Source: Candidatus Saccharimonadota bacterium
GTDB taxonomy: Bacteria > Patescibacteriota > Saccharimonadia > Saccharimonadales > Saccharimonadaceae
Length of the DNA stretch: 64,000 bases
Assembly: GCA_030445245.1 (NCBI GenBank)
Contig: JAUCSD010000001.1
Coordinates: forward strand, 564,671 to 628,670
Direction: 5' to 3'
Shown here: positions 1-64,000 of the stretch, in pieces
How positions within the stretch are numbered: the first letter of the stretch is position 1
Layout of the letters: every line of letters starts with the position of its first letter
Notes under the pieces: model-generated
Seen by the model: the letters and a program-made list of their open reading frames with translations, nothing else
Database searches by the model: none
Told to the model about the DNA's origin: nothing
Translations under genes and position numbers: made by a program

Positions 1-2
1 TA

Positions 3-2981
3 AGTCCAAATATTAAGCCGAACACTGGACCTGCTGGTGGTGGAGATGGAAAAACTGACGCAGAAAGCTATCCGGTATCAAGTGATACCGCCATGGGATG
101 GTATGTAGGTTATGAGACTGCAGGCAAAGATGAAAAACTAGCCTTCGCAATAAGCGCAAAAGAAGCGTGGCAATCAAAATTAAAAAGCGATCTAAAAAAG
201 ATTAACGATACGGGTACGAAGTTTACTAGAGTTTATTTTGTTACAAACCAACACGTAGAAGCGAGTCTTAGGAAAAAGCTTGAGAAGGTTTTGTCGAAGC
301 AATATTCAACTGACGTACATATACTTGATCTCACGTGGATAATTGATAAAGTCTACACCAATAATCGAATTGAACTTGCCATCAAAGCATTGAACATCGA
401 GATTGATACACCTCAAATTATTGAGAATGGTCCAATTGATATGGTTCGCCAACGCAAGATCATTGAGCTTGATAAAGCTATTGAAAATGCGATTAGCTCA
501 GCGAAAGCTAATTATGCCACCGTAAGAGACGCTATCGATTCGGCTGTCTATAGTAGAGAGCAGGAATTGCCTCGCACTGAAGTAGAAGGAAAGCTTGACC
601 GTGCGATAAGGCTTGCCGATAAATACGGCACAGCCAATCAGCGTTTTATGGCGAGATACCAGAAATGTTGGACGGCATTTTGGTATTTTGAAGATTTCCA
701 AGCTGTAAAAGACTGGTATAATGAAGCTCAAAAGTACGCCTTAAAGGCTGGTGAGATTGATAATTTAGAAAAACTTGCTAATCTACGTCAAAACCTTTCT
801 ACGGTAAGGCGTAAAGATAAAAAAATAGTTAGTAAAGCCTTCATAGATAGCAAGACGAAGGCCCTACTTACTGAATTAGAACTAATCGCCCAGAACAAAA
901 ACTCGCCATCAGCCTCGCTATTTGCAAGAGCGATAATCGAAGAGACTAAAATGACTGATAATCTAACATCGGGAAGCTCTATTGATGATAACCTGCGTAA
1001 CCTAGAGGAAATAATGGTTAGCTCTGAAGGATATGCAGGCTTTCCGTTCAAGTCTCTTGCAGAAATTATTGCAATGCTAGGCGATGTAGTTGGCAACAAC
1101 AAGCAGTATGATTCCCTATTCAACAAGATTACCGAAATCACTCAAAAGCGAGAGGGTGAAAAACAATCGGCAAAGATGATATTGGACCGCGCAAAAACTT
1201 TACTTAATCAAGACCAATATTATAAAGCAATACAGGTATTAGGGTCTGCGCTTTCGGATCTGCATAAAGAAGAAACTTTAGAGGAGGCGGCTGAGGCGTT
1301 ATATCTAATGGGTAGCGCCTATGAGCAAGGTGGTTTAACATGGGCGGCAAGAGGCTCCTATCTGAACGTAGCTTCCTTTGAGACAGCTAGGTTTTTTAGA
1401 GAAGATGAAGTCAGTTATATGCAGCTCGGTGCTTACAACGCCATGATAGAGATAGAGCGAAAGTTAGGCCGTCTTCCCCAAGTGATGCAGTGGTACGAGG
1501 TTTTTAACGCATTCTTTGGCATACTGCCGGAGGATGAGTGGGATAAAGAAAAGTTATCCGAAGAACTGCTTATGTCTGACTTAAAAATCGGCTCTGTGTT
1601 ACTCGCAATGCCATCTGTAAATGATAATTTAACAAAACTTATCGACCCTCTAAAAAAGTTAGGGTTAGATAACTCAGTTTTAGCTGTGCAATATCGTATT
1701 GGGCGCGACGATCTATGGCCCACTGAATTCACAGATAACGTTCCGGTCGCAGAACGAGACAAATTCTTTAACGCGTGGGCTCACCAGACTACGCCCAGTC
1801 GAGCCCCCTATGGCGTAGACTACTACGATCAAAAAGAGATCACGCTTCTATCGTCTGTACTCGGTTGCCAAATTACTGTCCATTGTATGCCAAATGACCT
1901 TTTGATAATGACAGGTGAATCAGTCCTTGCAAGTGCCGAAAGTTTCATGTCGACCACACTCCTATATAGGGGAACGGGGACGGAGCCTAGCTTGGATATC
2001 TATATCAAGTCAGATCCTACATTGAAAGGTACAAAGCTAATTTATAACGTCGATAGCGACGAGGCAAAGATCACTATTTCAGTACCTGATTTCAATCCAC
2101 ACAAAATTGCGGTTGAGGATCAAAATGAGCTAGTCGACTCCATTAAAGAAATCGCCATTCATGTAACAGCATTTATCGTAGCTTTCGAGGATACGGAAGA
2201 GTCGTTTAAGCAAATCTTGGGCACGGAAAAGGCTTTTGTTAGATCCGTAAACTTTACATTGAGTTACATAAGGCTAGGCAACGTTATCGGTCATCACCCT
2301 AAATATCGACTCGATGATTGGCTCCCTGAAAGTAAAAAATCCATAACTATGGGCACTAATCCTATATCACCTCTAGGACTTGGCAAAGATAAGCCTATTG
2401 ACTATAACCATTTCGATAAAGAGCAGATAAGCCACAAACAACTCAAGGCGGTGTCTATAATTCGTCAATCATTATGGGACAATGCAGGCTGGCGAGGCAT
2501 GATGTTCGCTTTTGCACCCAGCTTAGATTTACCGCCAGTCCTCGCCTTGATTTTCGATAATTCTACTATTGGTGAAAAGATCTTCCAACAATGGAACGAA
2601 CAATTTGGACACATAGATAAAGATGAAATGATTCGTGTGGCTATTATGCGAAATATTGATCTTCAATACCCCTGTGATTATAGAGTTGGCGTAAGTGCCA
2701 ATATTAAGCGTATTATATCTAAAGATACCATAGTGACAAGTAGTACACGGATACATACTATGACGCCTGACAATACAACCAATCTAGACGGATTTCTTGA
2801 ACGATATAAAAAGAAGGGCAAATACTTGTTTACCGTAGCAACGTTTAATTCTGAAGGTCAACCGATTATTAGAGAGGATTTAGGAATAGTAAAGAAGGAG
2901 CTTATTATTAAAATTCCGAAAGACATCAAAAAGAATGACATGGATGAAGTTTTGTTAGGTAACTCTCGTACAAATGTGTAA
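3..2981 (+). CDS. Large PD-(D/E)XK-like nuclease with TPR-like body, partial (5' end outside window)
   Basis: The frame is open to the left edge, so the ATG at 93 is internal and the gene starts upstream. Residues encoded before position 93 include GGGDGKTDAE, followed after about 20 residues by AFAISAKEAWQSKLKSDLKK and a stretch ending in HILDLTWIIDKV. This layout resembles restriction-endonuclease-like folds, with D and D/E acids and a lysine-rich helix. The middle (about residues 370-440 counted from the internal ATG) is helical and TPR-like. The C-terminal third contains LWDNAGWRGMMF and IFQQWNEQFG, seen in uncharacterised bacterial proteins. Its place beside a secretion operon and restriction genes suggests defence. 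The nuclease assignment is inference from motifs; substrate and trigger are unknown. Confidence 0.6.
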   Translation, partial: SPNIKPNTGPAGGGDGKTDAESYPVSSDTAMGWYVGYETAGKDEKLAFAISAKEAWQSKLKSDLKKINDTGTKFTRVYFVTNQHVEASLRKKLEKVLSKQYSTDVHILDLTWIIDKVYTNNRIELAIKALNIEIDTPQIIENGPIDMVRQRKIIELDKAIENAISSAKANYATVRDAIDSAVYSREQELPRTEVEGKLDRAIRLADKYGTANQRFMARYQKCWTAFWYFEDFQAVKDWYNEAQKYALKAGEIDNLEKLANLRQNLSTVRRKDKKIVSKAFIDSKTKALLTELELIAQNKNSPSASLFARAIIEETKMTDNLTSGSSIDDNLRNLEEIMVSSEGYAGFPFKSLAEIIAMLGDVVGNNKQYDSLFNKITEITQKREGEKQSAKMILDRAKTLLNQDQYYKAIQVLGSALSDLHKEETLEEAAEALYLMGSAYEQGGLTWAARGSYLNVASFETARFFREDEVSYMQLGAYNAMIEIERKLGRLPQVMQWYEVFNAFFGILPEDEWDKEKLSEELLMSDLKIGSVLLAMPSVNDNLTKLIDPLKKLGLDNSVLAVQYRIGRDDLWPTEFTDNVPVAERDKFFNAWAHQTTPSRAPYGVDYYDQKEITLLSSVLGCQITVHCMPNDLLIMTGESVLASAESFMSTTLLYRGTGTEPSLDIYIKSDPTLKGTKLIYNVDSDEAKITISVPDFNPHKIAVEDQNELVDSIKEIAIHVTAFIVAFEDTEESFKQILGTEKAFVRSVNFTLSYIRLGNVIGHHPKYRLDDWLPESKKSITMGTNPISPLGLGKDKPIDYNHFDKEQISHKQLKAVSIIRQSLWDNAGWRGMMFAFAPSLDLPPVLALIFDNSTIGEKIFQQWNEQFGHIDKDEMIRVAIMRNIDLQYPCDYRVGVSANIKRIISKDTIVTSSTRIHTMTPDNTTNLDGFLERYKKKGKYLFTVATFNSEGQPIIREDLGIVKKELIIKIPKDIKKNDMDEVLLGNSRTNV

Positions 2982-2990
2982 AGGATCGCA

Positions 2991-3113
2991 ATGCCCGAAG
3001 AAACAGAACTAGCTGAGACTGAGATGAAACGGGATGCTCGCCTGCTCGCTGAGCTCATTTACGACATTTATCAAGAGAAGAAAAGTAAAGAGAGTCTTCC
3101 AGAGACAGACTGA
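2991..3113 (+). CDS. Small acidic helical protein (40 aa)
   Basis: An ATG nine bases after the stop of the large nuclease-like gene opens a 40-codon frame ending in TGA. The peptide is highly charged (MPEETELAETEMKRDARLL at the start) and predicted helical. The short gap suggests cotranscription with the preceding gene. The AAGGAT just upstream is only a weak ribosome site. Size, charge and position resemble the 56-aa protein in front of the recombinase at 19.1 kb, but the sequences are not clearly related. Function unknown; it could be a regulator or partner of the nuclease-like protein. Confidence 0.4.
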   Translation: MPEETELAETEMKRDARLLAELIYDIYQEKKSKESLPETD

Positions 3114-3206
3114 TCTCTATCGCACATCCACTGTGACGCCTTCTTTTTGGTTTAATGTTAAAATAAACTTCATAATAGTAAGCCTCAACTCAAAGGAAGC
3201 TAAAAA

Positions 3207-3602
3207 ATGGAACACAGAGCAAACAACGAGAAGAACGCACCCCTAAAGGTCAGCAAACTTAATCTCTTAGTAGCTATCGGCGTTGTGGCTGTTCTTGCAT
3301 GCGTTATTGCGGCATTCCTTTTCTTAACTCAACCAGAGCGTTCTGCCGCAAACTTTTGTAATGTAGCGAAAGAACAAAAACCAACCCTTACCAGTGATGT
3401 AGACTATCAAAAGAGATTAGACTCCTATAAAAAGCTTGAATCTGTATCGCCAGATGATATTCGGCCAGACATAACCACCATAAGAAAAGGTTACGAAGTG
3501 ATCGTTCAAGACCCCTCAAAAACACTTAGCGCAGGTTTTGGAATGAGTGGTGCCGAGGGTCGAAGAACTGCCTATATTAACTCGAATTGTAAAGACTTCT
3601 AG
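3207..3602 (+). CDS. Single-pass membrane protein at head of T4SS operon
   Basis: The 131-residue protein has a short charged N-terminus, one hydrophobic helix (about residues 18-41) and a roughly 90-residue soluble part with two cysteines (FCNVA near residue 50 and NSNCKDF at the C-terminus) that could form a disulphide outside the membrane. An AAGGA ribosome site precedes the ATG. It comes just before the pilin-like gene on the same strand, so it is probably part of the secretion locus, perhaps a surface or lipoprotein-like accessory factor. I do not recognise a family. Confidence 0.6.
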   Translation: MEHRANNEKNAPLKVSKLNLLVAIGVVAVLACVIAAFLFLTQPERSAANFCNVAKEQKPTLTSDVDYQKRLDSYKKLESVSPDDIRPDITTIRKGYEVIVQDPSKTLSAGFGMSGAEGRRTAYINSNCKDF

Positions 3603-3697
3603 CCCCCTTTTAGCATAAGCATATTAAGAAACATATTTCCTTTATTTCATAATCTGTTACCATATATGTATAAGTTTATGTGGAGGAGAATACAAAG

Positions 3698-4036
3698 ATG
3701 AGGAATATTAGGAATGCCATCCTGATTATTGGTGTCATTGGAATAGTGGCAGCCTTATTCAATGCAGATGCGGCACTCGCCGTTGATGGCGCAGCTCAAA
3801 CGGAGAGCTTTATAAAAAATATTGTTAAGACACTCGTAGGAATTGCGGGAGCAGTTGCGGTCGTGTTCATGGTGATTGGCGGCTTTCACTACATAACAAG
3901 TTCGGGGCACCCAGAGAAGCTTGATAAGGCAAAGAAAACTCTTCTCTATTCAGGCGTCGGTCTTGTTATTGTTCTTGCGGCATACACAATTGTCGACTTT
4001 GTTGCGGGAATCGCAAAATCATCTTTCGGAGGCTAG
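3698..4036 (+). CDS. VirB2/TrbC-like pilin subunit
   Basis: The start is set at the ATG at 3698 because GGAGGAG at 3682-3688 is a strong ribosome site; the earlier in-frame GTG overlaps that site. The 112-residue product has a signal-like N-terminus ending around ALAVDGA, then two hydrophobic helices separated by a short basic loop (GGFHYITSSGHPEKLDKAKK). This is the size and topology of VirB2/TrbC pilins. The same loop motif recurs at the start of the next gene, three bases downstream. It is the likely pilus subunit of the secretion system. Confidence 0.75.
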   Translation: MRNIRNAILIIGVIGIVAALFNADAALAVDGAAQTESFIKNIVKTLVGIAGAVAVVFMVIGGFHYITSSGHPEKLDKAKKTLLYSGVGLVIVLAAYTIVDFVAGIAKSSFGG

Positions 4037-4039
4037 GGC

Positions 4040-5494
4040 GTGATTCACAGCTTAAGTCTTCTTGCGGATGCGCAAGCCGCTTCTGATACGTTGAAGTCGA
4101 GTATTTCACCGTTATTCTCTACTATGATTACCATAGCAGCTGTTTTGTGTATCTTGTTCGTTGTCTTCGGCGGCTACTACTACATGACGAGTGCGGGTAA
4201 CCCCGAGAAGCTCGAGCGAGCAAAGAAAACATTACGGAACGCTTTTATTGGATTTGTGGTTGTGTTGGGCGCAGGTGCTCTCGTGGCAATTATGCAGAAT
4301 GCATACACCTCAAAACCTGTTAATCCGGTACAGATTACAGCGCAACAACCTAAAGTCGATACATCTGTTGGAATCGGTGATGTAGTTAACGAAGCGATAA
4401 AAGGTTTCGTTAAAGGAATAGTGGATTCAATCGGCAAGCCGATCGTAGATGCGCTGAAGCAGTTCACAACCGCAACCCCTCTTATGGCTCAGAATGGGGC
4501 CGTCTTCAATCTATGGATCGTAATAGTTGCGATTGCTGATGTATTATTCCTATTAGTTATTGGCCTGATCGGATTCAGGATAATGAGCTCCTCAGTAATC
4601 GGGCTTGAAGATGTTGATATTCGTTCTCTCATACCCCAAATCATTCTCGTATTTATAATCGCGAATCTCTCAATCTTTGCAATTGATGCGATCATTACTG
4701 TTTCAAACGCCATGATACAGGCATTACTGATTGGAATGTCTAACGATATCATATGGACGGCTTTAGGCGGACTTATCGTGAGCGCGGCCACTGTGAACAT
4801 CGGCATCCTTCTTTTCATCGTAGTTGCGATTATTCTTGCGGTCATGCTTCTCGTCTACTACCTCAAGCGCCTTATTATTCTCTATATCGGCGCAGTGTTG
4901 TCGCCACTTATCGTTCTCCTATGGCTGCTACCAAGTTTTAGAGATTTTGCCGTGTCGGCAGCCAAAATGTATATCACGACTATCTTCACACTATTCGTAC
5001 AAGTAGTCGTACTCATGTTGGCCGTCTCTTTATTCTCAGGTCTGATTCAAGGCGAAGGTAATCCATTTATGACTGCGCTTCTTGCCATAGCTACACTTTC
5101 CGTCCTACTCTCTACCAATCGAACAATGAACCAGCTCACAATGATGAGCGCCGGCAGCCTCGGCATGAGAAAGCTCGGTAACACATTTGTACGTGGCGTT
5201 AGTCATGTCGCAAGTTCCGTCAAACAGACACCAGCAAAACCAGCCGTATCCGTAGCTTACGCGAGTGGCAATACAGCGAGCATATCCGGTGCACGACCCA
5301 CCATGGCCGCAAGTACAGCATTAGCTACAGGCGAAACCCGTCAAGTTTCTCCAAAGAAAGCTGCTGCTGCATTAACGGACAAGAAAACTCCTGCACGCGA
5401 AGTAGTCGTGTCAGGCGGTGCTAAAAAACCGAATGTCACGATGACCGAAACACCAATTAGAAAAGCGCCACGAATTCCAAAGGGAGGAAAATAA
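4040..5494 (+). CDS. TrbL/VirB6-like polytopic membrane protein with N-terminal pilin-like domain
   Basis: Translation probably starts at GTG 4040, seven bases after GGAGG. Residues about 20-95 repeat the pilin topology of the preceding gene, including GGYYYMTSAGNPEKLERAKK. Residues about 155-375 contain roughly six membrane helices, as in TrbL/VirB6 inner-membrane channel components. The last 110 residues are hydrophilic, rich in Ala, Lys and Pro, and probably cytoplasmic. The stop overlaps the next start (TAATG), implying translational coupling. The pilin-like head fused to a channel-like body suggests a CPR variant in which the channel subunit docks pilin-like modules; that interpretation is inference. 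Confidence 0.75.
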   Translation: MIHSLSLLADAQAASDTLKSSISPLFSTMITIAAVLCILFVVFGGYYYMTSAGNPEKLERAKKTLRNAFIGFVVVLGAGALVAIMQNAYTSKPVNPVQITAQQPKVDTSVGIGDVVNEAIKGFVKGIVDSIGKPIVDALKQFTTATPLMAQNGAVFNLWIVIVAIADVLFLLVIGLIGFRIMSSSVIGLEDVDIRSLIPQIILVFIIANLSIFAIDAIITVSNAMIQALLIGMSNDIIWTALGGLIVSAATVNIGILLFIVVAIILAVMLLVYYLKRLIILYIGAVLSPLIVLLWLLPSFRDFAVSAAKMYITTIFTLFVQVVVLMLAVSLFSGLIQGEGNPFMTALLAIATLSVLLSTNRTMNQLTMMSAGSLGMRKLGNTFVRGVSHVASSVKQTPAKPAVSVAYASGNTASISGARPTMAASTALATGETRQVSPKKAAAALTDKKTPAREVVVSGGAKKPNVTMTETPIRKAPRIPKGGK

Positions 5495-6003
5495 TGAGGA
5501 TCTCTATTGTCCCAGCTCAGATTACGACGGTTGAAGATAAGATTGCCGGTAATGTTTCCGTGCAGCAGGCGATGCTATTGGGTATCCCTATCCTTTTCGG
5601 ATTCCTTATCGCACTGCTATTTCCACCATCAGGACAGTTCGTCGCCTACAAGATAGCGATTGTCATCACTCTGTTTGCCATATGTAGCTCACTGGCAATA
5701 CGTATAAAAGACAGGATCGTTGCACAGTGGCTTAAACTGTTCGTCATCTACTCTGCCCGACCGCTTCATTATGTTTACGACAAAAACTCTTCTTATCTCC
5801 GTACTCCTGACATGACAGAAGAGCCTATTCAAAAAGAAGCGAAAGACACGCAATCACCTAAAAAATTAACCTTTGTTCAAAATAACATTTCACCAAGAGA
5901 GTTTGTACGCCTAGAACAGTTTGCTACGGACGCTAGGGCTGGTATTAGATTCGAGGTTGGGAAAAAAGGAGAACTCAATGTTCACGTTACCGAAGTTAAA
6001 TAA
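5494..6003 (+). CDS. PrgI-family T4SS membrane protein
   Basis: The 169-residue protein begins with a conserved-looking segment (VPAQITTVEDKIAGNVS), followed by two adjacent membrane helices (about 28-70) and a cytoplasmic C-terminal tail. This is the layout of the PrgI family that precedes TraC/VirB4 genes in Gram-positive and CPR conjugation loci, where it fills a VirB3-like role. AGGGAGG gives a strong ribosome site and the start overlaps the previous stop by one base. Its 3' end overlaps the next gene by 26 bases. Confidence 0.75.
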   Translation: MRISIVPAQITTVEDKIAGNVSVQQAMLLGIPILFGFLIALLFPPSGQFVAYKIAIVITLFAICSSLAIRIKDRIVAQWLKLFVIYSARPLHYVYDKNSSYLRTPDMTEEPIQKEAKDTQSPKKLTFVQNNISPREFVRLEQFATDARAGIRFEVGKKGELNVHVTEVK

Positions 6004-6592
6004 AAAAGGATCTGCCCGTCACCAGATTGCCATAAAAGGCGTTGAGGATAGCGTACTGCTACTTCCCAATAATGAATATAGGGTCATCATTGAAACATCA
6101 TCCATTAACTTTCACCTGATGAGTGAAAACGAGCAAGATGCCGTGGTTGATATCTACAAAGCGTTTCTAAACTCACTTTCCTTCCCTATTCAAATACTGC
6201 AAAAAGTTCGCGCACTTGATCTAGACGACTACCTACAAAGTTTTGAGGATAAGAAGAAAAGTGAAACGGTCGAGGTGTATAAGAATCAGATTGATGGCTA
6301 TACAAAATATGTGAAGTCGCTCGTAAAGACAAATAAGATTCTCTCACGACAGTTCTATATCGTTATCCCCTATCACACCAAAGGAAAAGAAGACCTAGAA
6401 ATAGCACGTGAGCAATTAGCCAATCGCCTTGCGATCGTAGAGAAAGGACTCGGTAATGTCGGTATAAAAACACGGCTGCTGAGTAGCCTTGAACTACTCG
6501 ACTTATTCTATAGCTCCTACAATTCGACCGATGCTAAACAACAGCCCTTAACACAGCAAACAATTGATCTACTACAGAAGAATTATTTCTAA
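5978..6592 (+). CDS. TraC-like domain protein (split VirB4 N-terminal partner)
   Basis: The ATG at 5978 is preferred over upstream in-frame starts because AAGGAG lies just before it, inside the end of the PrgI gene. The 204-residue soluble protein resembles the N-terminal TraC-like part of VirB4 ATPases, with a central basic, helical segment (SFEDKKKSETVEVYKNQI). In CPR loci this part is often a separate gene ahead of the ATPase gene. It ends nine bases before the VirB4 start. A role in docking the ATPase to the membrane complex is inferred from position. Confidence 0.65.
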   Translation: MFTLPKLNKKGSARHQIAIKGVEDSVLLLPNNEYRVIIETSSINFHLMSENEQDAVVDIYKAFLNSLSFPIQILQKVRALDLDDYLQSFEDKKKSETVEVYKNQIDGYTKYVKSLVKTNKILSRQFYIVIPYHTKGKEDLEIAREQLANRLAIVEKGLGNVGIKTRLLSSLELLDLFYSSYNSTDAKQQPLTQQTIDLLQKNYF

Positions 6593-6601
6593 AGGACTGT
6601 C

Positions 6602-8353
6602 ATGAAATTAATAAACCCAATTACAAAGATCCAAGAAATTCAACATGAACGTGAGGCGAAACCAAAGCAGCACACCCTCAGCTATGGTGAACAAGACCCG
6701 ATGGATATCATTTCCTATGCTGGCATGAAGGAGCAACCTGACCACCTCATCATTGACGGGCAGTTCCGGCGTACTATTTTTCTGTCCGGCTATCCATTTA
6801 CCGCCGAAGTTGGCTGGCTTGATTCACTCACCCACCTGAATCATGACATCGACGTGTCCTACCACGTCGAACAGGCCGACTCGAACGAAGCACTTAAGAA
6901 ACTTGAGAAGAAGATCACTCAGCTTGAGTCAATGAAGCGCTCAAAGCTACGGGATGGTGGCATTATCGGATCTGAGATTACCGATCCTCTCGACTCCGCT
7001 ATAGAATTACGCGATGCGATTCGTCGTGGTCAACAACGACTTTTCCATGTCTCTATCTATGCAACACTGATTGCCGACTCGCTAGAAGAATTGAACGATA
7101 TAACTAACAGTCTCAAATCATCGCTTAGCGCTCGTCTGTTTTACATAAAGACCGCTCAGTACCAGCAAGTAGAGGGATTGCAATCTACCCTGCCTCGCGG
7201 CGAAAACGTTTTGGCTCAGCGTCGTAACTTAGATAGTGAGACCGCAGCTCTAACTTTTCCGTTTGTCTCCTCCGAATTAGTACAGCCGGGCGGTATTCTT
7301 TATGGCGTCAATAACTCAAACAATTCATTGGTCATCATTGATAGGTTTAGTCTCCATAACGCCAATAGCATTACTTTTGCACAATCTGGTAGCGGTAAGA
7401 GTTATACAACAAAAGTAGAAATCCTTCGCCAGCTCATGCAAGGGACAAAAGTAATTGTTATTGACCCAGAACGTGAATACCAGAATCTCACTAGTTCTGT
7501 TGGTGGAGCGTATATCAAACTATCGGCCCAATCAGATCAGAAGATTAACCCATTCGATATGGCGACCACGTCCCGCAGTACCGAGCAGTTATCTGCCCAC
7601 GCACAGGACTTAACCGATGTCGTTGCCTTAATGGTAGATGGACTGAGCGCACCAGAAAAAGCAGCACTCGACAAAGCTATTCTTGCCGTGTACTCCTTAA
7701 AGTTGAAAAATCCGCCTATTCTCGAAGATCTATATAAACAACTCAAGAAGATGAAAGAAGTGGAACTTTGTAAACGGCTTGAAAAGTATATAACGGGCTC
7801 ACTCGCAAATGTTTTTAACCACCAGACAAGTATCAACCTTGAAAACCGTCTCGTCGTGTTTGATATCAAGGACTTACCGGAGTCGATCCGACAAATCATG
7901 ATGATGATCGTCGCCAACTTCGTGCAAAATACCGTTAAACTAAATCCTCAGAAGCGAATGCTTGTCATTGATGAAGGTTGGATGCTTCTCGAACATGAAG
8001 AAACTGCTCGTTTCGTGGCAGGCCTCGTTCGCCGTGCTCGTAAGTACGGACTTGGTGTCTCAATTATCACTCAGCAAGCTAATGACTTCTTGTCTAACAA
8101 ATATGGTCGTGCGATCGCCTCGCAAAGTTCACTCCGTATTCTCATGCGCCAGGATACGACAACGATTGAGCAAGTGACAAAAGAATTCCGACTTAGTGAC
8201 TATGAGAAATCCTATCTCCTCACGAGTGACCGTGGCGATGCCTTGATCATTGCCGACCAGCAGCACGTTTCCCTTCACGTCACCGCCTCAGCCGAAGAAC
8301 ATCCTCTTATTACTACTAACCCACTAGAAACGTTACCAAAAAGAGACGATTAA
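6602..8353 (+). CDS. VirB4/TraC-type conjugation ATPase
   Basis: The 583-residue ATPase has Walker A SGSGKSYTTK at about residues 260-269, a following VIVIDPEREYQ strand and Walker B MLVIDEGW at about 452-459, then SIITQQANDF, a sensor-like segment typical of VirB4. It powers pilus assembly and substrate transfer at the inner membrane. The N-terminus is short because the TraC-like portion is encoded by the preceding gene. It is followed after three bases by the M23 peptidase gene, in one operon. Confidence 0.9.
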   Translation: MKLINPITKIQEIQHEREAKPKQHTLSYGEQDPMDIISYAGMKEQPDHLIIDGQFRRTIFLSGYPFTAEVGWLDSLTHLNHDIDVSYHVEQADSNEALKKLEKKITQLESMKRSKLRDGGIIGSEITDPLDSAIELRDAIRRGQQRLFHVSIYATLIADSLEELNDITNSLKSSLSARLFYIKTAQYQQVEGLQSTLPRGENVLAQRRNLDSETAALTFPFVSSELVQPGGILYGVNNSNNSLVIIDRFSLHNANSITFAQSGSGKSYTTKVEILRQLMQGTKVIVIDPEREYQNLTSSVGGAYIKLSAQSDQKINPFDMATTSRSTEQLSAHAQDLTDVVALMVDGLSAPEKAALDKAILAVYSLKLKNPPILEDLYKQLKKMKEVELCKRLEKYITGSLANVFNHQTSINLENRLVVFDIKDLPESIRQIMMMIVANFVQNTVKLNPQKRMLVIDEGWMLLEHEETARFVAGLVRRARKYGLGVSIITQQANDFLSNKYGRAIASQSSLRILMRQDTTTIEQVTKEFRLSDYEKSYLLTSDRGDALIIADQQHVSLHVTASAEEHPLITTNPLETLPKRDD

Positions 8354-8356
8354 TCT

Positions 8357-8980
8357 ATGCAGTACGTCAAAATAGCTTCAGCCCTCTACTCATTCCGAAG
8401 AGAAATAGGTGTGGTTATTGGCGTACTAGCTTTAATAATAATTCTTCCCATCTTTGCGGTAATTGGATTACTGAACAACGGCGTTCAGGGCGCGTCAGAC
8501 GCGCTCGTGTCTGTCGACCCTGTCACGCACAAAGTTGAGGTACGCGACGCTAAGGGAGCGCTTATAACAACGATGGATGCGACGACGACATGGCCTATCA
8601 AAGGTGTGGTCACTCAGGAGTTTGGCCACCCTAATCCTCCATATCAAGTAGGTCACACGGGAATAGATATCGACGGAGGTAACGGATCATCAGCTACCGT
8701 CTTCATGGCCGGAAAAGTGTTGAAAGTCGGCAATGTTCTAGAGGGCTGCGGAAATCACTGTGTCATTGTCGATCATGGTTTTGGCATTACCTCTATTTAT
8801 GCCCACATGTCAGCCTACATGGTCTCCGTCGGCCAGCAAGTGAAACCCGGTGACGTTATTGGTCATGAGGGTGCTGAAGGTTGGGCTACGGGTCCACATC
8901 TTCACTTTGAAATACAAATAGCTCACATTCCCGTAAATCCACGAATTTTTATGGTCGGTAACCCACCGCCAAGGAATTAA
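8357..8980 (+). CDS. Membrane-anchored M23 (LytM-type) peptidase of the T4SS
   Basis: The 207-residue protein has one N-terminal membrane helix (about 17-40) and an extracytoplasmic M23 domain. Zinc-binding residues are visible: H100 and D104 in GHTGIDIDG, and the HLH triplet at 181-183 in GPHLHFEI. Such endopeptidases cut peptide crosslinks in peptidoglycan. Its position between the VirB4 and coupling-protein genes makes it the likely VirB1-equivalent that opens the wall for the transfer channel. All catalytic residues are present. Function from family; wall-opening role from context. Confidence 0.85.
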   Translation: MQYVKIASALYSFRREIGVVIGVLALIIILPIFAVIGLLNNGVQGASDALVSVDPVTHKVEVRDAKGALITTMDATTTWPIKGVVTQEFGHPNPPYQVGHTGIDIDGGNGSSATVFMAGKVLKVGNVLEGCGNHCVIVDHGFGITSIYAHMSAYMVSVGQQVKPGDVIGHEGAEGWATGPHLHFEIQIAHIPVNPRIFMVGNPPPRN

Positions 8981-8985
8981 AGAAT

Positions 8986-11373
8986 ATGGAATATATTTTA
9001 AAGATTGTTCATAGCAGCACAGTGATAACCTCTTTTATTGTAGGTGTTACTGTCGTTATCGTGATTCTAGGACTCTTTAGCTGGCTTCGTTTTATTGATC
9101 TTAAGAGAATATACAAGCAAAAGAGAGTATTCATTGAGGTAACGCCACCACGCGAGGCTAGTAAGACACCTGAAGCGACAGAGCAGCTTTTTCATATTTT
9201 CCATAGCGCTGGTGCAACTCAAAAGTTCAAACACCGATTATTGCGCCGCAATAATATATTCTCACTTGAAGTTACGTCCACGCGTCGTGAGGGAGTCCGC
9301 TTTGTTATAGGAACGAGCGAACATGAAGCTGATTCGGTTGAACGTAGTATCGCCGCTTTCCTGAGTGACTCACGCGTAAAAAGGATTGATGATCCGCTGC
9401 TCAAGGCCAACGGCTTCACGAAAGTAAAAGAGTTTAAACAAACAAAGCATTTTGCCTTACCGATTCGTACACTGGCTACATTCGAGCAGCACGATCCCAT
9501 CGCGTACATTACTGGCGCTATGAATAGGCTGTCCGAAGGTGAGCAAGTAACATTGCAGCTTGTTATTTCTCCAGCGCGTATCCGCAATATGGCTGCAATG
9601 GTTGATCGCTATCGTGAGTTCTATAAGATTTCCGATGCGACACACAACAAAGCGTATGGACATCTCTTCCGCTGCGAATTGCGGGTGCGGGTGGTCGCTA
9701 CTAGTTCAAAGAATAAAGACGAGCGTTTGCATGGTATCGAGTCTGCCCTTACCTCATTCAGCATTCCAAAAGTACAGACGCTCAAAGCTCGCTACAACTT
9801 CCCACAAGCTCTGCGAGGACGCTTCCGAGAATGGACATTCACTCACCGTATGCCGTCGCTCATATTGCGTAATTCCAGTGTATTCTCATCGCTCGAACTC
9901 GCTAATATCTATCACTTCCCAACCAGTCAAACGTCAGCGGAAAACCTTGTCGTATCACTAAGTCGGACACTAGCTCCCCCGCTCTCGATTATCAACAATA
10001 CTGACTACGATATCGTATTAGGCCGTAATTTTCACCGAGATAGCTATACAGACATAGGGTTGACTGCTAAAGAGCGCGAGAAACATGTTTTTATTATCGG
10101 TGGAACCGGCAACGGCAAGACGACACTGCTTGAATATGGCCTAGTCCAAGATATTAAAAATGGTAAAGGTGTTGCTATTGTTGATCCTCATGGCGATCTA
10201 GCTGAGTCCCTTCTTCGCTCAATTCCTGAAGAACGCGAGAAGGATGTAATCTATTTTAATCCAGACGACCTCTCCTTCCCAATCGGGCTTAATCTCTTGG
10301 AATTGACGACTGGTCTTGGCGAAGAAGATACTTTAAGAGAGAAAGACCTTGTTACTGAATCTATAGTCTCAATATTCCGTAAGATATTCTCCGAGGATGA
10401 TAGCGGCGGCCATCGCGTCGAGTACGTGCTGCGTAACGCTGTCCAAACGGCTCTTACTATCAAGGACGCTACGCTTTTTACTGTTTATAACCTCTTGAAT
10501 GATCCGGATTACTGCAAAACTATTGTCCAAACACTCGAAAGCGAAGACCTGCAAAACTTTTGGAAGAATGAACTCGGTAAAGCCGGCGGCTTCCAGCAAG
10601 TGAAGATGGTTGCCGGTATTACAGCAAAAATTGGACGCTTCCTATTTTCAGCCTCAGCTAAGCGCATTTTGGAGCAACCTAAGTCCACTATTAACTTCGA
10701 CGAGATACTGGATGGTAAGATCTTGATCTGCAATTTCTCAAAGGGATTACTCGGTGAAGATACGTCTGAATTATTCGGCATATCGGTGTTGGCTAAAATT
10801 CAGATGGCGGCCTTACGCCGTGCCCGCATTAAACAAGTTGATCGAAAGCCCTTCTATTTGTATGTCGATGAGTTCCAGAATTTCGCTACACAGTCATTTG
10901 TACAGATGTTATCAGAGGCTCGTAAATATAAGCTGTTCCTCACTATGGCCGAACAGTCGACGTCACAGCAAAATGACCAAAAGATGGTCAATACAATACT
11001 CGCGAATGCTGGAACCGTCGTTTGCTTCCGCACTGGAAACCCTGCCGACGAGAAGCTAATACTGCCTCTATTCAACCCATATATACAAGAGGGTGATATT
11101 GCTAACCTGCCGCCATACAATTTTTATATGCGAATATCTGCCACAAAGCCACAAGAACCGTTTTCTGGTGAGACACTATTGGTAGATAGTCCGGGCACGG
11201 GCAGCGAAAAGACAGCCGAGAGAGTTATTGAATCTTCAAAAAAGCGATACGCCACAAAGCACACTTCAACAAAACCAAAACCGCAGCTCGAAAAAGAAAG
11301 TGCCGAGCTAACTGAACCACTGGCGCAAAAGAAGGACAAGCTTAAAGGTTATCGGAGGGCGGATACTAAATAA
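8986..11373 (+). CDS. VirD4/TraG-type coupling ATPase
   Basis: The 795-residue protein has an N-terminal membrane helix (about 14-36), a long middle region, then a RecA-like motor with Walker A GGTGNGKTTLLE at about 372-383 and Walker B LYVDEFQNF at about 625-633, followed by LTMAEQSTSQQ. The order matches TraD/VirD4 coupling proteins that bring DNA to the secretion channel. The C-terminus is a lysine-rich tail. It is the last gene of the operon; about 160 bases without a clear gene separate it from convergent hsdS. Confidence 0.85.
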   Translation: MEYILKIVHSSTVITSFIVGVTVVIVILGLFSWLRFIDLKRIYKQKRVFIEVTPPREASKTPEATEQLFHIFHSAGATQKFKHRLLRRNNIFSLEVTSTRREGVRFVIGTSEHEADSVERSIAAFLSDSRVKRIDDPLLKANGFTKVKEFKQTKHFALPIRTLATFEQHDPIAYITGAMNRLSEGEQVTLQLVISPARIRNMAAMVDRYREFYKISDATHNKAYGHLFRCELRVRVVATSSKNKDERLHGIESALTSFSIPKVQTLKARYNFPQALRGRFREWTFTHRMPSLILRNSSVFSSLELANIYHFPTSQTSAENLVVSLSRTLAPPLSIINNTDYDIVLGRNFHRDSYTDIGLTAKEREKHVFIIGGTGNGKTTLLEYGLVQDIKNGKGVAIVDPHGDLAESLLRSIPEEREKDVIYFNPDDLSFPIGLNLLELTTGLGEEDTLREKDLVTESIVSIFRKIFSEDDSGGHRVEYVLRNAVQTALTIKDATLFTVYNLLNDPDYCKTIVQTLESEDLQNFWKNELGKAGGFQQVKMVAGITAKIGRFLFSASAKRILEQPKSTINFDEILDGKILICNFSKGLLGEDTSELFGISVLAKIQMAALRRARIKQVDRKPFYLYVDEFQNFATQSFVQMLSEARKYKLFLTMAEQSTSQQNDQKMVNTILANAGTVVCFRTGNPADEKLILPLFNPYIQEGDIANLPPYNFYMRISATKPQEPFSGETLLVDSPGTGSEKTAERVIESSKKRYATKHTSTKPKPQLEKESAELTEPLAQKKDKLKGYRRADTK

Positions 11374-11531
11374 AAAACTCAGAGATTGATGACTGGGGAA
11401 GTATAAAGAAAAATATTTCAGAGTAAATACTGTCAAGATGGGGCCGTGTCGAATAGAGGCTGATCTTTAAAATTACAATAAAGTATGATAAAAGCTATGA
11501 ACCATTACGATTTCAATATCTTACTCGATCC

Positions 11532-13169
11532 TTATTTCCCCAGACTTTTTTCTAACTCTGCGACTAATCTTAATAACTGACTAGTTTTTTGGACTATGCG
11601 TAATTGCTCTCCAATGGGTGGTAGCGGTACCGGGAAGTTTGCAAAGAATCTTGTAGGGACACGCTTCTGACCGGCGGAGCCTGTCATCTTCTTACGCCCC
11701 GACTCAAGGTACACAGGGCTTTTTATCCATAGGTAGAAAAAGGATGGATTGACAAAGCTCGACTTCTGCCTGAAGACATGTAACTCGGTTGTTCCGGCAC
11801 CTACACCACTCGGTAGGTTACCAATAACAGCTGCTTTTGAATTTTCAAAACAAGGTGTTATCTTTGCCATAACCACATCTCCGTCAGCAAAGTGGGTGAA
11901 GCCCCTCTTTATAGCCTCCCATTTTCTCGTCTCAAAACTTGGGCTTACTCCATAGTCTTCACTAATCATTGTCATTGGAATAAAGCCAGCATCAGTTTCA
12001 TCCGGAGCACTGTTTCTGGGATTAATCTGGCCGATCTCTTCTGTTCGGACCCACTTCCAGCTTCTTGGAATTTTGAAAGGTATTTCATCTTCAGCCATCT
12101 TGGACGACAGCTTCTGTTTTCTAAGTCGGCCTTCGATTATAAGTTTTTGCTTTTCAATTTGGATTTGTCGGTGGAGTTCTTCGCCTGTGCCTTCAGATGG
12201 ATCTTGTGGAACGAGCTGGCCGGAAATTGCGAGGTGGAGGATAGCCTTGCGGAGTTCAACGGCATCTACTTTGGTGCGGATGATTTCGTTAAGGTGCTTG
12301 AGCGCAAGATCCTCGTTCCCTTTTGATAACTGCCTCAAGAGTGATGTCGTAAGCTTTCGTCGCTCGGCCTGTTCGGCTTGATATTTTTCTGATAGTTCAT
12401 GAATAAGTTTAAATATCGTCCCGATCTTTTTAATGATTCGCAGCTGCTCTGAGCTTGAAGGTAGTGGAATGATAATTTCTTTGATCTTTTGAACATTTAG
12501 GTTTGGCTGTGCACCTCCTGAAGCGCCTTGACGCATGGTCTCATAGCTAACCTCAATAACTTTTCTCACATACTCTTCGAGTAACTCAGAACGGGTAAGT
12601 TTGGTAAAGACTGCACAGGCCTGGTTTGTAGCTGCCGCTACTCCAAGCATTGCAACCTGACCACGTGTCTTGCCCTGTCCGTACATTGCGATTACTAATG
12701 AACCGACGGGGTATAATGAGCAATTTGTCTCTTTGAGAGCTTTCGCTGTTATATATTCATCCGTCTTGAGGATAATGTCGTTAGACGTAAGTGAACTAGT
12801 TACCCAAGGGATTGTGCCGCCATAGTAGGTGTGATCATCCCGTGAGGGGGTGGCACCTGTGCCAACTATGCCAATATTGCCCAATCTAGCCCATGTCCAG
12901 GTTTTCGGTATCTCAAAAGGTATCTTATCACCAGTAATCTCTGGGAGTGGCTTTTGCTTTTTGAGTTTACCCTCACTAATTAGCTTGGTTTTCCCGATTT
13001 GGATTTGCTGATATAATTCTCCACCAGTGCCCTCGCTCGAGTCCTGCGGAACGAGCTGGCCGGAGATGGCAAGGCGGAGGACGGTTTTTTTGAGTCGCTC
13101 AATACCGCCGGGCACATGAATGTACTCGTCTAGATTATCTACGAGAATGCGCAGCTCTTTAACGGTCAT
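11532..13169 (-). CDS. hsdS: Type I restriction-modification specificity subunit HsdS
   Basis: The ATG at 13169 overlaps the hsdM stop by 11 bases; an upstream TTG is a weaker choice. The protein has two target-recognition domains, each preceded by a nearly repeated conserved segment: LAISGQLVPQDSSEGTG near residue 35 and LAISGQLVPQDPSEGTG near residue 315, followed in both by IPFxIPxxWxW. This two-half structure is normal for HsdS and sets the bipartite DNA target. The two repeats are also similar at DNA level (around 12170-12250 and 13020-13100), which could allow exchange of recognition domains. Confidence 0.9.
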   Translation of the reverse strand: MTVKELRILVDNLDEYIHVPGGIERLKKTVLRLAISGQLVPQDSSEGTGGELYQQIQIGKTKLISEGKLKKQKPLPEITGDKIPFEIPKTWTWARLGNIGIVGTGATPSRDDHTYYGGTIPWVTSSLTSNDIILKTDEYITAKALKETNCSLYPVGSLVIAMYGQGKTRGQVAMLGVAAATNQACAVFTKLTRSELLEEYVRKVIEVSYETMRQGASGGAQPNLNVQKIKEIIIPLPSSSEQLRIIKKIGTIFKLIHELSEKYQAEQAERRKLTTSLLRQLSKGNEDLALKHLNEIIRTKVDAVELRKAILHLAISGQLVPQDPSEGTGEELHRQIQIEKQKLIIEGRLRKQKLSSKMAEDEIPFKIPRSWKWVRTEEIGQINPRNSAPDETDAGFIPMTMISEDYGVSPSFETRKWEAIKRGFTHFADGDVVMAKITPCFENSKAAVIGNLPSGVGAGTTELHVFRQKSSFVNPSFFYLWIKSPVYLESGRKKMTGSAGQKRVPTRFFANFPVPLPPIGEQLRIVQKTSQLLRLVAELEKSLGK

Positions 13170-14601
13170 GATGAGCAAGAGCCTCGATAAGTTCTGTCTT
13201 GATTTGCTCGAGTGTATTTTTGACTTCCGCCTGCCTGGCTCGATAGCTCACCAGAACTTCTTCTGGGTCAAGTTCGTCTACTTCTTTTATATTTGGGTTT
13301 TTGATGTCCAAGTTATAGTCAAGCTTCTTAATTTCTTCGATCGACACCTTCCAGGCTTGATCGGTTTCTTTGCGGTCACTCCACCACTCCTTAAGCGGAT
13401 TGAACTCCTCATCCTTGATCGGTTTTGTCTTATTGTAGGCCTTTGCACCCTCTGGCAGCTGGTGTTCGTAGTACCAAATTTCTTTTGTTGGCGTACCTTT
13501 TGTAAAGAAGAGTAAATTAGTTGCAATGGACGTGTACGGTGCGAATACGCTCCTGGGTAGACGGACGATCGTGTGTAGGTTACATTCCTGTAGTAGGTGC
13601 TCTTTAATCCGCGTCTTTACACCCTCGCCGAATAACGTACCGTCTGGCAAAACGATGCCCGCACGTCCGCCATTTTTAAGAAGACGAATCATAAGAACGA
13701 GAAACAGGTCGGCTGTCTCGCGAGTTCTAAAGTTCGATGGGAAGTTCTTTTCGATACCGTCGACTTCCTGACCACCAAAAGGCGGGTTAGCAATGATAGT
13801 ATCGACATAATCCTTCGGTCCATAGCTAATAAGTGGTCTACTAAGTGTATTGTCGTAGCGTATGTTAACTGGGTCTTCGATACCGTGAAGCATCATATTA
13901 ACAATACAAAGAGAGTACGGAAGCTGCATTTTTTCGATGCCACGAATGGACTCTTCGATAAGTGTCATGTCCTCTGGTGTTTTCGCCTGCGCATGAAGAA
14001 TATCTATAGCACTCGAAAGAAACCCTCCCGTTCCACAGGCCGGATCAAGGATGCTTTCACCCAGTTTTGGCGCAACCATTTCCGTGACAAACTTAGTGAC
14101 AGCACGAGGCGTGTAGTATTCACCGGCATCACCAGCGCTCTGGAGACTACTCAGAAGCGTTTCGTATAGGTCGTTGAATGTATGGCGATCGTCAGATGAA
14201 TTGAAATTGATTGTATTGATCTTGTTTATTACCTGACGAAGGAGAGTACCATCCTTCATGTAGTTATGGGACTCTTCAAAAGCTACACGGATAATCGCAT
14301 TGCCATCCTTCGCAGGCAAATCCCGTAGGGCGATCATGAGGTTGTTGTTTATAAAATCTAGGAGCTTACCTCCCGTAGCACCATCTTCCGCTGCAGCCCA
14401 AGTGCTCCAGCGATACTTTTCTGGCACGACTGGTTTGTAATTACTATCGATGAACTTTTTTTGCTTTTCAATGTCGTCAAAAGCCTTAAGAAAGATCATC
14501 CAGATGAGTTGATCGAGTTGTCGCACGACATCACCAGTACCAATGCCGCGATCCTTTCGCATGATGTCTTGGATAGATTTTATAAAGCCCTGTGTGATCA
14601 T
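13159..14601 (-). CDS. hsdM: Type I restriction-modification DNA methyltransferase HsdM
   Basis: The 480-residue N6-adenine methyltransferase has an N-terminal helical HsdM domain, the SAM-binding motif ILDPACGTGGF at about 178-188 and the catalytic motif NPPFGG at about 270-275. It methylates adenine in the site defined by HsdS and, with HsdS, forms the host-protecting methylase. The start directly abuts the hsdR stop and its end overlaps hsdS, so the three genes form one operon transcribed leftward in the order R-M-S. All key residues are present. Confidence 0.93.
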   Translation of the reverse strand: MITQGFIKSIQDIMRKDRGIGTGDVVRQLDQLIWMIFLKAFDDIEKQKKFIDSNYKPVVPEKYRWSTWAAAEDGATGGKLLDFINNNLMIALRDLPAKDGNAIIRVAFEESHNYMKDGTLLRQVINKINTINFNSSDDRHTFNDLYETLLSSLQSAGDAGEYYTPRAVTKFVTEMVAPKLGESILDPACGTGGFLSSAIDILHAQAKTPEDMTLIEESIRGIEKMQLPYSLCIVNMMLHGIEDPVNIRYDNTLSRPLISYGPKDYVDTIIANPPFGGQEVDGIEKNFPSNFRTRETADLFLVLMIRLLKNGGRAGIVLPDGTLFGEGVKTRIKEHLLQECNLHTIVRLPRSVFAPYTSIATNLLFFTKGTPTKEIWYYEHQLPEGAKAYNKTKPIKDEEFNPLKEWWSDRKETDQAWKVSIEEIKKLDYNLDIKNPNIKEVDELDPEEVLVSYRARQAEVKNTLEQIKTELIEALAHHDR

Positions 14602-17004
14602 CTATGCCTCTACTGTTTCGTATAGTTTATTTTCTAATTCTGACACGGCGCTTTCATATTTATCGGGACCACCAAATAACTGGGCTATCTCTAGCGGCGT
14701 ACCGTATTGGTCGATCGGCTGAACCTTGAGTAGCGATGGGTCTTCGAGTGTCTTAAGATTAGTACTCTCATACTTATCGAGCAACGCTTCTAGTACTTCA
14801 CGTGTTTTACCTCGGTACTTATTGAAGAACGTACCTCGTCTAACAGCCTGTGCACGGTCCGTCCGCTTAATCGGCTTTTTGTCGTAGGCTATATGCAGCA
14901 CGAGATCAAATATATCCATTTCATCATCGAATTGCTGCTGGAGTTCGTATAGAGGAATGCCTTTATTTTCTAATTCTTCCATGATATGAAACTTCTGTTT
15001 TGCACTACTCCAAGATTGTAGGAATTCATCAAGCGTAGCGTACTCTCCAAGCAAAGTTCTTTTAGTATAGTCCGTCAAACTCTCAGTAATGAGCTTTCCG
15101 TTACTGTCCATAATCTGTACTCGCTCACCGACAATCTCCACTTGCTTCCCGCTAATAGTATGGATAACCTTACGTTCCTTCATCTCGTTAGGGTTGGGAA
15201 TGTAGACCATATTTTCCGCAGTATCAGCTTTGTCGTCAAACATACCATGCACGGCTTGGCTAAGTTCGTTAATCTGTACCAGATCATCGACCGCACCTTC
15301 AAACTCCTCCTTGTTTTTTGGCTCGTAAACCTTGACAGGGTCACCGTCGTAATCTGGGTCTGCAAAGAGCTTGGTAACATTCCTAAAGTCAAGAATCGTA
15401 AAGAAGGTCTTATCATAGTCTTCTCGCACACGCGTACCTCGTCCTATGATTTGCTTAAACTCCGTCATACTTTCAATATTGCTGTCTAGAACAATGACTT
15501 TGCACGTCTGAGCATCTACGCCAGTCGACATAAGCTTAGATGTTGTCGCGATTACTGGATAACGGGATTCAGGATCAATAAAGTTATCGAGCTCAGCTTT
15601 ACCAATCTCGTCGTCGCCAGTAATCTTCATGATGTATTTGCTATTCTCTTGTACTTTTTCCGAGTTCAGATTAGTTAAAGCAATACGCATACGGTTGGCA
15701 TGGCTAATAGTACGACAAAAGACAATGGTTTTAGCGTATGGATCGGTTTTTTCTAGAAACCTGGTAATATACTCGGCAACCTTCTTGTCGCGCTCAGGCA
15801 AAATAATGGTACGATCGAAATCTTTGGTCGTGTATTCTCGATCTTCGATTTCATTACCTTCGTCATCTGTTTCACCGTCTTCGGGGCGATAGCCGAAAGT
15901 GTCAACATCGGTTGCGACACGAATAACTTTATAGGGAGCCAGAAACCCATCATCTATGCCATCTTTTAGAGAGTAGGTATAGATAGGCTCACTGAAGTAA
16001 TGTGAACTGCTAGCTTCTTTGGTCTCAATTGGGGTGGCAGTGAGGCCAATTTGTGTGGCGTTGGAAAAATACTCAAGAATCTCACGCCAGGCGCTATCCG
16101 CTTTTGAGCTGCCTCTATGACACTCATCTATGACAATGAGATCAAAGAAGTCTTTGCTGAATTCTTTATAGGCATTTTTCGTCTCGTCATTACTAGTAAC
16201 AGCCTGATAAAGAGATAGATAAATCTCATAACTTTTATCTATTTTGCGATTTGTGATCTTCGTCATAGCCGAGCCAAAATGTTTAAAATCATTTGACTTT
16301 GTTTGATCTACTAAGATGTTCCTATCTGCTAGAAATAGAATGCGTCTTTGTCTATCCGATGGAGCTTTCCAAAAGCGCCAGATGATTTGTGCTGCCGTAT
16401 AGGTCTTGCCCGTTCCCGTAGCCATGACGAGTAGAATACGTTTCTGACCGCGAGCAATAGCTTCAACGGCTCGATTAATAGCGACCCGTTGATAGTATCG
16501 CGGTTTCTTACCGCCACCGTCATCATAATAGGACGTCCCTGTAAGACTCGTAGATACCGACTCGATACCTCGCCATTGTCTGTATAAGGTGTCGAGCGTT
16601 TCCGGACTTGGGAATGCATCGAGACCTATTACTTTTTCAACTTGATCAAGTAGACCGGTTCTATCGTGCATAACGAAAGAGTCTCCGTTGCTCGTAAATA
16701 CAAAAGGAACATCCAAATGTTCAGCATAATTAACCGCCTGCTGCATACCCGCACCTTCATCGTGGTTATTATCTTTTGCCTCAACAATCGCCAACGGCGT
16801 ATTCGTACCGTCTTGGCGTGTTAGCAAATAGTCTACGAACTTACGATCTTTTCGGAATGACTTCTTACCTTTGACGATGATTCGGCCTGCAGTAAAGTAA
16901 TAAAACTCTTCACGCACCGAGTCAATATCCCAACCAGCTTTCGTGATTGCTGGTGAAATATACCTAGATCGAATCTCGGTTTCTGTAAGGAGTCTCTTAT
17001 CCAT
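14602..17004 (-). CDS. hsdR: Type I restriction endonuclease subunit HsdR
   Basis: The 800-residue motor-nuclease has an N-terminal endonuclease domain with the acidic pair and lysine in DYLLTRQDG...AIVEAKD (about residues 58-77), a Walker A MATGTGKTYTAAQ near 190-203 and a DECH box near 293. Helicase motif VI-like IIGRGTRVRED follows. It translocates DNA and cuts unmodified targets with HsdM and HsdS. A TATAAT at 17013-17018 lies eight bases before the ATG, giving a nearly leaderless promoter for the operon. No truncation is seen. Confidence 0.92.
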   Translation of the reverse strand: MDKRLLTETEIRSRYISPAITKAGWDIDSVREEFYYFTAGRIIVKGKKSFRKDRKFVDYLLTRQDGTNTPLAIVEAKDNNHDEGAGMQQAVNYAEHLDVPFVFTSNGDSFVMHDRTGLLDQVEKVIGLDAFPSPETLDTLYRQWRGIESVSTSLTGTSYYDDGGGKKPRYYQRVAINRAVEAIARGQKRILLVMATGTGKTYTAAQIIWRFWKAPSDRQRRILFLADRNILVDQTKSNDFKHFGSAMTKITNRKIDKSYEIYLSLYQAVTSNDETKNAYKEFSKDFFDLIVIDECHRGSSKADSAWREILEYFSNATQIGLTATPIETKEASSSHYFSEPIYTYSLKDGIDDGFLAPYKVIRVATDVDTFGYRPEDGETDDEGNEIEDREYTTKDFDRTIILPERDKKVAEYITRFLEKTDPYAKTIVFCRTISHANRMRIALTNLNSEKVQENSKYIMKITGDDEIGKAELDNFIDPESRYPVIATTSKLMSTGVDAQTCKVIVLDSNIESMTEFKQIIGRGTRVREDYDKTFFTILDFRNVTKLFADPDYDGDPVKVYEPKNKEEFEGAVDDLVQINELSQAVHGMFDDKADTAENMVYIPNPNEMKERKVIHTISGKQVEIVGERVQIMDSNGKLITESLTDYTKRTLLGEYATLDEFLQSWSSAKQKFHIMEELENKGIPLYELQQQFDDEMDIFDLVLHIAYDKKPIKRTDRAQAVRRGTFFNKYRGKTREVLEALLDKYESTNLKTLEDPSLLKVQPIDQYGTPLEIAQLFGGPDKYESAVSELENKLYETVEA

Positions 17005-17070
17005 TACTTGTTATTATACAGATAACTGACCAATATTCACTACCGTCATGCGTACAATCGGTAGGGATGT

Positions 17071-17952
17071 CTAGACGAAGAAGTCTTCGTCGACACTCTT
17101 AACGGTATAAACACTTCTCGCTTGCACGCCGACGCCATATTTATACATGAGTTCTGCAAGCTTCTCGCCATCTATTAAAATTATCGTGTGATGAGCATCT
17201 CTCGCTTTCTTTATTGCTTTCACGTCAAAGTTGGAAGTGGTCACGAATATGCCTTTTTGCGTATCTCCACTCATTGCACCAATGAAGTTTCGAATCTCAG
17301 GCTCGCGAACACTATGACCGTTATACCTCTTTGCCTGAATATATATTTTTTCAAGACCGAGCTCATCCTGGTTTATGACTCCGTCTATGCCACCGTCACC
17401 CGTTTTTACAGTCGTCCGAGCACCACCGTATCCCATTTTTTCAAAAAGGCCATTGACTACTTGTTCAAAATAGAACGGGTCCGCAGCCATGAGTCTGTCG
17501 AGTAGCTCGGATCTCACCTGGTTCTCGATGGCTTGCACGCCCGCATCTATCATATCTTGCGGCGTTTGATCTTCTGTATTTCCTAATACCTCTTTGTCCT
17601 TTTGAGATATGCTATTACGATGTGCGATAAAATCAGGGTCATTCTCTATATCCTTAGCCGACAACTCGCCTCGTTTTAATGCTTCGAGCCCTTTGTCGGT
17701 AATCTGTACCATTGCGCGCGCCGGCTGTCTCACTAGTCCCGCCTGTTTTAAGTACACTTTACCCCAACCAATCCGATCAAATATGAGTGGCACGCCACTT
17801 TTTGTCGTGAGGGATAGTACGTCATCAGGTAGGTCTCCGTAGTACGTATCTCGCACGACTTTTCGCAGTTCACTAAATTGCATTACTTCACCATTTTTGA
17901 GGACTTCAAGAATAGGGCGATATGTTTCATGATGTTTAGGTAGTTTATCCAT
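17071..17952 (-). CDS. mrr: Mrr-type restriction endonuclease
   Basis: The 293-residue protein has an N-terminal winged-helix-like Mrr_N region and a C-terminal PD-(D/E)XK nuclease domain with GDGGIDG near residue 186 and IQAKRY near 205, the catalytic D and QxK pattern of Mrr. Mrr enzymes cut methylated or otherwise foreign DNA. A TATAAT at 17961-17966 sits eight bases before the ATG, the same near-leaderless arrangement as hsdR 66 bases downstream. A type IV-like enzyme beside a type I methylase must tolerate that methylation pattern; this is inference. Confidence 0.88.
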   Translation of the reverse strand: MDKLPKHHETYRPILEVLKNGEVMQFSELRKVVRDTYYGDLPDDVLSLTTKSGVPLIFDRIGWGKVYLKQAGLVRQPARAMVQITDKGLEALKRGELSAKDIENDPDFIAHRNSISQKDKEVLGNTEDQTPQDMIDAGVQAIENQVRSELLDRLMAADPFYFEQVVNGLFEKMGYGGARTTVKTGDGGIDGVINQDELGLEKIYIQAKRYNGHSVREPEIRNFIGAMSGDTQKGIFVTTSNFDVKAIKKARDAHHTIILIDGEKLAELMYKYGVGVQARSVYTVKSVDEDFFV

Positions 17953-18029
17953 TATCAGCTATTATACAGGCCTCTGATTAAATAATCCCAACTCCTCCAA
18001 GCTACTATCTCTAAAACAGAGACATTATA

Positions 18030-18158
18030 AGATCCAGTAAGTTGATCGATTAATGCTGAGCATAAGAATTGTTTATCGATAGATCAGGCTTGTCACTACA
18101 AGATATAGCCTGTTTTTGTTTGGCACGGGAGTTGCTTTGGGGCTCTCGGGCTTTTTTG
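18030..18158 (+). ncRNA. Possible small structured RNA with terminator
   Basis: No gene fits this plus-strand stretch, but two hairpins occur in order: CAGGCT...AGCCTG (about 18087-18114) and CGGGAG...CTCTCG (about 18127-18150, one wobble pair), the second followed by six T residues. This looks like a short transcript ending at an intrinsic terminator. No promoter is clear and no RNA family is recognised. It could instead be a terminator remnant. Confidence 0.25.
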
Positions 18159-18170
18159 CTATTCCTAGAT

Positions 18171-18938
18171 TTAACCTAGGCTAATAGTGTCTTTCATAAC
18201 AACCTTAAATTCTATATCTCGTATCCAAGCTTTATTAATAGCTGTATCGCAACGCTTCTGTACTTTTTTACAAGCAATCTCAGAATTACACACAAATACG
18301 ATAGATGGAAATCCTGATCCAGTCATAGCCCAGCTGCCGCTCTCTTTGTAGTCGAAGTAATGCTTAATCTTCTTTGAAGCATCAATCAACAAATGTACAT
18401 CATCGTCTAAAACATCTAAGAAGAAATGTTTCGTATCGTCGCTTGTCTGAAGTGTCAAATAAGCATCGGGTAGCGGCGTAGGAAAGCCCTCAAAGCTAAC
18501 CTGGTCACTTTTGGATAAGAAGTCCAGGTTATCGCCATAATTAGCCATGAGACGATTGTAGAGCTCAAATACTGCCAAACAATGCGTAACGAATTGCTCG
18601 CGCATATTACCGTCGCGGTAAATACCTTGGATGTTAATTTCGTCCGCATCATCCTCATCTCGATACCCTGCAAGTTTACGCGCCCCAGCTGGCAATAAGT
18701 AATACGCGACCGGTTTATGTAGTAGCCTATAGTCATCAAAATACCGCTTTGCTATAAAACCTTGTTGCTCTAATGTCTCCAACCTTTTAAATACATTCAT
18801 ACCTGGATTAGATTCAATAAAATAGGCTTTTACTGTCGGTACTGTAACAAATCGAAACTTATACAGTAGTTCTAGTATCTGTATTTGTTCTATGTTTAGT
18901 GGGCGTCTATATTTTGGTTCCATCTTATTTATTACCAT
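18171..18938 (-). CDS. Replication-relaxation (Replic_Relax) family protein
   Basis: The 255-residue protein starts with a winged-helix-type segment (LNIEQIQILELLYKFRFVT) and continues with a mixed domain rich in acidic residues, resembling replication-relaxation proteins on actinobacterial and CPR plasmids and conjugative elements. These are thought to bind DNA and act in plasmid replication or mobilisation. It is transcribed divergently from the recombinase operon, with about 200 bases between them. No other relaxase candidate is visible in the element, which makes this the best candidate for DNA processing. The family call is moderately sure; the role is inference. Confidence 0.6.
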   Translation of the reverse strand: MVINKMEPKYRRPLNIEQIQILELLYKFRFVTVPTVKAYFIESNPGMNVFKRLETLEQQGFIAKRYFDDYRLLHKPVAYYLLPAGARKLAGYRDEDDADEINIQGIYRDGNMREQFVTHCLAVFELYNRLMANYGDNLDFLSKSDQVSFEGFPTPLPDAYLTLQTSDDTKHFFLDVLDDDVHLLIDASKKIKHYFDYKESGSWAMTGSGFPSIVFVCNSEIACKKVQKRCDTAINKAWIRDIEFKVVMKDTISLG

Positions 18939-19080
18939 ACGTTCATTTCTCTCTATATATTTATATATTAAGAAGAGTAAAAGGAAAAGGAGTACGTAAG
19001 GGGTTAGAGAGAAAAGATAGGTGCATTTCGGGTAGTTCAGCTATATTGTACATAAAACAGCACCAAAATCCTTCCTAACT

Positions 19081-19121
19081 CGTACTACTAGTACTATAAT
19101 ATAACTATGACTAGTAGTACG
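19081..19121 (+). promoter_or_regulatory. Palindromic operator around the recombinase-operon -10 box
   Basis: CGTACTACTAGT at 19081-19092 and ACTAGTAGTACG at 19110-19121 are perfect 12-base inverted repeats, 17 bases apart. The spacer contains TATAAT at 19095-19100, a perfect -10 box for the downstream small gene and recombinase. A bound repressor would cover the promoter, so excision and integration are probably repressed by default. The cognate regulator is not identified; the 56-aa protein just downstream is one candidate. Confidence 0.7.
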
Positions 19122-19138
19122 ACAAGGGGTAACAAAAA

Positions 19139-19309
19139 ATGAGTAGAAAAGATGCAGAGGCCGAAGACCTAGCCATTCAGGATACGCTCGCCATGAGCGT
19201 GGAGGAACGACTAAAACTCCTTGCGAATCTGATAGTTGATAAAGTTGAAGAAGACATTCGAAATGGTCAGCCCCTATTCAAGCTAATAGCAGAGACTCGT
19301 AATGATTAG
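19139..19309 (+). CDS. Small protein (56 aa) coupled to the recombinase
   Basis: The frame opens after AAGGGG (19124-19129) and ends eight bases inside the recombinase gene, so the two are translationally coupled. The product is acidic and helical (MSVEERLKLLANLIVDKVEE in the middle). It is first in the operator-controlled transcript. It could be an excision factor or the operator-binding regulator, but no helix-turn-helix is obvious. I do not recognise a family. Confidence 0.6.
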   Translation: MSRKDAEAEDLAIQDTLAMSVEERLKLLANLIVDKVEEDIRNGQPLFKLIAETRND

Positions 19310-21140
19310 CCAAACTATAAACGGGAATATAGTGGGCGCCATACGCGTATCTACAGTCAAACAAGGCGTTGACGGGGATTCTCCTGATGACCAACAAAAA
19401 CTCATCGCGCAATACGCCGCCACCCGCAATTTAAAAGTAGCACGTTATTTTGTCTTCCTTGAATCTGCATCAAAAGAGCTACAGCCTATGCAGGAAGTGA
19501 TCGATTATTGCAAAGACCCAAAGAATAACGTCAAGCAGGTCATTATCAAGTCCATTGATCGCTTCACACGAGGCGGTGCAGATTTTTACAATCCCCTTAA
19601 AAACCAGCTGGAGGAGTGTGGCGTTTCACTCGTCGATGTCTACGGCATTATCGGTAATATAAAAGTAAACACCCTCGAACATCTTGGAGTGAAATACAAA
19701 TGGAGTGAGTTTTCGCCTACTAAAAAGGCAGAGATGCTTGAAGCAGAGCGCGCAAAAGACGAAGTGCGAGATATTCAGACACGAATGATCGGTGCACAGA
19801 TCCGCTATGCTCGCTTAGGCTACTGGGTACGCCGTCCCTTGTATGGCTTCGATAATGTCCATGTTGAAACGCACGACGGCAAGCGATGCATCCTTAAGCC
19901 AAATAAGGTTGAGGCACCTCTCGTCGAAAAGATGTTCGAACTACGCGCTCGTGGCACGATGGAAGACATAGAAATAGTCGAGGAGATAAATAGGCTCGGC
20001 TTTCGTACACGAGAACGTGTCATTAGAGATAAAGAAGACCGAACTAAAGTCATTGAAGTTCTTGGCAGTGAGCCACTCATCCTCAAACAACTATGGCGTA
20101 TGATCGAGAATCCAGTCTATGCTGGTGTGAATCCCGAGAAATGGACGCAGGGTAACCCAGTGAAATGTAAGTTCGATGGTCTCGTATCGTTTGAGCTTTT
20201 TAATGCAGCCAATAAAGGTAAAATTATTATCACTGAAGATAATGAAGGTGTTCATATCCATCACCGGAAACCCGCAGAACACCTCCTCAAAAAAGGTGTT
20301 AAGAACTCTGAGTTTCCATTCAAGAGAATAGTTATGTGTCCTGGATGTAAGCTACCGCTGTACGGTAGCTCTTCACGTGGTAGGCATGGCAAACACTTCC
20401 CTGCCTACCATTGTAATCAGCGCGGCGGTCACTACTTCCGCAAGTCTAAGAAAGAATTCGATAACACAATCGAGGAGTTTGTGAAGCATCTAGATATCTC
20501 AGAAGAATACATAAGTGAACTAATGGAATACGTCGGCAAAGCTTTCGATAAGCAACAGCTGGAGACTCACAGAGACTCGGTCACGCTTGATTTGCATCTA
20601 ACACAGCTACGTAATCAAATACGCGTGAATATAGACAAAATCAAGCTAGTTAACTCTGAGACGACAATTAAGTACCTAGAGGAGGATATTATGAAGCTTG
20701 AGGCCGAAATAGCCGAAGTAACATCAGAACGTCAAACTAAAGAGGAGCAAAAGCCCGTCGATATGGAAAAAATGAAAGCATACGTCCACTACTTCCTGGC
20801 ACACCTAGAAGAACTACTGTTGCACCACAGTAATCCAGTACTTCAAGCCAAGTACTTCGGCGTTATATTTAACGATGCACCGACCTACGATGATATCGTA
20901 TCTGGCACCCCTGATTGTTCAAAAATAACAGGGGTGAATACAGTATTTGTACCGAAAAAATTGAATAATGTCCACATGGCTGGGATGGAGGGACTCGAAC
21001 CCCCGAATGCTCGATCGTTAAATTATAATCAAGACCCATGGTTGTCCGTTTTGACGGGTTATATTACCGATGCCAAGAGGTCCGAAGTACCCAGTCTCAT
21101 AGACAAGGTAGTAGACGTATGTGACGATGTGCTACTATAG
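19302..21140 (+). CDS. Large serine recombinase (integrase) with chimeric C-terminus
   Basis: The N-terminal resolvase domain has R15 and the catalytic S17 (GAIRVSTVKQ) and IKSIDRFTRGG with active-site arginines. A recombinase domain follows, then a zinc ribbon (CPGCKLPLYG near 347, YHCNQ near 370) and a coiled coil (about 415-490). The last 54 or so residues, from about 559, are encoded by the tRNA-Gln-like repeat at 20977-21011 and by sequence beyond it. They are therefore probably not native and were acquired when the next island inserted. The enzyme likely integrates the element at a tRNA 3' end. Its target is inferred from this position. Confidence 0.9.
   Translation: MISQTINGNIVGAIRVSTVKQGVDGDSPDDQQKLIAQYAATRNLKVARYFVFLESASKELQPMQEVIDYCKDPKNNVKQVIIKSIDRFTRGGADFYNPLKNQLEECGVSLVDVYGIIGNIKVNTLEHLGVKYKWSEFSPTKKAEMLEAERAKDEVRDIQTRMIGAQIRYARLGYWVRRPLYGFDNVHVETHDGKRCILKPNKVEAPLVEKMFELRARGTMEDIEIVEEINRLGFRTRERVIRDKEDRTKVIEVLGSEPLILKQLWRMIENPVYAGVNPEKWTQGNPVKCKFDGLVSFELFNAANKGKIIITEDNEGVHIHHRKPAEHLLKKGVKNSEFPFKRIVMCPGCKLPLYGSSSRGRHGKHFPAYHCNQRGGHYFRKSKKEFDNTIEEFVKHLDISEEYISELMEYVGKAFDKQQLETHRDSVTLDLHLTQLRNQIRVNIDKIKLVNSETTIKYLEEDIMKLEAEIAEVTSERQTKEEQKPVDMEKMKAYVHYFLAHLEELLLHHSNPVLQAKYFGVIFNDAPTYDDIVSGTPDCSKITGVNTVFVPKKLNNVHMAGMEGLEPPNARSLNYNQDPWLSVLTGYITDAKRSEVPSLIDKVVDVCDDVLL
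20977..21011 (-). repeat. tRNA-Gln 3'-end copy; candidate att site / island left boundary
   Basis: Thirty-five bases match the last 35 bases (T arm, acceptor 3' strand and CCA) of the intact tRNA-Gln at 49206-49280 with a single mismatch. Nothing to the right can fold as the rest of a tRNA. Because the fragment points the same way as the intact gene, the two behave as direct repeats flanking a 28.2-kb island. The fragment lies inside the recombinase reading frame. Confidence 0.85.
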
Positions 21141-21181
21141 ATTAAGAATAAAGCGTTAGCAAAATCTAAAGGTGAAAGCAT

Positions 21182-22615
21182 ATGGCACGTCTTCCAAACG
21201 TTGGTTCCGATGAAGGTACGTGGGGCCAAGTACTCAATGATTTCCTTAGCGTGTCACATAGTGTCGACGGTACGATTAAAGATGTCGGGGTAGTTGCTTC
21301 AAAAGCCAATGACAATGCTGTCGTCCATGTATCCGGTGACGAATCCGTAAGTGGGATCAAAACGTTTGCCGCTTCTCCTATCGTACCGACACCTTCCTCG
21401 CCTACACAAGCAGCAAATAAGGGCTACGTAGACACAGTCACATCATCAGGCGCTCCTAATGCGACTACCATCGCACCTGGACTTGTCCAACTAGCTGGTG
21501 ATCTTGGCGGTACAGCTACTTCCGCTACCGCACCCGTCATTACGAATAATGCAATTACGACGGCAAAGATTGCTACAGGTGCCGTCACTTCAAACGAAAT
21601 TGCTGATAGTACGATCACAAACACCGATATTTCCACTGGGGCTGCTATCGCTAAGAGCAAGCTTGCGGCTCTGAACATTGGAGATGCGGACGTAAATACC
21701 ATATCCGAAAGCAAAGTAACCAACTTGACTACTGATTTAGCGAGCAAGGCTCTGGTGAGCAGGCTCATCTCCACGGGAACGGGTCTTGCGGGCGGAGGCG
21801 ATATATCAGCTAACCGTACGCTCAGCGTGACTCCTGATACGACGACTCAGCGCATTCGCGTAAGCGATGCTGGCACGCTTACGGGTACTCGACCGGAGCT
21901 TAACTTCATTGAAGGCAGCAATATTACGATCACCGAGGCGGATAATTCCGTAAGCAACCGAGTAGACGTTACCATTGCCGCAGCAAGTGGTGGAGGTGGT
22001 GGTTTTCGTGGTGCCTGGAGTACAAATACGACATATAATAGTGGTGATATTGTCACCTACACCTCCTCATCTTTTGGGGCAACCGTATCGAACATTAACA
22101 GTGAACCGATTACGCCGACGCCGTTTCTTAGCGGCACACCCGGAACGGTGGATAGTGGCGACGGTGGCTCGTATGAAATGGGTATTCGGTTTACCGTTAG
22201 CCAACCAGTTCATATGACATCAATTAATTTTTACAGATCGGGCCTGGGCAATGCGGGTCCCCATACCGGACGCCTATGGGATGCTTCGACGCCTGGATCC
22301 GAGACTGTACTCACCTCAGGTACGTTCAATAGCGAGACGACAACTGGCGTTCAAACTGTACCTCTTATCTATGAGCTCCAGCCAGGCGTCACCTATAGCG
22401 TTTCGGTCGGTTTTCCAAGCGGACATTATTCCGTAGATAATAATTATTACACCTCGGCAGTAACTGTGGGTTCCGTTACAGTCCCAGCGGGAGGAAGTCA
22501 TTTCTCAAACTCAATAGGAATATTTCCCAGTCAAGGTGCAGGTACGACTAATTACTGGGTATTTTTGACCTGGGATGAACCTGATGCCAATTGGTCAATC
22601 ATCGGCAGGTTCTAA
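21182..22615 (+). CDS. Mosaic surface protein: shared N-module, fibre-like repeats, DUF4082 domain
   Basis: The 477-residue protein opens with MARLPNVGSDEGTWGQVLND, a module shared with the genes at 28375 and 48184. A fibre-like region follows (GLVQLAGDLGGTAT near residue 100), then a glycine-rich linker and a C-terminal DUF4082-like beta domain (about residues 310-450) with LWDASTPGSETVLTSGTF and a GHYSVDNNYY segment. DUF4082 domains occur on sugar-associated extracellular proteins. No classical signal peptide is seen. AAAGGTGA precedes the start. A role in cell-surface or host-attachment structures is inferred from the domains. Confidence 0.65.
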   Translation: MARLPNVGSDEGTWGQVLNDFLSVSHSVDGTIKDVGVVASKANDNAVVHVSGDESVSGIKTFAASPIVPTPSSPTQAANKGYVDTVTSSGAPNATTIAPGLVQLAGDLGGTATSATAPVITNNAITTAKIATGAVTSNEIADSTITNTDISTGAAIAKSKLAALNIGDADVNTISESKVTNLTTDLASKALVSRLISTGTGLAGGGDISANRTLSVTPDTTTQRIRVSDAGTLTGTRPELNFIEGSNITITEADNSVSNRVDVTIAAASGGGGGFRGAWSTNTTYNSGDIVTYTSSSFGATVSNINSEPITPTPFLSGTPGTVDSGDGGSYEMGIRFTVSQPVHMTSINFYRSGLGNAGPHTGRLWDASTPGSETVLTSGTFNSETTTGVQTVPLIYELQPGVTYSVSVGFPSGHYSVDNNYYTSAVTVGSVTVPAGGSHFSNSIGIFPSQGAGTTNYWVFLTWDEPDANWSIIGRF

Positions 22616-22978
22616 CCAAAAAATAAGCTCGTCGACGGAGTTCATTTAAGATTCAGGGGTCGCCTGGATGATTTTTAACAAAAAGAACCTCTGATGAAGG
22701 CCAGTCTAGTTAGTAAGCTGTGAGAACTGGTTCATCATAAATAATCATCATTTCCTAGGTGTTATCTCTTATAGTGCGACTGGTGATTTAAAACGATGCT
22801 ATTATATAGGCAAATGACCGACAAACGTAAATCTACGAAAAATAATAAAAGACTTATAATAATTTTGGCTGGGGCTAGTGGATATGTTTAGAACTACTTT
22901 TGGAAAATCAGATGATTGTGAAAATGTGACCAAACTTCAAGAAGAAACTAAGAAAATTCGAATGTAACGGATGATGAA
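22616..22978. repeat. Intergenic with tRNA-end scar 1
   Basis: The 363 bases have no convincing gene. At 22866-22894 the plus strand reads TGGCTGGGGCTAGTGG, a decayed tRNA-3'-end-like scar preceded by ATAATAATTT as at other copies. In the frame that encodes WLGRRD at other copies, this one gives WLGLVDMFRTTF and stays open to a stop near 22966. A hairpin upstream is not clear in this copy. Confidence 0.45.
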
Positions 22979-23311
22979 CTACCTTAGAGATTGGTTATAG
23001 TCTAAAGCCAAGTTCACCCATTCTCTCAAATTTGCAGGCGATTTCACTGCTTCGGATACGAGGAAAATATAGCCTTTGTGCTGACGGCCGCGCATAATAG
23101 CAGGCGCCGCACCCGCCTTCAGTAATGCTTCTTCGTACTTTTCCGGCCCAATGCGAACCATCATAACATGGTCATCATGGTTGCCCACACTCATGCATAG
23201 CTTGCCATTCACAATAAAGCCGATGCTACCAAACATTTTCTTTTCTTCTACGTGGGGTATATGCGCGAGTAAATCGCGTACGCGTTCAGTTAATCCTTCA
23301 TTATACGACAT
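22979..23311 (-). CDS. TfoX/Sxy N-terminal domain protein
   Basis: The start is set at MSYNEGL (23311), two bases after the preceding gene's stop. The roughly 110-residue protein has the TfoX_N pattern: an N-terminal helix, KKMFGSIGFIVNGKLCM, the strand HVMMVRIGPEKYEEAL and a C-terminal KGYIFLVSEAV region. In gamma-proteobacteria Sxy/TfoX controls competence, but stand-alone TfoX_N proteins are common and uncharacterised. It probably shares a transcript with the DUF1761 gene upstream. Function in this organism is unknown. Confidence 0.8.
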   Translation of the reverse strand: MSYNEGLTERVRDLLAHIPHVEEKKMFGSIGFIVNGKLCMSVGNHDDHVMMVRIGPEKYEEALLKAGAAPAIMRGRQHKGYIFLVSEAVKSPANLREWVNLALDYNQSLR

Positions 23312-23312
23312 A

Positions 23313-23732
23313 CTAAGCGCCAAAACAACCAATAATAACTGAGATGATCAAGAAAAGAGCTAACTGATATCCGGCGTTAATCAATGTCAATCTCTGCGGT
23401 TTTTGCTCAAAGGCATTGTGGGTAACCAGCGTAGACGCTGAAAATGCCACCCAAGTTACGAAGCCGATTAGCATGGCAAGCCATAACGAGTTATTTTGGA
23501 AGAACATAGAGCTTACATTAATCATGATTGCCATGGTAATCACCGTTATGACATTTGCAAAAAGCGTTAGTAAAATTGGCTTCTTTCCAGCTTTCTTCGA
23601 ATCTATTGGACTAATTCCAGTATACATTCGCCAGCGGTTGCCAAATGTTTTAGGCATAAACCAGGTTTTTGCGAGAATCATGCTTGCTACTACTGCGAGA
23701 AGGACCGCAGTCCAGTTGATGTGTATGTACAT
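23313..23732 (-). CDS. DUF1761-family membrane protein
   Basis: AAAGGA immediately precedes the ATG at 23732 (MYIHINW), which is preferred over the ATG at 23738 that overlaps the ribosome site. The 139-residue protein has four predicted membrane helices, with NWTAVLLAVVASMILAKTWF first and a conserved-looking WVAFSASTLVTHNAF segment, matching DUF1761. The function of the family is unknown. It is divergent from the HxlR gene and upstream of the TfoX gene; HxlR regulators often control a divergent neighbour. Confidence 0.75.
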   Translation of the reverse strand: MYIHINWTAVLLAVVASMILAKTWFMPKTFGNRWRMYTGISPIDSKKAGKKPILLTLFANVITVITMAIMINVSSMFFQNNSLWLAMLIGFVTWVAFSASTLVTHNAFEQKPQRLTLINAGYQLALFLIISVIIGCFGA

Positions 23733-23773
23733 TTTCATCCTTTCTTATAATTCTTCTTTAAAGTATATGAAAG

Positions 23774-23790
23774 TTGCTTTTAAAATGCAA
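23774..23790. promoter_or_regulatory. Candidate HxlR operator
   Basis: TTGCTTTTAAAATGCAA is a near-perfect palindrome (one base short in the left arm) lying between the divergent DUF1761 and HxlR genes, 20 bases before the HxlR start. Its place suggests an autoregulatory site. The regulator gene is now frameshifted, so the site may be a relic. Confidence 0.45.
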
Positions 23791-23809
23791 GTATGTTAGG
23801 GTGTTAGCT

Positions 23810-24269
23810 ATGCGAAATGTTGAAATAAAACGTCGATCAAACTGTCCGATCAGCTTTTCGCTAGATATTTTTGGTGACAAGTGGACTCTATTGATTCTGC
23901 GTGACATTATGTTCTATAACCGAACACGATTTACTGATTTTATGCCTAATGAGCATGCTGCAACCAATATTCTTGCTGACCGCCTAAGTAGATTAGAAAT
24001 GATGGGTATTATAACGAAAAGCCATGACCCTAAATTCAAAAATCAATTCGTATACCGCACAACTCAAAAAAGGCGAGAAACTCTTGCCACTCCTTATTGA
24101 TATGACATTATGGGGACTTGAGCATGACCCTGAATCTTTGGCAAGTTCGGAGTTTATAGAACGTATCCGAAGTGATGAAGTTAAGGTCAAACGCGAAACA
24201 CACCGAGCCATCAAACTAGGCAGATTTTCAGTATATCGCAGGGAGAAAATGGGTATAGATCCGAAATGA
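23810..24269 (+). pseudogene. HxlR-family regulator, frameshifted
   Basis: Two overlapping frames together give one HxlR winged-helix protein: the first begins MRNVEIKRRSNCPISFSLD with DKWTLLILRDIMF, and the second continues LKKGEKLLPLLIDMTLWGLEHD to the C-terminus. The break coincides with a six-A run in CAAAAAAGGC near 24066-24071; removing one A restores the family reading. It is either a recent pseudogene, a sequencing error in a homopolymer or a slippage site. HxlR proteins are dimeric repressors or activators responding to small electrophiles. Confidence 0.8.
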
Positions 24270-24432
24270 GACACTTTTAGGCACTCAAGCTCTTAGGCCT
24301 TAGTCTTCCATGCCAGACTTAGGCATAAAAATGGCCTAGCCTATATCCACCTTTCATAAATGGAGAATAAATCTAGTCAAGCTAGAATGAAGAGAGTTTA
24401 AACGTTCCTTTATTCTATAGATAATCAAAACT

Positions 24433-24601
24433 AAAATAGCCCAATACAAAGGGCTATTTTATATACTTAAAAATAATTACTTGGCTGGGGAGAAGGAACT
24501 TGTTCCAAACTTTTAATAGCTCTACAGAGGCGAATATTCCTGAGGTTCGTATGTTACTTGATGAGCCTAATGAAGACGGTGATGAGTCAATAATGAATTG
24601 A
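24433..24601. repeat. tRNA-end scar 2 with small-ORF remnant
   Basis: AAAATAGCCC/GGGCTATTTT forms a ten-base-pair hairpin at 24433-24460, followed by ATAATTACT and TGGCTGGGGAGAAGG at 24482. On the minus strand this reads as a tRNA acceptor end with CCA, a trailer and a terminator. On the plus strand the frame runs WLGRRNLFQTF and then PEVRMLLDE before a TGA at 24599-24601. The same WLGRRxLFQTF...LLDE pattern occurs in the copies at 45.0 and 48.5 kb. The preceding 24270-24430 holds only a further weak hairpin (TAGGCC...GGCCTA). Confidence 0.65.
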
Positions 24602-25033
24602 TTAGATAATTTGAGTCTCAACAAGCTTTTTCAAGCCTTCTAAAATCGCCTTGCCACTTTCGTCATTTTCATTATGCTCAACTTCACTTTGACGTGGGTC
24701 TTCCTGTGTGACCGTCAACACTGTAGTATCATCCTGAGTTTCGAGTTGATATGCCATACTAAAGTAGTTCTCGGGCTTATCTTCAAGATCTGGGCGTGGT
24801 GCAAAGAGACTATATTTAACATATTTTTGAGGAATAAACTCGAGTATACTGCCCCATTGTTCATAGATTATTCCGTTGTATTCACTATGAAACTTGATGG
24901 AACTTCCGATTTTCCAATCAGTAATCACATCACTTCCATACTGCCACTATTTAACTAAGGAGGGTTTCGTTAGGGCTTCCCATACTTTGTCAGCTGGGGT
25001 ATTAATAATAACTCGAGAGTTTGTAACGTACAT
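24602..25033 (-). pseudogene. SRPBCC (AHSA1-like) protein with in-frame stop
   Basis: From ATG 25033 the frame gives MYVTNSRVIINTPADKVWEA, a typical SRPBCC/AHSA1 start, then meets TAG at codon 29 (24947-24949). It resumes in the same frame with WQYGSDVITDWKIGSSIKF to the C-terminus at 24602. Single-base reversal would restore an intact protein of about 143 residues. AHSA1-like proteins bind hydrophobic ligands and are often encoded near HxlR- or ArsR-type regulators, as here. Both members of this pair are broken, which points to relaxed selection on the module. Confidence 0.8.
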
Positions 25034-25170
25034 TTAAGATTGACTCCAACTAAATTTAAAACTTCTTCCGTATCAGTATACTAAAAAAAGGTTGCTCAAG
25101 CGGCTTCGCTAGGATTCTATGCCATTGCATTTAATATGCCGAAGTATATTTAGGTAAGCATATAATTACC

Positions 25171-25240
25171 ATGAAAAAAGATTGACAGCATGTCAATCTT
25201 TTTTCATGGCTGAGGAGAAGGGATCCGAACACCTCTCGAT
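25171..25240. repeat. tRNA-end scar 3 with 17-bp hairpin
   Basis: ATGAAAAAAGATTGACA and its exact complement lie at 25171-25187 and 25191-25207 around a three-base loop. TGGCTGAGGAGAAGGGATCCGA follows at 25207. Read on the minus strand this is a T-arm-like GGATCC region, acceptor 3' strand, CCA and a strong terminator. The remaining bases between the SRPBCC remnant and the DinB gene show nothing else. Confidence 0.6.
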
Positions 25241-25297
25241 ATCAGGATCTACTCCGGCAACCTGTCGTTTACATTAAAGTATTGTTATAGTAGGTAT

Positions 25298-25879
25298 ATG
25301 GATATAAAAGAACTCTTCACTAGAACCAACCAAGCACTTAATGACATTGTTCAACAAATTATGCTAGAACAACTCGAACTAGTGATGCCGAAGTACGCCT
25401 CTTTTAACGAAGGTCAAACGCTCCGAACCCATTTAAATATCTGCTCGCATGAGAACGCCTGTGTGATACCAATGCTCGCTGGTGAGAAAGTCCCTGGCAA
25501 TCAGGAATTTAACGAAGATTATTTAAAAGATGATTATAAGGGCAACTTTGCTCGACTGACTGAAGAAGCTAACAATGCCGTATTGGGTTGTAGTGAAGAA
25601 GATCTTGATCGTACCGTGCATATGTCATATGCTGATACACCAGCACGATCTTACCTAAGCGACGTCGTCGTCCAACGTAGCTCCGCCGCAATTGATATTG
25701 CCCAAACAGCTAGTATCTCATTCGATTTGCCAGAAGAACTTGTCCAAGCAATCTGGAATGCCGTTCAGCCATATGCGACGACCCTTCGTGAGTATGGCGT
25801 CTTCCCTGCCGAAGTTATCGTTAGTGATGACGCGTCACTGCAGAATAAATTAGTTGCATTGATGGGACGACAGCCTTAG
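25298..25879 (+). CDS. DinB/TIGR03086-like metal-binding family protein
   Basis: The 193-residue protein matches the DinB/mycothiol-type fold common in Actinobacteria: a four-helix region with candidate metal ligands in HLNICSHE near residues 45-52, and a C-terminal AIWNAVQPYATTLREYGVF...LVALMGRQP signature. Such proteins bind a divalent metal and often act as thiol-dependent transferases, but the substrate is unknown here. TATAGT at 25286-25291 lies six bases before the ATG and no ribosome site is seen, suggesting a leaderless message. An actinobacterial origin is plausible from family distribution. Confidence 0.75.
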   Translation: MDIKELFTRTNQALNDIVQQIMLEQLELVMPKYASFNEGQTLRTHLNICSHENACVIPMLAGEKVPGNQEFNEDYLKDDYKGNFARLTEEANNAVLGCSEEDLDRTVHMSYADTPARSYLSDVVVQRSSAAIDIAQTASISFDLPEELVQAIWNAVQPYATTLREYGVFPAEVIVSDDASLQNKLVALMGRQP

Positions 25880-26665
25880 TACGCTCGTCTCCTTTTGTTT
25901 TGAGTATAAGTTCTCATGATTGAAATCGTAATGTATTTCAAATAAAAATACATACTGTTAATTTATTTTAACAAACGCCCCTTACTTTTTGAGCAAGCGC
26001 TATCACTGTATACACATAACAAAAGGACTTCGCAAATGGAGTCCTTAAGTGTAATAATCTGGGGTGGAGGTATTCGGACCGATAGACTTTTTGGCCTTGG
26101 TGAAACCGAGTCGGCCAAGAAAACTACTGTGCTATATGGCTACCAGCTGGCGTTTTGAGCGAGTTGTATCGCGTAACTCCAGAATGGCTGACCTGGACCT
26201 GGGCCGCCATTGCATTCCCCGTCGGACTCCCATGGAATCTTTATACATAATAATGCGTCGTTTAATGCGCGCTATCCGTCTTTGTTGTCGGGGTGTCTCC
26301 AAATGAAGCAAAGGAAGGGTTACACTGCATACCGGTTACCGCATGATTGCCGCCATTCCGTGAGGTGTCGATGACGTAATGTTTGTAGCCAATGAGACTT
26401 GAAAGTTTGTCGCCATAATAGTTCATATATGACTATAAGTCAATATTATTCTAATATATATATTACTATATAAAGAATTTTAGATAATGGATCAAACTTT
26501 TTTGCACTAAAAAGGCTACAGTTCACCAATAGTCTTTTCAATAATCTTAGCCAGAGAGAAGGTTCGTTCATACAACTTTGAAACATCTAGATAACTCATT
26601 AATAGCTTTCGGGTTTGACAAGATTCACTACCTCTCGTGAGCATGGCTGTATTATACTAATTACC
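25880..26665. other. Gene-free stretch with tRNA-end scar 4
   Basis: Nearly 790 bases contain no convincing gene. AAGGACT/AGTCCTT forms a hairpin at 26023-26046, followed by AATAATCTGGGGTGGAGG and a T-arm-like ATTCGGACC, a weak version of the tRNA-end scar. An open frame at 26064-26306 has no family features and is probably chance. The promoter of gnd is at its right end (TATACT at 26653-26658). Confidence 0.45.
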
Positions 26666-28129
26666 ATGATAGATAACACATCACAAGCTGACATCGCCAT
26701 TATCGGTTTAGCGGTAATGGGGCAGAATCTGATTCTTAATATGAATGATCATGGCTTTAAAGTCGTGGCCTTTAACCGTACGATCAGTAAAGTTGACGAG
26801 TTTCTTGCAAATGAGGCTAAAGACACTGAAGTAATAGGTGCTCAATCGGTGGAGGAACTGGTTGCAAAACTGAAAGTTCCTCGTCGTATTATGTTAATGG
26901 TTAAGGCTGGCGAACCGGTTGACGCTATGATCGAACAACTTCTGCCCCACTTAGAAACTGGTGATATTATCATCGATGGCGGCAATTCACTATTTACCGA
27001 CACCGATCGTCGTGTCAAATACGTCGAATCTAAAGGTTTACTCTATGTCGGTACGGGTGTTTCTGGTGGCGAGGAGGGTGCTCGTAGAGGTCCGTCTATC
27101 ATGCCTGGTGGTTCGCCGGCAGCTTGGCCACACATTAAAGATATCTTTCAAGCAATTGCAGCTAAAGTTGAAGACGGCTCATCGTGCTGTGACTGGGTTG
27201 GTGAAGGAGGTGCTGGCCACTACGTCAAGATGGTTCACAATGGTATTGAATATGGAGATATGCAGCTAATTGGCGAAGCCTATCAGATCATGAAGCGACA
27301 ACTCGGTCTGAGCGCTGACGAACTGGCAAAAATCTTTGCCGAGTGGAATGAGGGTGATCTCGACAGTTATTTGATTCAAATTACTGCAGAGATCCTCGCG
27401 TATAAAGATACTGACGGTACGCCACTCGTAGATACGATTCTTGATACCGCTGGGCAAAAAGGTACTGGTAAGTGGACGGTCATGAGTTCGGCCGAACTTG
27501 GCCAGCCAGTTACTGTTATAGCCGAGGCTTTGTACGCTCGTTGCTTGTCGGCGCTCAAGAATGAACGAGAAGAGGCGAGTAAAGTTCTGCAAGGACCAGA
27601 CCTTGAATTTAACGGCGACCGCAACGAATATATTGAAGCGGTTCGTCAAGCACTCTATGCTGCCAAGATTGTAAGTTACGCCCAGGGCTATATGCTCATG
27701 CGAGCAGCAGCTGGTGAGTATGGCTGGAATCTTAATTACGGTGGGATCGCGTTGATGTGGCGTGGTGGCTGTATTATTCGTAGTCGTTTTTTGAGTGATA
27801 TTAAAGCCGCTTTTGGCAGAAAGCCTACGCTTACTAATCTCCTGCTAGATCCATTTTTTGTAGATGCCATTGCTACTAATCAGCGTGGCTGGCGTCACAT
27901 TGTATCCGAAGCATCCTTATGTGGCATCTCAGTTCCTGCACTTAGTAGTGCATTGTCGTTCTATGACGGTTACCGTGAAGAGCGATTACCCGCTAATTTG
28001 TTGCAAGCCCAGCGTGATTACTTTGGAGCTCATACATATGAACGCCTCGATAAGCCCCGCGGTGAATTTGTGCATACCGATTGGACTGGTAATGGTGGTT
28101 CGACGACCTCCTCAACGTATAGCGTCTAA
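26666..28129 (+). CDS. gnd: 6-phosphogluconate dehydrogenase (decarboxylating)
   Basis: The start is set at ATG 26666 because the protein then begins at IAIIGLAVMGQNL, the NADP-binding strand-loop of the family; TATACT seven bases upstream suggests a leaderless transcript. The 487-residue length is close to the usual 470-480. The signature VSGGEEGARRGPSIMPGG and the catalytic GGAGHYVKMVHNGIEY are intact. It oxidises 6-phosphogluconate to ribulose 5-phosphate, CO2 and NADPH in the pentose phosphate pathway. It is a full-length single-gene module between two tRNA-end scars. Ribulose 5-phosphate is also the carbon donor used by isonitrile synthases, of which a relative lies at 42.1 kb. Confidence 0.95.
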   Translation: MIDNTSQADIAIIGLAVMGQNLILNMNDHGFKVVAFNRTISKVDEFLANEAKDTEVIGAQSVEELVAKLKVPRRIMLMVKAGEPVDAMIEQLLPHLETGDIIIDGGNSLFTDTDRRVKYVESKGLLYVGTGVSGGEEGARRGPSIMPGGSPAAWPHIKDIFQAIAAKVEDGSSCCDWVGEGGAGHYVKMVHNGIEYGDMQLIGEAYQIMKRQLGLSADELAKIFAEWNEGDLDSYLIQITAEILAYKDTDGTPLVDTILDTAGQKGTGKWTVMSSAELGQPVTVIAEALYARCLSALKNEREEASKVLQGPDLEFNGDRNEYIEAVRQALYAAKIVSYAQGYMLMRAAAGEYGWNLNYGGIALMWRGGCIIRSRFLSDIKAAFGRKPTLTNLLLDPFFVDAIATNQRGWRHIVSEASLCGISVPALSSALSFYDGYREERLPANLLQAQRDYFGAHTYERLDKPRGEFVHTDWTGNGGSTTSSTYSV

Positions 28130-28166
28130 TCAGGTCACTGCGAACATCTAAAAAGTTAATAGTAAC

Positions 28167-28235
28167 AAAAAGACTTCACCAATGAAGTCTTTTTGCATAA
28201 TAATCTTGGCTGGGGAAGGAGGTTCTGGAACAGAA
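28167..28235. repeat. tRNA-end scar 5
   Basis: AAAAAGACTTCA/TGAAGTCTTTTT forms a perfect 12-base-pair hairpin (28167-28194), followed by ATAATAATCT and TGGCTGGGGAAGGAGG at 28207. The hairpin may also terminate gnd on the plus strand, since T residues follow both arms. On the minus strand the order is again acceptor end, CCA, AT-rich trailer, terminator. Confidence 0.65.
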
Positions 28236-28374
28236 CTCGCCGTGACGTACTGTATGGCTGTCTCGACGAGGTTAGTTATATAGTATTTTCGTGACGTATC
28301 CGATTCTTAATATGGCGCATATGGCGCTTGTGGTTTATAATTATAATTCAAAGTAATGATAGGGGTCTATAAAT

Positions 28375-30036
28375 ATGTCACGTCTTCCTATACCAGGTTC
28401 TGACAGCGGTTCATGGGGAACAGTCTTGAATGATTTTTTAGATGTCTCCCATAATGCTGACGGTTCACTTAAAAGCAGCCAGGTCGCCTCGGCTGGTGCT
28501 GAGCTAACAAACAACAAAGGTCAGGCAAACGGCTACGCGCCCTTAGACGGATCCTCAAAGGTACCTATTGCAAATCTGCCAGTTGGCTCTATAGGCAATA
28601 CCGTTGCAGCTGGCAACGATAGCCGCATAACCGGGGCTTTGCAATCAGGCGCAGCCGCTGCGGGTGATTTGAGCGGAACCTACCCTAACCCAACGGTTGT
28701 AAAACTTAATGGGGTCACGGTGACTGGAACGCCTGCAAACGGTAAAATATTAACTGCATCTAGTGCTAGCGCCGCTAGCTGGCAGGCACCGTCTAGCAAT
28801 GCTTGGCAGTTTGATGTCCGGACATATGGCGCAGTTGGTGACGGCACGACAAACGATACTACGGCAATTCAGTCGGCGATCGACGCTGCGGCAGCGTACG
28901 GATTAGCCAACCAAGGCTATGCAGAGGTTATATTCGCACCTGCAATATACCTATTATCTTCGACTGCACGCACAGACCGTAGCGGTAACGCACAGCTAGC
29001 TCTTCCTATTATTGCGGCGACAGCGAATAAGCTGACGCTTGCATTTCTTGGTACACAAGATTCTGCGTCAATGCCCCATTGGAACGCAACTACACCACAG
29101 CTAAACGGCGTTGTTTTGAAATCGACATGGAATGCACCTGATCAATCCGGATCATCGAATGAAGGTAGTGTTATTGGTGGCCCAACACTTCCTAACGGAT
29201 ATGTAACTGGCGCTAACTACTCCAACTGCAATATCGTCATTAAAGGCATCCAAATACAGGTGCCTTTTACCGCACGTGGATCAGATACAACGGGTATAGA
29301 CCTTCGGGGTATGGCAAATGCCCATGTTGAGGATGTAGCGTTCTTCCCTGCTGCAACACCCAACCAGTTAAACACGACCTATGCAACTCCAGGTTGGAAT
29401 TTAGGTATCGCCATGCCCGTCCCTGGTAACAATGATTTATCGATAATGAGAAATTGTAGTGTCGAAGGTGCTACGTACGGATTTTACCTTGGCGAACACC
29501 TTTCCGCTGATCGTTTAGCGGCAATTTATTGCTATACCGGCATATTATCAGGCGGTTTCTTTAGTTCGGTTGGTCAGCTTCACTACAACTGGATTGGCAG
29601 CGCAAGTGTTGAGGCTTGCGTAAACGCCGTACATGTTGTTTCTGGCGGCAAAGTTGTGATCAATGCACTTTCTGTCGAAGGAAGTATGAATCACTTAGTA
29701 GACAACGCAGGTACTGCCGTCGGATCGATCGGTCTTGGTGGCATTATAAGTACTATCAATGTTTCCAATCCGACCAACGTCAAGGTAACATACCTCGATG
29801 CTGCAGCTGGAACGGTGGCGGCACCGACTATGCCAGCAAGTACCACGGCATTACGTAATCCATTTTGGAGAGATGCGGCTGTTCAGGTAAACAATGGTAG
29901 TGCTACAGTCACAAATGTTAGCGTTGATGGCGCGACGATTTTAACTGGACCGGGCATGGTAATCGTACCTAGCGGCAAAAGAATAACCGTGACGTACAGC
30001 GGTGGCACGCCCACATGGTCATGGACTTTATTGTAA
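28375..30036 (+). CDS. Mosaic surface protein: shared N-module plus pectate-lyase-like beta helix
   Basis: The 553-residue protein begins MSRLPIPGSDSGSWGTVLND, the shared module, then a fibre-like linker (SGTYPNPTVVKLNGV), then WQFDVRTYGAVGDGTTNDT at about residues 142-162. The last is the hallmark start of pectate-lyase-superfamily right-handed beta helices, also found in phage tailspikes. Repetitive beta-strand sequence follows to about residue 480, then a small C-terminal beta domain. No signal peptide is recognised. It could bind or cut surface polysaccharide of a host cell; catalytic residues cannot be assigned by eye. Confidence 0.7.
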   Translation: MSRLPIPGSDSGSWGTVLNDFLDVSHNADGSLKSSQVASAGAELTNNKGQANGYAPLDGSSKVPIANLPVGSIGNTVAAGNDSRITGALQSGAAAAGDLSGTYPNPTVVKLNGVTVTGTPANGKILTASSASAASWQAPSSNAWQFDVRTYGAVGDGTTNDTTAIQSAIDAAAAYGLANQGYAEVIFAPAIYLLSSTARTDRSGNAQLALPIIAATANKLTLAFLGTQDSASMPHWNATTPQLNGVVLKSTWNAPDQSGSSNEGSVIGGPTLPNGYVTGANYSNCNIVIKGIQIQVPFTARGSDTTGIDLRGMANAHVEDVAFFPAATPNQLNTTYATPGWNLGIAMPVPGNNDLSIMRNCSVEGATYGFYLGEHLSADRLAAIYCYTGILSGGFFSSVGQLHYNWIGSASVEACVNAVHVVSGGKVVINALSVEGSMNHLVDNAGTAVGSIGLGGIISTINVSNPTNVKVTYLDAAAGTVAAPTMPASTTALRNPFWRDAAVQVNNGSATVTNVSVDGATILTGPGMVIVPSGKRITVTYSGGTPTWSWTLL

Positions 30037-30081
30037 CGGCTGTGAAATTAAATAGTACACAAAAAAATGAGTTCAACCAAT

Positions 30082-30118
30082 AAAGTACCCCATCCATAAT
30101 ATATGAATGGGGTACTTT
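30082..30118. terminator. Bidirectional intrinsic terminator
   Basis: AAAGTACCCCAT and ATGGGGTACTTT form a 12-base-pair stem with a 13-base loop between the convergent surface-protein and SRAP genes. A residues on one side and T residues on the other suit termination in both directions. Confidence 0.75.
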
Positions 30119-30183
30119 AAAGTTTAATTGTCAAAATTAGAATAATAAAAGGTTAGGTCGTGTAGTCGTCAACATACGGCTTG

Positions 30184-30852
30184 CTATAGTGGCGCAATGA
30201 GTTTCGGTGAATCTATCTTTGGCGAATAAATATCGATTCCTACTTCAGTAACAAGTATTTGTTCGCTTGAGATTGGACGAAGCATACCGAACAATGAACT
30301 AGTATCAATAATTGACGTATCTAGCCATCGCGTCTCGTCGCTTTGACTTAAAATAACCGGCATACGATCGCCAATATGACGTAGTGAATCTGGTACATCA
30401 CTCGTGATGATAGAAAATGTCGAACGCGTAACTCCTGCGTCGTCCCAACTACTATATATTCCGGCAAAGGCGAAAAGAGGGGTGTCTTTTTGCTGAATAT
30501 AGTATGCCTGCCTCTCATCCCCTTTCCCTACTAATTGGTAGAATCCATTAGCAGGTACAAGGCAACGATTATGCTCGACGGCAGTTGCCCAGCTATGCTT
30601 GGTGAATATTTTTTCAGAAGGCACATTATATGTCTTGTAGCGAAAAACAGAGTTTGTATCTTTTACACCTTTAGGTGTAAGCCCCCATCCCATTTGCTCA
30701 GCTACGACACCGTCACCCCTACTTACAATGACTGGTACTTGTAGAGTTGGGGATATATTATAACGTGGCTTAATACCCTTCGGTAGGCCACTAGCTAATA
30801 CAAAGCGGTCACGGATGTCGGATGTTGTATAAAGGCTATATCGTGAGATCAT
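30184..30852 (-). CDS. SRAP/YedK (HMCES)-like protein lacking catalytic residues
   Basis: The 222-residue protein follows the SRAP fold throughout: RYNISPTLQVPV, EQMGWGLTPKG, NRCLVPANGFYQL, TPLFAFAGIYSSW and DRMPVILSQ. Active YedK/HMCES enzymes need Cys2, an NAR motif, Glu in FYEW/FEW and His in IHDRxP. Here residue 2 is Ile, NAR reads NVP, the Glu is Gln (about residue 105) and the His is Gly (about 160). It should therefore be unable to form the thiazolidine DNA-protein crosslink at abasic sites. TATACT six bases before the ATG suggests a leaderless transcript. It may retain single-strand DNA binding. Confidence 0.85.
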   Translation of the reverse strand: MISRYSLYTTSDIRDRFVLASGLPKGIKPRYNISPTLQVPVIVSRGDGVVAEQMGWGLTPKGVKDTNSVFRYKTYNVPSEKIFTKHSWATAVEHNRCLVPANGFYQLVGKGDERQAYYIQQKDTPLFAFAGIYSSWDDAGVTRSTFSIITSDVPDSLRHIGDRMPVILSQSDETRWLDTSIIDTSSLFGMLRPISSEQILVTEVGIDIYSPKIDSPKLIAPL

Positions 30853-31245
30853 AACTTTAGTATACCCTACCTCTTTAAATATACCGCTACGCAGTTATAT
30901 TCATCCCTATAGACGACGTCTTGCCCGTCTGTGTATCTATCATGCCCCTACGACAGGACTACACAAAATGCTTCCGCTCGTGACTAAGAGTACTTCTCGT
31001 TCGTCCATAATAACAGATCCGCGATTGACGCGTATGGGCTATGTCATACGATGTGAAAGGGTTTACTTGTCATGAGGGTGTAGTCATTGGCTAAGGGATT
31101 CGAACCCCTGATAACAGGGGGATATTGAGGCGAACGAATAGAAACACGCGAATATGCGTGTTTCTATCTCCGTCACTAATCGTAGCTGACCATCCGCTCC
31201 GTGAACACGAATGATATGGTCAGGCAATCAATTCAATTAGATGCA
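30853..31245. other. Gene-free stretch with tRNA-end scar 6 and a hairpin
   Basis: At 31087-31119 the plus strand reads TGGCTAAGGGATTCGAACCCCT: on the minus strand a complete T arm with TTCGAAT loop joined almost directly to CCA, as if the acceptor 3' strand were deleted. ATAGAAACACGC/GCGTGTTTCTAT forms a 12-base-pair hairpin at 31138-31167, here on the T-arm side rather than the CCA side. No gene is visible. Confidence 0.55.
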
Positions 31246-32016
31246 CTAAGGCAGCTTAGGGTCGCGCATTTGTCCCTTTCCTCTCCTCCACGGAGCCGCT
31301 TGAATAAAGGGTTCGTACAAATCATCTTCGGACGAAATATATACAGATTTTAATTCTATCTCAGTTGGATCTTGTAGTTGAAACTTCACAAAAGGAGCGT
31401 CTGAGATTATGGCTATCGGTGTCTGCTCGGCACCTTCACCCATCACTACATTGGCTGCCACCGCAAGACCACTACCTATAGCCGCTTTTTCAACTACGAA
31501 GGAACGACCGAACAAGTCCTTCTCTCTCGCTAGATGATTGACAGCGACAAATCCGCTATGAGCGAGCATTATACCAACTGCTCCAAGTCGCATAAGTGGC
31601 ATGCTTGTACTATCAGTAATAATAACGCCAACCTCATTTAGTCCAAAGTGGTTTTGCAGAAAAGCTCGGAGCTCGTTAGCGACTCGTTGTGGATCTTTTG
31701 GCCATAACACAAAGTATCCATCTCCATTCGATTCATCAATTCCCGCTGATGAAATAAAGGTATTATTTGTGATAGTAAACTGAAAGCCATACCGACTAAA
31801 GTCTCTAGGGAGATAGAAGTCAGCCTCACGTTCTACAAGATCAGATTTTGCAATAGTAGATCTATCGATTATCCGATTTTGACAAAGAGCGACTATTTTG
31901 GAGCTTACTGCAATAATTGATTTTTCATCAAGACTAGTTACGCTTTTGGCCATGAGCTCATGAAGCGTAGATTCGTTTCCATGTACAAGTTGTGTTTTTA
32001 TTGCTGTTACTATCAT
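31246..32016 (-). CDS. CofE-like gamma-glutamyl ligase (folate-metabolism type)
   Basis: The start at 32016 (MIVTAIKTQL) has AAAAGG six bases upstream. The roughly 256-residue protein shows the CofE/F420-0:gamma-glutamyl ligase pattern: IIAVSSKIVAL, SAGIDESNGDGYFVLWP and VIITDSTSMPLMRLGAVGI. CPR genomes carry a relative annotated as a putative folate-metabolism gamma-glutamate ligase rather than a true F420 enzyme, and the FolC-like gene two places upstream fits that. The expected reaction is GTP-dependent addition of glutamate to an acid acceptor. The acceptor is not known. Confidence 0.8.
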   Translation of the reverse strand: MIVTAIKTQLVHGNESTLHELMAKSVTSLDEKSIIAVSSKIVALCQNRIIDRSTIAKSDLVEREADFYLPRDFSRYGFQFTITNNTFISSAGIDESNGDGYFVLWPKDPQRVANELRAFLQNHFGLNEVGVIITDSTSMPLMRLGAVGIMLAHSGFVAVNHLAREKDLFGRSFVVEKAAIGSGLAVAANVVMGEGAEQTPIAIISDAPFVKFQLQDPTEIELKSVYISSEDDLYEPFIQAAPWRRGKGQMRDPKLP

Positions 32017-32036
32017 GATCATCCTTTTAGTCGATA

Positions 32037-32525
32037 TTATAATAAATTGACGGCTATATAGCCCATCACGGTATCTAGATTCTTTATATGTCCTTCCTTC
32101 ACCCTGCCAGTTCTTGGATCAGCATGGATTATGTCAAGACCATTTTCCCTGCCGGTAACTATTCCGATATGACCAGGAATAATAACACGCTCACCATAAA
32201 GCGTGTAGTACTTACCGATGACCGCCAACGAACCAATGGCCAGTTCTGTTGCACAAAAATCGGTTTGCTTATGCGCTGCCTCCCACATGTCACGAACATG
32301 GCGCGACTTCTCAGCCTGTACGAGAACGTCGACATCCAAGACATCACTTGCCGCTTTAATAATGAGGCCAGAGCAATCAAACCTATCGGGTCCAATTCCA
32401 TCTTCTATACATTGTCGACTTGGCGGATTTTCTATGCAATTCCCGGCAAACCTCTGATGATAGAGTGCTGGTTGATTGAGATAAGCCTGCGCCGCTTTAA
32501 TAAGTTCAGTAGAAGGTTCTGCTTT
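32037..32525 (-). CDS. NlpC/P60-family peptidase, start codon unclear
   Basis: The open frame runs from a TAA at 32526-32528 to 32037 and contains the NlpC/P60 catalytic cysteine in DRFDCSGLI and the histidine in IIPGHIGIV, followed by HADPRTG. There is no ATG or GTG in the first half. AAAAGGAG near 32533-32540 is a good ribosome site, but an in-frame TAA follows it at once. Either an ATT-type start near the TGA-free region, a small deletion or decay must be assumed. It lies between the FolC-like and CofE-like genes on the same strand and belongs to that cluster. Family members cut gamma-glutamyl or wall peptides. Confidence 0.6.
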   Translation of the reverse strand, partial: KAEPSTELIKAAQAYLNQPALYHQRFAGNCIENPPSRQCIEDGIGPDRFDCSGLIIKAASDVLDVDVLVQAEKSRHVRDMWEAAHKQTDFCATELAIGSLAVIGKYYTLYGERVIIPGHIGIVTGRENGLDIIHADPRTGRVKEGHIKNLDTVMGYIAVNLL

Positions 32526-32567
32526 TTACTCCTTTTCAAAGATAAATTAACTTCATAATCACTAATA

Positions 32568-32607
32568 CAGAGGTGCTAGTGACGCTTACAGTAAAGAAAC
32601 ACCTCTG
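32568..32607. terminator. Hairpin between NlpC/P60 and FolC-like genes
   Basis: CAGAGGTG and CACCTCTG form an eight-base-pair stem with a 24-base loop in the 275-base gap between two same-strand genes. It might be an attenuator or a processing site; no T-run follows on the minus strand. Confidence 0.35.
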
Positions 32608-32799
32608 GGGATAGGAGATCACTAGATAAAACTAGACCAAGTTGTGAGACGTTTACTCACTAGCATTGTATTGTCCTCAATTCACTCCATACTATAACAT
32701 GAAACCATATTCGCTACGACCACACACCTTCCGTGAAGGGGCCGAGCTAACCGATTATACAGTGCCGGATTGCACTATAACAAGCAATCATTCTAATCT

Positions 32800-34050
32800 T
32801 TATCTGTCTTGCACTCTGAAAATACAGTTGGTATTATCACCCAATATTTTCAAAACAAACGCCGAGTAGTAGGCGGTCCCAACAACTAGCACAGTTCCTG
32901 TCTCGAGCAGCCTGTGCAGTTCATCATCTTCAATCCAGTCCCACGGCCAAGCTGCCCTGCTAGGGTAGGGAGCGTGGGATTTCTTTATATTCACGAATAC
33001 CTTCCGAGAGTTGACGCTTTGTAACTCCTGGATGAAACCTTCAAGATCCTTATTACGATGGAGAGAGACGGCGATGATGTCAGGATCCCTTCCGAAGCGT
33101 GAGACGGCAAATGCAATTGCAGACACGAGTCCGTCTCTCGATATAGCCGAATCGATAATAACCTTCCCTTCTTTGTGCTGATGTTCCGACAATCTGCCTG
33201 GATAATGAACGGTCTCTAAAGTCTTTCGCAAAGCGCTACCACTCACTTGTTGTGTATCAATAGATTTGCATAACGCCACACCGGCCTGCACTCCAGCGAC
33301 TGCGTTAAGCCGATTATGACCCGGCGGATAGTAGGTAGCGTGCGAGTCATCATCCGTCTCTTCGTTCACCCATATCAGGTCTGAGTTAAATTTATCGCAG
33401 GCTGCTATGACCTCTTTACGAACAGGATCCGCTTGAGGCAAACTAAATATACGTCTGGTTCTTGCGGATAGCACGCCCATTTTATTGCGGGCTATGTCGA
33501 TAAGTGTCGGGCCAATAATCTCATTATGTTCGTTAAATATCTGCGTAACGATTAGCTCGTCCAGTTCAAATAGTGAGAGCTCATCGCTACGTCCGCCCAT
33601 GCCAGCTTCGATTACTATAGCATCACAACCCTCCTTTATTAGGGTGGATACCCCTCCAATCATGTACAGCCCACTAGGTGAAAGATAGCCCGTTTTTTGG
33701 CTCAAGGGAGGGAGCTTCTCTCTTACAGAGAGGATTTCATTGAGCATGTCTTGATATAATTCAGATGAGAGGACTCTCCCATCTATGCGCACGCGATCAA
33801 TATTAGCTATAACACCAGGACTTGTTATCGTCCCCACCTTATGTCCACAAGCTGCAATCGCTGCCGAGGCATATACAGCTGAGGTACCTTTCCCTTTTGA
33901 TCCAACAACCCCAAGTACAGGGATTGTGCGAAGTTTCTTTGTGAGATCAAGTTGTTTTATAACCAGCGAGGCACGCTTTAAACTTCTCGTGGACACATTT
34001 CGCTGCTGCGACCATTCACTAAACATCGCTCGATCTTCAAGTTCGTCCAT
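32800..34050 (-). CDS. FolC/Mur-ligase-type glutamate ligase
   Basis: The 416-residue protein carries the ATP-binding VLGVVGSKGKGTSAVYAS at about residues 45-62, the second-site VIEAGMGGRSDEL and the Mur-family GHNRLNAVAG segment near 268, typical of folylpolyglutamate synthase/Mur ligases. Length is slightly below the usual 420-450. TATAAT six bases before the ATG suggests a leaderless message. With the downstream NlpC/P60 and CofE-like genes it forms a set that could add and trim gamma-glutamyl residues on a folate-like or peptide acceptor. The acceptor is inference. Confidence 0.8.
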   Translation of the reverse strand: MDELEDRAMFSEWSQQRNVSTRSLKRASLVIKQLDLTKKLRTIPVLGVVGSKGKGTSAVYASAAIAACGHKVGTITSPGVIANIDRVRIDGRVLSSELYQDMLNEILSVREKLPPLSQKTGYLSPSGLYMIGGVSTLIKEGCDAIVIEAGMGGRSDELSLFELDELIVTQIFNEHNEIIGPTLIDIARNKMGVLSARTRRIFSLPQADPVRKEVIAACDKFNSDLIWVNEETDDDSHATYYPPGHNRLNAVAGVQAGVALCKSIDTQQVSGSALRKTLETVHYPGRLSEHQHKEGKVIIDSAISRDGLVSAIAFAVSRFGRDPDIIAVSLHRNKDLEGFIQELQSVNSRKVFVNIKKSHAPYPSRAAWPWDWIEDDELHRLLETGTVLVVGTAYYSAFVLKILGDNTNCIFRVQDR

Positions 34051-34223
34051 CGTATAATTATAGCGTAGTGTACAAAAGGGCTCAAGAAGTCCTCAAACGT
34101 AATTATTTTGGCTAGACAAAGAGTTACTAGCCCATGTTTTCGATCGGCATTTGAGGTGTAATATTGAGTAAATTAGAACATTAATCTATAGCTTGCAAGA
34201 ATTGGAGAACCTAGATGAACTAC

Positions 34224-36284
34224 TTATTCGGTTATATTACCGGTAGCTGTGCCTGACATAAGCGGTGTCGTATATCCTTCGTAACCTAAGTGCATCACCA
34301 TACCGCCCGCCGCATGCTCCAAGTTATGGCAATGATCCATCCAAAGCCCCGGATTATTTGCGCTAAAAGCTACTTCGTAAGACTCGCCAGGCCCAACGTC
34401 AATAGTGTCAGTCCACCAGGGGCTCCCCGTAGATGGTTGACCATTTCTACTAAGCACGAGCATTTGATGACCGTGAAGATGCATTGGATGGGACTGTGGG
34501 CTACGGTTATAAAAAGTTGTCTTTACCTTGTCACCTTCTTTTACCATGAGCATAGGTGTATTTGGGGAAAGCTTACCATTAATGGCATATGAGATACCAA
34601 AACGGCCATCGTAAAATCCCACATTGGGATCAAGATATAAGCTAAATTCTCTATCAAAATGCGTGTTAGCATTGAGGACAGTTTTTGTCGTCTGTCCATA
34701 TGACAGCAGGTCAAGCTCAGTTCCAGCCGGGATTACCGGCGCACTGGCGGTGCCATCAGGGCTCCATGTCGTTCCAATATCATGCGGTGTAAATGCGATA
34801 CTTTCCGATCGACCAAAGAAAACTAGTCCGTTAGGCATAGTAAAGGTAATATCACGGCGTCCGCCGGCTGGCACTCGAAGACGTGTATCTCGCAGTATAC
34901 CTGGTTGATTGACAGCATTACCGTCTATTGCAACTACTTTAAAGTCTACACCGTGAAGGACAAAGGACTTAGAGCCGTTGGCGGTATTGATAATACGTAA
35001 TCGCACTGGCGTACCTGGCGTTATCTTCTGGCGCTGTAACGTGTCTGCTAAATCTAAAGAACCAGAACCGTCCCATTCATGATAAGCCAAACTGACGTCC
35101 TTCTCATGAGCAATCGGCGGTATTTTTGGTAGAATTGTTATTTTGCCAAATAGTCCCTTTTCAACCTCTACTGATGATTGTTCGTGTGAATGATACCAGA
35201 AGGTACCTACCTGTTTTGCTTTAAATCTATACGTAAATGTTTCGCCGGGTTTCACGGCGTCTTGCGTGAGGCCAGGAACACCATCCTCAGTGTTAGGGAC
35301 ATCAATGCCGTGCCAATGCAGCGTGATGTTACGGTTTGGAAGATTATTTTTTAGAGCTACTTCCAGAATATCACCTTCATGAATCGTGATTTGCGGGCCA
35401 GGTATTTGACCATTGAACGTCAGAGCATCGATTTGCTTGCCTGAGCTGAGAGTGATGCGCTTCTCTTGGGCTGCAAGATCAAAATGCTGAACAGGGCCAC
35501 TAAGATCCTTCTCGGTAAGTGTGGTTACATCTATAGAGCTACCGCCGCTCATGTCCGTACCCGGCATATTATTCGTCATGCCATTTAACGCCTGACCAGT
35601 TTCCATCGGACCACTCATCATGCTATAGCGCTCGGGGAGTCGACCGTTTATATCGTTAAAAGCCGCTAAGGCGCCGACGATACAGACGACAAGCGTAACT
35701 ACGCCCACTATTCTCAATAGGAATTGTCGAACACCTAGATGATATTTATCAAGTACTTTTCTCTTAAGCATGAGAACTCGTCGCCAATAAAGCAATATAC
35801 TTGATGCAATAATAATTAGCCAAAATATCAGAAGGGTGTATCCGAACGCGAGCGTATCAACATGGAATACTGCGTAAACAGTCAACAAACCGCCCAAAGC
35901 GGCTATTTGAGCTGGCAATACAAGCTGAGGGTCAATAAGATTAAGGTGTTGGTTGATATAATCTCGCGTATAGAGTACGCGCCAGAGACGTGGCACTGTC
36001 TTCCAGATCAGCATAATACAAATCGGAAGTAACACAGGCAAGACAAGTACGAATGTGAGCTCGCCATACCACCAACCAGAAAGATGCCACATATACAATG
36101 ATACCCCTACTTTGAAGAGTAAGGTAAGTATGCCAAGAAAGAGAGTGACAAAACCGGTCCATGCCTTTATCCTGATAGACGTTTTTTTGTAGCTGTACGC
36201 TAAGCTACTTACTGCGGTTGCTGTTACTAACCACAAGAGAGCTATTACTCCACCTAATGCGAGATTTAGTAGATAGAGTGACAT
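34224..36284 (-). CDS. Membrane-anchored multicopper oxidase
   Basis: The first 210 residues hold about six membrane helices; a linker rich in Met and Gly follows (PMETGQALNGMTNNMPGTDM), possibly copper-binding. The remaining part is a cupredoxin-type multicopper oxidase with all four copper motifs: HWHG (about 322), WYHSHEQ (about 364), HPMHLHGH (about 597) and HCHNLEHAAGGM (about 648). It should oxidise a substrate such as Cu(I), Fe(II), Mn(II) or phenolics at the cell surface and reduce O2 to water. Two-domain length of the oxidase part is typical. A membrane N-domain fused to a multicopper oxidase is less common. Confidence 0.9.
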   Translation of the reverse strand: MSLYLLNLALGGVIALLWLVTATAVSSLAYSYKKTSIRIKAWTGFVTLFLGILTLLFKVGVSLYMWHLSGWWYGELTFVLVLPVLLPICIMLIWKTVPRLWRVLYTRDYINQHLNLIDPQLVLPAQIAALGGLLTVYAVFHVDTLAFGYTLLIFWLIIIASSILLYWRRVLMLKRKVLDKYHLGVRQFLLRIVGVVTLVVCIVGALAAFNDINGRLPERYSMMSGPMETGQALNGMTNNMPGTDMSGGSSIDVTTLTEKDLSGPVQHFDLAAQEKRITLSSGKQIDALTFNGQIPGPQITIHEGDILEVALKNNLPNRNITLHWHGIDVPNTEDGVPGLTQDAVKPGETFTYRFKAKQVGTFWYHSHEQSSVEVEKGLFGKITILPKIPPIAHEKDVSLAYHEWDGSGSLDLADTLQRQKITPGTPVRLRIINTANGSKSFVLHGVDFKVVAIDGNAVNQPGILRDTRLRVPAGGRRDITFTMPNGLVFFGRSESIAFTPHDIGTTWSPDGTASAPVIPAGTELDLLSYGQTTKTVLNANTHFDREFSLYLDPNVGFYDGRFGISYAINGKLSPNTPMLMVKEGDKVKTTFYNRSPQSHPMHLHGHQMLVLSRNGQPSTGSPWWTDTIDVGPGESYEVAFSANNPGLWMDHCHNLEHAAGGMVMHLGYEGYTTPLMSGTATGNITE

Positions 36285-36498
36285 TGGCTATTGCTGTTTA
36301 GAAGCGCTATTCATTATTCTTGAGTATAGCGCGAACATGCTCACGATACAACGAAAACGATAGCATGTCGGGTAGCGTCTTTACGTGACTAAGAATGCTT
36401 TCAGAAATAAAACATTACTTAACAATAGGTGTATGTTTAGTCATCGTAATATCTAACCGTTTAACTTATCTAGAGCTTGACGATGAGACACCAATCCC

Positions 36499-36660
36499 TT
36501 ATCCCTTCGGCATTGTCTTATTTTTACCGCCAAAGTATATAGCTGTCGTGGAGTAAAATTCAGGCTTACATCTGGGCACCCATACGACCTTAGCCCCTTG
36601 TTGTTTTAATAATTTTTCGAGTTTCTTGTTCCAGTTACTTGACCAACAAAACTAAGCCAG
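36499..36660 (-). pseudogene. Possible C-terminal gene remnant
   Basis: In the 350-base gap between the oxidase and the transporter a minus-strand frame reads WNKKLEKLLKQQGAKVVWV and then FYSTTAIYFGGKNKTMPKG before a stop. This looks protein-coding, but it has no start and overlaps the 3' end of the transporter gene, so it may be the tail of a truncated gene. The rest of the gap shows nothing clear. Confidence 0.3.
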
Positions 36661-37372
36661 AAACGACCATTATCCCAGCAAGACCATACTTCACAAACTT
36701 CTCTCCTCTTTCGAGGGCAATTTTAGTACCAATAAATCCACCGATATAACAGCCAAGGAGGGATGCGAGTGCATAGCTCCACATAATATAGCCCTGAGGG
36801 AGCAGGATACAAAAGGCAACTACCGCCTGAAAAAGCATTAAAACACGACGTAACGCATTTGATTGAAGCGTGCTTAGCCCCATAAGAAACATGAGTGGCA
36901 AAAATAGTAAGGTCGCTAACCCACTCCCGAGTGAACTTGCGAACAGAATGACAGCATAGCTTATATAGCCAATGATGATTGACTTACGAGAGCGTTCACC
37001 CGGCTGCATGCTAGCCTTTTTAATAAAGAGGGTAGGTGCAAGTAGTATGAGTAGTGCACCGATTGCTATCTGAAATGTTCCGCTCTGTATTTTCGGCAGA
37101 ACAAACATGGCAAGTACTGTAAAAAGTACAGTCAGGCCAATAAGCGGTCGCAGGAAACGTTTATCAATAAGTTGTCTACCCCGCATAGCCATGAGGGAGC
37201 TAGATCCAAGACCCAAACTGGCTACTGAGGCGCCTGCTACAATTTGCTGGGGAGTTAGCCCAATCAACAAGAAGTACGGCGTCATGATAAATCCCCCTCC
37301 GCCGCCGCTCATTCCGCTGATTATGCTTGATAAAAATGCAACGATAAACGTTACTGGTACTAATATATTCAT
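36635..37372 (-). CDS. TSUP (TauE/SafE) family transporter
   Basis: The 245-residue protein has about eight membrane helices and the family's glycine-rich first loop (SGMSGGGGGFIMTPYFL) plus a repeat half near GSGLATLLFLPLMFLMG. TSUP proteins export sulphite or organosulphonates, or import sulphur anions. AAGGAAAA lies just before the ATG. It follows the multicopper oxidase on the same strand, but 350 bases apart, so a joint role is uncertain. Confidence 0.85.
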   Translation of the reverse strand: MNILVPVTFIVAFLSSIISGMSGGGGGFIMTPYFLLIGLTPQQIVAGASVASLGLGSSSLMAMRGRQLIDKRFLRPLIGLTVLFTVLAMFVLPKIQSGTFQIAIGALLILLAPTLFIKKASMQPGERSRKSIIIGYISYAVILFASSLGSGLATLLFLPLMFLMGLSTLQSNALRRVLMLFQAVVAFCILLPQGYIMWSYALASLLGCYIGGFIGTKIALERGEKFVKYGLAGIMVVSGLVLLVK

Positions 37373-37674
37373 TAATTTTCCTTCTGTGTAGTGTTAATTT
37401 ATTGATATAAGAAAAAGATTTTGTGCAGTGCACTGCTAACCTCGAACGTGTCAAAAATAAAATCATTTTTTAGTAAAACAGCATATTGCTGCTAAGTGGT
37501 ATTATTTTAGCATACTATATTAAAACTGTCAATGGGTATCATTTCCTCTTAAAACTGGGGAAGGCAATAGCATCGACAGACGTGAGTCAAAACAAAGGAA
37601 TAGCCTAAAGTTCAGATAAACTTTAGGCTATTCCTTTGGCTGGGGTTAGTGGTCATGTTCCAGGAAGAACTTAA
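37373..37674. repeat. tRNA-end scar 7 with 20-bp hairpin
   Basis: CAAAGGAATAGCCTAAAGTT and its exact complement lie at 37593-37612 and 37619-37638 around a six-base loop, the longest hairpin of the series. TGGCTGGGGTTAGTGG follows at 37637 and reads WLGLVVMFQEE in the usual plus-strand frame. The part before 37590 is AT-rich and probably contains the transporter's promoter; no gene is seen. Confidence 0.6.
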
Positions 37675-37862
37675 CTATGAAATATTAGAATTAATAAATT
37701 GTTTGAGTGCAATAACGTTTTCCTTTGTATGATCATAAAAGTATGACTTGATACCTACAGACTCAGCTGATTTCATCGCATCAACATTATGTTCAAAGTA
37801 GATAACATCTTGTGGTTTTAGGTCAAACTTCTCTAAAAGAATTTTAAAATAGCTAGAGTCTG
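37675..37862 (-). pseudogene. HAD-hydrolase C-terminal fragment
   Basis: About 62 codons read KILLEKFDLKPQDVIYFEHN, then DAMKSAESVGIKSYFYD, to a TAG at 37675-37677. This is the C-terminal motif III/IV region of a HAD-like hydrolase. Upstream the frame ends abruptly at the edge of a GC-rich segment starting near 37862, so the N-terminal two thirds, including the catalytic DxD, are missing. The gene was truncated by insertion or replacement of that segment. Confidence 0.7.
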
Positions 37863-38079
37863 TACACGATCAAGCCTGAGGTCATGTGTCCCCTGACAGC
37901 ATCCGCGACCCTATGGTCGTGGGAGGCGCACGCTACTTCCTCAACGCCATTCATAGGCCGAAGACGCCAGACGAAGTACGGCGCACATTGCCCTCTTCCG
38001 AAGGCTGTAGACCTGCAGCCTGCTCGTCCCCGTCCCGCCCAACCGCACCCACGCTCGGATCGAGCGTGGGTGCCTTCAC
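37862..38079. other. GC-rich foreign-looking islet
   Basis: Roughly 218 bases of clearly higher GC than the surroundings interrupt the HAD gene. TGAGGTC precedes an ATG at 37884 that opens a 78-codon frame (MCPLTASATLWSWEAHATSS at the start), but coding is uncertain. ACCCACGCTCG and CGAGCGTGGGT form an 11-base-pair hairpin near the right end, like a GC-rich terminator. The right edge abuts the promoter of the CYTH gene. Confidence 0.5.
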
Positions 38080-38116
38080 TTGCAATCATAACCTCGTTCG
38101 CAGTATTATGCAGTAT

Positions 38117-38671
38117 ATGAATAAAGAAATTGAAGCACGTTTTCTCGATATAGATAAACGAGAACTAACAGATAAACTCACGGCCTTGGGCGCCGCAGAT
38201 AAAGGTGATGTAGCGCTAACAGAGGTTATTTTTTACGACCAAGAAAATAAATGGCCAGATGAAGGACGTTTTGTGCGCATTCGCTCAACTAACGACACCA
38301 CAAAGTTAACCTACAAAAGCAATAAGGCTCAAACAATAGACAGTGCTCGTGAAATTGAATTTGCCGTTCCCGACGCTAGTCTAGCGGAACAGTTTCTTGA
38401 AAATATTGGGCTCGTAGCGTTCCGCCATCAAGAGAAAAAACGCCACACCTTTGAACTAGATGGCGTGACAATCGATATTGATACATGGCCAAAAGTACCG
38501 ACGTACGTCGAACTAGAGGGTCCGTCCGAAGAGCAAATTAAATCGGTTGCGGAGTCGCTTGATTTCAAATGGGAAGACGCAGTGTTTGATGACGCTCGTG
38601 CCATTATCCAAGATCGCTACGATATCCCAATGGGGACAATGCGGTGGTTCACTTTTAATAAATTCGAATAA
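38117..38671 (+). CDS. CYTH-domain protein
   Basis: The start at 38117 gives MNKEIEARFLDID, placing the ExExR signature of the CYTH fold at the N-terminus; an upstream extension through the GC-rich islet is rejected. The 184-residue protein continues with VRIRSTNDTTKLTYKS, AREIEFAVPD and TYVELEGPSEEQIK, strands of the triphosphate tunnel. CYTH proteins include class IV adenylate cyclases, thiamine triphosphatases and inorganic triphosphatases; which one applies here cannot be told. TTGCAA at 38080-38085 and TATTAT at 38104-38109 form a promoter with an 18-base spacer and no leader. Confidence 0.85.
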   Translation: MNKEIEARFLDIDKRELTDKLTALGAADKGDVALTEVIFYDQENKWPDEGRFVRIRSTNDTTKLTYKSNKAQTIDSAREIEFAVPDASLAEQFLENIGLVAFRHQEKKRHTFELDGVTIDIDTWPKVPTYVELEGPSEEQIKSVAESLDFKWEDAVFDDARAIIQDRYDIPMGTMRWFTFNKFE

Positions 38672-38727
38672 AGGACTCTCGCTGACCCGCTACCACGATC
38701 GATGGCGGGTCAGCTTCACGCAACAAC

Positions 38728-39174
38728 CTATGCGCCTCGTCCAAGGTTGTTGATCGAACTATATTCATCAACAGACATTGGCGCCAGTTCATCAAAACCT
38801 GTTTCACTGTCCAGTGTACGATTATAGATAACGTCATCAAAAGCAAGCATGACTAATTCGATTGTCACAAATATCCTACAGCCATCCTTTAAATGTCCTC
38901 CATAGCACTGACCGCTTCTATCTGATACGGATACATGAAGATGACAACCTTCAGAAGATAGCGTACCCATACACGATACAAGCTCAAGTGGTCCCTCAAC
39001 TGTTACGTTTGGGTGCTCCCCACTTTCAAATTTTGAAACTCTTAGGTTTGCATTCTCAAGCCCACCAACTGCAGCGACGATGACACCGGCTGTTATGTGT
39101 TCTTCTTCAACCAGCTGAATAATACTTTCCTTAAGAAGTTGTCCGGGCTTAAGCCTTCGTGTAATTTGACGCAT
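38728..39174 (-). CDS. PPC/DUF296 domain protein
   Basis: The 148-residue protein fits the PPC (DUF296, AF0104-like) fold: RRLKPGQLLKESI, GVIVAAVGGLENANLR, GCHLHVSVSDRSGQCYGGHL and an ILE-type end. Bacterial members are small trimeric proteins of unclear role; some have DNA-binding partners. GGAG five bases before the ATG is a normal ribosome site. The last 30 residues are an acidic tail beyond the usual domain. Confidence 0.8.
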   Translation of the reverse strand: MRQITRRLKPGQLLKESIIQLVEEEHITAGVIVAAVGGLENANLRVSKFESGEHPNVTVEGPLELVSCMGTLSSEGCHLHVSVSDRSGQCYGGHLKDGCRIFVTIELVMLAFDDVIYNRTLDSETGFDELAPMSVDEYSSINNLGRGA

Positions 39175-39242
39175 ATTTACTCCAACGTTTTGAGATTCAA
39201 TAAATTAAGTATAGCAAGAAAATTGTTCAAAAGTGTAGTCAC

Positions 39243-39375
39243 AGCTGGCGTAAGGAATTCGAGCCCTACTTACAGATTAGTAAATTCGGACAAAATAAAA
39301 AGTCTAACACAATTGATCGGCTTCTTATCTGTAAGGATATCTTGGCTGGGGATAGTGAATGTGTTTCAGGACAAT
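39243..39375. repeat. tRNA-end scar 8 (two-part)
   Basis: A T-arm-like GGAATTCGAGCCC at 39253-39266 is followed by CTTACAGAT (39269-39277), a long loop and ATCTGTAAG (39327-39335), then TGGCTGGGGATAGTG at 39343. The order T-arm fragment, hairpin, acceptor-like fragment is the same as in scars 10 and 11. The usual frame reads WLGIVNVFQDN. Confidence 0.5.
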
Positions 39376-39412
39376 GTGCAATGTTACACCTCGATGTCAA
39401 CATAATGTGTGT

Positions 39413-39895
39413 CTATAGATCAAAAGCCTTTGTAAATCGCTCAGGCAATTTGATACCGGCTTGTCGAAATAAAACGATAAGTTGCCCCTGATGAAGATAT
39501 TCATGATTAAAGATGCGTTGGATATCTTGAGCGCTATCTTTAAATTGCTGATCGGTAAAGTCAACAAATAAACTCTCAAATCTCGCTAAGTCGGCTTGGA
39601 GAAATTGTACGATATTGCCTTCGCGGATTTCGGCTTTTTTAATCGTACTTTCATCTTCAATTCTTACGCCAAAACGTGTATCAGTATCATTGGTGAGCTT
39701 ACGATAGTACGTATCATCCGTCGTTACGAGGCACTGAAACTGGTAAAGCACTGCGTGTTGATTTGTGTTTGATGTAAAATCCAAGATCTTAGCTTTTTGA
39801 GCAACCTTAAAGATTTGGAGAGTGTTGTTACGTGCCCATTTGAAACTGGCAAATTGACGACCAAGAGTAGTACTTATGGAATCTGATAGTGGCAT
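39413..39895 (-). CDS. DinB-family protein
   Basis: The 160-residue all-helical protein ends with HEYLHQGQLIVLFRQAGIK, the DinB C-terminal HxxxHxxQ metal-ligand pattern; an upstream histidine near residue 47 (NQHAVLYQF) could be the third ligand. DinB proteins are metal-dependent and mostly of unknown activity. TATAAT six bases before the ATG suggests a leaderless transcript. It is not obviously related in sequence to the DinB-like protein at 25.3 kb. Confidence 0.75.
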   Translation of the reverse strand: MPLSDSISTTLGRQFASFKWARNNTLQIFKVAQKAKILDFTSNTNQHAVLYQFQCLVTTDDTYYRKLTNDTDTRFGVRIEDESTIKKAEIREGNIVQFLQADLARFESLFVDFTDQQFKDSAQDIQRIFNHEYLHQGQLIVLFRQAGIKLPERFTKAFDL

Positions 39896-39960
39896 ACGGT
39901 TATTATAGCAGTTACAAAAAGTACATTATTATTATCTTCTCTCCTGTTTATGTAATAACA

Positions 39961-40131
39961 AAAAACAGCTCGCTTATACGAACTGTTTTGTGGATAATTT
40001 CCTGGCTAAGGAGGGGGTTCCTAGTCAAAACTTTTGAGAATGACGAGAAGAGTGAAGACCTAGAACATGACATCCAGTTAATGCGCCGGCTGCTTGACGA
40101 AGATGAAACTAGGTCGGAGGCGGAATTATGA
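39961..40131 (+). CDS. Small acidic ORF of the PLD cassette, with tRNA-end scar 9
   Basis: A hairpin (AAAACAG...CTGTTTT, 39962-39989) and TGGCTAAGGAGG at 40003 form the scar. The plus-strand frame reads IISWLRRGFLVKTFENDEK, then an acidic helix ending LMRRLLDEDETRSEAEL at TGA 40131. It overlaps the next gene's ATG (ATGA), so it is translationally coupled to the PLD-type nuclease. No start codon is evident within the scar. Homologous segments at 24.5, 45.0 and 48.5 kb keep the SWLGRRxLFQTF and LLDE parts. It may be an antitoxin- or adaptor-like partner, by position only. Confidence 0.45.
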   Translation, partial: KNSSLIRTVLWIISWLRRGFLVKTFENDEKSEDLEHDIQLMRRLLDEDETRSEAEL

Positions 40132-40607
40132 GACCTCCCTTCTCTTTCTGTCGTTCGAGGAGCTTGTCAACTCAAGTTCTCACATCCGAACTCTTTAATG
40201 AACGGACATTCTATCCCGCCCTTCTAAAAGACCTGACAAAATGTCAGAGCGAAGTGATTATCGAAAGCCCATTTTTAACAACCAGGCGCGTATCAATGAT
40301 TCTTCCTACTCTCATAAGTCTAAAAAGTCGCGACACAAAGATCATCGTTAACACTCGCGACCCTCTTGGACAGGAGGGCTATATGCGGCTAGAGGCAGAA
40401 CGCTCCATAGAATTATTACAGGATGCCGGTATTACAATCTTCGTTACGGGCGGTCACCATAGAAAGCTGGTGATTCTTGATAGGACTATCCTTTACGAAG
40501 GAAGCCTTAATGTGCTTTCGCAGAACGATAGTTGTGAGGTGATGCGAAGGATTGAGTCGATGCATCTAGCTTCGCAAATGATAGAGTTCGTAGGATTAGA
40601 TCGATGA
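40128..40607 (+). CDS. PLD-superfamily nuclease-like protein (single HKD)
   Basis: The 159-residue protein has one HxKxxxxD motif (HRKLVILD) followed by YEGSLNVLSQ, and an N-terminal SELFNERTFYPALLKDL...VIIESPFL region typical of PLD-like modules on restriction or helicase proteins. One motif per chain implies a dimeric active site, as in Nuc/BfiI. GGAGG precedes the ATG, which overlaps the upstream stop. A damaged second copy lies at 45.1 kb. Likely a DNA or RNA phosphodiesterase; whether it is a toxin, a defence factor or part of a mobile cassette is unknown. Confidence 0.75.
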   Translation: MRPPFSFCRSRSLSTQVLTSELFNERTFYPALLKDLTKCQSEVIIESPFLTTRRVSMILPTLISLKSRDTKIIVNTRDPLGQEGYMRLEAERSIELLQDAGITIFVTGGHHRKLVILDRTILYEGSLNVLSQNDSCEVMRRIESMHLASQMIEFVGLDR

Positions 40608-40614
40608 TTATGGC

Positions 40615-41046
40615 TTAGGACACATGTCCTTGTCCGCATCGATCACAGTATCCTTGCATTTCAAGTTGATGTTGCTTCAAAACAAAGCCGTGTGTTTCGC
40701 CTAGTCGATTAATCATAGCTTCAAAAGCAGGATCATCCTTTACGGCAATGACTCGACCACAGCCCAGGCAGGTCATGTGGTGATGATGCTCGAGAAAGAT
40801 ATCACTTAGCTCTATCTTGTATTTCCAGCCTATGTTTATTCGCTGCGCTATGCCAAGTTTCTCGTAAAGTTCTATTACCCTATACACGCTAACTCGATCG
40901 ATTATCCCTTTGGATGCCTCGATAAGTTGATGCATCGTTTGTGGCCCCGTCGCTTTTAAGAGAAGATCAAAGACAAACAGCCGCGCTTTTGTTGCACTAT
41001 AATTACTATCTCGAAGAATCTTAATAAACAATTGGTTCTGGCTCAT
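40615..41046 (-). CDS. fur: Fur-family metal-responsive regulator
   Basis: The start is set at 41046 (MSQNQLFIKILRD). The 143-residue protein has the winged helix, then EHHHHMTCLGCGRVI and a C-terminal GYCDRCG, giving both Cys-X2-Cys zinc pairs and the histidine-rich sensor region. Fur, Zur, Mur or PerR type cannot be separated by eye. A -10-like TACTAT at 41055-41060 near the start and a TTGCAA palindrome at the -35 position suggest an autoregulated near-leaderless gene. It is divergent from the CooC-like/isonitrile-synthase-like pair, its probable target. Confidence 0.88.
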   Translation of the reverse strand: MSQNQLFIKILRDSNYSATKARLFVFDLLLKATGPQTMHQLIEASKGIIDRVSVYRVIELYEKLGIAQRINIGWKYKIELSDIFLEHHHHMTCLGCGRVIAVKDDPAFEAMINRLGETHGFVLKQHQLEMQGYCDRCGQGHVS

Positions 41047-41067
41047 GTAGCAAAATAGTATCATGGA

Positions 41068-41084
41068 TTGCAACAAAATTGCAA
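41068..41084. promoter_or_regulatory. Candidate Fur-family box
   Basis: TTGCAA at 41068-41073 and again at 41079-41084, each self-palindromic and 11 bases apart, make a symmetric site between the divergent fur and ATPase genes. The second copy doubles as a -35 box for fur. One helical turn between half-sites suits a dimeric winged-helix regulator. Confidence 0.55.
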
Positions 41085-41139
41085 AAGATAATAAACTCCT
41101 ATTAAATACAGCCTAGACTAACAAGAAAGGAAACACTAA

Positions 41140-42096
41140 ATGAAAATTGCATTTGTCGGTAAAGGCGGTAGCGGTAAAACAACCCTCTCTTCCCTCTTCA
41201 CACGAAGCTTAGACGATCAAAAGACGAACGTACTCGCAATTGACGCGGATATTAATCAACATATGGCTCAGGCACTTGGTGCAGATGAGGCGCTTGCTGG
41301 TTCAATACCAGCGCTCGGTCTTGATATGATCCGGGTGAAAGACTACTTACGAGGCATAAACGCACGCATTAAGAGCAGTAAGAGTATGATCAAGACAACG
41401 CCACCTGGAACTGGCAGTCGCTTGTTAAAAATCAGTCAACCAAATCCTCTTTTCGACCATTTTGCTCGTAAAATTAGCAACATCACATTTATGGCAACGG
41501 GTGCACTAAGCGAAGAAGATCTTGGACTCAAGTGCTACCACTCAAAACTTGGTGCGACCGAACTAATCTTGAGTCACCTGATTGACCAGCCAAACGAATA
41601 TGTCGTTGTTGACATGACCGCTGGAGCAGATTCATTTGCTGGTGGTATGTTTATGAAGTTTGATGTCACGTTCCTTATTACTGAACCAACATTAAAAGGT
41701 GTGAGCGTCTACCATCAATATAAAGAATATGGCAAAGAACATAACATTAATCTCAAAGTCATTGGTAACAAGGTGGAAAATAGTGATGATGTTGCCTTCT
41801 TGCGCAAGCATGCCGGTGACGACCTCCTTGCTACTTTTAGTCACTCGCAGTACGTACGTGCTTTAGAGAAGGGCGAGCATCTTGCACTCGCTGAGTTAGA
41901 ACCGAAGAACCAAGCCGTCTTGCAAGTGATTAAGATGGAGGCAGATAAAGTAGTGAAAGATTGGGACGTATTCTATAGGCAGCAAGTGAATCTCCATATA
42001 AAAACTTCTGAATCTTGGGCAAATCATGAAGCCGGAGAAGATCTGACACTTCAGATCGATCCTGACTTCTCTCTATCTGAAGCTGCAAAGATTTAG
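41140..42096 (+). CDS. CooC/MinD-type deviant Walker A ATPase
   Basis: The 318-residue protein has the deviant Walker A FVGKGGSGKTTLSS at residues 5-18 and IDADINQHM at about 39-47, then VVVDMTAGADSF, placing it with CooC/ParA/MinD-like P-loop ATPases. CooC types help insert metal (for example nickel) into enzymes; others position complexes. AAGAAAGGAA precedes the ATG. It is four bases upstream of the isonitrile-synthase-like gene and faces a Fur regulator, which favours a metal-linked task. A maturation or loading role is inference. Confidence 0.8.
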   Translation: MKIAFVGKGGSGKTTLSSLFTRSLDDQKTNVLAIDADINQHMAQALGADEALAGSIPALGLDMIRVKDYLRGINARIKSSKSMIKTTPPGTGSRLLKISQPNPLFDHFARKISNITFMATGALSEEDLGLKCYHSKLGATELILSHLIDQPNEYVVVDMTAGADSFAGGMFMKFDVTFLITEPTLKGVSVYHQYKEYGKEHNINLKVIGNKVENSDDVAFLRKHAGDDLLATFSHSQYVRALEKGEHLALAELEPKNQAVLQVIKMEADKVVKDWDVFYRQQVNLHIKTSESWANHEAGEDLTLQIDPDFSLSEAAKI

Positions 42097-42099
42097 CTG

Positions 42100-43482
42100 G
42101 TGATTGATAGCACTATTGAAAAACATATGCAGACTCTCACTATTCCTAATAAATTCCAATCGCTCATAGAAGCAGACCATATACAATGCTACGCCGAACA
42201 TGAACGTGTTGGGAAAAGCATTGTTCTGACACAAGATGACGTTAGATCAAGGTTACTACCCGCAATAACAAGTGGTGCAGCTATCCACGTTGCTCAGCGT
42301 CAGCGGAGCATTACCAAAAGAATCGGCACCGATCCTCTGGAAGCTACTGTAGAAGCATTGTATGATTCGCATTTTAGAAAGCAACGGAACTTTGGACCAA
42401 CTCGTGAAGCAATTCGCGATAAAGTACAACAGGCTATTGCTAACAAAGAACCGATCACACTTGTTTCCTTGATGTTCACTCGCAAAAATGTGTGCACCCT
42501 CAAACGTAACGGTGATGATATCGCAGCACTCGATCTCGCAGAAATTCTTTCTCTCGTTCACTTGAATTCGTTCGCCGAGCTGATTAACAGCTTCTATCCC
42601 TACGGTGTACAGTATGTCATCCTGAGCGAGGGTACACGTTTTTCGCGTGCCTTTAGTCTATCTGACGATCGAGTGCGTCTGTACCAAGCACGGCTCACTG
42701 GCTGGATTAAGCGCCTTGATCTCTCGCATCTAAAAGTAATTGATTATGAACAGTTCCTGCTTGACCGATTAAGCATCGAGGATTGGGAGCTGAGAACGAC
42801 GACTTACGAGCAGACACTGGCTGAATATAAGGATCTCATGGAGCCAATCTTTAATCCAATGAATATGGACGAGACGCTTACAAAAGCCATCGCTCGTGAT
42901 CCAATTGTTGATGTGCACAATTCACGTAATAACTTTGTACCACTATGGGACTCTATCAAAAATTCTCTTGCCTATCCAGCAATTACAACGACCGCACGTA
43001 GACGAGGCCTAGAGCACGCAACGCTCTACCAAGATCTTTTTCGTACTCTTTTCGTGCCACGAGCTGATCTGGAAGAGGAACAATTGAGAATGAGCATCCT
43101 GTGGGGGTCCTGGGATGCAGCTATTGAACACAATGCTCGGGTCCTTAGTGATATGAGAGTCGGCATTGATGTGGCCGCCATGCTCTCAAACAATGCCTTT
43201 CGAGCGACAATTAACCCAAAGCCGGGTTCGCCGAATCTTGGTATATATTCTGTACGCGAGACAACTAGTCGCGTACAGCCTTGGCATGGTACGGCATACT
43301 TGAGAGCGGATAGTCAGGGGCGACTGCTTCCAACCGTCCTATCGAAACTGGAGATTGAAGGTCGAGGTGGGATTCCTGTATGCATCGATACACGTCATGA
43401 TCATCCGTTTTTCTATGTCGACTCATCAGCATCTTCCCTTCTATCGATAGAGGAGCTTGTCTTTAATATGTCAACTCGCTAA
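42100..43482 (+). CDS. DIT1/PvcA isonitrile-synthase-like protein
   Basis: The start is GTG 42100, with an alternative ATG at 42127. The 460-residue protein contains LDLAEILSLVHLNSFAELI, YPYGVQYVILSEGTRFSRAF and SLSDDRVRLYQARL, closely following the DIT1/PvcA pattern. Its C-terminal part has VQPWHGTAYLRADSQGRLLP, with the PWH typical of the family. Isonitrile synthases join the amine of Tyr, Trp or a related amino acid to a carbon from ribulose 5-phosphate. Length exceeds PvcA by over 100 residues. The usual PvcB-type oxygenase partner is absent. Divergent Fur control would fit a metal-binding isonitrile. The family call rests on motif memory. Confidence 0.6.
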   Translation: MIDSTIEKHMQTLTIPNKFQSLIEADHIQCYAEHERVGKSIVLTQDDVRSRLLPAITSGAAIHVAQRQRSITKRIGTDPLEATVEALYDSHFRKQRNFGPTREAIRDKVQQAIANKEPITLVSLMFTRKNVCTLKRNGDDIAALDLAEILSLVHLNSFAELINSFYPYGVQYVILSEGTRFSRAFSLSDDRVRLYQARLTGWIKRLDLSHLKVIDYEQFLLDRLSIEDWELRTTTYEQTLAEYKDLMEPIFNPMNMDETLTKAIARDPIVDVHNSRNNFVPLWDSIKNSLAYPAITTTARRRGLEHATLYQDLFRTLFVPRADLEEEQLRMSILWGSWDAAIEHNARVLSDMRVGIDVAAMLSNNAFRATINPKPGSPNLGIYSVRETTSRVQPWHGTAYLRADSQGRLLPTVLSKLEIEGRGGIPVCIDTRHDHPFFYVDSSASSLLSIEELVFNMSTR

Positions 43483-43539
43483 ATAGTGTCTCCGGTCCAC
43501 CTATATAGTTTATAGCGTGTAGCTTATACTAATAGAGTC

Positions 43540-44742
43540 ATGTCAGCGCATCATCATCCTATTAGTAAAGTACTTTCTCTAGCAGCGAGCCGTAAACTTA
43601 AAAAGCAACATATAATTTACGGCTCAATAATTGCACTTGTGTTATTCGTTAGTGCAATGAGCCTATCAGATCTCAGCCCATTTAACACATCTAACGGAGA
43701 GCTACGATATTACAGGGCAACCGTTCTACAAGTTGAAGATATCACGTTGCAAGATGGACGCAGCCAAGGTATCAAGGTCCAGTTATTGGACGGGGGAGAC
43801 AAAGGGCATGTCGTTGGCGTTACTCGCAATGTCAATTTTGGAGATGCAACGTATAAACATCTACCAGTAGGTAGCGAACTGCTCCTAACAAAGGACTCGG
43901 CTGGCGGTAGCCAGTATCTCTACGGTGATCGCTGGCATATGCCCGGCGTTGCAGCACTATTTCTTATACTTCTCGTGCTTGTTATCATCGTTGGGGGCTG
44001 GCGAGGTGTGACGAGTGTTCTCGGACTAGTGATAAGCATCGGCATATTATCAGTTTACGTATTACCGCAAATACTGAGTGGCTACTCAGCGTATGCTGCC
44101 TGCATACAAGGAGCGCTCATGATAACTGTTGTATCGGTCTATGTCGCGCATGGTTTCAGTCGCCGCACCACGATGGCCTTAATTGGCTCGGTCGTCACTT
44201 TGTTCATAATTGTGGGTCTCGTTGCACTAGCGACGTACCTGACGGGAATTTCAGAGGTGATTGATGAAAATACAATGGGCATACTCTACGGCTCTCACCC
44301 TATTAGCCTCGGAGATTTATTAACTGGTGGGATAGTGATTGCTTCACTCGGTGTTCTCTACGATATTACAACTAGTCAAGCGGCTGCCGTGGATGAAATA
44401 TACAAAGCCAATAAGAAACAATCATTCAAGACATTATTTGGTAAAGGATTATCGGTGGGACGAGAGCATGTTGCAGCCCTCGTGAATACATTAGCGTTAG
44501 TGTATGTCGGCGTAGCTTTACCTTCTATCGTCATCACCTCGCTGTATAACCACGCACCGCTCCTGGTTATCTTCAACGATGAGACGATCATCGAGGAAGT
44601 GGTACGTACTTGTGTCGCAAGCATTGGTATGCTTTTTGCTCTTCCGATCACTACCGCGCTTGCGGCTTATGTTTTGCCAAAATGGTACGCAACGAACAAT
44701 CGTCAGTTGATGAAGCGTGTTAAGATACTAATAAATTGGTGA
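43540..44742 (+). CDS. YibE/F-family membrane protein
   Basis: The 400-residue protein has one N-terminal helix (about 27-46), an extracytoplasmic domain of about 80 residues and then seven or so membrane helices, with RGVTSVLGLVISI, GDLLTGGIVIASLGVLYDIT and AALVNTLALVYVGVALP, the YibE/F pattern. The biochemical function of the family is unknown. TATACT lies nine bases before the ATG, so it may have its own promoter 57 bases after the isonitrile-synthase-like gene. Confidence 0.8.
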   Translation: MSAHHHPISKVLSLAASRKLKKQHIIYGSIIALVLFVSAMSLSDLSPFNTSNGELRYYRATVLQVEDITLQDGRSQGIKVQLLDGGDKGHVVGVTRNVNFGDATYKHLPVGSELLLTKDSAGGSQYLYGDRWHMPGVAALFLILLVLVIIVGGWRGVTSVLGLVISIGILSVYVLPQILSGYSAYAACIQGALMITVVSVYVAHGFSRRTTMALIGSVVTLFIIVGLVALATYLTGISEVIDENTMGILYGSHPISLGDLLTGGIVIASLGVLYDITTSQAAAVDEIYKANKKQSFKTLFGKGLSVGREHVAALVNTLALVYVGVALPSIVITSLYNHAPLLVIFNDETIIEEVVRTCVASIGMLFALPITTALAAYVLPKWYATNNRQLMKRVKILINW

Positions 44743-45102
44743 TGATGCACTCCCTCATTACTCATCTAAGTCTTAGGTGAATCCTTCAAGACTTGCTGGC
44801 AAGTGACTCCGAGAGCTCTTTGCTATGGCGTGTTCCAGCATTACCGAATAAAATTAAGCTCAAAGGCGTTAAGTGCTAAGGTGTTCGTGTGGTCGTTCAT
44901 GTCTTATTATGTCCAAGAGGAGAAAAGGGATTCGAACTTTTTCGTAGCAAAAAAGTCTACAGCTTAATCTGTAGACTTTCTCATAATTTCCTGGCTGGGG
45001 AGGAGGGACTTGTTCCAACTTTTTGACGGTGACGTAAAGTGTGATGTTGAAGAGGTACAAAAGTTGCTTGATGATGAGAGGGACGAGGAGGTGGCGCAAT
45101 GA
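44743..45102 (+). repeat. tRNA-end scar 10 with small-ORF copy
   Basis: From 44918 the sequence reads AGGAGAAAAGGGATTCGAAC (a minus-strand T-arm fragment), then AAAGTCTACAG/CTGTAGACTTT (44952-44979), then TGGCTGGGGAGGAGG at 44992. The frame from there gives SWLGRRDLFQLFDGD and VQKLLDDERDEE to TGA 45102, overlapping the ATG of the PLD remnant. About 107 bases are some 85 percent similar to scar 11 at 48416. The part before 44918 holds no gene. Confidence 0.65.
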
Positions 45103-45382
45103 TATTCCGCCGATCTAAGAGTCTTCCGGTCTTCTCGCGTCCGAACTCTTTGACCAAAACACTTTCTACCCTGCCCTTCAAAAAGACTTGCGTTTATGCC
45201 AAGACGAACTGATTATCGAAAGTCCGTTCATAACAAAGGGACGTATTGAGGGCTACGCTATAGATGAGGAGATAAGAAGACGGGTTAGTGCAGCGTCACA
45301 GAAAAACTATGTTAGGGAATATATGAAACTGGAGGAGAGATTACTGAGCTGTCAAAGAAATCAAAGTCAGAAACTAAAGTGA
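45099..45382 (+). pseudogene. PLD-type nuclease remnant
   Basis: ATG 45099 opens MIFRRSKSLP, then a frame change near 45125-45135 leads to LLASELFDQNTFYPALQKDL and IIESPFITKGRIE, clearly homologous to the intact gene at 40128. The remainder keeps only a YMKLEERLLSC-like piece; the HKD motif is lost. It is a frameshifted, internally deleted copy of the same cassette gene. Confidence 0.75.
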
Positions 45383-45488
45383 AACCGAAACCGACTCAAA
45401 GCAAAATAGTGATATACCTAAGGAGTAGCGAGTAAGCATAGATTATTAGTTTGTCGAATTACCTCATAAGTATTTAGTAACAAGAAGC

Positions 45489-46649
45489 CTAAGGATTTGC
45501 TGCAATAAGCGTCGCTAAATCACTCAATGTAGCACGCCCAGCTTGTCCACTAGTCAGGCTGTCATAATTAAGCCATATCAACCCTTGATAGCCAGTAGTT
45601 ATTGATGGACTTCCAGGATAGCTTGCTGTTGAAAGTGCCGAGCCATATGTTGCACCTGAGAAAATCGCTTGCATACCGGCTGTAGATTCATTACCCGTAT
45701 TTTCACCCATCATTCGGTGATGCTTATTGCGTTTAAGGGCCTCTTCGTAAATTTTCTTCCAAGCACTTTTATCGGAATCGACGGTACCACCTGGAAATCC
45801 ATCTGCCGTATTTAACCAAGTGCAGTAAGGCCAAACATCAGGGTGTTTCATCGTCCATGCTATGGCGCGTACCGGGTCTTCACCGTACGCTGCCGCTTGT
45901 TTATAGCCGCTACTACTATGGGCTTGATTGGAACGTACACCATAGCCCGGAAGCATTACATGTACCTCTGCCGTAAAGCCTATGGATCGATGCTGCTGAT
46001 AATACCATTCCAGCCAAGTAATCAGACCGTTAAGGTACCAATTAGTCCAAATAGAGTCATTGGTGTCACTACCACCACTAAAAGGAATATATCCAGGCAA
46101 CGGACATACAACCTGGTCAGTTGCAAGACCAACACCAGTCTGCATTGATGCACCAAAGCCCCAAAATGAAAAACCAGTAGAATAGACGCCTGGATAATGA
46201 GCTTCTCCGTACCAACCCCCGCCCATACGAATGGCCGCCACTTGCTTAACGCGTCCGTCGCCTAGACCAAGCGCTACTTTGCTCATAAAATCGGCCACAC
46301 ACTGCCGACCAAGTGCAGTCCAAAACCAGTTACGTACAATCTTGCCAGAGGCAGTCGTATCGTTAACGTTACCGCTTTGATCAACGAAGTTTTCAATACC
46401 TGTTTGCACCCATGCGGGTGGGTATTGTAGATTAAAGTCAAAGATGACCTTCAAGCCCACGCTGGCACAATCATCAAATTCCTGGCAAAGTATAGCAATT
46501 GCCGAGGCGTCGAGTGCCGTACCTACACCATTAGGCTGCAGGCTACTCCATGAAGCTGGCACATCAGCATGGGTCACTCCGGCTACTCGTATCTGACGCT
46601 TTGCATTTATATCACCGACAGGCATTGAGAGTACCCCATATGTCTTCAT
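45489..46649 (-). CDS. TIM-barrel glycoside-hydrolase-like protein
   Basis: The start is taken at 46649, where it overlaps the upstream stop (TAATG); a start 18 bases earlier is possible. The 386-residue protein has an alternating strand-helix pattern with GLKVIFDFNLQYPPAW, IRMGGGWYGEAHYPG and RMMGENTGNES. The two glutamates after strands would suit the acid/base and nucleophile of a clan-A glycosidase. No signal peptide is seen. Coupling to the mosaic surface protein suggests joint export or assembly, perhaps as a glycan-processing unit. The family cannot be fixed by eye. Confidence 0.5.
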   Translation of the reverse strand: MKTYGVLSMPVGDINAKRQIRVAGVTHADVPASWSSLQPNGVGTALDASAIAILCQEFDDCASVGLKVIFDFNLQYPPAWVQTGIENFVDQSGNVNDTTASGKIVRNWFWTALGRQCVADFMSKVALGLGDGRVKQVAAIRMGGGWYGEAHYPGVYSTGFSFWGFGASMQTGVGLATDQVVCPLPGYIPFSGGSDTNDSIWTNWYLNGLITWLEWYYQQHRSIGFTAEVHVMLPGYGVRSNQAHSSSGYKQAAAYGEDPVRAIAWTMKHPDVWPYCTWLNTADGFPGGTVDSDKSAWKKIYEEALKRNKHHRMMGENTGNESTAGMQAIFSGATYGSALSTASYPGSPSITTGYQGLIWLNYDSLTSGQAGRATLSDLATLIAANP

Positions 46650-48184
46650 TAGTTCACTGCCATCCAAGAAACAATATTACTGGTAAGAGAGCTAGTAAGC
46701 GTGATGGTACTTGGCATACTAGTCAAGCCGGAGCCATACGATGCTTGTCGTGGGTTGGCCGATGTTACTCCAGCGTTAACGGCTGCGTTTGGTGCGGCGG
46801 CGGAGGCTCGCCCAAATTGTGGAATGGTTGTTCCATTTGCAAGGACTGACAGATAGTAGTAGCCCGCCGTGACAGATTGAGGAGTGGTGAGCGCCATAGT
46901 CTTTAAGCCAAGCGTCGTCCATACAGAAGATTGATCTGCGGTCGTCGAGAGTAGTGTGCCGCTGGCGTTATATAGTGCTGCATAATTAGCATTAACCGTT
47001 AGACTTGCGCCAATAGTACCCACGTATATTAGAATATTTGTAAGTGTTGTGTTTGCCGAAATAGAGATCTTTGCCAATAAGATGACACCGGCTGGCGGCG
47101 CGGCATTGGCGGCAATCATAGCCGGGTCGTAGTCCCAGGCAATAAGACCCTGATCACCAGGACCGGGGTAGCTCGAACCCGCAGGCCCAGTCGCACCCTG
47201 CGAACCAATCGAAACGAAAAGTACCCAAGGACTATTAGGCGCACCGGGTGTACCAGGGTTAACTCCTGTCGTACCGGCCGAAGCATAGTACGCCGAACCG
47301 TTGTATGTCACGCAATCATTTATGCCGTACGTCGTAGCGTTATTATATGTGCCACGTAGCGTAAGACCTGTCGGACCAGCAGGACCAGCAGGACCAGGTG
47401 CCGCAAGTTGTGCCCACTTCGTGCTATCTGTACCCGGCGTAACGTTTGCACTAGTAGCCAGTGCTATGTAGGTACCACCGTTATAGGTTACTACACTGGC
47501 TGGCGGACCAGCAGTATATGTAGTGACAGATGACCAAACCGCAACCGTTGCCCAAGGCGAGGTAGCCGTGAAGCTCGCCCACTTGATGCCCCCAGTTTGA
47601 GCCGAATCTTTCGTAAGAACCTGGTCGTTATTTCCGCCAGTTAAGGAAAGCTTCGCGTTCGTCACACTCCCATCCATAGGTACACGCTGGTCGGTCAATC
47701 GTGAGTCGCTCGTTACAACAACATTTGTGCCATTTGCTGTCAGGCCACCAGTAAAATCCTTAGCTCCCGTGATTGTTTCAGTCGTAGCCTTATGGACAAC
47801 CGCTGTGTCGGTTGCTTTGCCAGTAAGCCCTGGCACCGTCGGGCTCGTTGCTGTTCCACCAAGATCACCCGTCAACTGGACAATGCCCTTGGTCGTAGGA
47901 CTAGCATCTGGTGCTCCAGCTGAGACAGTACTATCTACATACGATTTGTTAGCTGCTTGAGAGCCAAGCGTTGGCGTCGGTACGACAGGTGAGGCTTGAA
48001 AGGTCTTAGTCCCGGAGATGGACTCATTGCCGGTGTTGTGAACGACGGCAGTATCATCAGCTTTGCTGGCTATTACTCCACTAGCTTTGAGTGTGCCGTC
48101 TGGATTATGGGCAACATCAAGAAAGTCGTTGAGAATAGTTCCCCACGTACCGTCATCCCGTCCAGGTGTTGGTAATCTCGACAT
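46649..48184 (-). CDS. Mosaic surface protein: shared N-module, CBM-like and collagen-like parts
   Basis: The 511-residue protein starts MSRLPTPGRDDGTWGTILND and stays similar to the protein at 21182 for about 120 residues (KTFQASPVVPTP, GIVQLTGDLGGTATSPTVP). Then come two carbohydrate-binding CBM5/12-like units (VVTYNGGTYIALATS and CVTYNGSAYYASAGTT), short collagen-like GPAGPAGPTG stretches and a C-terminal beta-sandwich-like region. No signal peptide is found. It is translationally coupled to the glycosidase-like gene. A glycan-binding fibre is the likely role. Confidence 0.65.
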   Translation of the reverse strand: MSRLPTPGRDDGTWGTILNDFLDVAHNPDGTLKASGVIASKADDTAVVHNTGNESISGTKTFQASPVVPTPTLGSQAANKSYVDSTVSAGAPDASPTTKGIVQLTGDLGGTATSPTVPGLTGKATDTAVVHKATTETITGAKDFTGGLTANGTNVVVTSDSRLTDQRVPMDGSVTNAKLSLTGGNNDQVLTKDSAQTGGIKWASFTATSPWATVAVWSSVTTYTAGPPASVVTYNGGTYIALATSANVTPGTDSTKWAQLAAPGPAGPAGPTGLTLRGTYNNATTYGINDCVTYNGSAYYASAGTTGVNPGTPGAPNSPWVLFVSIGSQGATGPAGSSYPGPGDQGLIAWDYDPAMIAANAAPPAGVILLAKISISANTTLTNILIYVGTIGASLTVNANYAALYNASGTLLSTTADQSSVWTTLGLKTMALTTPQSVTAGYYYLSVLANGTTIPQFGRASAAAPNAAVNAGVTSANPRQASYGSGLTSMPSTITLTSSLTSNIVSWMAVN

Positions 48185-48632
48185 ACTTGTTCTCAGTATA
48201 CTACTTATGGTAGTTTAATCTTTAAAATGAGATTGAATACGAGAAGTGGGCGTACACTCCTCCCAAAGATCGGAGCGCTTTTGCTTCTGTTGTTAAGGAG
48301 GTAGCGGACGCATTCCAAACTCTTGAAGAAGGTGATTAGCTGGGCTTACAGCCGACATATGCCAGCAAGTCGTTGGCATATGTCGCCAACTGGATTTGTG
48401 GCATTGAGTGTACATAGGAGAAAAGAGATTCGAACTTTTTCGTACTAAAAAAGACTACAGCTCAATCTGTAGTCTTTTGAATAATATCATGGCTGGAGAG
48501 GAGGGACTTGTTCCAAACTTTTGACAAAAGTCTGGACTCCGGTCTTAAGGAGATCAGGATACTACTAAACGAAGAGAGCTTAAAAAGATGTTCCGACAAA
48601 CCAAAATCAATACAAAGAAAAAGAGGCATCCG
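48185..48632 (+). repeat. tRNA-end scar 11 with cassette remnant
   Basis: CGACATATGCCA/TGGCATATGTCG forms a 12-base-pair hairpin at 48353-48385. From 48416 a copy of scar 10 follows: T-arm fragment GAGATTCGAAC, hairpin AAAAGACTACAG/CTGTAGTCTTTT (48449-48478), then TGGCTGGAGAGGAGG at 48490. The frame reads SWLERRDLFQTFDKS and IRILLNEES before fading. Nothing else convincing lies between 48185 and 48350 apart from a short acidic frame near 48260-48335. Confidence 0.65.
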
Positions 48633-48749
48633 ATGAAAGATACCTCGTCGATAGCTCAACATACAAGCCTGGCCGCGCGGAACTTAAAAGACCTTGCGCG
48701 TAATACCTGCGTGGAACTGTGCTGCAGCAAAATTCTGCATCCGAAGTGA
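48633..48749 (+). CDS. Possible 38-aa ORF
   Basis: AAGAGG lies six bases before an ATG opening a 38-codon frame (MKDTSSIAQHTSLAARNLKD at the start) of higher GC than the flanks. It has three cysteines near the end. Length and lack of homology signals make coding doubtful; it is listed because it adjoins another GC-rich frame. Confidence 0.22.
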   Translation: MKDTSSIAQHTSLAARNLKDLARNTCVELCCSKILHPK

Positions 48750-48817
48750 AGCGCATCAAGTTATGGCGTTGCCCTCAAACTACATGAGTGAACTATTTGT
48801 TCGTCGCGAAGTATACG

Positions 48818-49033
48818 CTACTCATCGGTGTCGACATAGGAGTCCAGCACCTTGTTGGTGAGAGGATCAACGACCGCCCATACGTATGTGACGACCGTAT
48901 CGCTCAAACCACCCGCCCAGTGAGGGTAGCGAGCCATAGACCAGCCGGCAAGAACCAGATTGCCCCTGCGTGATATACGCTCGGTCTCCCAAGAGGAGAG
49001 CCTGCGCATAGTCATCAACTCAATGAGCTGCAT
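48818..49033 (-). CDS. GC-rich small protein (71 aa)
   Basis: The frame starts after AAGGA with ATG 49033 and gives MQLIELMTMRRLSSWETERI, then LVLAGWSMARYPHWAGGLSD and a C-terminal DPLTNKVLDSYVDTDE. Base composition is richer in GC than the flanks. It lies between scar 11 and tRNA-Gln, so it is the newest or most tRNA-proximal cargo of the island. I do not recognise a family. A transfer from a GC-rich donor is inferred from composition. Confidence 0.5.
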   Translation of the reverse strand: MQLIELMTMRRLSSWETERISRRGNLVLAGWSMARYPHWAGGLSDTVVTYVWAVVDPLTNKVLDSYVDTDE

Positions 49034-49150
49034 GACACATCCTTCGGTACGCCACTAGGCGATTCCCAGTGGATAAACGTATATTATCATATATAACTTA
49101 ATTATGTCAATTAATAAAGTCAGAAACGAAATGAATGAAACTCAATAAAC

Positions 49151-49182
49151 AATAAAAGACGTTCGTACGAACGTCTTTTATT
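49151..49182 (-). terminator. Terminator of tRNA-Gln
   Basis: AATAAAAGACGTTCGT and its exact complement adjoin without a gap at 49151-49182, downstream of the tRNA on the minus strand. The T-rich second arm suits intrinsic termination. The spacer to CCA (AT-rich with ATTATTTCA) resembles the spacer in the scars. Confidence 0.85.
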
Positions 49183-49205
49183 GATAAATATTAATTATTA
49201 TTTCA

Positions 49206-49280
49206 TGGCTGGGATGGAGGGATTCGAACCCCCGAATGCTGGTACCAGAAACCAGTGCCTTACCACTTGGCGACATCCCA
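49206..49280 (-). tRNA. tRNA-Gln (anticodon CUG)
   Basis: The minus strand folds as a complete cloverleaf: acceptor TGGGATG/CATCCCA, D arm GCC...GGC, anticodon arm CTGGT-TTCTGGT-ACCAG with CTG at positions 34-36, a five-base variable loop, T arm GGGGG-TTCGAAT-CCCTC, discriminator G and an encoded CCA (49206-49208). It reads CAG codons. Its last 35 bases recur at 20977, so it has served as an integration target. Confidence 0.95.
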
Positions 49281-49341
49281 TTAGCTCGTACAAATTGTAC
49301 CATTAACAGGCTACGATCTCAAGAGGTGAGGTAATCCTATG

Positions 49342-49881
49342 TTATTTATTCTCAGTCTTTGGAGTGGTGACTGGAGTTGGAGTTCTTGATTTACTACTAG
49401 CCTTACTGTAAAAGTCACGAATCTCAAACAAGAAGTAACCGCCGATAGCCGTAAAGAAAAGCCCCCATATCAAGCCGAACAGATTCAGGCTGAACACAAA
49501 CGACACTAACTGCTCTACGACATGGACAAGCATAATGATAAACAAAAGGGCCCAACCTTGATGTCGCATCATCTTAAGCGGTGTAATCGCCATCGCCCCT
49601 AAGACAACCGTTATCGCCATAAAGACGACGAGCGCTAAAGCCGCGATAACCACAATCCCGCCTATCGCCACGCCTGCAACGCCACCATAGATGCTTAGCG
49701 CAGCACCTGCAAAGAAAGTAGCGGTAACGATACCAAGAATGCCGATGCCCATCAGAATAACGCCAACAAGTGTAATCCACCAAATGTTCGTTGCCAGCCA
49801 CTTACGACCCTGCTCTGGTAAATGTGGCATGGTTTTATACCAATTAGCTAATTCGACTTCTAGTTTATTAATAATATCCAT
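49342..49881 (-). CDS. Polytopic membrane protein, unknown family
   Basis: The 179-residue protein has a soluble N-terminus (about 30 residues), four or five membrane helices rich in Gly and Ala, and a hydrophilic Thr/Pro/Lys tail. AAAGGAG lies upstream of the ATG. It is outside the island, next to tRNA-Gln, on the same strand as the following housekeeping block. No family is recognised; it looks like a lineage-specific CPR membrane protein. Confidence 0.7.
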   Translation of the reverse strand: MDIINKLEVELANWYKTMPHLPEQGRKWLATNIWWITLVGVILMGIGILGIVTATFFAGAALSIYGGVAGVAIGGIVVIAALALVVFMAITVVLGAMAITPLKMMRHQGWALLFIIMLVHVVEQLVSFVFSLNLFGLIWGLFFTAIGGYFLFEIRDFYSKASSKSRTPTPVTTPKTENK

Positions 49882-49937
49882 GCCACGCTCCTTTGTTAAA
49901 TTACCTTCATCATACGCCCGTTAAACAGGTAATACAA

Positions 49938-50423
49938 TTAGTTCTTGTGCTTTTTGCGCAGGCAGGGCCACATACCCCAAGCAGACCAAGCCGCCAGAAC
50001 CCCAAGACTTAGGCAAAAAAGCACACTCCACCAACCAACTGGTACTGAGATCGTGTCGCCAAGCAGACCACTATTCATACCCATGTTTGGCGAAAGATTG
50101 ACCCATAGACTCGCTACGAACCATGCCGTTATTGCGAACCAACCCGCTACCATACTCACTACTCGCATTGCCGGACTAAGCCGCATGCTGAGCAAGAATG
50201 GCAACGCAGCAACCTCGAGAGTTACGATAAGCGCAGCTCGTATTGATGAAACATCACTTCCACCAGGCAACAGCATATCGGCAATTACCTTCGGAAATGT
50301 CTCGAAAGTGAAAAGTTGCGCCACAACCATAATTACAAGTACCGCCGCAAGGCCAAGACTGATAGGACGTATGTTCTTTGTTTTAGGTACGCTCGCAGGT
50401 GTAGATTTAACGAAAAAGCTCAT
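49938..50423 (-). CDS. Four-helix membrane protein, unknown family
   Basis: The 161-residue protein has a basic N-terminus and four membrane helices separated by short loops, the last followed by CLRKKHKN. TATACT six bases before the ATG and no ribosome site suggest a leaderless message. It is upstream of, and on the same strand as, the 179-residue membrane protein. No motif points to a function. Confidence 0.65.
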   Translation of the reverse strand: MSFFVKSTPASVPKTKNIRPISLGLAAVLVIMVVAQLFTFETFPKVIADMLLPGGSDVSSIRAALIVTLEVAALPFLLSMRLSPAMRVVSMVAGWFAITAWFVASLWVNLSPNMGMNSGLLGDTISVPVGWWSVLFCLSLGVLAAWSAWGMWPCLRKKHKN

Positions 50424-50509
50424 GCCTGTAGTATACGCTATAACCCCTGCTGATGAAAAGTGTTGTTATTTTCATCATTTCGCTTGCGCTTTATCTCAGA
50501 TTCACGTAT

Positions 50510-50640
50510 TGTACTAAACAGCGAAGGTTACAAAAACAAACATTCAACTCCAAAAAAATATGTTGTGACTGCTCGCTCTACGATAAACCACCACAACGTA
50601 GAGACACCCTGGTACTACCAGGGTGTTTTGTTTTATTCCG
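50510..50640 (+). ncRNA. Candidate small RNA ending in an intrinsic terminator
   Basis: On the plus strand CTCTACG/CGTAGAG (50576-50603) is followed directly by ACACCCTGG/CCAGGGTGT (50604-50626) and TTTTGTTTTATT. Two successive perfect stems and a U-tract indicate the 3' end of a plus-strand transcript, yet no plus-strand gene precedes it. A -10-like TATTGT near 50506 is possible. The hairpin ends at the trmD stop codon and might also affect trmD mRNA in the other direction. Confidence 0.45.
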
Positions 50641-51286
50641 CTTTAAATGAATTATCAGCTCGCCACTTGGCTATATGAGCATGATTGCCACTAAGTAACA
50701 CATCAGGCACTTTCATGCCATTAAACTCTTCAGGACGCGTATACTGAGGGAATTCAAGTGTCTCACCGTCACTAAAGCTTTCAATCTCCGCACTCGTCGC
50801 ACCTCCCAGGACGCCAGGGATAAGCCGAACGATACTATCAGTGATTGTCATAGCTGGTAGCTCACCGCCGGTTAACACGTAGTCACCTACGCTTACCTGA
50901 TCATCAACAACTGTCGTAATTCGCTCGTCATAGCCTTCGTAGCGACCACAAATGAAAATAACGCCCCGTGTATCATCAGCCCATTCCTGTGCCGCAGACT
51001 GCTTCCAGCGTCGTCCTCGCGCGGTCATAAGCGCTACTCGCGCCGTTGGATCATTTACTTTTGCCTTTTCAACTGCAGCAAACAAAGGCTCAGGTTTTAG
51101 TAACATGCCATCGCCACCGCCATAGGGCGTGTCGTCAACCTGCTTACGTGGGCCAAGTCCAAACTCGCGTAGGTTAATAAGAATAAACTCAACCAGACCC
51201 TTGTCTTGGGCTTTCCACATCATTGAATTATTGAATACACCATCAAACATCTCTGGAAATAGTGTAATGACTTGGATTTTTTTCAT
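50633..51286 (-). CDS. trmD: tRNA (guanine-N1)-methyltransferase TrmD
   Basis: The start is set at 51286 (MKKIQVITLFPEMF), as in other TrmD proteins. The 217-residue product has the trefoil-knot SAM-site motifs FICGRYEGYDERI and SVGDYVLTGGELPAM, and PYGGGDGMLLKPEPL. It methylates G37 of tRNAs to prevent frameshifting. A perfect-spaced promoter (TTGTCA, 17 bases, TACACT) ends seven bases before the ATG. It normally sits beside rpsP and khpA; here other genes intervene. Confidence 0.95.
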   Translation of the reverse strand: MKKIQVITLFPEMFDGVFNNSMMWKAQDKGLVEFILINLREFGLGPRKQVDDTPYGGGDGMLLKPEPLFAAVEKAKVNDPTARVALMTARGRRWKQSAAQEWADDTRGVIFICGRYEGYDERITTVVDDQVSVGDYVLTGGELPAMTITDSIVRLIPGVLGGATSAEIESFSDGETLEFPQYTRPEEFNGMKVPDVLLSGNHAHIAKWRADNSFKAE

Positions 51287-51293
51287 TCTCTCT

Positions 51294-51322
51294 AGTGTAC
51301 CACCTCTGGTAGAGATTGACAA
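51294..51322 (-). promoter_or_regulatory. trmD promoter
   Basis: TTGTCA (51317-51322) and TACACT (51294-51299), read on the minus strand, are 17 bases apart. The -10 box ends seven bases before the trmD ATG, implying an almost leaderless transcript. Confidence 0.7.
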
Positions 51323-51388
51323 ATATGAGTATTGCATTTATAATATTATTAGTTTTGACACCAGTCAGGACATCATCAGGGAGCAATC

Positions 51389-51649
51389 GTGAAAGAAGTG
51401 CGTGAGCGTGAGCTCACAACGCAGGATATCGTCAAAATCCTGTCTGACCCCAGGTTCTTTGCGAACCTGCACGTGCGTGCCGTCGACACGGCCCACCCGG
51501 AAGACAAGGAGCAGAACGAAGCTGCGGCGACGATCGTCAAGTTTGCGCAAGTTGCCAAGGCCACGAGCGGACTACGCCGACAAAGAGCAAAGGCGAAACT
51601 CGGACTGGCGCTCCACAGCTACATCGTCAAATACTTTCCCAATCTCTGA
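51389..51649 (+). CDS. GC-rich small protein (86 aa)
   Basis: AGGGAG precedes a GTG start. The 86-residue product begins VKEVRERELTTQDIVKILSD, has FFANLHVRAVDTAHPEDKEQ and a basic helical second half (SGLRRQRAKAKLGLAL). Codon choice is much more GC-rich than that of trmD next to it. A long hairpin follows (GATGCC-CCGAGTG...CACTCGG-GCATC, 51648-51708). It sits opposite to the housekeeping operon direction, between trmD and khpA. No family is recognised. Foreign origin is inferred from composition. Confidence 0.6.
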   Translation: MKEVRERELTTQDIVKILSDPRFFANLHVRAVDTAHPEDKEQNEAAATIVKFAQVAKATSGLRRQRAKAKLGLALHSYIVKYFPNL

Positions 51650-51708
51650 TGCCTTCCGAGTGATCACCCATACACTGCTTCGGCAGAAATGGGGACCACT
51701 CGGGCATC
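51648..51708 (+). terminator. GC-rich hairpin after the 86-aa gene
   Basis: GATGCC and CCGAGTG pair with CACTCGG and GGCATC in one interrupted stem directly after the stop codon. There is no long T-run, so this resembles terminators of GC-rich bacteria. Confidence 0.5.
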
Positions 51709-51789
51709 ACCAAAGCTATCTATAGCTAACATATATAGTTTTGGTGATGAAGACTTGCTATACTATCCCTTAGATATCTGGAGGGATAG

Positions 51790-52119
51790 ATGGAATTTGA
51801 GAAAGACGCGCCCGTAAGCGACGAGCAACGACAGCTCGCCGAAGCGAAGAAAATAACAGTGCAGCCAGCACACACCAATATCATACCTGAAGATATTTCA
51901 GATTCGGAAATTGCCAATCAGCATATTAACGGCCAGCCCATTGGAAATGTTCGTAATGATATCGAGCAAGATATGCCGACGCTACGTCCGGCAGACGATA
52001 CAACTCATTCGTCCGCGCCTGAAATACACAAACGGTCCCTCATGATGATCGTCATTATCGTCGGAGTAGCCTGCATTATTATCGCTGCGAGTCTCTTTGT
52101 TATTCTTATGATAAAATAA
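51790..52119 (+). CDS. C-terminally anchored membrane protein (109 aa)
   Basis: GGAGGGAT precedes the ATG. The first 80 residues are acidic and disordered-looking; the last 27 form one hydrophobic helix (LMMIVIIVGVACIIIAASLF), so it is tail-anchored with a cytoplasmic head. Unlike its neighbours at 51.4 and 52.9 kb, its base composition is ordinary for the window. A terminator follows at 52126. Function unknown. Confidence 0.6.
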   Translation: MEFEKDAPVSDEQRQLAEAKKITVQPAHTNIIPEDISDSEIANQHINGQPIGNVRNDIEQDMPTLRPADDTTHSSAPEIHKRSLMMIVIIVGVACIIIAASLFVILMIK

Positions 52120-52125
52120 TTGAAA

Positions 52126-52165
52126 TCACGAAACCCACCATATTACAGGTGGGTGTATTTCGTGA
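52126..52165. terminator. Terminator hairpin after the 109-aa gene
   Basis: TCACGAAA-CCCACC pairs with GGTGGG-TGTATTTCGTGA with a short internal bulge, six bases after the stop codon. It is long enough to end transcription from the plus-strand gene. Confidence 0.6.
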
Positions 52166-52260
52166 CACATACAAGGCTCTCAACAAATATGTTTTGTTGC
52201 TCGCAAGAGCTTCATCTGATCTTTCTCGCAGTTCAAGTGTTGTATCTGAACTGTTTATGA

Positions 52261-52653
52261 TTATATATCGAGATCGTCTAGTTCTGCAAGCTCTTTTCGG
52301 GTGTTTCTTGCCAGATTCGATTCGTTATCCACAGGCTCATCTGTAGAGTTTTTCACAGGCTCGTCACTAGTGTCATTTGAGGAGATGGTATAGTTTTCAC
52401 GCTCGTCGTCATTATTAACAATTTTTAGGTTATAACGAGCATCATTCTTCGTGCCAAGTGCGCGTAGAAGCGTCCGTAAGCTCTGTGCCGTAACACCACG
52501 TTTACCAATAACACGACCAAGGTCGTCAGGATTTACCGTAAGAGTAAGGAGTACTCCCTTTTCATCAATTAACCGTTCGACAACCACATCGTCAGGATTA
52601 CCAACGAGTGACTTCACGATATATTCTACAAATTGCTGATCTATTGTTGACAT
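52261..52653 (-). CDS. khpA: KH-domain RNA-binding protein KhpA
   Basis: The first 78 residues are the KhpA-type KH domain: FVEYIVKSLVGNPDDV, then DDLGRVIGKRGVTAQSLRTL with the GKRG RNA-binding loop. A roughly 50-residue acidic, disordered tail follows, longer than in most KhpA proteins. KhpA, with KhpB, binds RNA and affects growth and division. GGAGGG precedes the ATG. It normally lies between rpsP and trmD, and does so here, but separated by foreign-looking genes. Confidence 0.9.
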   Translation of the reverse strand: MSTIDQQFVEYIVKSLVGNPDDVVVERLIDEKGVLLTLTVNPDDLGRVIGKRGVTAQSLRTLLRALGTKNDARYNLKIVNNDDERENYTISSNDTSDEPVKNSTDEPVDNESNLARNTRKELAELDDLDI

Positions 52654-52923
52654 ATTGCCCTCCGCTGTCCGTCTCGTTTTTCTGAAACTACTATCGTATT
52701 TCTATTGTAGCATGAACAGAAAATACTAGTGGCTAAGGTTTGCGTGGAGTTATCCACTCTTTCTATACCTATCCCATTGATACAATACGGCCCTTCCTAC
52801 TGGCTGCCATATCCGTTAGTCATACGATATATTCTTGACTCGAACTCTTATTCATGTCAAAATGATAATATTCTTGCTGGTGAAATCCCGGCAATGAAAC
52901 CGAAAAATGTGAGGAAGTGAGTC

Positions 52924-53391
52924 ATGAGCTTGAGCACGTTGCCCAACGTACGGAGGGATCAGCGCAAGATCAAGGGACACGGTCGTCACCCCAAGCCGCA
53001 GCGACGGCATCGCCGGGGACCCAAAGGACGTCGCCCCAACGTGGCGACTCCCGGCTACGAGCACAACGAACGTCGACGTACTCCGAAGGACCAGACGCGC
53101 AAGGATCGCAACCGTCAGGCAAACCGCGCCTTGCAGCTGCTGGTCCAGCAGAAGGCCCCTGGATTGATCCAGCGAGTCGCCGAGCTGCTGATCACCGCCT
53201 TCGGCGGTCAGCTCCCGGCTAAACGACGACTCTCCTGCACCCGTCGAGCTGAGCGGATCATGCTCGGAAAGCTCAGCTCCGGAGAGCAAAGCCGTACCGA
53301 CGACGTCAAGCTCGGCATCCAATTGGCCCGAGAGTTGCTCGGCAAGGCATACGCCATACTCACAGCACCCCGGGTGCCGACAACGGCATAG
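52924..53391 (+). CDS. GC-rich, arginine-rich protein (155 aa)
   Basis: GAGGAAG precedes ATG 52924. The first 65 residues are extremely basic (RRDQRKIKGHGRHPKPQRRH), likely nucleic-acid binding or disordered; residues about 65-150 are helical with ANRALQLLVQQKAPGLIQRV and KLGIQLARELLGKAYAIL. GC is far above that of rpsP next door. A T-tailed terminator follows at 53455. The long minus-strand frame opposite is a composition artefact. No family is recognised; transfer from a GC-rich donor, such as an actinobacterial host, is inference. Confidence 0.55.
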   Translation: MSLSTLPNVRRDQRKIKGHGRHPKPQRRHRRGPKGRRPNVATPGYEHNERRRTPKDQTRKDRNRQANRALQLLVQQKAPGLIQRVAELLITAFGGQLPAKRRLSCTRRAERIMLGKLSSGEQSRTDDVKLGIQLARELLGKAYAILTAPRVPTTA

Positions 53392-53454
53392 CCAAGGCAA
53401 ACACCATCGGACTCCACGATTTCTGGAGAAAAAATCGCTAGCCCATCTAGCGTG

Positions 53455-53479
53455 GCCCTGTAGAGATACAGGGCTTTTT
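53455..53479 (+). terminator. Terminator of the arginine-rich gene
   Basis: GCCCTGTA/TACAGGGC with a four-base loop and five T residues forms a standard intrinsic terminator 64 bases after the stop. Confidence 0.85.
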
Positions 53480-53497
53480 GACCTTTTGGCATAAAAT

Positions 53498-53521
53498 AAA
53501 ACACCCCATTCGGGGTGTTTT
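53498..53521 (-). terminator. Terminator of rpsP
   Basis: AAAACACCCC and GGGGTGTTTT with a four-base loop lie 20 bases beyond the rpsP stop and can work in both directions. Together with the previous terminator they insulate rpsP from the plus-strand gene. Confidence 0.85.
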
Positions 53522-53541
53522 ATCATTTAACAGTCGAGTGA

Positions 53542-53889
53542 CTATTCAGCTGATTCTTCAGCTACTTCTTCTTTTGGCTGGTTCTTGCGAAGCTTTTCCG
53601 CGTTACGGATAGTCTTCTGCTTATCAGTCGCAGCTGTCTTTACCCAAGTAGGAAGTTTCACGCCTGCGTCAGCAAGGAGCTTAATTACTCGAGGTGATGG
53701 CTGTGCGCCATTGTCGAGGTACTTTTGAGCTTCTTCTACTTGAACAGTCGCCTCTTTAGTGTGTGGGTTATAGCTACCAACATAGGCAACTACACGACCA
53801 CTTGATGGGTGGCGTTGAGCTTCTTGTACCGCGAGGCGGTACACAGGGTAGCCTTTACGGCCGATACGTTGCAAACGGATTGCGAGCAT
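53542..53889 (-). CDS. rpsP: 30S ribosomal protein S16
   Basis: The 115-residue protein starts MLAIRLQRIGRKGYPVYRLA and continues SSGRVVAYVGSYNPH, the S16 signature. It exceeds the usual 80-90 residues by a lysine/glutamate-rich C-terminal extension. S16 is an early assembly protein of the small subunit. AAGGAAG precedes the ATG. Downstream it has its own terminator, so unlike in many bacteria it is not cotranscribed with khpA and trmD. Confidence 0.96.
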   Translation of the reverse strand: MLAIRLQRIGRKGYPVYRLAVQEAQRHPSSGRVVAYVGSYNPHTKEATVQVEEAQKYLDNGAQPSPRVIKLLADAGVKLPTWVKTAATDKQKTIRNAEKLRKNQPKEEVAEESAE

Positions 53890-53976
53890 AAAAATTGAAC
53901 TTCCTTACTTCACTCTTAGAATTATTTATAGTTCTTGACCAAGTTTACACTGTTTTGACGCTCACGTCAATCTGTT

Positions 53977-54687
53977 TTACGCCTGCTTTTCGTAGGCAAT
54001 AAGTGCAGCGGCTGCAGCCTGCTGCTGAGCAACCTGTTTACTAGGTCCGCTGCCCTTGCCCATGAGACGGTCACCGACAAAAACACCGAGTGTAAAAATC
54101 TTGTCATGATCAGGTCCAACTTCTTCAAGTACTCGGTATACTGGCGTTTGGTTGTCACGACGCTGTGATACTTCTTGCAGATGTGATTTGGGATCGCGCC
54201 AACTACCTGAACTGAGAATAGTATCAAGCTTAGACAGAATATGCTTCTTAATAAAGATGGCAGCGTCTTCATATCCACGCTCAAGATAGATAGCACCAAT
54301 AACTGCCTCGAAAGCGTTGGCAAGAATCTGTTGTCGAGCGCGTGTACTGCCGTTCTTTTCACCCTTACTCATACGAATAAGATATTCGTAGCCAAGGGCA
54401 TCACCAGCTTCACCAATGCTCTCAGTGCGGACGAGCGAGGCCCGCCAGCTCGTAAGAATACCTTCTTGCTCGGTATAGTTCCGAAACAAAAAGTCAGTTA
54501 CGACCAACTCGAGCACAGCATCTCCTAAAAATTCAAGACGCTCATTGTGCTCGCTAACACTTTTCTTGTGCTCATTAACATAGCTACGGTGCGTTAATGC
54601 CGTAATGAAGTAATCAATGTTCTTAAATTCGAATCCGAATTTCTCACGAGCGAACTCTTGATAAGGGGCGGTTTGCATACCTGTCAT
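53977..54687 (-). CDS. rnc: Ribonuclease III
   Basis: The 236-residue protein has the catalytic signature NERLEFLGDAVLEL near residue 48, second-site ANAFEAVIGAIYLERG with metal ligands near 122, and a C-terminal double-stranded RNA-binding domain (DPKSHLQEVSQRR ... GSGPSKQVAQQQAAAAAL). It processes rRNA and other double-stranded RNA. AGGAG eight bases before the ATG lies inside the end of the NUDIX gene, so the two are coupled. Confidence 0.95.
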   Translation of the reverse strand: MTGMQTAPYQEFAREKFGFEFKNIDYFITALTHRSYVNEHKKSVSEHNERLEFLGDAVLELVVTDFLFRNYTEQEGILTSWRASLVRTESIGEAGDALGYEYLIRMSKGEKNGSTRARQQILANAFEAVIGAIYLERGYEDAAIFIKKHILSKLDTILSSGSWRDPKSHLQEVSQRRDNQTPVYRVLEEVGPDHDKIFTLGVFVGDRLMGKGSGPSKQVAQQQAAAAALIAYEKQA

Positions 54688-55182
54688 TTATAATTTCTCC
54701 TGTCGAATGCGCTTCATAGCAAGAAGCATCAATTTTCCAATGTCTTCATATTCAATCTGGTCAAGTGCATCGTTAAACTTAAACCATTTAATGCCATTCA
54801 TCCATTCTTCCTTCTGGATGGCATCAGTATCACCACCAGCACGTACCAGATAGATCTGGGTCGTCATTAGAACCAAGCGATCAGCTCGACGGTAGCGGAA
54901 GTGAATCTTACCAAGCCAACCGAGTACTTCGGTATCGTGAAGTCCAGCTTCTTCGCCAATCTCACGCTTCGCAGTCTGCTGAGCTGTTTCACCTTCCTCG
55001 ATGTGTCCCTTTGGAATCGTCCAGCGGTCTTTGGCATCTTGGATAAGAAGAATCTCTACCTCATTATCCTTATTGCGACGGAATACGACACCACCGGCGG
55101 TCGGCTCACGAACAATTTCCTGAATCGAGGCCCCGGGACGTCGGAAGTACTTTTTAAATCTTTCAAACTTTGGATTTTGCAT
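54688..55182 (-). CDS. NUDIX hydrolase
   Basis: The start at 55182 (MQNPKFERFKK) lies within the nusB end, overlapping by 20 bases. The 164-residue protein has the full NUDIX box GHIEEGETAQQTAKREIGEE-AGL, with catalytic glutamates. Substrate could be a nucleoside diphosphate derivative, capped RNA or dinucleotide polyphosphate; the sequence does not decide. Location between nusB and rnc suggests an RNA-related function. Confidence 0.9.
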   Translation of the reverse strand: MQNPKFERFKKYFRRPGASIQEIVREPTAGGVVFRRNKDNEVEILLIQDAKDRWTIPKGHIEEGETAQQTAKREIGEEAGLHDTEVLGWLGKIHFRYRRADRLVLMTTQIYLVRAGGDTDAIQKEEWMNGIKWFKFNDALDQIEYEDIGKLMLLAMKRIRQEKL

Positions 55183-55624
55183 CGTCTGGTTTCCCTTCAA
55201 CAAGTGTACGATAAGCGGTGCCAAGAACACCGTTTATGAACTTGCTTGAGTTATCAGAACCAAACGCCTTAGCAAGCTCAACGGCCTCATTGATAACTAC
55301 CTTTGGGGGTACGATGTCAGCTCGATGAAGTAACTCGTATAAACCAATACGAAGGATTGTCCGATCAATACGAGCGATTTGCTCAATCGGCCAGTCAGGA
55401 GCGATCGGCTGAATCTTTTCGTCAAGATCAGGTTGCTCAGCAATCACTCCCTTTACTAAATCGCTAACAAACGATTTATCTTCAATCGCCGACTCGTATC
55501 GCTCAAGATTACGTCCGAGGATTTCATCGATATCAGCCGAGGTATCTTCTGAGCCAATACGAAATTCATATTCGTAGAGGCTTTGAAGTGCAACGATACG
55601 TCCAAGGTGGCGATTTGATGCCAT
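55163..55624 (-). CDS. nusB: Transcription antitermination factor NusB
   Basis: The 153-residue helical protein shows RHLGRIVALQSLYEYEF at the start and ARIDRTILRIGLYELLH and VVINEAVELAKAFGSDNSSK near the end, the NusB pattern. It binds boxA RNA with S10 in rRNA antitermination. It is the first gene of a coupled nusB-NUDIX-rnc operon read leftward. Confidence 0.95.
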   Translation of the reverse strand: MASNRHLGRIVALQSLYEYEFRIGSEDTSADIDEILGRNLERYESAIEDKSFVSDLVKGVIAEQPDLDEKIQPIAPDWPIEQIARIDRTILRIGLYELLHRADIVPPKVVINEAVELAKAFGSDNSSKFINGVLGTAYRTLVEGKPDDAKSKV

Positions 55625-55656
55625 ACGGTTTGGTTCTTTCTTTTTAACTATGTTTT

Positions 55657-55681
55657 GTTTAAAACACCTTTTTTGAGGTGT
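55657..55681 (-). terminator. Weak terminator after rpmF
   Basis: ACACC/GGTGT with an AT-rich loop and T-rich 3' flank (minus strand) lies right after the rpmF stop. The stem is short, so partial read-through into nusB is likely. Confidence 0.45.
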
Positions 55682-55906
55682 CTATTTTGCAGTAGCAGTA
55701 GCTGATTTTTTAGCTTTAACGGCCTTAACGGGGCTTGATGCAGCAACGATGTCTTTTAGAACAAGCTTTCGCTTGCCTGTTTCACGCTTTGTCGTGTGGA
55801 CTTTGATTGGTGATGTGCCATTGACGCGGCGAGCGAGCTTAAGCACAAGGTGACTACGGCGGGTACCGGTCTTGCGAGGGCTGCTCTGTTTTTTAGGTTG
55901 TCCCAT
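55682..55906 (-). CDS. rpmF: 50S ribosomal protein L32
   Basis: The 74-residue basic protein starts MGQPKKQSSPRKTGTRRSHL, the L32 N-terminus, and lacks the four zinc cysteines (a C-minus type). The C-terminus has an Ala/Lys extension (AVKAKKSATATAK). AAAGGAGA precedes the ATG. It lies just upstream of nusB in the same direction. Confidence 0.9.
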   Translation of the reverse strand: MGQPKKQSSPRKTGTRRSHLVLKLARRVNGTSPIKVHTTKRETGKRKLVLKDIVAASSPVKAVKAKKSATATAK

Positions 55907-56023
55907 GAAAAGATCTCCTTTATAGGTTGTTTGATTATAAAACTTAAAGATATTATAGCGAAGTTACACACATTTCTCAAGCCCAGATTGACTTTTCGTG
56001 CTAAAGTGGCGTTATTACACTCG

Positions 56024-58897
56024 TTAGATAACGATATTAACGAGACGTCCCGAAATGTAAATGACTTTCTTGGGCTGCATGTCATCGAGAAATTTCACGA
56101 CATTTTCATCGGCGAGAGCCTGTTGTTTCACAACTTCTTCAGTTGCATCCGCCGCTAGGACAAGTTTGGCACGCAACTTACCATTTACCTGAACAATAAT
56201 TGTCATCGTATCACTGACAATCAACGCATCGTCCCATTGCGGCCAGCCCGCTTCTTCAATTGAAGTATCATTACCAAGCTGTTGCCATAATTCAGCACTC
56301 ATATGAGGTGCAAAGGGTGCAAGGAGACGACTAAGCGCGCCGAGGGCCTCACGCCAGACTTCATCAGAGAAACCGTCTACCTTAAGCTTATAGAGCTCGT
56401 TAGTGTATTCCATGAGGGCCGAGATTGCCGTATTAAAACTAAGGCGGCGTTGGTCGTCAGTCACTTTTCGGATTGTCTTGTGCTGTGCGCGTCGCACAGC
56501 CTCGTCGTTACCAGTAAACGTTTTATCACTTTCGATGAATTCCTGGCCGAGCACCCAAACTCGATTTAAGAAACGATATATACCAGCGATGCCGCGTGAA
56601 TCCCACGGCGCATCGAGTTCAACCGGACCCATGAAGAGAAGATAGGTGCGGAGCGCGTCAGCACCATAACCCTGATCAATAACATCAAGTGGATCTACGA
56701 CATTACCCTTGCTCTTGCTCATCTTACTGCCGTCTTCGGCGTTAATATAGCCATGATAAACAAGTTTCTTAACCGGTTCTTTGAAATCGACTAGGCCCAT
56801 TTCCTTAAAGACGTGCGTCCAAAAACGAACATACAATAGGTGAGCCACGGCGTGGTCACCACCAACGTAATAATCAACCGGAGACCAGGCGTTAGCCTTT
56901 GCAGGGTCCCAGGCCTGAACCGCGTTACGAGGATCCGTATAGCGCAGCAAATACCAACTACTACAGGCATACCCGTCCATAGTATCAGTCTCACGTTCTG
57001 CCGCGCCGCCACAAGTAGGACAAGTTGTCTTTACCCACTCAGGTACACTGGCAAGTACCGACTTACCATCACCCTTAGGCGCATAGTCTTTTACCTCAGG
57101 AAGGATGACCGGTAACTGGTCTTCTGGAACAGCCACTGCGCCATGTTCTGGACAGTGAATAATAGGGATAGGCGCACCCCAATAGCGCTGACGACTAATC
57201 AGCCAGTCACGCATTTTATAGGTCGTCTTAGCTCGACCAGTACCTTCTTGCTCAAGCCAAGCGACAATCTCTTCACGGACATCTTCAGACTTTCTATTAT
57301 TGAACAGGCCTGAATTGATCATTTTTCCTTCGCCGGCATGAAGCAGATCTGCACCGTTGAACCAGTCCATGATGTACGGAAGCTCAGTAACTGGACTAAG
57401 ATTCTTGATGTCTTTCTTGTCTGTCCATATAACCTCAAACGATTCATGCGCTTCAAGCTTTTGCTCAACACGCTCGAGATCCTTAAGCTCAAACTCCAGT
57501 ACGGTCACGGCTATATCTCGATTCACGTCCTTATGGGCGGCATAAAAACGAGTGTTAAGCTCGAGTGGCATTGTTCGTTTATGAATGATGTTCTTAAAGC
57601 CTGTCTCTTCGCGAATTTCACGGATTGCCGCTTCTTCTATGCTCTCACCGTCCTCAACGCCGCCAGTAATAAACGCGTGCCAGTCATGCTTTGTCCACTT
57701 TAGCGTTAGGTACTTATCTTCCGTCGGGTGCTTTACGAGACATTGAGCAACAATACGCGTCGTGTCTTCTTTGTCAGCACGTGGCGGATTTTTAGGATCG
57801 GTAATTGTTGGGGCAATGACTTGAATAGTAGGAAGCTTATATTTCTTCGCAAACGCAAAATCTCGTTCGTCATGAGCAGGTACAGCCATGATAGCACCCG
57901 TGCCATAACCACTTAATACATAATCCGCTATCCACACTGGCGTCTTTTCACCGTTGGCCGGATTAACGACATAGCTACCCGTAAACACGCCTGTTTTCTC
58001 ACGAGTGTCGTTCATTCGTTCAATCTCAGATTTTTTTACCGCGTCAGTAATATACGTTTCGACAGACTCTTTAAACTCATCGGTTGCAAGCGTACGCGCA
58101 AGTGGATGCTCTGGAGCGAGTACAACGAAAGTCGCGCCAAAGATAGTATCGGGACGAGTCGTGAATACAGTGATAACGTCATCACCATCAGCTACTTTAA
58201 ATTCAACCTCAGCACCAGTCGATTTTCCGATCCAGTTAGTCTGAGCAGTCTTAATTTTCTGTGGCCAATCAAGGTCTTCAATCTCGTCGAGCAGAGGCTC
58301 GGCGTAATTTGTAATTCTAAAGAACCATTGCTTCATTGATTTTTTAATAACTTCGGTACCACAGCGCCAACATTTACCACCCTCAACTTGTTCGTTGGCA
58401 AGCACCGTTTTGTCTACTGGACACCACCATTGAAGGCTTTCTTTTTGATAAGCTAAGTCACGCTTATAAAACTCAGTGAAGATCCACTGCGTCCATCGAT
58501 AATATTCAGGGTCACTCGTATTGATCTCACGTGACCAATCGATACTCGCGCCCATTCGCTTAATCTGATTTTTGAAATTAGCGATATTGACCTTCGTCAC
58601 TTCGCTTGGTGCCGTACCAGTTTTGATTGCATAGTTCTCAGCCGGCAGGCCAAATGTATCCCAACCCATTGGATTAAGAACATTTTCGCCGTGTGCTCGA
58701 TGAAAACGCGCGATCGCATCAACTATAGCATGTTCGAAGGCGTGACCGGTGTGCATACCCGCTCCGCTGGGATACGGAAACATGCACGAGATATAAAATT
58801 TAGGCTTGTCGGCAGTATCATCTGCCACATACGCATTTGTCTCTTCCCAAATTGCCTGCCATTTGGGTTCAATATCGGAGGGGTTGTAGCGCTTCAT
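56024..58897 (-). CDS. leuS: Leucyl-tRNA synthetase with inserted NUDIX domain
   Basis: The class I signatures are intact: HIGH as MHTGHAF at about 48-54 and KMSKS as SKMSKSKGN near 722-730. The CP1 editing region is present (about 230-350, TTRPDTIFGATFVVLAPEH). At about residues 385-485 a complete NUDIX-type domain is inserted, with ITGGVEDGESIEEAAIREI and REETGF, keeping the NUDIX glutamates. Total length (957) exceeds typical bacterial LeuRS by about this insertion. TATACT seven bases before the ATG suggests a leaderless message. Charging leucine is certain; the role of the NUDIX part is unknown. Confidence 0.95.
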   Translation of the reverse strand: MKRYNPSDIEPKWQAIWEETNAYVADDTADKPKFYISCMFPYPSGAGMHTGHAFEHAIVDAIARFHRAHGENVLNPMGWDTFGLPAENYAIKTGTAPSEVTKVNIANFKNQIKRMGASIDWSREINTSDPEYYRWTQWIFTEFYKRDLAYQKESLQWWCPVDKTVLANEQVEGGKCWRCGTEVIKKSMKQWFFRITNYAEPLLDEIEDLDWPQKIKTAQTNWIGKSTGAEVEFKVADGDDVITVFTTRPDTIFGATFVVLAPEHPLARTLATDEFKESVETYITDAVKKSEIERMNDTREKTGVFTGSYVVNPANGEKTPVWIADYVLSGYGTGAIMAVPAHDERDFAFAKKYKLPTIQVIAPTITDPKNPPRADKEDTTRIVAQCLVKHPTEDKYLTLKWTKHDWHAFITGGVEDGESIEEAAIREIREETGFKNIIHKRTMPLELNTRFYAAHKDVNRDIAVTVLEFELKDLERVEQKLEAHESFEVIWTDKKDIKNLSPVTELPYIMDWFNGADLLHAGEGKMINSGLFNNRKSEDVREEIVAWLEQEGTGRAKTTYKMRDWLISRQRYWGAPIPIIHCPEHGAVAVPEDQLPVILPEVKDYAPKGDGKSVLASVPEWVKTTCPTCGGAAERETDTMDGYACSSWYLLRYTDPRNAVQAWDPAKANAWSPVDYYVGGDHAVAHLLYVRFWTHVFKEMGLVDFKEPVKKLVYHGYINAEDGSKMSKSKGNVVDPLDVIDQGYGADALRTYLLFMGPVELDAPWDSRGIAGIYRFLNRVWVLGQEFIESDKTFTGNDEAVRRAQHKTIRKVTDDQRRLSFNTAISALMEYTNELYKLKVDGFSDEVWREALGALSRLLAPFAPHMSAELWQQLGNDTSIEEAGWPQWDDALIVSDTMTIIVQVNGKLRAKLVLAADATEEVVKQQALADENVVKFLDDMQPKKVIYISGRLVNIVI

Positions 58898-58964
58898 GTG
58901 ATTAAGTATAGCAAACTTTACGCCTCGGCTACACCTTAGATCTACAATTCGATTGACATGCTAC

Positions 58965-60245
58965 CTATGAAAATTTCGAGAAGAACGCAGACTTCGTTTC
59001 CATCCATGAGGCCGATTGCCGAACGAGTTCGTCATCTTCACTCATGACACACAGTACTTTGACCGCCTCCTCAAGATATACATCACCCTGTGAACCCTTT
59101 GCAAGAATCGCAGCACCACGTTCAAGAACGCTCCGGACAAAGCCTCCGGCATCAATAGCACTCTTAAAGCTTTTCACCTGACAACCGCGAGCACGAGCCG
59201 CTGGAGCCAAGTATTTCTCAGCCTCCTCACCAACAGTTACGACCCACGACAGCATATTCGGATCACACATCATACCGAGTTTTTCATGTTCAGCCGCTGA
59301 GACAGTGCCGAGCTCGTTCATACTCCCTAAAATGGCGATGCGTTGAGGCACTTGCAATCCATACAATGCTTGCAAAGCCGAGCTGGCCGCAAGCGGGCTT
59401 GAGTTGTACGTGTCATCGATGATAATTGTTTCATCGATTCCCTTAAGGATGTTCATGCGACCTGGAACGGGGCGTAACAATGCAAGTCCAGCAGCTATTT
59501 CCGGTGCGGTCAACCCAAGCTTTACTGCTACAGCCACGGCACCCATAGCTGGTCGCAGACTATGCTCGCCAATAACTTTAATCGTAGCTGGAATTGGCTG
59601 TTCAAATTCAGGCACGATGGCTGATCCTACATACCCATTCTCAATGTTAAAGTCTTGAATCTCAAAGCGGTATTCGGCAAGTCCAGTCGTGCCATACGTA
59701 TCGACGTTTGGATTAGTGAGAAAACTTGCGAAACGTCCTTCGATATCATCACGATTAATGATGGCCAGTTGCGAAAAGTTTGCAGCTGCCAATTCCTCTT
59801 GTGCAACCTCTTCCATGCCGGTAAAGAACTCCATATGCTCAGGTGTAACGGCCGTAACCACACCAATGTACGGACGAAGATAGCTACCGAATCGAGCAAT
59901 ATCTCCTGGGCGGTCCGTACCAATTTCCGAAATGATAACATCAACGCCAGTTGGCTCATTGATACGACGCTTTGCGGCCGCAAACACTGAAAGCCACGCA
60001 CCGACACTTTTAATATTACCCGGATACTCAATACCAAGAATAGCAAGCGGCGCACTTAGGTGTGTATTGTGATTGCCTTCATGGAGAGCTACACGATAAC
60101 GCCGTGACAGAAGCGTTGCAATAGCACGTTTTGTACTCGTTTTGCCAACGCTACCAGCTACAACGATTAACTTTACTTCCGGGTGCTTCTTAAAATACCG
60201 GGCAACGTATTTTTCGAGTCTTTTTTGAATATAGTTTTTGAACAT
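58965..60245 (-). CDS. MurF-like Mur ligase
   Basis: The 426-residue protein has the ATP-binding VVAGSVGKTSTKRAI near residues 27-41, EGNHNTHLSAPLAIL and IISEIGTDRPGDI, then DDTYNSSPLA near 275, all typical of MurF. The N-terminal substrate domain of MurF is short or missing, so the acceptor may differ from UDP-MurNAc-tripeptide. It could be the cell's MurF or a paralogue. It lies 67 bases from leuS on the same strand. Confidence 0.8.
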   Translation of the reverse strand: MFKNYIQKRLEKYVARYFKKHPEVKLIVVAGSVGKTSTKRAIATLLSRRYRVALHEGNHNTHLSAPLAILGIEYPGNIKSVGAWLSVFAAAKRRINEPTGVDVIISEIGTDRPGDIARFGSYLRPYIGVVTAVTPEHMEFFTGMEEVAQEELAAANFSQLAIINRDDIEGRFASFLTNPNVDTYGTTGLAEYRFEIQDFNIENGYVGSAIVPEFEQPIPATIKVIGEHSLRPAMGAVAVAVKLGLTAPEIAAGLALLRPVPGRMNILKGIDETIIIDDTYNSSPLAASSALQALYGLQVPQRIAILGSMNELGTVSAAEHEKLGMMCDPNMLSWVVTVGEEAEKYLAPAARARGCQVKSFKSAIDAGGFVRSVLERGAAILAKGSQGDVYLEEAVKVLCVMSEDDELVRQSASWMETKSAFFSKFS

Positions 60246-60401
60246 ACTTATGGTCTATCATAGATGATTTCAATACGTATAGCAAAGGCCCGAGCCAAAT
60301 TTCCAAGAGAAAACAAGAACAATGAGCCGATTTTAAGCCCGAGTAGAAGGTATGCGACTATACATGTCATCAATCTGAGAGTTACTACTAGCCGCTCAAT
60401 C

Positions 60402-60435
60402 AAAAGAAGGTCTCCGTTATCGGTGACCTTCTTTT
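60402..60435. terminator. Intrinsic terminator between Mur ligase and VOC genes
   Basis: AAAAGAAGGTC and GACCTTCTTTT form an 11-base-pair stem with a 12-base loop, just downstream of the VOC gene on the minus strand. T-rich arms on both sides allow use in either direction. Confidence 0.8.
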
Positions 60436-60466
60436 ATGATTCTGATCTATATGTCGTGACTGCGGG

Positions 60467-60973
60467 TTACCCTTCGGATGCGCGCCTCAGTTCAGCAATA
60501 TCAATCTTCTTCATCTGCATCATTGCCTGCATACTTCTGGCCGCCTTTTCTGGATCAGAATTACCAACCAACTCACCTAGTGCCGTAGGAATAATCTGCC
60601 ACGATACACCGAACTTATCCTTAAGCCAGCCACAGGCTTCAGCATCGGGAACGGCGCTTAGATTACTCCAGAAATAATCAACCTCTTCTTGTGACTCGCA
60701 TTCAACAAAAAGCGAAACGGCTTCATTGAATTTGAAGATTGGACCACCGTCAAAAGCAATGAATCGCTGACCAGCCAGTTCAAATTCACCGCTTGAAACT
60801 TTGCCCTCGAGCCCTACCATATGCTCATCCACGGCAACCTCAGGAAACCTATTTATTCGTACAATTTTTGACTCTTCTTTTTTAACAGGAGCGCCGTTAA
60901 ACACTGACACATAGAACTCCATGGCAGCTTCAGCATCTTTTTCATACCACAGACATGGTGCGATCTTTTGCAT
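60467..60973 (-). CDS. VOC-superfamily (PhnB-like) protein
   Basis: The 168-residue protein starts MQKIAPCLWYEKDAEAAMEF and has GQRFIAFDGGP and SLFVECESQEEVDYFW, then DKFGVSWQIIP, the PhnB/3-demethylubiquinone-methyltransferase-like VOC pattern. Catalytic metal ligands are not clear in this branch and the function is unknown. GAAAGGA precedes the ATG. It follows the ABC-2 permease by 46 bases on the same strand. Confidence 0.85.
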   Translation of the reverse strand: MQKIAPCLWYEKDAEAAMEFYVSVFNGAPVKKEESKIVRINRFPEVAVDEHMVGLEGKVSSGEFELAGQRFIAFDGGPIFKFNEAVSLFVECESQEEVDYFWSNLSAVPDAEACGWLKDKFGVSWQIIPTALGELVGNSDPEKAARSMQAMMQMKKIDIAELRRASEG

Positions 60974-61019
60974 AATAAATACGTCCTTTCAATTACGCTT
61001 ACACTTACAAGTATACAGC

Positions 61020-61775
61020 TTATGTCGTTTTGTTCTTGTAGATCCGCAGAGCGATAACGTATGAGACAACGAGCAAACCGGCACACCATGCTATCGCAAT
61101 CCATACACTCTCTCCAGCGGTTCCGTTGACGAGAAGTGAGCGCATCGTTTCGATGATTGGAGTCATCGGCTGATGCTCTGCAAACGCACGCAACCATGGA
61201 GTCATTTTGTCTGTAGGTGTAAATGCAGAACTTACAAATACGAGTAGTAACAAAATATAGCTAAAGGCGCCCGCCCCTTCGGCGGTTTTTGCGAGCAGGC
61301 CGAATACAATAGCAAGCCACGTCGTCGCAATCGTAAAGAGGAGCAGAAGACCGCTAAATATTGTCCATTCTGCAATTCCGGCATCCGATCGAAAACCGAC
61401 CAAAAAGGCGACAATCAGTACTAAACAAACAGAAAAAAGATTTGACAACACGGACGAAACCGCGTGACCGCCAAGGATTGACGACGAAGCTATCGGCATA
61501 GTCTTAAAGCGGTTAATAATACCATTAGTCATGTCATTATTCAGACGTAAAGCCGCGTAGGCGATACCACTTAAAATACACATGACAACAATACCAGGGG
61601 TAACAAAATTAATATATTTAATGGACCCTGTATCAAACGAGCTGCCAAATACATACACAAACAGCAACATCATAGCGATAGGCATAGCTGCCACCGTAAT
61701 GATCGTATCCATACTTCGAATTGTGTGTCGTAGGCTTCGCTTCGCCATAATAGCCGTATCACGTATTGCGTTCAT
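61020..61775 (-). CDS. ABC-2 type exporter permease (DrrB-like)
   Basis: The 251-residue protein has six membrane helices, with FVTPGIVVMCILSGIAYAAL in the second and PMTPIIETMRSLL between the fifth and sixth, as in DrrB-type permeases. The start overlaps the ATPase stop (TAATG), so the two are translated together. The pair should export a lipophilic compound, drug or polymer; the sequence does not tell which. Confidence 0.9.
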   Translation of the reverse strand: MNAIRDTAIMAKRSLRHTIRSMDTIITVAAMPIAMMLLFVYVFGSSFDTGSIKYINFVTPGIVVMCILSGIAYAALRLNNDMTNGIINRFKTMPIASSSILGGHAVSSVLSNLFSVCLVLIVAFLVGFRSDAGIAEWTIFSGLLLLFTIATTWLAIVFGLLAKTAEGAGAFSYILLLLVFVSSAFTPTDKMTPWLRAFAEHQPMTPIIETMRSLLVNGTAGESVWIAIAWCAGLLVVSYVIALRIYKNKTT

Positions 61776-62716
61776 TATTTCTTCTCCTCATTTTCGCTAA
61801 CAATTTTGAGAAATACATCATCAAGCGTTGGTGTCTTTTGTGAAAATTCTGTGACCTCAATATGTGCATCAGCAATCAGTTTAAATATAGCGACTATTTG
61901 TGATATGCTTCCGTCAGTCATGATGGTCAATGAATAGCTTTCATCATCTTGGACTACTTTATAGCGACTGAGTATCTTAGCGGCCCCATGCTGGTCATTC
62001 TGATCAGAGAACACTAGCTCTATCTTCCCGTTAGGCAGCAGCTTCTTTAGTTCTTGAGGTGTTCCCTCGGCAACAATCTTACCCTGACTTAATACGGCGA
62101 TCTTGTCAGCGAGTTGGTCAGCTTCCTCAAGATATTGAGTCGTCAAAAATACGGTTGTACCTTTTTTCGCCAATGCCTTTATCGTTTTCCACATCGCGTT
62201 TCGACTTTGCGGGTCGAGTCCTGTCGTTGGTTCATCGAAGAAAATGACAGAAGGATTGCCGATAAGGCCCATGGCAATATCAAGTCGTCTTCGCATTCCG
62301 CCAGAAAAAGTGATCGTTCGTCGATCAGCGGCATCAACAAGATCAAACTGTTTTAGTAACTCATCGGCCGTACGGGATGGATTTTCAACGTGACGTAACT
62401 CAGCAATCAAGATAAGATTTTCGCGCGCAGTTAGCATATCATCAACTGCGGCAAACTGACCCGTAAGACTGATACGTTTACGAACGTCTTCCGGTCGCTT
62501 TGACACGTCAAAACCGTCTACTTCAGCAGTACCTTTATCACTATCCGATAATGTCGTTAGAATATTGATCATGGTCGTTTTACCCGCGCCGTTTGAACCG
62601 AGTAACGCAAAGATAGCTCCTCGCTCCACTGCAAATGATGCCCCACGCAGTACACTTACTTTCTTATAAGACTTCTCGATATTATTAACAATGATTGCCT
62701 GGGTTTGATTTGCCAT
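61775..62716 (-). CDS. ABC transporter ATP-binding protein (DrrA-like)
   Basis: The 313-residue ATPase has Walker A LLGSNGAGKTTMINIL near 37-52, signature TFSGGMRRRLDIAMG near 137-151, Walker B VIFFDEPTTGLDPQSR and the H-loop FLTTQYLEEAD. The C-terminal 90 residues match the DrrA-type extension. AGGGGG precedes the ATG. It forms an exporter with the coupled permease downstream, in a PadR-headed operon. Confidence 0.93.
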   Translation of the reverse strand: MANQTQAIIVNNIEKSYKKVSVLRGASFAVERGAIFALLGSNGAGKTTMINILTTLSDSDKGTAEVDGFDVSKRPEDVRKRISLTGQFAAVDDMLTARENLILIAELRHVENPSRTADELLKQFDLVDAADRRTITFSGGMRRRLDIAMGLIGNPSVIFFDEPTTGLDPQSRNAMWKTIKALAKKGTTVFLTTQYLEEADQLADKIAVLSQGKIVAEGTPQELKKLLPNGKIELVFSDQNDQHGAAKILSRYKVVQDDESYSLTIMTDGSISQIVAIFKLIADAHIEVTEFSQKTPTLDDVFLKIVSENEEKK

Positions 62717-62725
62717 ACTTACCCC

Positions 62726-63526
62726 CTAGAGTGTTTTAATATTATTTAACGTTGCTTTCGCACTTTTCAAAAGAGCATAGGTAATTTTATCCATTTTCGT
62801 TCCGTCGAAGATAGTATGCTTGACGGCACTGTGGTGAAACGACACGTCACGAAGCGTAGCGTCTTTAAATGAGGTATTTTTGAGAGAAGAGCTGTCAAAG
62901 AGAACTCCGTCAAGCGTTAGATTATCAAATGAAACATCCGTTAAGTCGGATTGCCTAAAGTCTGTGCCCGCAAGTGTTGCGCCGACGAATGTCGAACCTT
63001 TAATATCAGATGCTTTGAGCAGTGAACCCGTAAGGTTTGCACTGTCAAAGGTAACATTTTTCAAATCACTGCTACTAAATGTCGCATCAGTGAGGTTTGC
63101 GCCAACAAATGATGCATTCTTTAGAGATGCCGCTTTAAATTTAGCACCGACGAGACTAGATCGATCAAATGATGTCTCGACAAGATCGCTTGCGCTAAAG
63201 TCAGCCCCAGCAAGATTTGAATCTGTTAGGTCTGCCTGCTTTAATGACATTGCATTCAACTTTTTATTGCGCATGCTTACTTGCTGAAGATGCTCATCTG
63301 GAGTGGCAGATTCTTCATGTGGGATATGCTCCATGATTTCAGCCATATCACCGAATGAATCGATTGTCTGCTGGTATGCCTCATCATCGCTCTTACCTAA
63401 TTTCTTAAGGTCGTTGATTCTTTCCTGGAGGTTGGAAAGTAATTCTTGCGTTACGTCAGCCCGTGAAGGAAACTCACCGTATGGTTCAAATGCTTTGTCT
63501 AAAAATTTCTGTAATTTCTTTTCCAT
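62726..63526 (-). CDS. HAAS-type domain fused to pentapeptide repeats
   Basis: The start at 63526 (MEKKLQKFLDKAFEPY) follows AAAGGTGA. Residues 1-70 resemble the HAAS helical domain found beside PadR-regulated genes (SNLQERINDLKKLGKSDDEA, IDSFGDMAEIMEHI). Residues about 90-255 are some 32 pentapeptide repeats (pattern A-D/N-L-x-x, such as ADLTDSNLAGADFSASDL) forming a four-sided beta helix. Pentapeptide proteins include DNA mimics that protect gyrase, but the role here is unknown. Operon position suggests export control or self-protection linked to the ABC exporter. Confidence 0.85.
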   Translation of the reverse strand: MEKKLQKFLDKAFEPYGEFPSRADVTQELLSNLQERINDLKKLGKSDDEAYQQTIDSFGDMAEIMEHIPHEESATPDEHLQQVSMRNKKLNAMSLKQADLTDSNLAGADFSASDLVETSFDRSSLVGAKFKAASLKNASFVGANLTDATFSSSDLKNVTFDSANLTGSLLKASDIKGSTFVGATLAGTDFRQSDLTDVSFDNLTLDGVLFDSSSLKNTSFKDATLRDVSFHHSAVKHTIFDGTKMDKITYALLKSAKATLNNIKTL

Positions 63527-63539
63527 AATGTCACCTTTC

Positions 63540-63869
63540 TTATAATAATTCGTCGAGGATTTGCTTTGCATGATCCCAGTTTTGCTTATTCTCTTCATAT
63601 TGCTCATGGCCGCTATCGGTTATGCGATAGTACTTGCGCCTTCCGCCCTGTGTCTCATCACCCCAATACGACGTAATGTGCTGGTCATTTTCAAGGCGTT
63701 TGAGGCTCGAGTACATCGTTGCCTCCTTAAGTTCGTACAACCGATCCGAATGCTCATAGATTAATTTCGTAATCTCATATCCATACTTATCGCTATCGAG
63801 TAGCAATCGAAGAATCATGGTGTCTGTGTGACCACGAAGTAAATCTGATGATAGTTTTTTATCAGTCAT
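63540..63869 (-). CDS. PadR-family transcriptional regulator
   Basis: The start at 63869 (MTDKKLSSDLLRGH) is set by the promoter six bases upstream. The 109-residue winged-helix protein has LLRGHTDTMILRLLLDSDKYGYEI and ATMYSSLKRLENDQHITSYW, the PadR pattern. It heads the operon PadR - HAAS/pentapeptide - ABC ATPase - permease and probably represses it until a ligand of the exporter is bound. Confidence 0.9.
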   Translation of the reverse strand: MTDKKLSSDLLRGHTDTMILRLLLDSDKYGYEITKLIYEHSDRLYELKEATMYSSLKRLENDQHITSYWGDETQGGRRKYYRITDSGHEQYEENKQNWDHAKQILDELL

Positions 63870-63875
63870 AACTAC

Positions 63876-63904
63876 AGTGTATGTCATATTACTATGACTG
63901 TCAA
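63876..63904 (-). promoter_or_regulatory. padR-operon promoter
   Basis: TTGACA (63899-63904) and TACACT (63876-63881), read on the minus strand, have the ideal 17-base spacing, and the -10 box ends six bases before the ATG. AGTCAT and ATGACT segments nearby could be half-sites for PadR. Confidence 0.75.
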
Positions 63905-64000
63905 GGTAATTATGATCATTAATGGAAGATACTTAGAAAAACCGATCATTCCAACAGGGGTAGCAAAGCGAGATGACTAGTGAAATTTCTCGCCGCGCTC

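Follow-up and report, generated by a model that had tools for sequence, protein, structure and literature searches.

SRAP proteins normally bond covalently to damaged DNA. In two papers the cysteine at position 2 of the SRAP domain is termed 'absolutely conserved' (PMC3765255) and 'invariant' (PMC9436759), the latter reporting for YedK that the Cys2 thiol is required for a stable DPC. What purpose, then, is served by a SRAP gene whose second codon specifies isoleucine? The gene lies in the window, the whole stretch of DNA analysed here, which comprises 64,000 nucleotides of a Candidatus Saccharimonadota bacterium genome (GCA_030445245.1, contig JAUCSD010000001.1, positions 564,671 to 628,670). 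Our comparisons of sequences make it moderately probable that its product belongs to a clade of single origin, composed of crosslink-dead SRAPs that are selected for a non-covalent role, most plausibly the binding of nucleic acid. A search confined to the titles of open-licence PMC papers, with subscription papers outside its scope, yielded no description of a natural Cys2-less SRAP, and nothing was found on HMCES R98E in the open-licence PMC literature.

The gene, its start codon and its active-site positions

The features on which the argument draws are the following, in window coordinates.

30852..30184, minus strand: Cys2-less SRAP gene, 222 aa (Pfam SRAP PF02586, model fold, sole SRAP of the genome)
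30859..30864, minus strand: TATACT -10 box, 6 nt 5' of the ATG, conserved among Cys2-less relatives
30847..30849, minus strand: Ile2 codon ATC replacing Cys2 (alignment to E. coli YedK)
30631..30645, minus strand: FRYKT motif, residues 70-74, directly before the NAR strand
30619..30627, minus strand: N76-V77-P78 replacing N75-A76-R77, with Asn kept and Arg lost (YedK alignment)
30535..30537, minus strand: Gln106 replacing Glu105 (YedK alignment)
30370..30372, minus strand: Gly161 replacing His160 (YedK alignment)
30364..30366, minus strand: Arg163 (YedK R162), present in 25 of 26 clade members whose sequence covers this site

The open reading frame runs from an ATG at 30852..30850 to a stop codon that ends at 30184. 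Its product aligns with profile positions 1-210 of 214 of Pfam SRAP PF02586 at 165.2 bits (E 2e-48), exceeding the curated cut-off of 27.1 bits, while the AF2 model of the protein, with a mean pLDDT of 91.9, finds its best structural matches in SRAP entries (15 listed, with Z of 21-29 and 2f20, HMCES and YedK at the top). By descent and fold the window protein is a member of the SRAP superfamily, and the frame is the real SRAP gene that the original prediction took it to be. The genome, a single contig of 1.16 Mb that is 99.45% complete, holds this one SRAP gene; the second, active copy for which that prediction advised a search was not found in it.

Aligned with YedK (the E. coli MG1655 record), the window protein presents the replacements C2 to I2, G3 to S3, A76 to V77, R77 to P78, E105 to Q106 and H160 to G161, and retains R4 as R4, N75 as N76 and R162 as R163. 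The substitutions first read from the letters, Ile for Cys2, Gln for the Glu, Gly for the His and NVP for NAR, are thus borne out. The accompanying statement that every key residue had been lost holds for Cys2, the Glu, the His and the Arg of NAR and fails for Asn75, Arg4 and Arg162, so that of the features of a crosslinking SRAP, Cys2, E105 and H160 are absent and N75 is present.

A misplaced start concealing a cysteine was considered and ruled out by the reading of the frame and by the conserved geometry of the -10 box. TATACT or TATAAT stands 6-8 nt before the ATG in 28 of 29 Cys2-less genes; a looser form of the pattern is found in 6 of 20 Cys2 relatives and at 1.7% of 20,000 random window positions. 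The promoter described as intact in the original prediction is one of a conserved kind, and its spacing would imply a leaderless transcript, so that any in-frame Cys further upstream would be unlikely to form part of the protein. The start codon is secure. Similar TATAMT-like boxes precede an early ATG by 3-12 nt in 13 of the 46 window ORFs of at least 150 aa (the one at 30859-30864 and 12 more; random expectation 1.7%), which suggests that leaderless transcription is common in this organism.

The closest relative of the gene (L005), from another genus, has 74% identity to the window protein and shares its Ile2, NVP and FYQL; since the set of Ile2, NVP and Gln recurs there, it is not a sequencing error. 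Relatives from other genera, together with the pN/pS values given below, exclude both sequencing error and recent decay.

Origin and distribution of the Cys2-less proteins

A SRAP gene is present in 35 of the 394 genomes of the window's family, and a locus of the Cys2-less type in 31 of the 394, spread over 16 genera. Where residue 2 is visible, Cys2 is absent from 29 of 35 family genes, its place being taken by Thr (10), Ile (9), Ser (8), Phe (1) or Pro (1) and never by Cys; two further loci (L050, L051) lack the N-terminus and were put with this type by similarity alone. Six family genes keep Cys2 (L008-L012, L031), and two genomes (G160, G219) carry both kinds, about 5 kb apart in G219.

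Maximum-likelihood analysis of 47 proteins recovers the 27 near-complete Cys2-less ones as monophyletic, with support of 100/99. The clade was recovered in 100% of 200 bootstrap trees, retained its 100/99 support after deletion of eleven start and active-site columns, and is nested within Cys2 SRAPs of the same order, with L011, L035 and L037 as its sisters. The tree indicates that Cys2 was lost once, at a single origin of the clade. The members of the deepest branch (L013-L015) combine Ser2 with an intact Asn, Arg/Lys, Glu and His, which makes a replacement of Cys by Ser the probable first step. The trees left out a divergent Cys2 protein (L031) and rows shorter than 180 aa (L032, L049), and the alignment left out fragments and damaged rows (L006, L007, L050, L051, L052, L056-L058); L040, in which the predicted Met and the Cys are not adjacent, was cut back so as to begin with DGCGRY. 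For the site counts YedK was also excluded from the canonical Cys2 set, and conservation of residues was compared between rows at 85% and 25%.

A wider sample, assembled by scanning bacterial and archaeal genomes with the alignment of the clade, by a viral scan and by a search of the phylum, comprises at least 129 loci; the genome scan contributed its best 80 loci, so that a distant Cys2-less group could have been missed. Of the 129 listed, 108 have a Cys at the start motif (by script and by reading of the N-termini), these being all the readable loci outside the clade and including at least four that repeat genes already counted (L109, L110, L112, L122). Fifteen are clade members, each a repeat of a locus in the family set, four are fragments or divergent (L217, L219, L221, L223) and two gave no match. 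One of the divergent loci, L219, encodes a 193-aa SRAP-like protein of another Patescibacteria genome which seems to be without Cys2, Glu and His, and is perhaps an independent loss of Cys2. A viral origin of the gene was rejected, as the Cys was recognized in all 29 viral relatives, by script motif or reading; that the window model had no match at E <=0.001 in the viral structure library carries no weight either way. A contig scan with the window protein as single query gave no match.

No recurrent neighbour that would point to a conserved operon or gene partner of the clade appears among the neighbours listed. Seven of the 36 stretches compared, including one Cys2 stretch, have prepilin-like genes nearby. 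A Y-family polymerase gene adjoins the Cys2 SRAP in three of five family genomes examined (G128, G185 and G219, not G160 or G088), and none was seen beside clade genes among the neighbours listed. The one Y-polymerase found in the window genome is about 260 kb from the SRAP gene, so that a linkage of the SOS/TLS type is absent, and the Cys2-less gene of G219 is about 7 kb from such a gene. A conserved protein of about 90 aa accompanies the polymerase beside the Cys2 SRAPs of G219, G185 and G128 (L081, L090, L091) and is a possible third part of this module. PF03372 is found in all 36 genomes compared and PF00730 in 27 of them, and across these genomes neither AP-endonuclease-type nor HhH-GPD genes are associated with the type of SRAP; compensation for missing AP repair was discarded as an explanation, the absences occurring alike in genomes with a Cys2-less SRAP, a Cys2 SRAP or none.

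Elsewhere in the window, the segment 4040-21140 contains VirB4/VirD4-like conjugation-type ATPases and a type I restriction-modification set, both recognized by eye, with a serine recombinase (PF00239), and is probably an integrated element. Three large proteins (21182-22615 and 28375-30036 on the plus strand, 46649-48184 on the minus strand) have a very similar start, M-A/S-RLP..G.D.G.WG..LNDFL.V.H..DG, and differing C-terminal parts (DUF4082, pectate-lyase-like and CBM-like/baseplate-like), as would befit a variable fibre- or adhesin-like family. On the minus strand, 31246-32022 encodes a F420-0:gamma-glutamyl ligase-type protein (PF01996, 103 bits), near which 32800-34050 encodes a protein that is Mur/FolC-like by eye and has no Pfam match.

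Constraint, predicted mechanism and competing explanations

Across 27 clade rows the numbers of Fitch changes are 8 at C2, 9 at G3, 10 at N75, 9 at R77 and 9 at H160, with 7 at the median site, while none of these five positions changes across 19 Cys2 relatives. P35, G57, P100, G103, A130, W176 and P165 (window numbers) do not change within the clade, whose tree has a summed branch length of 11.3; in YedK numbers, R162 and T149 change once each, R4 four times and E105 five times. Glu105 is kept in 23 of 29 clade members and H160 in 4 of 26, and the R77 position holds R or K in 22 of 29 and Pro in the window protein. Trp67 is replaced throughout the clade, and F70, R71, Y72 and Lys/Arg73 are found in 27 of 27 members. 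The positions of abasic-site chemistry N75, R77 and H160 have thus been released and E105 partly so, being intermediate, under a constraint on the fold that persists. For the window gene (L001) and L005, a pair saturated at synonymous sites, pN/pS is 0.13-0.22; the seven clade pairs for which dS is finite give dN/dS values of 0.03-0.12. The selection for a function other than the crosslink that was originally proposed gains support from these ratios, from the lack of Cys2 in 29 of 29 visible relatives of the type, where uniform possession of Cys2 by close homologues had been named as the mark of recent decay, and from the monophyly of 27 of them. The window protein probably serves something other than crosslinking.

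The initiator Met usually stays before Ile, by the methionine aminopeptidase rule. The window protein would probably retain it and so be without a free N-terminal amine, and lacking both amine and thiol it would have neither Schiff base nor thiazolidine available to it; with Gln106 and Gly161 the acid-base pair would also be gone. A study of YedK (PMC9436759) reports that the N-terminal amine can form a Schiff base even when the thiol is missing, with strand cleavage as the outcome, that borohydride traps C2A and C2S in the Schiff-base form, that E105Q slows the C2A lyase 25-fold and the effect of His160 is 2.5-fold, that E105Q and H160Q suppress ring opening, and that active-site mutants retain DNA binding. 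Set against this chemistry, Ile2, Gln106 and Gly161 make it almost certain that the window protein cannot crosslink and very probable that it is not a lyase. What an AP lyase requires, a free N-terminal amine and Glu105, is compatible with the sequences of most other clade members and not with Ile2 and Gln106.

The window protein would on this reasoning be a pseudoenzyme, unable to make a stable crosslink, that binds non-covalently through the retained SRAP surface and could, with no covalent link, shield or mark single-stranded DNA or junctions. Its ligand would probably be nucleic acid, a property to which we give somewhat better than even credence from the fold, R4, R163, the FRY and Lys/Arg73 of the basic-aromatic FRYKT stretch, and a charge that is more basic in the clade (median net charge +1 in 26 clade proteins vs -2 in 19 Cys2 proteins; Mann-Whitney p 0.008, kinship of the sequences not corrected for). 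Trp67, Arg4 and Arg162 are positions that we take to have a role in DNA contact by YedK. Against a nucleic-acid role, Pro78 in place of Arg and the loss of Trp67 may weaken the usual DNA channel. Other points also weigh against our preferred explanation: the gene has no conserved partner, it is patchy (31 of 394 genomes) and dispensable in places, and the Glu105 kept in 23 of 29 members would fit leftover chemistry in many relatives better than a set of pure pseudoenzymes.

A rival proposal is that the clade consists of natural AP lyases, in which the amine of Ser2 or Thr2 forms a Schiff base and Glu105 drives beta-elimination, cutting in place of capping, with the window protein as a late member that has lost the activity or nearly so. 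The dependence of the YedK C2A lyase on E105 over H160 (PMC9436759) is mirrored by the retention of E105 and not H160 in the clade; where residue 2 is small, E105 is present in 18 of 19 members, against 5 of 10 where residue 2 is Ile or Phe (Fisher p 0.011), and the deepest branch combines Ser2 with intact N, R/K, E and H. However, the link between E105 and residue 2 comes down to three supported independent pairs (sign test p 1), and we treat this association as a lead and not as a result; N75 and R77 vary freely, repair gene content is unassociated, and the window protein itself has Ile2 and Gln106. We regard the proposal as unlikely. Somewhat less so, though still doubtful, is a path that joins it to our own, from covalent cappers through Schiff-base AP lyases (Ser/Thr2, Glu105 kept) to Met-retaining, catalysis-free readers of nucleic acid in the window's subclade; such a route would lead, within one Saccharibacteria family, from a suicide crosslinker to a pseudoenzyme.

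About as improbable as the lyase proposal is the reuse of the scaffold to engage a different ligand or a protein partner, perhaps at a new site near His86. His86, Ser87, Lys61, Ala116 and Met190 are fixed in six of six members of the window's subclade, and His86 occurs in none of 21 other clade rows and none of 20 Cys2 rows, but the subclade sample is only these six rows and no conserved neighbour is found among those listed.

Relaxed selection after the loss of Cys2, with chance retention of a gene on its way out in scattered lineages, is a still poorer account. It would explain the patchy distribution, the drift of active-site positions and the damage at 3 of 31 loci, from which it follows that some lineages can do without the gene: part of the interior is deleted in L047, the 3' half is missing from L049 and in L050 a transporter-like frame replaces the 5' half, while L030 has a short C-terminus. 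Yet 25 of the 31 Cys2-less loci are open over essentially their full length and three more are truncated solely by a contig end, the core sites are invariant over the whole branch length of the tree, pN/pS for the window pair is low as given above, and the promoter box is retained in 28 of 29 genes. In L050 the C-terminal half of the SRAP is fused in frame behind what is by eye an Nramp-like transporter; the fusion could be real or a product of assembly.

Dominant-negative inhibition of an active SRAP made by the same cell, also raised by the original prediction, is scarcely credible, as both kinds occur together in only two of the 31 genomes with a Cys2-less locus (G160, G219), and a second SRAP was not found in the window genome and 28 others.

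Comparison with characterized SRAP proteins

The closest solved structure to the window protein is BT_1218 of Bacteroides thetaiotaomicron (2f20; 29% identity, Z 28.8). The model resembles E. coli YedK over its whole length (Z about 27, 26-27 for YedK-DNA entries; 210 residues at 2.4-2.5 A) and retains the equivalents of N75, R4 and R162, but lacks Cys2, R77, E105 and H160, has Ile2 and is encoded by a solitary gene. The fold is equally like that of the human HMCES SRAP domain (Z 26.6-27.0, 26-27 for HMCES-DNA entries; 218 residues), from which the window protein differs in missing the catalytic Cys2, called invariant in PMC9436759.

The monophyletic Cys2-less group shows that the SRAP fold has a selectable use besides the crosslink. 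Its natural Ser2, Thr2 and Ile2 proteins offer material for separating covalent from non-covalent roles, which bears on the share of HMCES and YedK protection that is owed to binding alone. The Ser2 members L002 and L013-L015 are natural counterparts of the laboratory mutant YedK C2S, whereas the window protein differs from both C2A and C2S in being also without the Glu and His and in having a bulky residue 2. The Cys2 SRAPs of the same order (L011, L035, L037) share with the clade a related stretch, F/M-K-Y-K/N-T, before N75 and, unlike the window protein, keep C2, G3, W67, N75, R77, E105 and H160.

What the first reader, a model, noticed from the sequence alone, without database searches (positions are those of the whole stretch)
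40615..44742. Fur-controlled CooC-like ATPase and isonitrile-synthase-like pair
A Fur-family regulator with a symmetric TTGCAA box faces a deviant-Walker ATPase and a protein with DIT1/PvcA features (LDLAEILSLVHL, EGTRFSRAFSL, PWHGTAY). Isonitriles bind transition metals tightly and Fur control suggests metal stress or acquisition. The usual oxygenase partner is missing and an ATPase takes its place, followed by a YibE/F membrane protein. A metal-linked isonitrile pathway in an ultra-small epibiont would be new to me. The gnd gene in the same island makes ribulose 5-phosphate, the donor used by known isonitrile synthases, but that link may be chance.
Basis: partly seen in the sequence, partly recalled or inferred. 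Interest (0 to 1): 0.75.

Follow-up and report, generated by a model that had tools for sequence, protein, structure and literature searches.

The report
Zinc-switch operon with isonitrile-synthase relative
In a tiny 1.16-Mb bacterial genome, a gene related to enzymes that make metal-binding isonitriles sits directly behind an ATPase in an operon whose switch also marks the cell's zinc importer, so the gene probably takes part in coping with zinc (or a similar metal) shortage, though its product is unknown.

Summary
The Fur-family gene faces a CooC-like ATPase across an exact TTGCAA-N5-TTGCAA box, and the next gene, 3 nt behind the ATPase, is a true DIT1_PvcA member (Pfam E 4e-17), distant from every characterised isonitrile synthase. 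Context changes the reading. The divergent Fur/ATPase pair is an old, conserved unit: 18 of 20 same-family loci keep it, and all 20 have the box. What follows the ATPase varies: PLP enzymes, SDR, COG0523-type GTPases, unknown proteins, ZIP zinc transporters at four loci, and in one genome a DIT1-like gene of another subfamily plus ZIP. In this genome the same perfect box also lies between a 75%-identical Fur paralogue and znuABC. In Ktedonobacteraceae the ATPase is divergent from ZnuA, with a Fur or COG0523 gene nearby. The ATPase replaces CooC's Cys-x-Cys with an invariant Cys-x-His. I therefore read the locus as a Zur-like zinc-limitation operon whose variable slot holds an isonitrile-synthase homologue. 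Zinc control is likely. Isonitrile production is plausible but untested: the model of the synthase failed, and the box also equals the nickel (Nur) consensus. YibE/F and gnd are probably bystanders.

The parts
40615..41046 (-). Fur-family regulator, Zur-like by context; ATG start at 41046
   Evidence: Pfam FUR 3.3e-14; 75% identical to the Fur paralogue next to znuABC in the same genome; divergent orthologues in 18 of 20 related loci; HHHH and two CxxC motifs kept, Zur-type Cys absent
41068..41084 (.). Operator TTGCAA-CAAAA-TTGCAA in the divergent promoter region
   Evidence: Exact 12/12 match; at least 10/12 upstream of the ATPase in all 21 loci, against 2.3% of random 172-nt stretches; same perfect box before znuABC
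41140..42096 (+). CooC/MinD-class (SIMIBI) ATPase with Cys-x-His in place of CooC's Cys-x-Cys
   Evidence: PDB CooC 3kje E 1.1e-10; predicted fold nearest to 3kje, E 1.9e-12; H41, C132, H134, H146, H286 identical in 81 of 81 sequences
42100..43482 (+). DIT1_PvcA-family protein (isonitrile-synthase homologue), GTG start 3 nt after the ATPase stop
   Evidence: PF05141 4e-17; 9dhm 1.9e-10, 3e59 2.1e-6; plasmid isonitrile-synthase-family proteins 24% over 78%, E 2e-16
43540..44742 (+). YibE/F membrane protein downstream; probably not part of the unit
   Evidence: PF07907 2.5e-57; no homologue found in the 20 related loci

Best explanation
This is a metal-limitation operon, most likely for zinc. 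The Fur-family protein, charged with zinc, sits on the TTGCAA-N5-TTGCAA box and represses both itself and the ATPase-synthase operon; when zinc falls the box is released (inferred from position and from Zur/Fur practice). The ATPase is a CooC-like P-loop switch that binds and moves a metal ion through its Cys-x-His loop (inferred from homology and invariance). The DIT1_PvcA protein condenses an amino acid with a sugar phosphate to make an isonitrile, or a closely related N-formyl or imine product, that serves as a ligand for the scarce metal (inferred). It fills a slot that related genomes fill with other small-molecule enzymes. Shown here: gene content, order, box, conservation, family membership and the link to znuABC, ZIP and COG0523-type genes. 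Not shown: metal identity, repression, catalysis and product.
For: DIT1_PvcA membership. Conserved divergent Fur-ATPase unit in 18 of 20 related loci, and the same box in all 20. Same perfect box and a 75% identical Fur paralogue at znuA, znuC and an ABC-3 permease in this genome. ZIP transporters at the same locus in L050, L053, L057 and L069. cobW/COG0523-type GTPases in L055 and L065. In Ktedonobacteraceae the ATPase is divergent from ZnuA, with a Fur gene (L105) or a COG0523-type gene (L102) nearby. Zur-box-like sites at -37 to -59 in three actinomycetes (9 of 10 positions; random rate 0.2%). A second DIT1-like gene, of another subfamily, in the same operon position in L050. Invariant Cys-x-His. 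GC3 of the synthase gene equals that of its neighbours, so it does not look like a recent import.
Against: The Fur protein lacks the Zur-type Cys ligand, and the box is also the published Nur (nickel) consensus. Isonitriles are soft ligands better suited to copper or nickel than zinc (general knowledge); a mycobacterial diisonitrile first described as a zinc metallophore was found by others to serve copper and not zinc (PMC9600254). Synthase plus ATPase occur together only here, plus the divergent L050 case; most DIT1-like genes in the family are elsewhere. No exporter or receptor for a product was identified. Most Streptomyces homologues of the ATPase lack a Zur box.
Confidence: 0.5

Rival explanations
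1. The regulator is a nickel (Nur-like) or other non-zinc sensor, and the operon serves nickel or copper; the isonitrile is a nickel or copper ligand and the ATPase a nickel chaperone like CooC.
For: The box equals the published Nur consensus tTGCaa-N5-ttGCAA (PMC3919588); the closest solved ATPase is the nickel-loading CooC; isonitriles bind Cu(I) and Ni well (general knowledge); a third perfect box lies about 175 nt upstream of an SBP_bac_5 protein, a family that includes nickel- as well as peptide-binding proteins.
Against: Same box and near-identical Fur at znuABC; ZIP and COG0523-type genes in related operons; CooC's Cys-x-Cys is replaced by Cys-x-His in every homologue examined; ZnuA linkage in Ktedonobacteraceae.
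Confidence: 0.2
2. The DIT1_PvcA protein is not an isonitrile synthase: the scaffold does other chemistry on an amino acid or a metabolite under metal limitation.
For: Only 42.6 bits against the 600-bit PvcA equivalog cut-off; about 100-residue N-terminal extension and divergent centre; no TauD-type partner in the genome; related operons carry quite different enzymes in this slot.
Against: The main family motifs are kept, including D145 and PWHGT; proteins of similar length on plasmids carry the isonitrile-synthase-family label and sit in clusters with a DJ-1/PfpI protein, a methyltransferase and an MFS transporter.
Confidence: 0.3
3. Only Fur and the ATPase form a functional unit; the synthase homologue landed behind it by chance and has an unrelated role.
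For: Unique gene in a genus represented by one genome; flanked by two diverged copies of a PLD-like gene pair that might mark an exchange site.
Against: 3-nt spacing and same strand; intact frame with normal GC3; independent placement of another DIT1-like gene behind the ATPase in L050.
Confidence: 0.12

Closest known systems
PvcA / IsnA-type isonitrile synthases (PF05141; PDB 3e59, 9dhm)
   Same: Family membership, conserved motifs around D145, SEG, Y195, RxxIxPK and PWHG
   Different: Distant sequence (18-22% to the bacterial members aligned), about 100-residue N-terminal extension, far below the PvcA equivalog cut-off, ATPase partner and no TauD-type Fe/2OG oxygenase
Fungal copper-responsive isocyanide synthase clusters (crm, xan; PMC5974471)
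   Same: DIT1-type synthase under metal-responsive control with transport genes nearby
   Different: Copper-fist regulators, fungal NRPS hybrids, copper not zinc
CooC nickel-insertion ATPase (PDB 3kje)
   Same: Fold, deviant P-loop, metal-motif position
   Different: Cys-x-His instead of Cys-x-Cys; longer C terminus; no CO dehydrogenase gene seen nearby; linked to Znu, ZIP and Fur-family genes
Zur regulons with COG0523 GTPases and znuABC (review PMC6103462)
   Same: Fur-family switch, znuABC, ZIP and COG0523-type genes share the context
   Different: CooC does not occur in that review; Zur Cys ligand absent here; box of the Nur type
Zur-controlled opine zincophores (staphylopine, pseudopaline) and staphyloferrin B enzymes SbnA/SbnB/SbnH
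   Same: Related operons carry PALP, OCD and Orn/DAP-decarboxylase families, the classes of SbnA, SbnB and SbnH (class match from general knowledge)
   Different: Orthology not tested; no staphylopine synthase identified; different partner set

Membership tests
DIT1_PvcA (PF05141) | Score above the curated family cut-off | tested here: met
   63 bits against 26.4
DIT1_PvcA (PF05141) | Conserved motifs of solved members, including the PWHG region | tested here: met
   Aligned to 3e59 and 9dhm
L-tyrosine isonitrile synthase PvcA (NF045653) | Equivalog cut-off | tested here: not met
   42.6 bits against 600
Isonitrile synthase (function) | Catalytic residues in place on a model | tested here: inconclusive
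   Single-sequence model at pLDDT 33
Isonitrile synthase (function) | Isonitrile formed from amino acid plus ribulose 5-phosphate | not testable with these tools
   Needs enzyme assay
CooC | SIMIBI/MinD-class fold closest to CooC | tested here: met
   Foldseek rank 1, E 1.9e-12; phmmer 1.1e-10
CooC | Cys-x-Cys metal motif | tested here: not met
   Cys-Tyr-His in all 81 of one set; C132 and H134 invariant in the other set of 14
Fur superfamily | FUR domain, structural CxxC pairs | tested here: met
Zur | Regulatory Cys before the His cluster | tested here: not met
   Glu-Leu in place of Cys; the Ktedonobacter Fur protein has a Cys there
Zur | Operator shared with zinc uptake genes | tested here: met
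   Perfect box between the Fur paralogue and znuABC
Nur | Box tTGCaa-N5-ttGCAA | tested here: met
   Consensus from PMC3919588
Nur | Nickel binding at the His site | not testable with these tools
   Needs metal-binding assay

The most novel reading that the evidence does not exclude
These small-genome bacteria share a zinc-limitation device made of a Zur-like repressor and a Cys-x-His ATPase, and each lineage plugs a different small-molecule enzyme set into it; in this genome the plugged-in part makes an isonitrile metal ligand, which would be, as far as I know, the first isonitrile pathway in such a reduced bacterium and the first PvcA-type enzyme under zinc control.
Probability: 0.3. Interest if true: 0.82.

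Novelty: new variant of a known kind. Interest (0 to 1): 0.62.

Why it matters
Such reduced bacteria are thought to make almost nothing for themselves. A conserved metal-regulated unit that carries biosynthetic enzymes would mean they invest in winning trace metals, perhaps against their host cell. It also exposes a widespread CooC-like ATPase family with an invariant Cys-x-His that is linked to Fur-family, ZnuA, ZIP and COG0523-type genes in several phyla; I found no description of it in the papers searched. The metal question is directly testable.

Tried and rejected
Close homologues of the synthase by peptide scan in genome and viral collections: none; phages: none. Alignment-based scan of the synthase: no conserved stretch. 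CO dehydrogenase maturation as the ATPase role: set aside because CooC's metal motif is not met and the recurrent neighbours are zinc genes. Recent gene exchange: GC and GC3 are ordinary. Association of DIT1-like genes with the ATPase across the family: not supported beyond L050. Structure of the synthase: single-sequence model useless. Sigma-70 promoter and terminator scan: no clear excess over shuffles. ZnuA with the box in sister genomes: only one other of 20 genomes (G347) has ZnuA at all, in a different context.

Full report
What is there. The finding's four genes are real. The Fur-family gene (40615-41046, minus) and the ATPase gene (41140-42096, plus) diverge from a 93-nt gap that holds TTGCAACAAAATTGCAA at 41068-41084. 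The DIT1_PvcA gene starts with GTG at 42100, 3 nt after the ATPase stop. Pfam gives FUR 3.3e-14, the CbiA/ParA class for the ATPase, DIT1_PvcA 4e-17 and YibE_F 2.5e-57. Against solved structures the 460-aa protein matches isonitrile synthase 9dhm (1.9e-10) and PvcA 3e59 (2.1e-6); a profile of the longer relatives recovers the same structures and the PWHG motif. It is far from the PvcA equivalog model (42.6 bits, cut-off 600), and its best plasmid relatives are annotated isonitrile-synthase-family proteins of Klebsiella at 24% identity over 78%. So it belongs to the family; its exact reaction is open.

How rare is it? PF05141 matches 4 of 393 genomes of the class and 7 of 287 across the phylum sample, the window's own genome included in each. 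The genus has one genome, and no close orthologue was found.

The older unit. The ATPase is more widespread than the synthase: 23 of 198 same-family genomes, the window's included, hold a clear homologue (E below 1e-20). In 18 of 20 fetched loci a Fur-family gene lies divergently next to it. The TTGCAA-N5-TTGCAA box (at least 10 of 12) stands upstream of the ATPase in all 21 loci, the window included; random stretches of the same length reach 10 or more in 2.3% of cases. What follows the ATPase changes. By Pfam on representatives: PALP plus rhodanese (L062); Orn/DAP decarboxylase, PALP plus rhodanese and class-V aminotransferase (L067); ornithine-cyclodeaminase family and cobW (L065); SDR and cobW (L055); two aminotransferases (L050). 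ZIP zinc transporters follow in L050, L053, L057 and L069. Other loci were assigned by eye. In L050, whose ATPase is the closest to ours within the family (48%), the operon also holds a DIT1-like gene. Pfam does not call it, but it aligns at 1e-26 to the L016 protein and at 5e-27 to the L017 protein; L016 is above the PF05141 cut-off. The two DIT1-type genes belong to different subfamilies, so the slot seems to have been filled twice. Most DIT1-like genes of the family lie elsewhere, so this is an observation on two loci, not a statistical association.

Which metal? In this genome three places match the box perfectly. One is ours. One lies between a Fur paralogue 75% identical to ours and a ZnuA-ZnuC-ABC-3 operon on the same strand. 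The third is about 175 nt upstream of an SBP_bac_5 gene. With up to one mismatch allowed, matches equal the reversed-pattern control (7 against 6), so only perfect sites should be trusted. Outside the phylum, the ATPase of Ktedonobacter racemifer is divergent from ZnuA with a Fur gene behind it, and another Ktedonobacteraceae contig has ZnuA and a cobW/COG0523-type gene. Three actinomycete homologues have Zur-box-like sites at -37 to -59 matching 9 of 10 specified positions of a published motif (motif from PMC5472717); Streptomyces homologues do not. Against zinc: the box is also the published Nur consensus (PMC3919588), and our Fur protein lacks the Cys that the Ktedonobacter protein keeps before its His cluster. 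I give zinc about 0.7 and nickel or another metal about 0.2.

The ATPase. A model built with 13 homologues reached pLDDT 89.8 and its nearest solved fold is CooC. CooC's Cys-x-Cys falls where this family has Cys-Tyr-His; H41, C132, H134, H146 and H286 are identical in 81 of 81 sequences, and C132 and H134 are invariant in the second set of 14. The loop 125-134 has low confidence in the monomer model, so the site itself is not modelled. A metal switch or chaperone role is inferred.

The synthase. Conserved positions (D145, Y195, R368, I371, K374, P394, H396) align with the family. A model from the single sequence failed (pLDDT 33), so catalytic geometry is untested. The usual Fe/2OG partner family (TauD) is absent from the genome. 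A metal-ligand role for isonitriles has precedent in copper-responsive fungi (PMC5974471) and in mycobacteria, where zinc (PMC10961391) and copper-only (PMC9600254) readings conflict; isonitriles are soft ligands, which weakens a direct zinc-ligand role.

Bystanders. YibE/F has no counterpart in the 20 related loci. gnd lies 13 kb away. Two diverged copies (73-74%) of a short gene pair flank the block at 39994-40281 and 44983-45236.

Identity of the organism. Small size, a singleton genus and the phylum-level sample fit a patescibacterium, probably Saccharibacteria; this is my inference.

Verdict. A genuine DIT1_PvcA gene in a Zur-like operon with a CooC-like ATPase: a new variant of a known kind. 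No paper in the searched library joins isonitrile synthase with Saccharibacteria.

Noticed in passing
L092:3719-6969 (own genome, about 797.7-801 kb): Fur paralogue, perfect TTGCAA box and ZnuA-ZnuC-ABC-3 permease operon on one strand.
   Followed up: yes
L091:4360-6346 (own genome, about 680 kb): Third perfect TTGCAA-N5-TTGCAA box about 175 nt upstream of an SBP_bac_5 solute-binding protein.
   Followed up: partly
window 39994-40281 and 44983-45236: Diverged direct copies (73-74%) of a PLD-like gene pair flank the Fur-ATPase-synthase-YibE/F block; the right copy looks partly degraded.
   Followed up: partly
L105:7081-7563, L101:6053-6430, L110:7076-7465, L057:6729-7145, L049:13004-13414: A small protein of Pfam family KH_NucS_shadow (PF20704, by Pfam or tblastn) follows the ATPase in several lineages and often ends in Asp-Cys; as a neighbour gene it does not look like a shadow frame there.
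   Followed up: partly
L011:9926-14896: A 1656-aa protein with a DIT1_PvcA segment near its N terminus and, by eye, kinase-like and HAD-like parts, in a same-family genome.
   Followed up: no
L012, L016, L017, L018, L050: A divergent DIT1-like subfamily (GGYK..DWAE motif, PWHG lost); homologues of its L050 member occur in 12 of 198 same-family genomes, mostly away from the ATPase.
   Followed up: partly
L024:11959-17418 (Klebsiella plasmid): Two DIT1-type genes in tandem (the second, annotated hypothetical, is a weak match at 3e-4, below the cut-off) with a methyltransferase, a DJ-1/PfpI protein and an MFS transporter.
   Followed up: no
L108, L111, L160 upstream of the ATPase: A shared element near GGAGTGGTCTTCTTCA precedes the ATPase in several Streptomyces and relatives, in place of a Zur-like box.
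   Followed up: no
window 34224-36284: A multicopper oxidase with a long membrane-spanning N-terminal part lies 4 kb from the block.
   Followed up: no
window 21182-22615, 28375-30036, 46649-48184: Three proteins share an N-terminal stretch like MSRLPTPGRDDGTWGTILNDFLDVAHN and then diverge, resembling swappable surface or tail-fibre proteins.
   Followed up: no
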